In this document: positions 1 through 24,105 of the stretch, one piece after another | How positions within the stretch are numbered: the stretch's first letter is position 1 | How the letters are laid out: each line of letters starts with the position of its first letter | Virus record (IMG/VR): IMGVR_UViG_3300030110_001834 | Coordinates: 1 to 24,105 of that record | From: a virus | DNA length: 24,105 nucleotides | Reading direction: 5' to 3' (one strand) | Notes under the pieces: generated by a model | The model's database searches: none | What the model was told of the DNA's origin: nothing | The model's input: only the letters and a program-made list of their open reading frames with translations | Position numbers and translations under genes: made by a program

Positions 1-74
1 AAAAAGTTTAAATACAAAATAGTTACTAAGGTTACGATAGAGGAAGGGGTGCGAGGCGTTCGGGTATGGAGAGT

Positions 75-3000
75 TTAGTCGTCTTGCAAACTAGGGTCTA
101 GGAGAGGCCACACTAAAGGTCTTAGTTTGTCTCTTACATACACCCCTTCCAGAGATTCACCACGTCTTTCAGCTCGACCTGTCAGTGAACGCTCGACTGT
201 GTCGAAGTCTATTTGGTCGTAAAAATATTTAACATTATATTCAGTTATTTCCTTCATAGCTTTTAATACACCGTCAGGGTTACGGTCTTGGTTTAACAAC
301 GCTCTGTCTAATCGGTCTAGTACTTCAGTTTTCTTAGCTGCTTGGTCACGCACCATAGTTGCTATTTGGTAATTAATGTCTTGCATACTTGAGGTTTCAG
401 TGCTGGTAAAACCTAACCCTTGGGCAATTAACATTGCCTCACTGTAGTATTCAGCGGGCTTTAATTCTACACCCTGGCGGTTTACTAAACCTTCTTGAGA
501 TAGCCGGTACGCTTTTAGAGGGCCACGGAACATTGCGGGTGACATAGTTTCTAAGCCACGTTGGTATTCTTCATCACTAAAATCTTGGGCTGCCCTAAAA
601 GCACTAGCTGCCATGCTACCAAAAGGCCCAGTAAAAGTGTTGTATGCAAAGTTTATCCACGCATTTTCAAAATCACCTTTGGGTAAATCATTTCTAAACC
701 ACAACCCATCTAAACTCGTAGACGCTCCTATGTTAGCATCCGTAATTGCAGACAATGGCCCCATTTCTATGGACTTGGCAAATAAGGCAGCTTGTTCTTC
801 ACTTAACCCTAAAGCGTTAGATATGTCACCATCAGGGCCGAACATTTTAGGGATGAACACAGACCTTATCCACACTTCAGTAGGCACATTTTTAAATGAA
901 AGGAGGTCATAATCTCGCTCCTCTTCTTCATCATCCCCAAACAATTCATTTTTAATCAAGTCAATGCCAGAGGCAAACACAGAGAATAAAGGCATACCGA
1001 CAGTACCTGCGAACAGCCATGTCATTCCTAGCATACCAGCAAATGTCCCCAACGCTTCCATGCGATCCGTGTTAGACATACCCATCCCTTTGTATCCAAA
1101 CACTCCTCGTGCAAAGTTTCTAAAAAGGATAGAAGACATTTGCAAAGGGAACGTCATAAATTGAGTAGCTATGCGCCCAATCGGGCCTTTCATAAGATCA
1201 GGTTTGTTGTAGTTGGTGTAGTTAAAGAGTCCTTTGTACGTCAACTCTACCGCACGTCTCTGTGCTTCTTCTTGAGCTTCCTCCGTAGACAACCCCCTGT
1301 TCTTTGCTTCTGCATACGCTAGTTCAAAAGAAGACATGTACATTATTTCACGGTTCAATCGTTCTGCATGGTGAAATGCACCGCTTAAAGTTTTAACTAC
1401 CATCCGTTGTATTTTGTTACCGGGTCGCCCAAACTCATCACTAGGTGTCCTACTGCGTGAAGTCATGTCTGAAGCATAAGTAGACATAAATATTTCTCTG
1501 CCTACCGCATACGCATGAGCTTTGAGTAGAGCCTCTCGCATTTCAGGGTCACTGTTCTCCATGACATAATTACTTTTCGCCATGTTAACTTCTTTATACT
1601 GGGGGATAAACTCTCCACTTTCATCTTCCACAAACTCTTTTGACCCAAAACCCTGTAATGCAACTATGTTCTTGGTGTATTTAGCAATTATTTTAGAAGT
1701 TGCAACGCCTCCAAATTCTGCACTTAGCACCGGTATACCCACAATAGGTAGCTGAGTAAATTGAATTAACGCAGATTTAGGAGAACTTAACATGTAATAA
1801 AAAACTGCGCTGTTACCCAAGGAAGCGGCTTTATCTAAGAAGTCAGTACGGTCAGGTGGGGCAGTTTCTTGTAAAGCACGCGAACGTAGCACAGCAGTGT
1901 AGGGAGTTATTTTATTTTTAAGTTCTACTGGCATACGTGCAGTTGCAGCTTCTACCCCCGAAATAGCTGCTCTAAGATCATCTGTGTGTTCCAACCTTGC
2001 TAGTTGGTTGGCGGCTGTATTTTGAGAAACAATAAAGTTTCTAAGTGCGTCTGAACTAAATCCTGTTCTTGCTTTTCTTCTTGTAAATCTTTTCCTTATG
2101 TCTGCTTCGGGTAATGTCATCAAATACATTTGGTATATTTGATCTTTTATCTCATTTTCATTAGACAAACCTTTCTTCTCAATAAGGCCGTAAATATCTG
2201 ATAGCATTTTACTGGAACTTTTAAACTCCTCTCCAATCGTTTCAAGCACGGTATCCCCTGCGTCTAACACTTCAATATTTGGGTTCGCTTGTAACTCTTT
2301 AAGTTGCAACTTTCTGTCTACATCAGACTCATACATAAAGTACATCATCTCTCCACCTTCCTTGGCGCGTATAAAATATTGTCCGTAACGCATGAGAGGA
2401 AAATACACTTCCATTTTTTTGGCGCGTTGGTAATTAGACACAATTCTGGCTAGTAATTCTTTTTTCTCCTCTTCAGAATCCATTTCTGCTTGTTCTATCT
2501 TAGCTACGAGTAACTTCTGATGCTCGTCAAACGTTTTTTCATAAGCCTCTTTAGCCATGTTGTAAATTTTAACGCCTCGTTGCCCTCCATTTTCTGCGTC
2601 TTGGAGGCGGCTCCACATATCAAATATTTCTTTTATCTTGTTTTCTCGTTGCGTAACCTCACCTTTGGATTTGTTTACTACGCCAACTGTAACGTTAGAA
2701 GTTCGTTGACTTTGGTACTTATTTATCCTGTCTTTCAAGTCTGGATCATTTTGCAATGCGTCTTGTACATTTTTGTATTTGGAAGGGTCAAAGGCATCTA
2801 TTGTAGCCATGTGCATTATGTCTGCTAATAAATCTGCTCCATCTACAAAAGTCCCGTTGAAATTTTCCCAGGCAGGTATTTTGTCTGCTAATTCTCTTAT
2901 ACGCCTAGCCCGCGTTGCCGACATTTCCATCACCACATCGTTAACTCTAGTGGCGCTTTCTATTCCAAAATTATTTACCAACGTGCGCGTTATACCTTCA

Positions 3001-6000
3001 GTAGTAAACGCTTTAACCAATAGCTTGCGCGTTCTTTCTCCGACTGCTTCTGCCGTAGCGTTTATTATATTAGCCGCTAATTTAGGATCACGGTTTTTGA
3101 CGAGATTACCTATCCCTTTCATCTGTTGATTATAAGTTCTACTCCTATCCACTTTACGTGCTGTGCCTTTGATTTTGTTAGCTACTTTCTTAGCGGCTGC
3201 TATGGTACTTGTAGGCACGCGCTTAGTCGGTCTACCAGCACGTAGCAACTGATCTGTTGTGTCTAACAAAGTAATAAAGCCATTAAGCGTGTTATCACCG
3301 AACCCAAACAGCCGCCTTACTACATTGATAAGTCCTGACAAACCGTTCTTTTGTATGTCTTGTATGTACCCTATGGTGGGTTCTACCGTCATTAAGAACT
3401 CTTGAAATTCTGGCTGGGTAATACCGTAAGCCACAAATTCCATTAGGTCTGTAAATATGTCTAGTTCTTCGGCTAATTTATCCATCTCAGGAGTAGTGCG
3501 GCCATTCGCTTTATCTACAGCGTACTTCATTGCCGCCTCGTCCATCTGGTCAAGTATTTCTTGCCTCAACCTGTTTACTCTTTCAGGTACAGAGTCAGGG
3601 TCGTTTATGGAACGAGCTAATAAATTCATTGTAGCTGCGTGTACAGCCTCGTGCAGAAACGTAACGTTGTTTAATCCTTCGTTGCGAGGAGAAAGGTATA
3701 TAGTGTTTGTCTCATCGAAATACACCCCCGCTGCACCTGTTACAAACTCACTAGCTATTTGAGTATCAACCGCACCTAAGTCTGTAGGTATTACTTGTAG
3801 CTTAGTGTCCTTAATAAAGGGGCGTAGTCTACGCGCTACAAAGCTTTCAAACTTTTTACCCCCCTTTACAATTGAGTCTAATGCACTTTCAAGAGTGACG
3901 TTAGGGTCAGCTAATGCAGGGTTTACTTCTTCCTCTACATACTCTGTTATGGGAGTAGACCTTACAGGTTTTTGCAACCCTGCTTGTTTCTTTATACGTA
4001 AAGCCTTGGCTTCTTTTTTCTCCAAGTCAGTAAACGCACCCCCATCAATAAACTCTTGTGCACGGGTACGTGCTTTTTTATTGCCTTTGTATGCAGGGTT
4101 AAGAGTTATTTCATAGGCATCAGCTAACGCTTCAATACGATCTTCTTTGGTATTAGTTTCTTCTACCGCAGTTGCGTCTCGTATGTTGTTAAGTGTTTTT
4201 TGTTTTTCGTTAAATTCTTTGTTTAGCTCTACTGCTGTTTCACCCCGTTCGGGATCAGTAAACATACCTGCATCGCGTATTTCTCTAAGTTCAGCAACTC
4301 GATTTTTTAGCTCGTTGTATTCTTGGTATGTGTTTATACCTGTTTGTTTTTTACTACGTGTTATAGCGCGTTCAATAATTTGTTGAGGGTTGACCTTGAG
4401 AATTTTGTCTATTCTCGTATTAACCCGCGCCGCAACCTGTGATCTGTTCCCCTGTTCTTTTTTATTTTGATCTACGCGAGCTTGTTCTTCTGGTGTGCGT
4501 GGGGGTTGTGGAGGTCGTCCCCGTTTGCCTTTGGGTTCTAAAGTTACGTCTAAGGTGTATGTTGTTACGTCTTCCTGAGTGTCAGTAAGTAAGTTGGGTA
4601 TTTTGCCCAACGCTTCTTGAGCAGGATTAAAACCTATTTTAAATTCATTTTGTATTTCAGAAATGGTTACCCCATTGTTTTTGGAGATAAACGTAGCTAT
4701 TTGTTTATCCAGGGGAAGGTCTTCTTGTAACTCTCCAACTGGCGGGTCGGTATCTTTTACCTCTATCCCTTTTCCTATCTTAGGGTCTTGCTGGTCTTGC
4801 TGGTCTTGCTCTACAGTTTCTGCTGACTTTAGGCCACCAAGACGGTCAATTTCTTGTTGTAGGAACAGGGCAGCATCATTACCCCCCAACCCTGCTTCTT
4901 GTAAGACTACGTAGGATTTGTACGAATCTAGCCCTGCTTCGTCAGCACCTTCTTCTATTGCTTTCTCCGCTACTGCGGTGATTTGACTTTTTTGGTTATC
5001 ATTAAGAGAAGTTACTTCTGGCGTTGCTGTTTCTTCTGGCGTTGCTGTTTCTTCTTTGGCTAACTCTGCTTCCAACACTTCTTCAGCGGCTATCTTAATA
5101 GCTGTGCCTTCGTCCATGTTTTTATTATTTTGTATTAATCGCTGGGTACGTATTCTTATTTTTTGCTGCGCTTCAGGTGTTTGCAGTAGTCTTTTGCTTG
5201 TGTCTATAGCAATCTGAGCCTGTTGCTTTATTTTTGCATCAACTTCCTGCCGTGCTTGCCGTCTACCTGTGGCTACGTCTACACCTACGTTAAAAGAAGT
5301 ACCAGCTAAAGAACCCGCAGCTTCTGCCGCAGCAGCATCAATAACTCGTTTTATATTTTCTGGGCTAAATACATCCCCTTCTTGTTCACCTAGACTGCGT
5401 TGCCCTGCTATCTGTGTAATTTCTTGAGCACCACCCGTAAGCCCTTCTTCGCCCATCTCCTTCGCAAATTGTTTGGATATGCTTTCAGTTAATTCTTGGC
5501 CGACTTCTTTAGCTAACTGCCGTCTAAGTATGCCACCTACCGGCCCTGCCAAGTCTAATGCGCCAGACGCGATGGCGGTTATGGTAGAAGTATCTTTAGT
5601 GGCGTTAAGGTAGTCACTAATAGCTTGAGCTTGATCTTCTACAGGCAACTCTTTAGTTAAATCCCGTATAAATTCTAGTCTGTTACCTATTGTTTCACTG
5701 CCCGCTAAAGCAGTACCCGCAGTCACCGCACCCGTTGGCCCAGCAACCATAGCGGATGCCATTACCGGTGCAAGCTGGACAGCGCCTGAACCTATGCTGT
5801 ATGCCAACCAATCCCTAAAATCTCCCAAACTCCTTATGTCTGTTATACCCTCAACTCTAGGGCCGTATTCTTGGGCTGTCTCTTGTTGTCTGCGTTGTAA
5901 CTCTGGAAGCGTTTCTAAAATGTCTGCTCTGGATTCAGCAACAGTAGTTTCTACATTACCTCTTAATCTCGCACGTTCTTCTGCATCAGCTTCTTGGTAG

Positions 6001-6398
6001 GTTACAAAATCACCAAGTTCAACAGGGCCAAATACTTTTGCTTCTTTGTTAGCCTCACGGTACAACTCACGAGGGTCAGCGCCTTCGTCTATAGCTTTGT
6101 ATATATCTAATTTTTTAGGGAGTTGGTTTACTCGGAAGGCATCAAACTGTAGGTCAATAGTATCTGGTAAAGTAGCTAACCCTTGAGCAGCACTTGCCGC
6201 GCCCCGCCCTATATTTGAGAAGAACCCTCTTTCACCTTGCTCTGGGCACTCTTCGTTTTCATTTACTACCGTACCATCAGGACATACTTTGGTAGATACC
6301 CCAAACAAGTCTTCAGGCGTAAAAGTACGTTTACCGGGCGCAACTTCAGGTTCCCCAAATAATTCGTTTAGAGTAAAAGTTCTTTTTTGTTCTGCCAA
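75..6398 (-). CDS. Giant polyvalent internal virion protein with zincin and DNA-binding modules
   Basis: 2107 residues. The TTG start at 6398 has GAAGG about nine bases upstream, just after the previous stop, and no ATG is near. Visible order: a duplicated KRTFTxxxLFG motif (5-33); a CPDGTVV...ECP bracket (C39, C51); hydrophobic helices near 200-240; an FtsK-gamma-like winged helix at about 564-615; an AT-hook-like KGKRGRPP at 623-630; charged helices; a zincin-like domain with HEAVH (H916, E917, H920) and a candidate third ligand Glu987 in EFVAYG; a helical region with YFPLMRYGQYF; and hydrophobic segments near 1525-1565 and 1783-1811. Such mosaics match 'large polyvalent proteins' and giant internal virion proteins. 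Presumably packaged and ejected to help DNA cross the envelope. The 74 bases beyond its stop hold no recognisable gene start or terminator. Confidence 0.8.
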   Translation of the reverse strand: MAEQKRTFTLNELFGEPEVAPGKRTFTPEDLFGVSTKVCPDGTVVNENEECPEQGERGFFSNIGRGAASAAQGLATLPDTIDLQFDAFRVNQLPKKLDIYKAIDEGADPRELYREANKEAKVFGPVELGDFVTYQEADAEERARLRGNVETTVAESRADILETLPELQRRQQETAQEYGPRVEGITDIRSLGDFRDWLAYSIGSGAVQLAPVMASAMVAGPTGAVTAGTALAGSETIGNRLEFIRDLTKELPVEDQAQAISDYLNATKDTSTITAIASGALDLAGPVGGILRRQLAKEVGQELTESISKQFAKEMGEEGLTGGAQEITQIAGQRSLGEQEGDVFSPENIKRVIDAAAAEAAGSLAGTSFNVGVDVATGRRQARQEVDAKIKQQAQIAIDTSKRLLQTPEAQQKIRIRTQRLIQNNKNMDEGTAIKIAAEEVLEAELAKEETATPEETATPEVTSLNDNQKSQITAVAEKAIEEGADEAGLDSYKSYVVLQEAGLGGNDAALFLQQEIDRLGGLKSAETVEQDQQDQQDPKIGKGIEVKDTDPPVGELQEDLPLDKQIATFISKNNGVTISEIQNEFKIGFNPAQEALGKIPNLLTDTQEDVTTYTLDVTLEPKGKRGRPPQPPRTPEEQARVDQNKKEQGNRSQVAARVNTRIDKILKVNPQQIIERAITRSKKQTGINTYQEYNELKNRVAELREIRDAGMFTDPERGETAVELNKEFNEKQKTLNNIRDATAVEETNTKEDRIEALADAYEITLNPAYKGNKKARTRAQEFIDGGAFTDLEKKEAKALRIKKQAGLQKPVRSTPITEYVEEEVNPALADPNVTLESALDSIVKGGKKFESFVARRLRPFIKDTKLQVIPTDLGAVDTQIASEFVTGAAGVYFDETNTIYLSPRNEGLNNVTFLHEAVHAATMNLLARSINDPDSVPERVNRLRQEILDQMDEAAMKYAVDKANGRTTPEMDKLAEELDIFTDLMEFVAYGITQPEFQEFLMTVEPTIGYIQDIQKNGLSGLINVVRRLFGFGDNTLNGFITLLDTTDQLLRAGRPTKRVPTSTIAAAKKVANKIKGTARKVDRSRTYNQQMKGIGNLVKNRDPKLAANIINATAEAVGERTRKLLVKAFTTEGITRTLVNNFGIESATRVNDVVMEMSATRARRIRELADKIPAWENFNGTFVDGADLLADIMHMATIDAFDPSKYKNVQDALQNDPDLKDRINKYQSQRTSNVTVGVVNKSKGEVTQRENKIKEIFDMWSRLQDAENGGQRGVKIYNMAKEAYEKTFDEHQKLLVAKIEQAEMDSEEEKKELLARIVSNYQRAKKMEVYFPLMRYGQYFIRAKEGGEMMYFMYESDVDRKLQLKELQANPNIEVLDAGDTVLETIGEEFKSSSKMLSDIYGLIEKKGLSNENEIKDQIYQMYLMTLPEADIRKRFTRRKARTGFSSDALRNFIVSQNTAANQLARLEHTDDLRAAISGVEAATARMPVELKNKITPYTAVLRSRALQETAPPDRTDFLDKAASLGNSAVFYYMLSSPKSALIQFTQLPIVGIPVLSAEFGGVATSKIIAKYTKNIVALQGFGSKEFVEDESGEFIPQYKEVNMAKSNYVMENSDPEMREALLKAHAYAVGREIFMSTYASDMTSRSRTPSDEFGRPGNKIQRMVVKTLSGAFHHAERLNREIMYMSSFELAYAEAKNRGLSTEEAQEEAQRRAVELTYKGLFNYTNYNKPDLMKGPIGRIATQFMTFPLQMSSILFRNFARGVFGYKGMGMSNTDRMEALGTFAGMLGMTWLFAGTVGMPLFSVFASGIDLIKNELFGDDEEEERDYDLLSFKNVPTEVWIRSVFIPKMFGPDGDISNALGLSEEQAALFAKSIEMGPLSAITDANIGASTSLDGLWFRNDLPKGDFENAWINFAYNTFTGPFGSMAASAFRAAQDFSDEEYQRGLETMSPAMFRGPLKAYRLSQEGLVNRQGVELKPAEYYSEAMLIAQGLGFTSTETSSMQDINYQIATMVRDQAAKKTEVLDRLDRALLNQDRNPDGVLKAMKEITEYNVKYFYDQIDFDTVERSLTGRAERRGESLEGVYVRDKLRPLVWPLLDPSLQDD
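4784..4810 (-). repeat. Triple 9-bp tandem repeat in giant gene
   Basis: Three exact copies of ggtcttgct, encoding a Gln/Gln/Asp repeat in an acidic linker just before the FtsK-gamma-like segment. Confidence 0.9.
5015..5050 (-). repeat. Exact 18-bp tandem duplication in giant gene
   Basis: The 18-mer beginning cttctggcgttgctgttt at 5015 is repeated exactly at 5033. It encodes two copies of a Glu/Thr/Ala/Pro hexapeptide in a probable linker upstream of the winged helix. Confidence 0.9.
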
Positions 6399-6413
6399 AG
6401 GGTAGTGCCTTCT

Positions 6414-8531
6414 TTATATTTCATTAAATGTGCGGTTTATAGAGTCCCATCGTACAAGTACCATATCCCCGTTAGCGTCTCTAACTAAATACTGTTGATT
6501 TGGTATTAGCGAACCATAATCCTTAAAATTATCAGGTAAAATTATGGGTTGGTTGCGATCACCCCCACCTTCACTAGTTCCAGTATCTGATAAAAACCCT
6601 TGTGCACCTTGTATATAGTTTTTTATAAATTCAAACTTAATGGCTTCCTGTCGCTCTGGGGAAGTACTAGGATCAAAATATTCTCGGCCCAACACGGTAT
6701 TCTTGAACGACCCCATACCACCACTCAACGCAACATTGGAATCGAACATTTCTCGTGCGTCATTGTACAACTTAATTACTTCAGAATCGGCCCTACCAGT
6801 GGCGCTTATTAGGGCTGTCATTTGTTTGTATTCTCTGGCAGCGTCTACTCTTAGTTGCGCTTCGTTGGCATTGGGGTCTTTAGCTAAAGCCGCTGCAACG
6901 TAGTCATTCACAAAAGAACGTTCATTGGTTTCACTTCCCCGTCTAGCGTATATCTCTGCTACATCTACCTGTATGTCCTGACCACGTTGTGAAGTAGCTG
7001 CTTGGGTAACCATCTGGTTGTACGTAGTTTCAGCTTGACGTTGTGCATTGGCTAGTGACGCTGCTGCGCTTAATCCACTGTTGATTCCGTCCCTTACCAA
7101 CTTCTGTGCATTTCGCTGTGCTTCGAACCTACTCATGCCAAGTTGCTGAAAAGTATCGGTAATCTTGTCCATAGTAGCTACATCTTCCTGTGCAGCTTCT
7201 AGTTTTTCTCCATATATTCTGTTCTCAGCATCTCTCATGCCTCTGGCAAAACCACCTAGCCCTTGTTCTGCTGTGCCTAATAAACCCTCTCGTAGCAACC
7301 TTCTACGTTCTTCTTCAGGAGAAAATCGCTGTTGTCGTAAAGCTTGACGTGCTTGCTCCGCTTCTCTCTGTGCAGTCCTGTAATCTTCAAGTCCCGTAGC
7401 TTTATCAAAACTTTCCCCTACCTCTCGCATCATTTCTTCTTCGCTACCTTGCATTTGCTCGGTAGCTATACTTTCTATTATTTCTTCAAATTCCGTTTTT
7501 TCAGGGCGATCAGGCATTTCTACACGAGGCCGTCTTTTAATAACTTCTTCTGATACTTCTTCTACTTCATCAGGTATAAGTCCAGGGGGTGGGTATTCAG
7601 TAAAGTCTGTAAATTCTTCTTCTTCTTCTTCCTCTTCTACCAAGCCACGGCTTTGGAAACCCACTACTCCACCGCCAGCCATACCACCTTGTTGCCTCCT
7701 GCTAACTTCCTGCATCATGGCAGCGTACTGATCCATTGTCATGTTGCCACCTTCTTGTATGGGTCTTAGTGAGTCTAAGGTAGCCCTAGCAAAAGCTTTT
7801 TCTTGGTCAGTAGAATTGGGGTTATTAAGCACTGCTTGAGCACTCATGTAACTATCTGCTTCTGACAGTGGCCCACCTTCTGCTTTACTAACTACTCCTC
7901 TACCCATAAGTATGTCTTTACGTGTAACTTTTCCATCACCACTTAAATCTGGAAAACCACCGTCTTTAAACGCCACAATACCACCCTGTGCAGCTCTTGG
8001 TAGATTAGAAGGCAGTTGCGGTAAACCTCCAGCCATAGGGGGTCTAGGTGCAGGAGCACGTTGAGGTGCGTTCTGCATGGGCATTGGAGGACGTTGTGGC
8101 ATAGGTGCTTGCCTACCTTGTTGGTTAGCCGCAGCCATCTGCTGTGCCATACCCATTATTCCGGGGGGCATTGGACGCGGTGGTGGTGTTTGACGTGGCA
8201 TAGGTCTGGGCAATCCTTGTGGAGCACCCTGCATACGAGCCGTTAGCGCAGCTATGCCCGCAGGTACTTCTTGTTGTAGTTGTTGCACTATGTTAGCGGG
8301 GTTAGGCGCAAGCACTTGGTTAGCTGATTGTAGTAACTCTTTAGCCTCCCCAAGCTTTAACGCTGCTTCCAGTTTAGGGTCTAGGTCAAGTGGTTCGATG
8401 TCATCATTGACCACCTCTATAGCCATCTGTTCTCTAGCAGTAGGTTTTGGCCCACCCATGAGCTGCCCTAACCCTTGATTCTGCGGGGGAGTTTGGAAAC
8501 CTTTAGGTGTTATTGAAGCTAATCCGTTCAT
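6414..8531 (-). CDS. Proline-rich, EF-hand-like, coiled-coil internal virion protein
   Basis: 705 residues. Residues about 95-180 are rich in P, M, Q and R. Two Gly-rich patches (AAQGGIVAFKDGG at 180-192, GGMAGGGVVGFQSRG at 282-296) flank an EF-hand/dockerin-like loop DLSGDGKVTRKD at 195-206, with acidic residues at loop positions 1, 5 and 12 and Ser at 3. An eight-glutamate run (299-306) follows, then a long charged helical region (about 340-480) and a helical segment to about 645. The C-terminal ~45 residues are beta-like (QQYLVRDANGDMVLVRW). ATG at 8531 with AGGGGA upstream. Calcium binding is plausible but a single loop is weak evidence. Likely a virion-internal scaffold or ejection protein. 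Confidence 0.65.
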   Translation of the reverse strand: MNGLASITPKGFQTPPQNQGLGQLMGGPKPTAREQMAIEVVNDDIEPLDLDPKLEAALKLGEAKELLQSANQVLAPNPANIVQQLQQEVPAGIAALTARMQGAPQGLPRPMPRQTPPPRPMPPGIMGMAQQMAAANQQGRQAPMPQRPPMPMQNAPQRAPAPRPPMAGGLPQLPSNLPRAAQGGIVAFKDGGFPDLSGDGKVTRKDILMGRGVVSKAEGGPLSEADSYMSAQAVLNNPNSTDQEKAFARATLDSLRPIQEGGNMTMDQYAAMMQEVSRRQQGGMAGGGVVGFQSRGLVEEEEEEEEFTDFTEYPPPGLIPDEVEEVSEEVIKRRPRVEMPDRPEKTEFEEIIESIATEQMQGSEEEMMREVGESFDKATGLEDYRTAQREAEQARQALRQQRFSPEEERRRLLREGLLGTAEQGLGGFARGMRDAENRIYGEKLEAAQEDVATMDKITDTFQQLGMSRFEAQRNAQKLVRDGINSGLSAAASLANAQRQAETTYNQMVTQAATSQRGQDIQVDVAEIYARRGSETNERSFVNDYVAAALAKDPNANEAQLRVDAAREYKQMTALISATGRADSEVIKLYNDAREMFDSNVALSGGMGSFKNTVLGREYFDPSTSPERQEAIKFEFIKNYIQGAQGFLSDTGTSEGGGDRNQPIILPDNFKDYGSLIPNQQYLVRDANGDMVLVRWDSINRTFNEI

Positions 8532-8543
8532 ATTTTAAATCCC

Positions 8544-9554
8544 CTAGTCAATTACACCAAGATCGCGCATAGCTGTTTCTGCTGCGCTTTTAGCGTCTAA
8601 TCCTATTTTTATGTAGTAGTCGTATTGGTTAGGGAAGGCTTTCATTGTCGCATCTGTCCATGCAGGGCTTGGCCCACTTGCAGCAGCTCCAGAAGTCTCA
8701 TCCGCGTTATACTTGTTAAGTAAATCCGTAATGCCATAAATATCTGCGGCTCCCCCGGCCAGACTGCTTAGTCCTGATGGACTGTAGTAGCTGTAACTTT
8801 GCGTACCTAAAGGCAACCCACCCAATAAGTCTTGCATATACTTTACTTGCCTGTAAGGGAAATCTCGTTCTTCTTCAAACTGGGCCATATCTGCGGCTAT
8901 ACCTTCAGCGGTTACTGCACGTTGGTCTTTACCCACAGAAGCTAAATCTTTCAGTGCACCCAACCCGTACTGTCTGTCTTTGTTAAACATATCTTGCGCG
9001 TTAGCGAAAGCGTCTCTGTAACCTTCGCCGCGTATGTTGGACAAATTTCCAAGAAGCCCCGCAGTTAGTTCCCCTTCCCCAACACCTTGTCTACTACCAC
9101 CAAAAGCTCCTGCTCGTGCGTACTTATCCCCTAAGTCGCGCATTGCTACATCGTAGTCACTTCTAGCTCCTGCAAACTGTGGCTCTAGTGCGGCTTCAAG
9201 GTACGGGTTCATGTAATTTTGAACCACATTGCCAGAGGCAGGAGTGTAATAACCTTCCCCTGCTGTAGCCCCTGCTGCTATTTCTTCTGGTGTGGGTAGC
9301 GTGTATTCAGAACCTGTAAAAGACCCTGTAGTAAATGCTTGAGGCACACCTAAACTAGCAAGTCCTGAATAGGCTTGAGTCTGTAGTGGAGAAAAATCGG
9401 CTGTTAAATCACCCCCGTAGGCCGTGTAAGGCATTGAAGCCACCGCTTCGCCACGTCCCAACATTTCAGAAACGTATGGCCCAGCCCATGAGGAAAGAGA
9501 CGATTCTTCTGCTCTTTTTTCCTGCCCAGATAAAGTGTTATCGCCGTTTGACAT
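8544..9554 (-). CDS. Internal virion-cassette protein (YMNPYL / GAFGGSRQ type)
   Basis: 336 residues, no signal peptide. After a disordered N-terminus, the conserved core has YMNPYLEAALEPQF (114-127) leading into a helix, then ARAGAFGGSRQGVGEGELTA (147-165 or so) and a long helical region with ANAQDMFNKDRQ. This NPY...GAFGGSRQ arrangement is frequent in marine phage proteins encoded next to giant internal virion proteins (recollection). The C-terminal third is rich in G, S, Y and A. ATG at 9554 with GAGGT six to seven bases upstream; eight bases separate it from the 223-residue gene. Probably a capsid-internal or ejection protein; not assigned to a named family. Confidence 0.65.
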   Translation of the reverse strand: MSNGDNTLSGQEKRAEESSLSSWAGPYVSEMLGRGEAVASMPYTAYGGDLTADFSPLQTQAYSGLASLGVPQAFTTGSFTGSEYTLPTPEEIAAGATAGEGYYTPASGNVVQNYMNPYLEAALEPQFAGARSDYDVAMRDLGDKYARAGAFGGSRQGVGEGELTAGLLGNLSNIRGEGYRDAFANAQDMFNKDRQYGLGALKDLASVGKDQRAVTAEGIAADMAQFEEERDFPYRQVKYMQDLLGGLPLGTQSYSYYSPSGLSSLAGGAADIYGITDLLNKYNADETSGAAASGPSPAWTDATMKAFPNQYDYYIKIGLDAKSAAETAMRDLGVID

Positions 9555-9562
9555 TTTCTACC

Positions 9563-10234
9563 TCACGCTAAATATTTGTTAGGGTTTATTTCTTTACCCT
9601 GTTCTGCACGGCCAGTTCTTGCTTGCCGCACTCTATCCATCATAGCGAACAATTCTTGTGCACCTGCATCAGAGTTGCCGTTACCTAAGTGACTGACCAC
9701 ATCTGCGGGAATTACAAACTCACCGTCACTTAACGCAGCAGGTTGGGAATTACCAATCATAGCAGGTATTTGGTCTGCCATTCCATCTGTGGGGCCACCT
9801 AAGTAGTAGCCTTGGTGGTTTAAAGAAGCTAATCCACCCCCAGCCATTTCTTCTGTTTCGTCTGTTTCTTTTGCTACAAAACTCGCATCTTCAAAGTAAC
9901 GCCTACCTTTCCCACCCGGACGGCGCGGTATGTATTGCTCCTTAACATCTAAAGACAGCACCCCTGCATTATCCCGTTCATAATCGCTAAACGCATTTGG
10001 CACAAGTTTAGGAGAATACGTATAACTGGGAATACCACCCATGTATCCACTAGGGGTAGGGTCACCCATACCAAAAAAGTCTCCAAGGGTTTCGGAATCA
10101 TCAGCACGGCTTATGCCATACAAACCACCTAATAATGCTAAGTTTTGAAGGTTGAATTTTCCATCCTCATAGAACAGCCCCAGGGCATCTCCCCCAAGCT
10201 TTTTAATGCCTTCATATAGACTTCCTAAACCCAT
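9563..10234 (-). CDS. Glycine-rich internal virion-cassette protein
   Basis: 223 residues. The N-terminal third has a hydrophobic stretch (LQNLALLGGLYGI, about 29-41). Residues 130-137 carry MAGGGLAS, then YLGGPTDGMADQIPAMI, and 168-187 carry ALSDGEFVIPADVVSHLGNG, followed by a basic helix with MMDRVRQARTG and a C-terminal NPNKYLA. The 'SDGEFVIPADVVSHLGNGNSDAGA' type segment is familiar from marine phage genomes and is loosely like the 'PGEFVV' segments of tape-measure proteins; no function is established that I know. The gene is two bases past the previous stop, with GAGG nine bases before the ATG. A role in the ejection apparatus is inferred from its neighbours. Confidence 0.65.
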   Translation of the reverse strand: MGLGSLYEGIKKLGGDALGLFYEDGKFNLQNLALLGGLYGISRADDSETLGDFFGMGDPTPSGYMGGIPSYTYSPKLVPNAFSDYERDNAGVLSLDVKEQYIPRRPGGKGRRYFEDASFVAKETDETEEMAGGGLASLNHQGYYLGGPTDGMADQIPAMIGNSQPAALSDGEFVIPADVVSHLGNGNSDAGAQELFAMMDRVRQARTGRAEQGKEINPNKYLA

Positions 10235-10236
10235 TT

Positions 10237-12108
10237 TTACCGTCCTCTTAGAATAGTTTCAACTTCACTTAGCAAATCATTAGACCCAAAAACTCCGCTT
10301 TCCATACCTATATCATAATACCCTTTATCAGCAATTTCTCCAGGTTCTGTAGACACAAAGGTTCCACCTCCACCGGGCATACTGTATTGAGGAGAAGGGT
10401 TACAGATTTCAGGGTTAAGCATGGCGTATACCTCATCACCGCACAGAGAAGGAATGATTTCTTCTCCTTCTACCCCACCTTCCCCAACTGTTGGTGGGCA
10501 CTCTTCGCACTGCATTGTAGCGCAATCAGCGCACTGGCCTAGCTTGGCACACTCCCCTTCTAGTTCTGTACACGGGTCTATACCTGTACCCCCACCACAC
10601 TCCACAGGATTTTCATAGGCGTAAACTGGATCAGTACAATCTGGTTGTGTACCCCCGCACTCTATGGGATTAGCGACTACATACTCAGGGCAAGTACAAT
10701 CAATACATTCTGTCCCTGTCCCTGTCCCTGTCCCTGGCCCTACAGGATTACAGTTTTCATCCGCAGGTATAGGTTTACCTGCTAATTTAGTACCTTCAGG
10801 ACAAACTGGGATTGGGTCTACTATTTTCTTATCTACGCATATACCATTTATTCTTTCTTGGTTTGGGCCACATTTATCTACGCATGCTCCATTAACCAAT
10901 TCTTTTCCGTCACCACAAACTATTTTCTTTTCAGGGCAATCTTCGTTTATATCTACTACACTGCCGTCATCACATATTTTAGTAGTAGTAGTAGTGGTAT
11001 CAGGGCAATCTTCATTCTCCTCTACACTACTCCCATCAGGACATATTTTTTGTTTTGTCCGCTTCGTGGGTGTACCCTCAGTAACTTGAGTAGCAGGGCA
11101 ATCGTCATCCATACCTACTAAAGTGCCATCAGGACATATTTTTTGTTGGATTGGCCCTACCCCTCCTATATTTGGGCCAATTACTTTAATGCATTCCAAT
11201 GGGTTATCGGCTGCATAGGCCGGATTATCGCAAGGGTCAGTTTGAGTACCTGTACTCCCACCTATGGTTACTGTAGTACTTGCATCTTCTTCATCATCTG
11301 CCCCACCCCCACCTGTAGTGGTAGTGCCTCCCGCAGTTGATCCACCGGGTGGTTGGCTGGAGGATGCTTGTTTACACAGCCCTGTGTTTTCATCGTATTC
11401 TTTGCCTTGCATAGCACATAGCCCACGCATTAGCAGCTCAGTGTCAGTGCCTTCCCCATTCCCAAGGCCACCCATTTCCCCTAAAGTACCACCTGCTAGA
11501 ATTATATTACCCGCTGGACTGCCTGTGTCTACACTAACTGTAGTGTTACCACTCTGAGTTTGTACTGCACCTCCCCCAGTGTTTTTAGAGGTTTGATTAG
11601 CATCTAATACATTTATGACTACACCATCCCCTCCAAGTATTACTTCTTTTTTCCAACCGTCACCTAGCCCTATACCTTCAGAAATAACATCAATTACCCC
11701 GGCTATACCATCTAACCCGCTGTCTACCGCGTCCCCTATTCCGGGTATATCTAAAACCCCCGGTAGGTTTGTCCCTGCTAAATCTTCTATTGCTTGTGCT
11801 AGTGTATAACCTGCACCGCCTACACTTGCACCTCCAGCGTCTCTAGGTACACAAATTTGGTTAACCGGATCGAAGTCTTTTCCTTGGGCTTCACAGGTAG
11901 CAACGTTGGCATCTGATGCTTGGGCAAAACCTTGGGCCGCATTTAGGGCATCTCTGGCAGCAGCATCTGCCATAGCGTCATCCATTTGGTATCCGCTAAG
12001 TGCATCCATAAACTGGCGCAACGAATCCATGCCGAGAGAATCCGAAGGATTAAAGGTATCAAAATTAAACCCGTCCGATGCGTCACCTTTTCTAATTCCG
12101 TAAGCCAT
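10237..12108 (-). CDS. Cysteine-repeat low-complexity virion protein
   Basis: 623 residues, rich in G, T, D, P and C. Four cysteine-bracketed motif types recur. (i) CPDGxxVxxxxxCP at C325-C337, C356-C368 and C379-C391, always 12 apart. (ii) CxxQGKx[FY]DxxxxxC near the N-terminus and again near residue 230. (iii) CG...NGxCVDK at C398-C409 and C413-C424. (iv) CxxxYAxxNPxEC-like, four copies in the second half. Glycine/threonine linkers, some encoded by short tandem DNA repeats, separate them. There is no signal peptide or membrane segment. The cysteines suggest disulfides in the virion or metal binding; calcium binding as in thrombospondin type 3 repeats is another option. Motif (i) recurs in the giant protein encoded at 75-6398. 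Function unknown; a virion location is inferred from context. Confidence 0.7.
   Translation of the reverse strand: MAYGIRKGDASDGFNFDTFNPSDSLGMDSLRQFMDALSGYQMDDAMADAAARDALNAAQGFAQASDANVATCEAQGKDFDPVNQICVPRDAGGASVGGAGYTLAQAIEDLAGTNLPGVLDIPGIGDAVDSGLDGIAGVIDVISEGIGLGDGWKKEVILGGDGVVINVLDANQTSKNTGGGAVQTQSGNTTVSVDTGSPAGNIILAGGTLGEMGGLGNGEGTDTELLMRGLCAMQGKEYDENTGLCKQASSSQPPGGSTAGGTTTTGGGGADDEEDASTTVTIGGSTGTQTDPCDNPAYAADNPLECIKVIGPNIGGVGPIQQKICPDGTLVGMDDDCPATQVTEGTPTKRTKQKICPDGSSVEENEDCPDTTTTTTKICDDGSVVDINEDCPEKKIVCGDGKELVNGACVDKCGPNQERINGICVDKKIVDPIPVCPEGTKLAGKPIPADENCNPVGPGTGTGTGTECIDCTCPEYVVANPIECGGTQPDCTDPVYAYENPVECGGGTGIDPCTELEGECAKLGQCADCATMQCEECPPTVGEGGVEGEEIIPSLCGDEVYAMLNPEICNPSPQYSMPGGGGTFVSTEPGEIADKGYYDIGMESGVFGSNDLLSEVETILRGR
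10711..10740 (-). repeat. Hexanucleotide tandem repeat in cysteine-repeat gene
   Basis: Four perfect copies of tgtccc (10711-10734), then one imperfect copy (tggccc). It encodes the Gly-Thr linker between two cysteine motifs. The unit length keeps the frame, so copy changes would vary linker length only. Confidence 0.9.
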
Positions 12109-12110
12109 AT

Positions 12111-13004
12111 CTACCCGTCTATTAACACGCCTTCAAACGAGGCGCTTATCTGGTTGTTGTTTGTAGTCGCTATGGCGCGACACTCAATGTCTGTTTTTGC
12201 TGGTATAGCTAAAGGATAAGCAAACGGTGCTACTGTAGTATTGCTCTCCAGCACTTGAATAAACCGTGTTCTGAATGCGTTAGTAGCATCTTCCCGTGTC
12301 TTGAGCTTAACAGTCGCAGAATTAGTAGCCGAAGCTATAACTGCGGTAAACGCTATCTCATCTATGTACAGGGTCTTACTCGCAGGTACTGTGTAGACGG
12401 CCATTTGCGTCTGGTTAGAATCACCAAAACTAGCGTACACAGTAGGAGGTACACCCGCTGTAGCCCCAGTTGTACCCACATAAACAGTCCCTGCACTTCC
12501 TCCGTTTGAGCCAGCAGTAAGGACGTAAGCTTTTAATATTCTTAGATATTCTTTAGTAGTGATTACCTGTGTCTGTCCGTTCAAGGAAATATCTTCCTCA
12601 ATTTGCAAGTAATTAGCATCCAGACCCTGTACCTTAATGGTACGCACCCCAGTGCCTGAACCAGCTACATCGTTGGTGTCACTGCTAGAAATATACACTT
12701 CTCCCGCTGCTCCAGGATAGGTAATATCACCCCCCTCTGACCACACGGTTTCTTCGGTAGTATCTACATCAGCATTAAAACCAAACCTATACAAGGAAGC
12801 TGCACCGGTCACTGTGCCTTGGGCTACTCTTAAACCATATGGAACTGTATTTGCCACAGCGTTCCTCAATGCGTTATCTATCTGGTTGAAATATAGACGT
12901 AAAATGTTATTAAAACGATCTACATAGCTTCTGTTATATGTCTCTGGGCCAGTGGGTAAGGCTGGCGCAGTTACTCTTTCATCATTATTTGTTGTAGTAG
13001 GCAT
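12111..13004 (-). CDS. Virion structural protein, marine podovirus type (function unknown)
   Basis: 297 residues. The N-terminal helix (YVDRFNNILRLYFNQIDNAL, about 27-46) precedes a beta-sandwich-rich body with FGFNADVDTTEETVWSEGG, a long stretch of short strands rich in T, G and A, and a C-terminal IECRAIATTNNNQISASFEG. Proteins with the 'FGxNxDVDTxxETVWxxGG' pattern are common virion components in uncultured marine phages; I recognise the pattern but know no confirmed function. It may be a head or tail fibre, decoration or collar protein. The gene overlaps its neighbour by one base (TAATG), indicating coupled synthesis with the gp10-like protein. Confidence 0.65.
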   Translation of the reverse strand: MPTTTNNDERVTAPALPTGPETYNRSYVDRFNNILRLYFNQIDNALRNAVANTVPYGLRVAQGTVTGAASLYRFGFNADVDTTEETVWSEGGDITYPGAAGEVYISSSDTNDVAGSGTGVRTIKVQGLDANYLQIEEDISLNGQTQVITTKEYLRILKAYVLTAGSNGGSAGTVYVGTTGATAGVPPTVYASFGDSNQTQMAVYTVPASKTLYIDEIAFTAVIASATNSATVKLKTREDATNAFRTRFIQVLESNTTVAPFAYPLAIPAKTDIECRAIATTNNNQISASFEGVLIDG

Positions 13005-14881
13005 TAACGTCTACCATCAGGACGCATATCTAAACGTGGGGAGCCAAGCTGCCACGCCACTCCTTCCGCTGTAGACTCCATCTTAAAGGCAATCTGCCTA
13101 CCTCGTACTCGTAAATATACTTGTCCTGTAAACTGTTCTATCGGTACTGTAGCTGACCGAGTTACCGTGGCTGACGAGTTACCCCCCTCAGACAGTGGGT
13201 TGTTGTACCCTGATCCTGAGTTAGCCATAGGCGATATAGTCATACTAGCTGCTGGATTAGTAGCACTAGAGCCATCAAAAGTTACATCAGGCAGCATCCG
13301 GTTGATTAACACAAAACTATGCCCATCATCTAAATCAAACTCAGACGAGGTAATAGAGGCAGTAATAGCAGCCGTTACACCTGTTTGTTTGTCATCGTTG
13401 CCTTTCTCGTGGTCTACCAAGTTGTTGCTGTACGTAGCGGCTATGGGCCTGTCTCGCAGTCCTGAGTCTAGCCAAGCAGTCCGGGCTAGTGTGCCGTAGT
13501 ACCAAATTTCTTCTTGGTAGTTGTAAACCACGTAACGGTCATTAGTAGTAGCCCCATCAGAAGGGTAAAACCACCAAACTTCGTTGAATCCTTCGTTATT
13601 ACCTGCAATCACTTGATTAAACTGTGCAGTATTAATGTTATTAAAAACGTAACGCTTAACATTACAAGGCAGCGTCATTACCGTACCATCGTATTTATAG
13701 AACTTATCCTTACCCATCCAGTAAGCCGCACTGCCCGTAAAAGCCACTGCATTTTGGCTAGAGATAGAGAGATTATTACCCATTAGCTGGACACCCCACT
13801 GCACATCGCCAAAGTTATTTTGCATGGAGTACAACGCTGAATCTGTCCACACTAACACTTCCTGACGAGCTTGAACGACAGCTACTATTTCAGTTCCGTG
13901 GGAAACACGTAAGCTACCTGCTGTACGATTACCTGTAAGTGGGTTCCAGTTAAAAACATCTTCTCGGTCTGACCAACGTATAAGCATAGGGTCTACTACT
14001 GCACTGCCATCCTCGTTCGTACCAAAACAAAACGCATACCTAAAAATATCTGAGACACTGACTATGTTAACAATGGTAGGTACTTGGTCACTAAGGGGAT
14101 AATTAGTAGTGTCAATTATTTTACCTCGCGTAGAAACGCCCGTACTAGCTGCCCAGTAACACAGAGGCCCACCATGATACCCAAATACTAAATCTTCACC
14201 GTAGTTTGATTGACTCCAAAGCCTGATAGGGGAAGTAGTTATACCACCGTTACCCCAAGTGCCTTGTCCCCATGTACCTGCACCCCAACCAGTAAACGGT
14301 ACACCTGTAGCAGAGCCGGTGTTTAGCTGGTACGCACCTACTGTAGAGGCTCCGCCGTTGCCTGTATCTCCTGCACTTGCGTTAACCGCAGCAGTTATGG
14401 TGTAGGAATCATCGTTAACAATACTGACTATTTCGTACTCAATATTAAGCACAGCCGCTGTTATGTTACCGCCTAAACTCACCGCACCTGAATAAGTAAC
14501 GAAATCCCCTAATACTGCTCCATGAGCTGTATCCGCAACAGTAAGCGTAGGAGAACCATTAAGAGCAGCAAAGGTTACATCCCCGGCTGCTGTGGTTAGC
14601 CTGATAGGAGTAATGTCGTTGTATGCCCCACCACGTTCTATGTAGTATTTAAGGTGCGTTCCTACACTTATCAGGTTTTGTTTACCTAACGTCACCCAGT
14701 TCCAAAGTGAACGGCACACTCCTAGAAACGTGTTAGCAGAGATGCGTTCCCATCCTCCAATCTTCTCAGGCATACCCTGACGAAACCGCACCTTGTCAGA
14801 CTCATACCACCCACCTTCTGTGGTATAACGGGTGTTTTCACGATTAACCCCCGGTTTCAATTGAAGTTTTTTAAGAGGCAT
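13004..14881 (-). CDS. Virion tail protein, P22 gp10-like stabilisation protein (putative)
   Basis: 625 residues, beta-rich, no signal peptide or membrane segment. It starts with PLKKLQLKPGVNRENTRYTTEGGWYESDKVRFRQG. The middle holds features typical of P22 tail-accessory gp10 / phage stabilisation proteins: a segment like PMLIRWSDREDVFNW followed by a VVQARQEVLVWTDSALYSM strand pair and a GSAAYWMGKDKFYKYDG repeat, as expected for a propeller-like ring under the portal. Residues about 100-190 appear to be an inserted small beta domain (TVADTAHGAVLGDFVTYSG), of a kind often seen in marine phage proteins. It lies two bases after the lysozyme gene and overlaps the next gene as TAATG. The assignment rests on remembered pattern similarity; another tail hub or needle protein is possible. 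Confidence 0.55.
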   Translation of the reverse strand: MPLKKLQLKPGVNRENTRYTTEGGWYESDKVRFRQGMPEKIGGWERISANTFLGVCRSLWNWVTLGKQNLISVGTHLKYYIERGGAYNDITPIRLTTAAGDVTFAALNGSPTLTVADTAHGAVLGDFVTYSGAVSLGGNITAAVLNIEYEIVSIVNDDSYTITAAVNASAGDTGNGGASTVGAYQLNTGSATGVPFTGWGAGTWGQGTWGNGGITTSPIRLWSQSNYGEDLVFGYHGGPLCYWAASTGVSTRGKIIDTTNYPLSDQVPTIVNIVSVSDIFRYAFCFGTNEDGSAVVDPMLIRWSDREDVFNWNPLTGNRTAGSLRVSHGTEIVAVVQARQEVLVWTDSALYSMQNNFGDVQWGVQLMGNNLSISSQNAVAFTGSAAYWMGKDKFYKYDGTVMTLPCNVKRYVFNNINTAQFNQVIAGNNEGFNEVWWFYPSDGATTNDRYVVYNYQEEIWYYGTLARTAWLDSGLRDRPIAATYSNNLVDHEKGNDDKQTGVTAAITASITSSEFDLDDGHSFVLINRMLPDVTFDGSSATNPAASMTISPMANSGSGYNNPLSEGGNSSATVTRSATVPIEQFTGQVYLRVRGRQIAFKMESTAEGVAWQLGSPRLDMRPDGRR

Positions 14882-14883
14882 AC

Positions 14884-15318
14884 TTATTCCGCATATTCGC
14901 CTGTTTTAATTAAGTCGGTAAGCTCTAATGCTCTACCACCTACTTGTTTAGCCCAACGTGAGTCTAAAAACTCCGTAGCGGCTTCTGCATATTCTTCCCG
15001 TTCCATCGCGGATAAAGCGCGTTTGAAACCTCGTAACCGAGTTGCACCGAGATTAAAGCTAATGTCAATCATAGCATCTCTGCGTACATCATCTAGCTTG
15101 TTAAACCACGGATATTCTTTTGCTAACTCTTTGATAACACGTTCAATATCGTTCTCAAGCAAGTATTCTACTTCATCTTCTGACAGACCCATGCCGCCGC
15201 GCTGGTCAATGTTTCGCCCTACTCCTACAGTAATCTTCCCTTCTGAGCACTCGTAAGCATGAGTTTCTACACCTTCATGGCGCTTTAACATGGCAATTAA
15301 CTTTTTCATGTTGCTCAC
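14884..15318 (-). CDS. Endolysin: GH24 (T4/P22-type) lysozyme
   Basis: 144 residues, close to the usual size of a single-domain phage muramidase. The catalytic signature of glycoside hydrolase family 24 is visible: Glu15 (KRHEG), Cys24 and Thr30 (ITVGVG) with the E-8-C-5-T spacing; Cys takes the place of the Asp20 found in T4 lysozyme, a known variant of the triad. DISFNLGATRLRGFKRAL is the conserved second-lobe helix. It cleaves the MurNAc-GlcNAc bond of peptidoglycan. No signal peptide or SAR segment, so export needs the holin. The GTG start overlaps the holin stop (GTGA) with a poor ribosome site; an ATG three codons later (15309) gives MKKLIAMLKRHEG and may be the true start. Confidence 0.92.
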   Translation of the reverse strand: MSNMKKLIAMLKRHEGVETHAYECSEGKITVGVGRNIDQRGGMGLSEDEVEYLLENDIERVIKELAKEYPWFNKLDDVRRDAMIDISFNLGATRLRGFKRALSAMEREEYAEAATEFLDSRWAKQVGGRALELTDLIKTGEYAE

Positions 15319-15782
15319 TTCGTACTAGACCCAGAGAACCAAAATGCTGCCATAGTCCCCAGAATACCGCTTAGTTGGCCTAACACCAGTGAGATAATAG
15401 TCTCATCATTCTGGTCATGGGGCATTATTGTTACGGTTAAGACATACGCTCCGTACAGCAGTAACGCCAGTATCCCAAACACTTTAGGTGTCCAATCGTT
15501 CTTAAAAGTTTCTCTAGCATGTTGTCTGTCTTCTAACTCAGACTTAAAAGATTCCAAGTCTATTTCCATTTCTTTAATACGGTCTTTAAACTCGGTATCT
15601 GCTTCCTTCAACAGCACTGCTTTCTCAGGCTCTCGCTCAATAATGTCTTCTATTTCATTAGCTGTAGCGTCTGGTACACCTAGCTTTTGTGCAGCCATCT
15701 TGACTGCCATACCCGCCATAGGCCCACCTGCTGCGCTGGCTATAGTAGGGGCAAGAGATTTAAGTAATCCACCTAGTTTCAT
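15315..15782 (-). CDS. Holin, 3TM GTA-type
   Basis: 155 residues. A hydrophobic or amphipathic N-terminal segment (about 5-31, LLKSLAPTIASAAGGPMAG), a charged linker ending in the DRxxAR motif (85-90), and two clear transmembrane segments at about 101-120 and 129-149, ending with FWFSGSSTK. This order matches the 'holin of 3TMs, for gene-transfer release' family known from alphaproteobacterial gene transfer agents and phages. It would form lesions in the inner membrane that release the cytoplasmic lysozyme, and probably the lipase. It sits directly upstream of the lysozyme gene and overlaps it by GTGA. No strong ribosome site precedes the ATG; a hairpin lies just upstream. The family call is from motif and topology. 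Confidence 0.8.
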   Translation of the reverse strand: MKLGGLLKSLAPTIASAAGGPMAGMAVKMAAQKLGVPDATANEIEDIIEREPEKAVLLKEADTEFKDRIKEMEIDLESFKSELEDRQHARETFKNDWTPKVFGILALLLYGAYVLTVTIMPHDQNDETIISLVLGQLSGILGTMAAFWFSGSSTK

Positions 15783-15799
15783 ATAACATCAACCATAGT

Positions 15800-15824
15800 T
15801 TAATCAACGCTTCAGCGTTGTTAA
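15800..15824 (-). other. RNA hairpin between lipoprotein stop and holin start
   Basis: A near-perfect inverted repeat fills most of the 42-base gap: a 6-bp stem CAACGC/GCGTTG (15805-15810, 15815-15820) around a 4-base loop, extended by a further 4-bp TTAA/TTAA stem with one bulged base at 15804. It abuts the lipoprotein stop codon (15825-15827). It is not followed by a T-run on the minus strand, so it does not look like an intrinsic terminator. It may be an RNA processing or stability element, or may adjust holin translation; the holin start has no clear Shine-Dalgarno sequence. Confidence 0.5.
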
Positions 15825-16034
15825 TTACTTTCCCGTAGAGTCTTCCTCCACGATCTCATCAATCGTATCGCATACGTCTGGTATGGCTATGCCAGTAGTT
15901 ACCTCAGTAGTTACGCGCCCTACCGCCCGTATGCCTTTGTATATCCCAGAGCAGTAGAGTTCTTTGTTGGCTATCATCTCTTCCGAGACTGTACAACCAG
16001 TCATTAGTACACACAACGCAACAATTCTAAGCAT
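15825..16034 (-). CDS. Small lipoprotein of the lysis region
   Basis: 69 residues from the ATG at 16034. That start is chosen over the upstream TTG (16049) and ATG (16046) because GAGG lies six bases before it and because it gives a typical lipoprotein signal: MLRIVALC, then the lipobox LMTGC with the lipidated cysteine at position 14. It overlaps the end of the lipase gene by eight bases. The mature part is short, with two more cysteines (YCSGIYKG and DVCDTI) and an acidic tail. It could be an outer-membrane spanin analogue, given its size and location, but it lacks the proline-rich character of Rz1 and no clear inner-membrane partner is seen. Alternatively it acts in superinfection exclusion. 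Confidence 0.78.
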   Translation of the reverse strand: MLRIVALCVLMTGCTVSEEMIANKELYCSGIYKGIRAVGRVTTEVTTGIAIPDVCDTIDEIVEEDSTGK

Positions 16035-16770
16035 CTTCGGCCTCATCAATAAGTGTTTTCAATTCTTTTACTTCATCTTCACTAAGTTCTTTGTCCTGGT
16101 TATCTAAGAATCCCTCTAACCGTTCTTTATAGCCTTCCATAAAGTGGTCAGTAATTCGGTCTTTTAACCCACCTCTGTCTTCGTCCCGTAAGTCTTTTGC
16201 AGGATCAATAAAATCTTGCCCATTGTTGGCAAAGTACAGCATGGTCTGTGACTTAGACGGGCCGTAGCAAATACGGGGTATACGCGCCACCATGTCGGAA
16301 CCGGCTACGCAGGAAATTTGTTTGTCTAAAGTCATAGGGCGTTTAAAACCCTTGAAGAACGTATTCGGCTTACCAAAGGTAATAAGGTTGAGGTTAGGGT
16401 GTTTCTTCCACAACTTAGCCGCTGTTAGCTCTGCTAAAGCACCACCAAGGCTATGCCCACAGACTAGTGTACGTTTCTTCATATCCAGGTGTTTTTTAAT
16501 CTTACGCCACACTGAAGCATGGGCAGCTACAAACCCGCCGTGGCACAGCCTACCCGCGTAAGGTACGGGTACTACCATTGCATCAGTTAGCCAATCCCGG
16601 CCCTGTTGTGTACCCCTGAACGCAATCACATCTATCGTCTTACGCTTGGCTACATAGACAGTAGTGGAGGTCAGACGGCTTTCTATCTTGATGGCCTTTT
16701 TGTTCTCATCATCGTATGCCTTCATACTCCACGAGCAAGCCATATTAAGTAGTACAGGGTCTAGTTTCAT
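16027..16770 (-). CDS. Class 3 lipase (alpha/beta hydrolase)
   Basis: A 247-residue protein with the landmarks of the class 3 lipase family (Lipase_3): FRGT at 51-54 with DWLTD at 59-63, HGGF at 77-80, the nucleophile elbow GHSLGG at 105-110 (Ser107), TFGKP at 131-135, a catalytic-type Asp159 in SDMVARIP, and His209 in ITDHF. The full Ser-Asp-His triad is therefore present in the usual order. The expected reaction is hydrolysis of acylglycerol or phospholipid esters. There is no signal peptide, so like the lysozyme it would depend on the holin to reach the periplasm. The ATG is in a TAATG overlap, with AGGTG seven bases upstream. The last 25 residues are acidic and helical. Its place among lysis genes suggests a role in disrupting the outer membrane; the substrate is unknown. 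Confidence 0.88.
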   Translation of the reverse strand: MKLDPVLLNMACSWSMKAYDDENKKAIKIESRLTSTTVYVAKRKTIDVIAFRGTQQGRDWLTDAMVVPVPYAGRLCHGGFVAAHASVWRKIKKHLDMKKRTLVCGHSLGGALAELTAAKLWKKHPNLNLITFGKPNTFFKGFKRPMTLDKQISCVAGSDMVARIPRICYGPSKSQTMLYFANNGQDFIDPAKDLRDEDRGGLKDRITDHFMEGYKERLEGFLDNQDKELSEDEVKELKTLIDEAEDA

Positions 16771-17270
16771 TACTCAGCACCTAATCCAAATATTAAAAAT
16801 ACTACTCCAAAAATTACTATTACCGCCCCAACTACCCCTAAAACTAGTTTTGCTAGTTGTTCTATTAATATGTCTTCTTCTTTTTTTGCTGCCACCCTAG
16901 CGGCTGCATTTGCCTTGCGTTTTACCTCACGTTTCTTTTCAATTTTAGCCGCTTCTTTTTTGATCTTAACCCAACGGTGAGTCTGACCTTTTCGGGAATA
17001 GTACGTCCCAACCTTATCCATCATTTTTTCGATGCGTTCTTCTTGTTGGTCAATCGTTATTGCTTCTTCTAGTGCGGAACCTGTCATTAAATCATCAGTG
17101 CCAGCTCGCCTAGCATTGGCAATATGTTCTTCCACTTTCTTCTTGGCGGTGAAGAATTTGCCGACTTCCCCCGCCATATCTTCGACTTCTTTCTTTTTAG
17201 CAATCGCACCCTGAACCATGACAAACGCGCTGTCCAAGGCTTTGATCGCTAACATTGCTTCACCTATCAC
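16770..17270 (-). CDS. Coiled-coil protein with C-terminal membrane anchor
   Basis: 166 residues. An amphipathic N-terminus (about 1-25), a strongly charged helical middle rich in K and E (about 25-135), and one hydrophobic segment at about 142-163 (LVLGVVGAVIVIFGVVFLIF) followed by four residues: a tail-anchored topology. Hypothetical proteins with this layout are frequent in marine podovirus genomes near tail and lysis genes (recollection, not a search). It is not a canonical inner-membrane spanin, whose anchor is N-terminal. The start is ambiguous: GTG at 17270 has AGAGGA upstream, while an ATG at 17255 has AGGTGA just upstream; the longer form is given. The stop overlaps the lipase start (TAATG). 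A role at the membrane during entry or lysis is inferred. Confidence 0.75.
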   Translation of the reverse strand: MIGEAMLAIKALDSAFVMVQGAIAKKKEVEDMAGEVGKFFTAKKKVEEHIANARRAGTDDLMTGSALEEAITIDQQEERIEKMMDKVGTYYSRKGQTHRWVKIKKEAAKIEKKREVKRKANAAARVAAKKEEDILIEQLAKLVLGVVGAVIVIFGVVFLIFGLGAE

Positions 17271-17433
17271 TTTCGATCCTCTGGCACATTGCCGCTATAT
17301 TGTTATTATTTAAAATAATTCTTTGAGCAAACCTTTCGCAATTAGTCTTTTGCTCAAAGCACAACGCGCCATCGTCACAATCAGATACTGCGGCAATTCC
17401 TCCGATAATCAAAACCAGAATATAAATATTCAT
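17260..17433 (-). CDS. 57-residue cysteine-containing peptide with hydrophobic N-terminus
   Basis: A short gene filling the gap between the 120-residue protein and the membrane-anchored protein. ATG at 17433, TGA at 17260-17262, 57 residues. Residues 2-16 are hydrophobic (NIYILVLIIGGIAAV) and would serve as a signal peptide or anchor; the rest is polar with four cysteines (C19, C25, C32, C50). The cysteine at 19 is preceded by V-S-D, so it is not a lipobox. The ribosome site is weak (AAAGA); the start lies nine bases after the preceding stop, so re-initiation is possible. It overlaps the GTG start of the next gene. Likely an envelope peptide of the lysis region; function unknown. An ATG at 17440 is in another frame. 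Confidence 0.55.
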   Translation of the reverse strand: MNIYILVLIIGGIAAVSDCDDGALCFEQKTNCERFAQRIILNNNNIAAMCQRIESDR

Positions 17434-17442
17434 TGTTCATCT

Positions 17443-17805
17443 TTACAGAGCTTTAATACGGTCTATTTCAGTCTGTATTGCATCGGTTAAAGTTGAGCTG
17501 TAAGTCGCGTTAGCCGCATAACGAGCTTTGTCAGCCTCAAGCATTCCTGCTGCGGGGTTTACCCAACCACTAACATCGCCCCAAGAGCTACCGTCATAAG
17601 TATGCTTACCGCCTTGCCATCCATCAGGAGCTGTTACGCCTGAGTGCAGAGTAGCGTTGCTTGCATTAAGGTCACCGATATCAAAATCGTTGCCGCCGTT
17701 GTTACGCACAGTGGCATTAGGTGTTGCTGAAAGATCGACATTAACGCTGTCGTCAAAAACATAAACGCTTACGTTGCCGTCATTTCTAGTTATAGTCTGG
17801 CTCAT
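17443..17805 (-). CDS. Small protein following the fibres, possible fibre accessory
   Basis: A 120-residue acidic protein with no signal or membrane segment. The N-terminal half is beta-rich (SQTITRNDGNVSVYVF), followed by a segment with GDLNASNATLHSGVTAPDGW and KHTYDGSSWGDV, and a helical C-terminal tail (LTDAIQTEIDRIKAL). Short proteins with a similar 'NATLHxGVTxPDxW...YDGxxW' pattern occur after fibre genes in marine phages; I recall the pattern but cannot name a family. The ATG overlaps the fibre stop by one base (TAATG), with GGAG eight bases upstream. Position right after three fibres suggests a fibre assembly factor or small virion protein, but function is unknown. Confidence 0.75.
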   Translation of the reverse strand: MSQTITRNDGNVSVYVFDDSVNVDLSATPNATVRNNGGNDFDIGDLNASNATLHSGVTAPDGWQGGKHTYDGSSWGDVSGWVNPAAGMLEADKARYAANATYSSTLTDAIQTEIDRIKAL

Positions 17806-20384
17806 TATGAGTCTCCATTTAAAAGTAAAGATGTTGTTGAAATTGCTAGTCCTGCATTAACGCTAGGGTCACCTGCTGAACTTGAAAAGCCACCAGAAGT
17901 GGTGACGTAATATTTGGTTCCTACTGTCAGGGGTAGATCACCATAAGTCGCTGTAGCTGAATAACCGTGATAACTATTACCCGCACTTTGAAAAGCTATT
18001 AAGGTTTTGGCATTAGTCGAATCATAAGCCTGACCTACTTCACCCATACCTCCCCCAGCATCTAACACTACCGCTGTATCAAAAGAGATAGAAGTTCCAG
18101 AAACTGTGCCCGCTATGGTGGCGGCATTGCCTTGCGCGTAAGAAATTATTACTTTCCCCGCGCCAGCGTCATAAGAAGCGTTGTTGTAACTCGTACCACC
18201 TGCGTTATACACCCCAGAGGAACCGAAGCTAATAGAAGTGCCACTTATCGTTCCCACAATCGCAGTGCCGTAATTAGAGTTGTTCGTATCTCTGTAACAA
18301 AACACCACTTTGTTGTTCGTAGAGTCAAAACAACCACCCAGATTATCCATTTGTGCGCTAAGAAAAACTTGTGCAGAACCGAAGCTAATAGAAGTGCCAC
18401 TCACCGTTCCAACAACAGCCGTACCGTAAGATGAATTACCCGCATCGCGGTAAGCAATAGCTACTTTTTGAGCGTTACTATCGTAAACAGCGGTAATATC
18501 TCCCGCTACTTCTGAACTGTTCCAAGCCGTTTTAGTTCCAAATGAAATAGAAGTCCCAGAAACAGTTCCTACAATGCCTGTACCATAATTTGAATTTGAC
18601 GTATCTCTAAAACCAATAACCACCTTCTGTGCATTTGCATCATAGGCAATCGACATAGGATCACCCGCAGCACTAGAACTTAAAAATGCAATTTTAGTCC
18701 CAAAGCTAATAGACGTTCCAGAAACTGTCCCTACAATAGCTGTCGGATAGTTTGAGTTAGACCCATCCGTGTATATGATAACTACCTTTTGGGCGTTAGC
18801 GTCATAAGCTGCATTTACACTGTATACAGCGCCGGGAGATGCAGCTTGGAAAATTGCAGCAGTACCGTAACTAGCACTGGTTCCGCTCACGGTTCCCACT
18901 ATCGCATAACCATTTAAACCATAGGAATAGGCTATTACCATTTTTCCTGCATTAGCGTCAAAAGCCACCCCTGACATAGCGCTTGGCGAACCACTTGTTT
19001 CAAAAGCTACAAGAGAACCTGCTGACAAGCCCGAACCGCTTGCTACACCCGTTACCGTACCACCCTGCACGATAATGCTACCCGCAGCAGAGGCTGATAT
19101 TGCGCTGTCGGCTACGCCTACGAAGGCTTGGGCGGTGAGGTTTGAGGGAGATTGTTCATAAACTTTAGCGTAACCATAGTTATCCCCTGCTCCGTTATTA
19201 CCTGCAACAATTATGGAAAGCGTATCGGGATCGTATACATTAGCGTTGTATTGCCAAGCGGTTGAGTACACTTCAATTTGCGAGTCAACGGTAATAGTCG
19301 TTCCACTGGTACTGAAAAATTGAAGATAAGTCTTAGTGCTTGCAAAATAACTTAAAGCTATAGAAGAACTTTGGTCACTATAAATTGCGTGTTGCATTTC
19401 TGTATCACTACCAATAGCTGTAGCACTTCCATAACTTATACTAGCGCCCGATATAGTCCCTGCAATACAATATCCCGCACCGCTTTCTCGCCAAAAATTA
19501 ACAATAGCGTTAGCCGATTTGTCATAATCCATTGCCGTGTTGTTGTAATAACCGTGATGATTAGTCGTTGTGTACGCTTGTTGTCTAGCTCCAAAAGTCA
19601 CACTAGTTCCAGAAATAGTAGCAACGTAATTGGCAATTTGATAATTAGGTGAAGGAATTTCCCAAGCACCTACAACGACTTTGTTTTGGTTTGTGTCGTA
19701 AGCACAGCAGATGTCGTAAGCTACATAACTAGAATATGTCCAATCCAATACTGAACCAAAAGAAATCGAGCTGTCAGATGCGGGGGTAGCTACCACGGCT
19801 CTACTTGCAGGGCTTGAACCAGAATCCCGCCAGACAATTAACGACTTAGTAGTGGAAGGATCATACATACAATCAAAGTTACTTACGTTACTAGAAGAAA
19901 AAGTTTCAGTTGCGCCAAAGCTAATGGTGTTTGTGGCTGCTGTCACCGTACCCATCAAAGCTTTTCCTTGCGAACTGCTTGTAAAAATAATTAAGTGTTT
20001 ATCTAAATTTGAATCATAGGTTGCTGCTTGATAGTCAGACATTGCAGCAGAAAGAACGACTACAGGAGTTCCCCACGTTATTGTGCCGCCTGATATGCTT
20101 CCCACTGTTGCTGTTGGGTAGTCTCCACTACTCATATTAGCCCACCAAGCAACTACTCGATCTTGAGTTGTGTCGTAAGTTAAGACACAGTAATAAGCCA
20201 TTCCCGACCCACTAAAATTGGCAGACAGCGCCCCTAAAGAAGGACTACCCAAAGAAACCCCACTCACTGTACCATCGCTATTAAGAACTACTGGCGCTTT
20301 TGAAGATATCCCACTACCGCTGTCGGTAAAGGTCAGTTGTTTGGCACTAGCCCCTGCTGGGAGTAAATCAGATAAATTGCTCAC
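17805..20384 (-). CDS. Fibre-like double beta-propeller protein C
   Basis: 859 residues, the longest complete member of the tandem family. It has the same N-terminus (SNLSDLLPAGAS, APVVLNSDGTV). A first, degenerate set of seven repeats spans about residues 50-410, a linker module (NLTAQAFVGVADSAIS, residue 415 on) follows, then a second, much more regular set of seven (YDANAQKVVIxYxD and VGTVSGTSISFG) spans about 465-810, and a YYV...AGLAIS C-terminal module closes it. It looks like a two-propeller version of gene B. The start is GTG in a GTGA overlap with gene B, supported by GGAG nine bases upstream. The stop forms TAATG with the next gene. Tail-fibre function is inferred from architecture, not from a recognised family. 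Confidence 0.8.
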   Translation of the reverse strand: MSNLSDLLPAGASAKQLTFTDSGSGISSKAPVVLNSDGTVSGVSLGSPSLGALSANFSGSGMAYYCVLTYDTTQDRVVAWWANMSSGDYPTATVGSISGGTITWGTPVVVLSAAMSDYQAATYDSNLDKHLIIFTSSSQGKALMGTVTAATNTISFGATETFSSSNVSNFDCMYDPSTTKSLIVWRDSGSSPASRAVVATPASDSSISFGSVLDWTYSSYVAYDICCAYDTNQNKVVVGAWEIPSPNYQIANYVATISGTSVTFGARQQAYTTTNHHGYYNNTAMDYDKSANAIVNFWRESGAGYCIAGTISGASISYGSATAIGSDTEMQHAIYSDQSSSIALSYFASTKTYLQFFSTSGTTITVDSQIEVYSTAWQYNANVYDPDTLSIIVAGNNGAGDNYGYAKVYEQSPSNLTAQAFVGVADSAISASAAGSIIVQGGTVTGVASGSGLSAGSLVAFETSGSPSAMSGVAFDANAGKMVIAYSYGLNGYAIVGTVSGTSASYGTAAIFQAASPGAVYSVNAAYDANAQKVVIIYTDGSNSNYPTAIVGTVSGTSISFGTKIAFLSSSAAGDPMSIAYDANAQKVVIGFRDTSNSNYGTGIVGTVSGTSISFGTKTAWNSSEVAGDITAVYDSNAQKVAIAYRDAGNSSYGTAVVGTVSGTSISFGSAQVFLSAQMDNLGGCFDSTNNKVVFCYRDTNNSNYGTAIVGTISGTSISFGSSGVYNAGGTSYNNASYDAGAGKVIISYAQGNAATIAGTVSGTSISFDTAVVLDAGGGMGEVGQAYDSTNAKTLIAFQSAGNSYHGYSATATYGDLPLTVGTKYYVTTSGGFSSSAGDPSVNAGLAISTTSLLLNGDS
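17950..19010 (-). repeat. Second (regular) seven-fold propeller repeat of fibre C
   Basis: Seven units with YDANAQKVVIxYxD and GTVSGTSISFG strands, the most uniform array in the window. It follows the NLTAQAFVGVADSAIS linker and ends in the YYV C-terminal module. Boundaries are approximate. Confidence 0.7.
19140..20240 (-). repeat. First (degenerate) seven-fold propeller repeat of fibre C
   Basis: Seven YD-type first strands can be counted (from LTYDTTQDRVVAWW to NVYDPDTLSIIVAG), but second strands are divergent (GSISGGTITWG, ATPASDSSISFG, ATISGTSVTFG). This array is clearly older or under weaker constraint than the second array of the same protein. Boundaries are approximate. Confidence 0.65.
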
Positions 20385-21871
20385 GATGTGTACTCCAGAT
20401 TAATTGCTGTGGCCGACAGAGCTTTACCCGCTTTGACGCTACTGCTCACAGTCGTTATTGTCCCATCGTCCTGCACATAGTAATCGCTTGCAGGAGTCAA
20501 CGAGCTTAGACCTGTGGCTGCTATGCCGCCTTTGATGGTGATGTTCCCACGGGCTGCGCTTGAGATGGCTGCGTCTGATATGCCGAGGAAATTTGTTGAG
20601 GTGAGGTTTGTTGCTGAGTCCGTGTAAACCACTCCAGTTGCATGACTTGAACTAGTCACATCTGCATAGGAAAAAAGAAGGTTATTTGTGCTTGCATCAA
20701 ACGCGGCTGACATAGTTCCACTTACTTGTGTGCTTGCTATTAAAAACGGAGTGCTAAATGTAATTCCCGTACCAGAAACTGTTCCTCTCACCGCATACCC
20801 GTAAAAAGGAGATACGCTATTACAGTAAGCAACGATAGTTTTATTAAGGTTAGTGTCAAACGCTGCCCTAGCTATTGGGCCAGTAGAAGCACTGTTAAAT
20901 ACCTCTGCCGTACCAAAAGCGATAGTGTTAGTGCCGCCGCCTGTCACTGTCCCAACGATACCCGTCCCGTAAGCTGAATTACCTGCGTCACTATAGGCAA
21001 TCACAACTTTATTTTGAGAAGAGTCAAAATCACTTACTACAGAATTAGTGCTTGCAGCCTCAAAATTAGCAGAAGCGCCTAATGTTATACTTGTTCCGCT
21101 GATTTCACCTACTTTAGCTTTGCCGTAACCAGACCCTGCATCATGTCGATAAGCTATTACTGTTCGATCTGTGTTGGAATCGTATGTAACAGAGTGATAA
21201 CTTGTTTGTCCCGTTTCAATAGTTGCTTCTGATCCAAAAGATATACTCGTTCCGCTAACCGTCCCAACAATAGCTGTGCCATAATCTGAATTGCCATCAT
21301 CTCTAAAAGCTATGACTACCTTATTAGCTGTTGAATCAAAATCTATACCATCTGGGCCTATGTTGGTTGTGTTCGCTGAATTAAACGCGACTTTAGTTCC
21401 AAAGGATATACTGGTTCCGCTTACGGTTCCTACAATTCCATAACCATAACCGTAAGTACCACTAGGAAACTGTCCATACCTGAATGCAATAACAATTTTG
21501 TTTGAATTAGAATCAAACGTAACAGCCATACTTTCTGAATTGTCTGACTCAAAAGCCACGCGAGTTCCAAAAGAAACACTAGTTCCGCTAATTGTTCCTA
21601 CGATGGCATAACCAACACCACCGTTTCCTCCATAAACAACCACAACTTTGTTAGCATTTGAGTCATAAACAGAAGACATGCTGCCAACTGAATCGGTATC
21701 GAAAACTACAGGAGTTCCTATCCCCTCGTTACCACTTGACTCACCAACCTCACTTACTGTCCCATCGCTATTTAAGACAACAGGCTTACCAGACGAGGTG
21801 ACGTTACCACTTGCTGTGAAACTTACTTGCTTACCCGCTCCCGCAGGAAAAAGATCGCTTAGATTCGTCAT
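20381..21871 (-). CDS. Fibre-like beta-propeller protein B
   Basis: A 496-residue paralogue of its two neighbours and the simplest of the three. Residues 1-40 are the shared N-terminal segment (NLSDLFPAGAGK, then KPVVLNSDGTV), a likely virion-attachment part. About residues 52-425 hold seven propeller repeats, recognised by a YD/FD-x5-NKxVIAYxD strand and the GTVSGTSISFG strand. About 425-496 form the C-terminal module (TNFLGISDAAIS, SDYYVQDDGTI, GKALSATAINL). The ATG start overlaps the stop of gene A as ATGA, with an AAGGA about nine bases upstream, so translational coupling is likely. There is no signal peptide or membrane segment. A receptor-binding or fibre role is inferred; an alternative is a capsid surface decoration protein. 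Confidence 0.8.
   Translation of the reverse strand: MTNLSDLFPAGAGKQVSFTASGNVTSSGKPVVLNSDGTVSEVGESSGNEGIGTPVVFDTDSVGSMSSVYDSNANKVVVVYGGNGGVGYAIVGTISGTSVSFGTRVAFESDNSESMAVTFDSNSNKIVIAFRYGQFPSGTYGYGYGIVGTVSGTSISFGTKVAFNSANTTNIGPDGIDFDSTANKVVIAFRDDGNSDYGTAIVGTVSGTSISFGSEATIETGQTSYHSVTYDSNTDRTVIAYRHDAGSGYGKAKVGEISGTSITLGASANFEAASTNSVVSDFDSSQNKVVIAYSDAGNSAYGTGIVGTVTGGGTNTIAFGTAEVFNSASTGPIARAAFDTNLNKTIVAYCNSVSPFYGYAVRGTVSGTGITFSTPFLIASTQVSGTMSAAFDASTNNLLFSYADVTSSSHATGVVYTDSATNLTSTNFLGISDAAISSAARGNITIKGGIAATGLSSLTPASDYYVQDDGTITTVSSSVKAGKALSATAINLEYTS
20640..21735 (-). repeat. Seven-fold propeller repeat of fibre B
   Basis: Seven units with YD/FD...NKxVIAYxD strands; the second strand varies (GTISGTSVSFG, GTVSGTSISFG, GEISGTSITLG, GTVTGGGTNTIAFG). 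The last unit ends in ATGVVYTDSATNLTS and runs into the C-terminal module. Boundaries are approximate. Confidence 0.7.
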
Positions 21872-24105
21872 CCTGTGTAATCCTTGATATTAATTTGTGT
21901 GGCTGTGATTGCTTTGCCGATAAGGTAAGTCGAACTTACATCCGCTGTTGTGTATTGATAAACTTTGTCTTCCCCTCTTCCAATAATAAAAATTTTAGTT
22001 CCATCTGCGTTAAATCTAATATCTGACGGGTTACCATCAGTGGAAGTTAAACTTATAGAGTCATAAGAGGCAGTTGAAAGATCATAGCCTGAAGTTAAGG
22101 AGTATTGAAAAGCAGTGTCATTAGAATCGCACAAAATAAACATTCTTGTACCATCAGGACTAAATGCTAACCCTGATCCGTCTGTTCCTTGTGCATTAAA
22201 ATCATAGTAAACAGAATCATAAGACGCTGTAGATAAATCAAAAGCAGAAGACAACCCATATTGAAAAACATATTCATACTGCGCCCCTACAATATACATT
22301 TTTGTGCCATCTGCATTGAACCGTATACTGTTAGGTAAATTGTCTTGAGGAGATACATCCAAACTTACTGAGTCATAAGAAGCAGTAGATAAATCAAAAC
22401 CACTCGACAATGAGTATTGATACACAGCATCATTATCTCTGCATACAATATACATTTTCGTGCCATCATTATTAAAAGTCATACCCATTGGTCTGGGAGA
22501 TTGTGATGAAACACTAAAAGAAACTGAGTCGTAAGAAGCAGTAGAAACCGTAAAAGCGGTAGATAAGCTGTATTGGTAAACAGTGTCGTTTGTATAACCA
22601 ACAACATACATTTTTGTGCCATCTGTGTTAAAAGCTAAATCAGTAGGTGCAGTATCCTGACTTGCCACCGAAAAACTACTGACTAGAGCGGCTGTACCAA
22701 GATCATAAGTAGGCAACGCTGTTGGCGATTGAATGCTGCCATTTGTCTGAACGTAGTAATCAGAACCTATTGTCAAACCTGTTTGCACCTCGTTACGACT
22801 ACCCCAAGTGTTAATAGTGCCTGTGGCTGTGTCGCTGATGGCTCCAGAGGCAATGCCTAAGAGGTTGGTTGAGGTGAGGTTTGTTGTAGTATTAGGAGGG
22901 GTGTAAATGAGTCCTTCACCCCCACCTGTGGTGCTATTAAAAAAGGAATAAGCGACTTTGTTGCTATCAGGATCGAAAACAGGTTGGTGCGGATTAGTAT
23001 TACCCGCAATAAGTTGAAAGGGTGTAGTAAAAGTAACACTCGTCCCACTAATAGTAGCGTTAACTGCTGTGCCGTAATAGCTACTGCCACCATCTCGATA
23101 AACAATTACTACTTTGTTAGTGTTAGAGTCATAACAACCTTTTATTTGGTCGGTTGTGGCATCTTCAAAAGCTGCGGCTGTCCCGAAAGAGATAGAAGTC
23201 CCTGAAACAGTTCCGACAATAGAACTTCCGTAATCTGAGTTGTTTACGTCTTTAAAACTAATTAAAGTTTTATTTGCATTAACGTCATAGACAGACGCAA
23301 AAGAAAAGCCTCCTGTCCCTGTATGAAAAGTTGTTGCTGAACCAAAGCTTACAGAAGTACCACTTACCGTTCCCACAATACCTTTTGAATAGCCATCACC
23401 CGCATTGTAATAAGCAGTAACAACTTTGTTAGCGTTAGAATCAAATGCTGAACTTGTAGGGTAAGTAGCAGACGAGTTAAAAACCACTGCACTACCGAAA
23501 GAAATCGAAGTACCAGAAACGGTTCCCACAACAGCAGTGCCGTAGTTGCTATTTCCCGCATCTGTATAACTATTATAAACCCTATCGGTACTTGTGTCGT
23601 AGACCGCAGAGTTATAGTTATTACTAGAGCTAGAAAACACAACAGCACTTCCGAACGAAATAGAAGTTCCTGAAACTGTTCCCACAATCGCAGTTCCGTA
23701 ATAGCTGTTATCAGTGTCTTGATAAAAAAGAACAACATTACCCGAATCGGGATCAAAGACAACCGACTGATCGGCTGCTCTATTTCCAGTTACCGTTACT
23801 GGACTCCCAAAACTTATAGAGGTTCCACTCACTGTACCTATAACTACTTTTCCTTTTCCAAAAGCGTCATCAGCATCCGAATAAAACACCACAACTTTGT
23901 CGTTTGCAGTGTCATAAGCAGCAGCCAAACCATTAACTGATACTGACGCAAATGTGGTAGCTGATCCCGCTGCTTCAGTAACGCTTGATTCAGAAATAGC
24001 CGCAGCCTTCCCCGCCGCCGTGAGAATAACAGGCGCACCAGAACTAATAGTCCCGTCAGCTACAAAGTCTGTGTTGTTTTGACCGCCACCTGCTGGCAGC
24101 AGATC
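21868..24105 (-). CDS. Fibre-like beta-propeller protein A (5' end cut by window edge)
   Basis: Partial gene; 745 codons are visible and the frame stays open to the right edge. A TTG at 23928 could be taken as a start, but the 59 codons upstream encode an N-terminus (DLLPAGGG..., then a GAPVIL stretch) that matches the starts of the two downstream paralogues, so only about five codons (M-x-N-L-S) are missing. By eye there are seven repeats of the form YDxxxNKVVxxYxD...YGxAxVGTVSGTSISFG, suggesting a seven-bladed propeller. A TNLLGIASGAIS module follows, then a YYV...GKAI C-terminal module into which five repeats of a second kind (FNxDGTKMYIV...VYQYSL) are inserted. Probably a tail fibre or receptor-binding protein; this is inferred from repeat architecture and phage context, as no enzymatic motif is seen. 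It shares an ATGA overlap with the next gene. Confidence 0.75.
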   Translation of the reverse strand, partial: DLLPAGGGQNNTDFVADGTISSGAPVILTAAGKAAAISESSVTEAAGSATTFASVSVNGLAAAYDTANDKVVVFYSDADDAFGKGKVVIGTVSGTSISFGSPVTVTGNRAADQSVVFDPDSGNVVLFYQDTDNSYYGTAIVGTVSGTSISFGSAVVFSSSSNNYNSAVYDTSTDRVYNSYTDAGNSNYGTAVVGTVSGTSISFGSAVVFNSSATYPTSSAFDSNANKVVTAYYNAGDGYSKGIVGTVSGTSVSFGSATTFHTGTGGFSFASVYDVNANKTLISFKDVNNSDYGSSIVGTVSGTSISFGTAAAFEDATTDQIKGCYDSNTNKVVIVYRDGGSSYYGTAVNATISGTSVTFTTPFQLIAGNTNPHQPVFDPDSNKVAYSFFNSTTGGGEGLIYTPPNTTTNLTSTNLLGIASGAISDTATGTINTWGSRNEVQTGLTIGSDYYVQTNGSIQSPTALPTYDLGTAALVSSFSVASQDTAPTDLAFNTDGTKMYVVGYTNDTVYQYSLSTAFTVSTASYDSVSFSVSSQSPRPMGMTFNNDGTKMYIVCRDNDAVYQYSLSSGFDLSTASYDSVSLDVSPQDNLPNSIRFNADGTKMYIVGAQYEYVFQYGLSSAFDLSTASYDSVYYDFNAQGTDGSGLAFSPDGTRMFILCDSNDTAFQYSLTSGYDLSTASYDSISLTSTDGNPSDIRFNADGTKIFIIGRGEDKVYQYTTADVSSTYLIGKAITATQINIKDYTG
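21945..22710 (-). repeat. Five-fold DGTKMY propeller repeat inserted in fibre A
   Basis: Five units of about 48 residues with the pattern FNxDGTKMYIVGxxNDxVYQYSLSxxFDLSTASYDSVS. The last lacks the trailing LSTASYDS strand, while a related strand (YDLGTAALVSSFSV) precedes the first, as expected for ring closure. The pattern resembles NHL/YVTN-type propellers. It differs from the other repeats in this gene. Boundaries are approximate. Confidence 0.7.
22905..24000 (-). repeat. Seven-fold propeller repeat of fibre A
   Basis: About 48-residue units within gene A, each with a YD/FD...NKVV strand and a VGTVSGTSISFG strand. Seven first-strand motifs can be counted. The sixth unit is variant (ATISGTSVTF) and the seventh lacks the second strand, which would fit closure of the last blade by the N-terminal strand. 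Boundaries are approximate. Confidence 0.7.

Follow-up and report, generated by a model that had tools for sequence, protein, structure and literature searches.

A conserved AT-hook and a variable FtsK-gamma-like winged helix in the linker of a giant, probably ejected phage protein

Both FtsK winged helices in polyvalent proteins and an FtsK_gamma domain in a phage small terminase are already known. An "FtsK wHTH domain" is listed among the rare DNA-binding domains of polyvalent proteins, for example in Cupriavidus WP_029307715 (Iyer et al. 2017, PMC5512222), and FtsK_gamma is found fused to the small terminase of the Bacillus phages Sam46 and Sam112 (PMC8190038). Here we describe a related module in a virus record of 24,105 bases, referred to below as the window, which is the whole stretch of DNA that was analysed and corresponds to a genome fragment. 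The protein that carries it resembles the polyvalent proteins (PMC5512222) in its giant size and in combining a zincin metallopeptidase, an LPD39 domain and exchangeable effector or DNA-binding domains, but in the present family an AT-hook is conserved and the winged helix varies, whereas the term AT-hook is absent from the main text of that paper. With the gamma domain of FtsK/SpoIIIE (PF09397; PDB 2ve8, 2j5o) the module shares the pattern IS-x-IQ-x-x-F-K-I-G-F-N over helices 1 to 3 and a predicted winged helix; it differs in lying within a giant phage protein of virion type that has no motor, in the replacement of the KOPS residues and in having fewer residues from helix 3 to the wing. The Sam46/Sam112 terminase likewise illustrates the reuse by phages of a gamma domain without its motor, but that protein serves in packaging and its DNA-binding residues are conserved, whereas here the carrier is a probably ejected giant in which such residues are replaced. 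Finally, the PLxRFG/DarB-like giants of Serratia phage Parlo, Erwinia phage PEp14 and Vibrio phage douglas 12A4 have a homologous C-terminal half, with 24-26% identity, and no FtsK_gamma match was found inside the giant of cultured phages in the six records examined. What the present locus adds is the conserved AT-hook and the exchange of domains in a linker slot: captured host DNA-binding modules sit, in swappable form, beside the AT-hook in the flexible linker of a giant that is probably ejected.

The giant protein and its virion context

Nearly all long open reading frames of the record lie on the minus strand, and the features of the giant and its neighbourhood are collected in Table 1. 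The C-terminal half of the giant carries LPD39, PLxRFG and a DarB-like match (PHROG 10089, E=6e-56). The zincin region around HEAVH matched internal virion proteins of podoviruses, including annotated internal virion or DNA ejectosome proteins of Pseudomonas phages, and also a hypothetical protein of an Autographiviridae phage of Limnohabitans. Several unrelated domains are thus combined in this family, namely LPD39, the HEAVH metallopeptidase and PLxRFG in the giant itself and an ART-PolyVal domain in the homologue L043. Because of the LPD39, PLxRFG, DarB-like, zincin and ejection-family matches, we class the giant among the polyvalent proteins as Iyer et al. 2017 (PMC5512222) use the term.

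Table 1. Features of the giant protein and its gene cluster (window coordinates)
Feature	Residues	Position	Strand	Basis or remark
Giant polyvalent-type virion protein	2,107 aa	75-6398	minus	TTG start; LPD39, PLxRFG, DarB-like match
PLxRFG domain	1330-1825	924-2411	minus	NCBIfam NF032893, 308.8 bits, cut-off 100
LPD39 (large polyvalent protein associated domain 39)	1125-1332	2403-3026	minus	Pfam 44.2 bits, cut-off 27
HEAVH zinc-metallopeptidase (zincin) motif	916-920	3639-3653	minus	H916, E917, H920 invariant in alignment A2
AT-hook KGKRGRPP	623-630	4509-4532	minus	core in 23/32 distinct relatives
FtsK-gamma-like winged-helix module	556-616	4551-4733	minus	Pfam FtsK_gamma, profile vs PDB, AlphaFold2
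Beta-hairpin wing (predicted)	604-615	4554-4589	minus	AlphaFold2
Helix 2-loop-helix 3 of helix-turn-helix core	579-598	4605-4664	minus	predicted helices 4641-4664, 4605-4631
Gene in the giant's cluster, DNA ejection protein family match		8544-9554	minus	PHROG 4287, E=5e-8

Judging by the genes around it and by its homology to internal virion proteins, the giant would be delivered into the host with the DNA, and the phage is probably short-tailed. The first-pass annotation had taken the giant for an ejected virion protein without an FtsK motor. The LPD39/PLxRFG domains, the zincin-region matches and the ejection-family gene of the same cluster make it very probable that the giant is a virion protein of the internal or ejected kind, and the second part of that view agrees with the lack of FtsK/SpoIIIE motor matches in the giant in Pfam, PHROGs and NCBIfam. 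Inside the virion gene cluster, a protein of 144 aa (window 14884-15318, minus strand) matched phage endolysin and baseplate/internal virion lysozyme families.

FtsK-gamma homology and predicted fold of the module

Residues 564-597 of the giant read DKQIATFISKNNGVTISEIQNEFKIGFNPAQEAL and belong to an FtsK-gamma-like segment that spans residues 563-615, with the AT-hook following at residues 623-630. This arrangement, FtsK-gamma-like residues and then KGKRGRPP, had been noticed in the first-pass annotation, the residues and coordinates of which proved exact (4509-4709, minus strand). Pfam FtsK_gamma (PF09397) was the best DNA-binding match, with 14.2 bits for the full protein and 17.5-18.8 bits for the segment, so that the window copy stays under the Pfam gathering cut-off of 30.6 bits. 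When the segment was compared with the PDB by phmmer, FtsK gamma entries were ranked at the top with E=0.027, and a profile built from three orthologous copies (window, L008 and L009) reached significant similarity to solved FtsK gamma domains, with E=3.4e-5. Only FtsK gamma was retrieved below E=0.001 by this profile, the first other protein appearing at E=0.23, and hhalign aligned the same profile to the module of the distant giant L090 with a probability of 93%. Searches by tblastn with the module found no relative among genome contigs and only weak Vibrio matches among phages and plasmids (best E 0.1 and 0.8).

AlphaFold2 modelling of the trimmed segment produced three helices followed by a two-stranded wing in the order H-H-H-E-E (pLDDT 87.8, pTM 0.71). 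In an earlier run with 100 aa, which included flanks of low confidence, the three helices were obtained without a confident wing, and trimming resolved it. Residues 556-616 are therefore confidently predicted to fold as a winged helix, of which helix 2 and the loop are almost unchanged across the window, L008, L009 and L069. By Foldseek and VIA-align, the model matched generic winged helices best in the PDB, with VIA Z values reaching 9.3; FtsK gamma 2j5o was among the Foldseek matches at rank 34 (25% identity, TMq 0.64). An identification as FtsK gamma from the structure search by itself was rejected, as winged helices of the ArsR/MarR, BirA and Z-alpha types score equal or higher; since that search fails to single out FtsK gamma, the family assignment rests on sequence. 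In BFVD, the best match of the model was A0A516LPI6_1 (E=2e-4, 31% identity), which is part of a viral protein with a length of 1,006 aa or more, possibly another module-bearing giant.

The sub-threshold Pfam score of the window copy and the many generic winged helices that outrank FtsK gamma in the structure search could be taken to mean that the resemblance is fortuitous and the module is not FtsK-gamma. We consider this extremely improbable in view of the profile match, in which FtsK gamma stands alone under 0.001, of the hhalign alignment with the L090 module and of homologous copies in the same linker that exceed the Pfam cut-off. Homology of the winged-helix module to FtsK gamma is supported by these sequence comparisons. 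The first-pass assignment, made dependent on a profile match or a predicted winged helix, has obtained both.

Winged helix, AT-hook and linker among the relatives

The winged-helix module of the window is shared by L008 and L009, which are 49% and 45% identical to the giant overall. In distant giants the same linker contains FtsK_gamma matches above the cut-off in L068/L069 (37.6 bits) and L090 (36.4 bits), and a weaker one in L049 (18.3 bits). A winged helix is present in 6 of the 42 distinct giants, in two of them above the Pfam cut-off, and requires at least five gains or losses on a tree of these giants that was computed from the C-terminal part by a quick method and in which the placement of L068 is unsure from its long branch. 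L009 and L069 do not form an unbiased sample, because the module itself served as the query with which they were retrieved. The closest relative of the giant, its sister L002 (63% identical), is without the winged helix and retains the AT-hook. Other domains occupy the linker elsewhere: in L043 it holds the ART-PolyVal domain, an ADP-ribosyltransferase, at 8934-9254 (Pfam), and in L091 an ART-like segment recognised by eye, at the place where its sister L090 carries the winged helix. As judged from these sequences, the linker that follows the N-terminal part and precedes the zincin is a slot for exchangeable domains.

Weak FtsK_gamma matches in L011 and L012 were set aside, as they lie in frames of 43 aa outside the giant. 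In Serratia phage Parlo, the giant has no FtsK-gamma domain and such a domain is encoded as a separate small gene, gp18 (L081:432-620), the product of which is a stand-alone FtsK-gamma-like protein of 62 aa that scores 37 bits, above the Pfam cut-off.

The AT-hook has a GRP core with basic flanks (PKGKRGRPP). Of 32 distinct giants, 23 have a core of this kind within 330 residues upstream of HExxH, where shuffled linkers would give 0.5, and only two have one anywhere downstream of HExxH, which bears out the AT-hook called at residues 623-630 in the first-pass annotation. It occurs with or without the winged helix, and none was found in L049, L069 and L090, which carry the winged helix. By sequence conservation, the AT-hook is the conserved predicted DNA-binding element of the giant family and the winged helix the variable one. 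Within the literature collection searched, no paper linked an AT-hook with an internal virion protein of phages. The presence of the AT-hook in most relatives provides a simple, testable hypothesis for the retention of giant internal virion proteins on DNA during packaging and entry.

Possible roles of the module

The explanation that we find rather probable is that the giant is a polyvalent virion protein that would be ejected into the cell, in which the AT-hook would anchor the protein to DNA and the winged helix would be an interchangeable, additional docking domain. We infer that the giant is packaged with the DNA and ejected alongside it. The presumably disordered linker that separates the zincin from the N-terminal part would bear elements for docking to DNA or to the host. 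Among these, the AT-hook would most likely grip the AT-rich minor groove and keep the giant attached to the phage DNA inside the capsid or, during entry, to DNA inside the cell, and the winged helix derived from FtsK gamma would have been repeatedly gained or lost in the linker slot as an accessory docking domain beside it. After entry, the zincin may free pieces of the linker, as Iyer et al. proposed for the release of pieces of polyvalent proteins (PMC5512222).

Whether the winged helix reads DNA like FtsK can be judged from the residues that in E. coli FtsK read KOPS. A triple alanine mutant of R1300, E1303 and E1306 is KOPS-blind in that protein (PMC2680272), and, with the numbering anchored at RQFRIGYNR = 1289-1297, the aligned positions of the giant are E, G and P in an alignment made by eye. 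The recognition helix is almost devoid of basic residues in the window, L008 and L009, and the stretch of helices 2 and 3 has a net charge of -1 in the window, where L069 has +6 and FtsK gamma of P. aeruginosa has +3; this argues against simple binding of DNA by the winged helix. Overall acidity of the module was dropped as a disproof of DNA binding, since L090, above the cut-off, is acidic as well. KOPS/SRS octamers occur 0-2 times per strand in the window, where no strand-skewed octamer went beyond the Markov-model expectation and the strongest were GAA/AAG strings on the coding strand. Clear homology and fold, together with the basic FtsK-gamma modules that occupy the same slot in L069 and L049, would suit a working reader that, like FtsK/SpoIIIE, is specific for a sequence, in this case a skewed octamer of the phage or the host, but the replaced KOPS residues and the octamer counts make such a reader unlikely. 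The KOPS-style recognition module with skewed KOPS-like octamers that the first-pass annotation had envisaged was accordingly not borne out in the window. Because the KOPS-reading residues are gone while the helix-turn-helix core is kept, the winged helix may recognise, jointly with the AT-hook, some other feature of DNA, or else bind a protein.

The latter option, a narrower form of the favoured explanation, supposes that the winged helix has switched from binding DNA to binding protein and docks on a virion or host protein while the AT-hook binds DNA. We hold it as a tentative possibility. The near absence of basic residues from the recognition helix is consistent with it, as are the protein partner of FtsK gamma, XerD (PMC5052618), and the pattern of selection: in a 14-codon core, the window and L008 differ at four codons, all four synonymous and none non-synonymous, and the window and L009 differ non-synonymously at only 1 of 14, while over the whole module the amino acid is changed at 30 of 55 codons between the window and L008. 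The core thus appears from codon comparison to be kept under purifying selection as the tail of the recognition helix and the wing drift; against protein docking, the conserved residues double as the structural core of the fold. The same codon data, with the confidently predicted fold, render it quite unlikely that the module is a relic in decay, once captured from FtsK gamma but now functionless and heading for loss as in L002, even though the winged helix is missing from that closest relative and from most giants. Very unlikely, in turn, is a mimicry of FtsK gamma toward the host Xer recombinase, in which the KOPS residues would be lost and most of the XerD-contact loop kept. Among the contact positions (PMC5052618, table 1), Q1288, I1293, G1294 and N1296 are identical in the giant, R1292 is replaced by K and the critical R1289 by N. 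The retained residues fall within and beside the stretch of nine FtsK residues that suffices to stimulate XerCD in E. coli (PMC5052618), but their conservation is no proof of XerD binding, because the same positions belong to the core of the fold. If the mimicry were true, the injected giant could set off Xer recombination, or hijack it, as it enters the cell.

Another candidate docking element lies at the N-terminus of the giant, where residues 6-35 (window 6294-6383, minus strand) contain a short aromatic motif in tandem, RTFTLNELFG / RTFTPEDLFG. The N-termini of many giants (L002, L004, L008, L009, L016, L024, L048, L091 and others) carry two to five tandem repeats of such a motif, the sequence of which is entirely different between relatives, such as APWEENYDQ in L008, NPFLQYV in L016, FVPFTGKLD in L024 and NPYAQFVQQ in L091. 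L049 and L096 have one such motif in common, though the remainder of both giants differs. The tandem motif resembles a multi-copy tag for docking or packaging that is swapped among phages.
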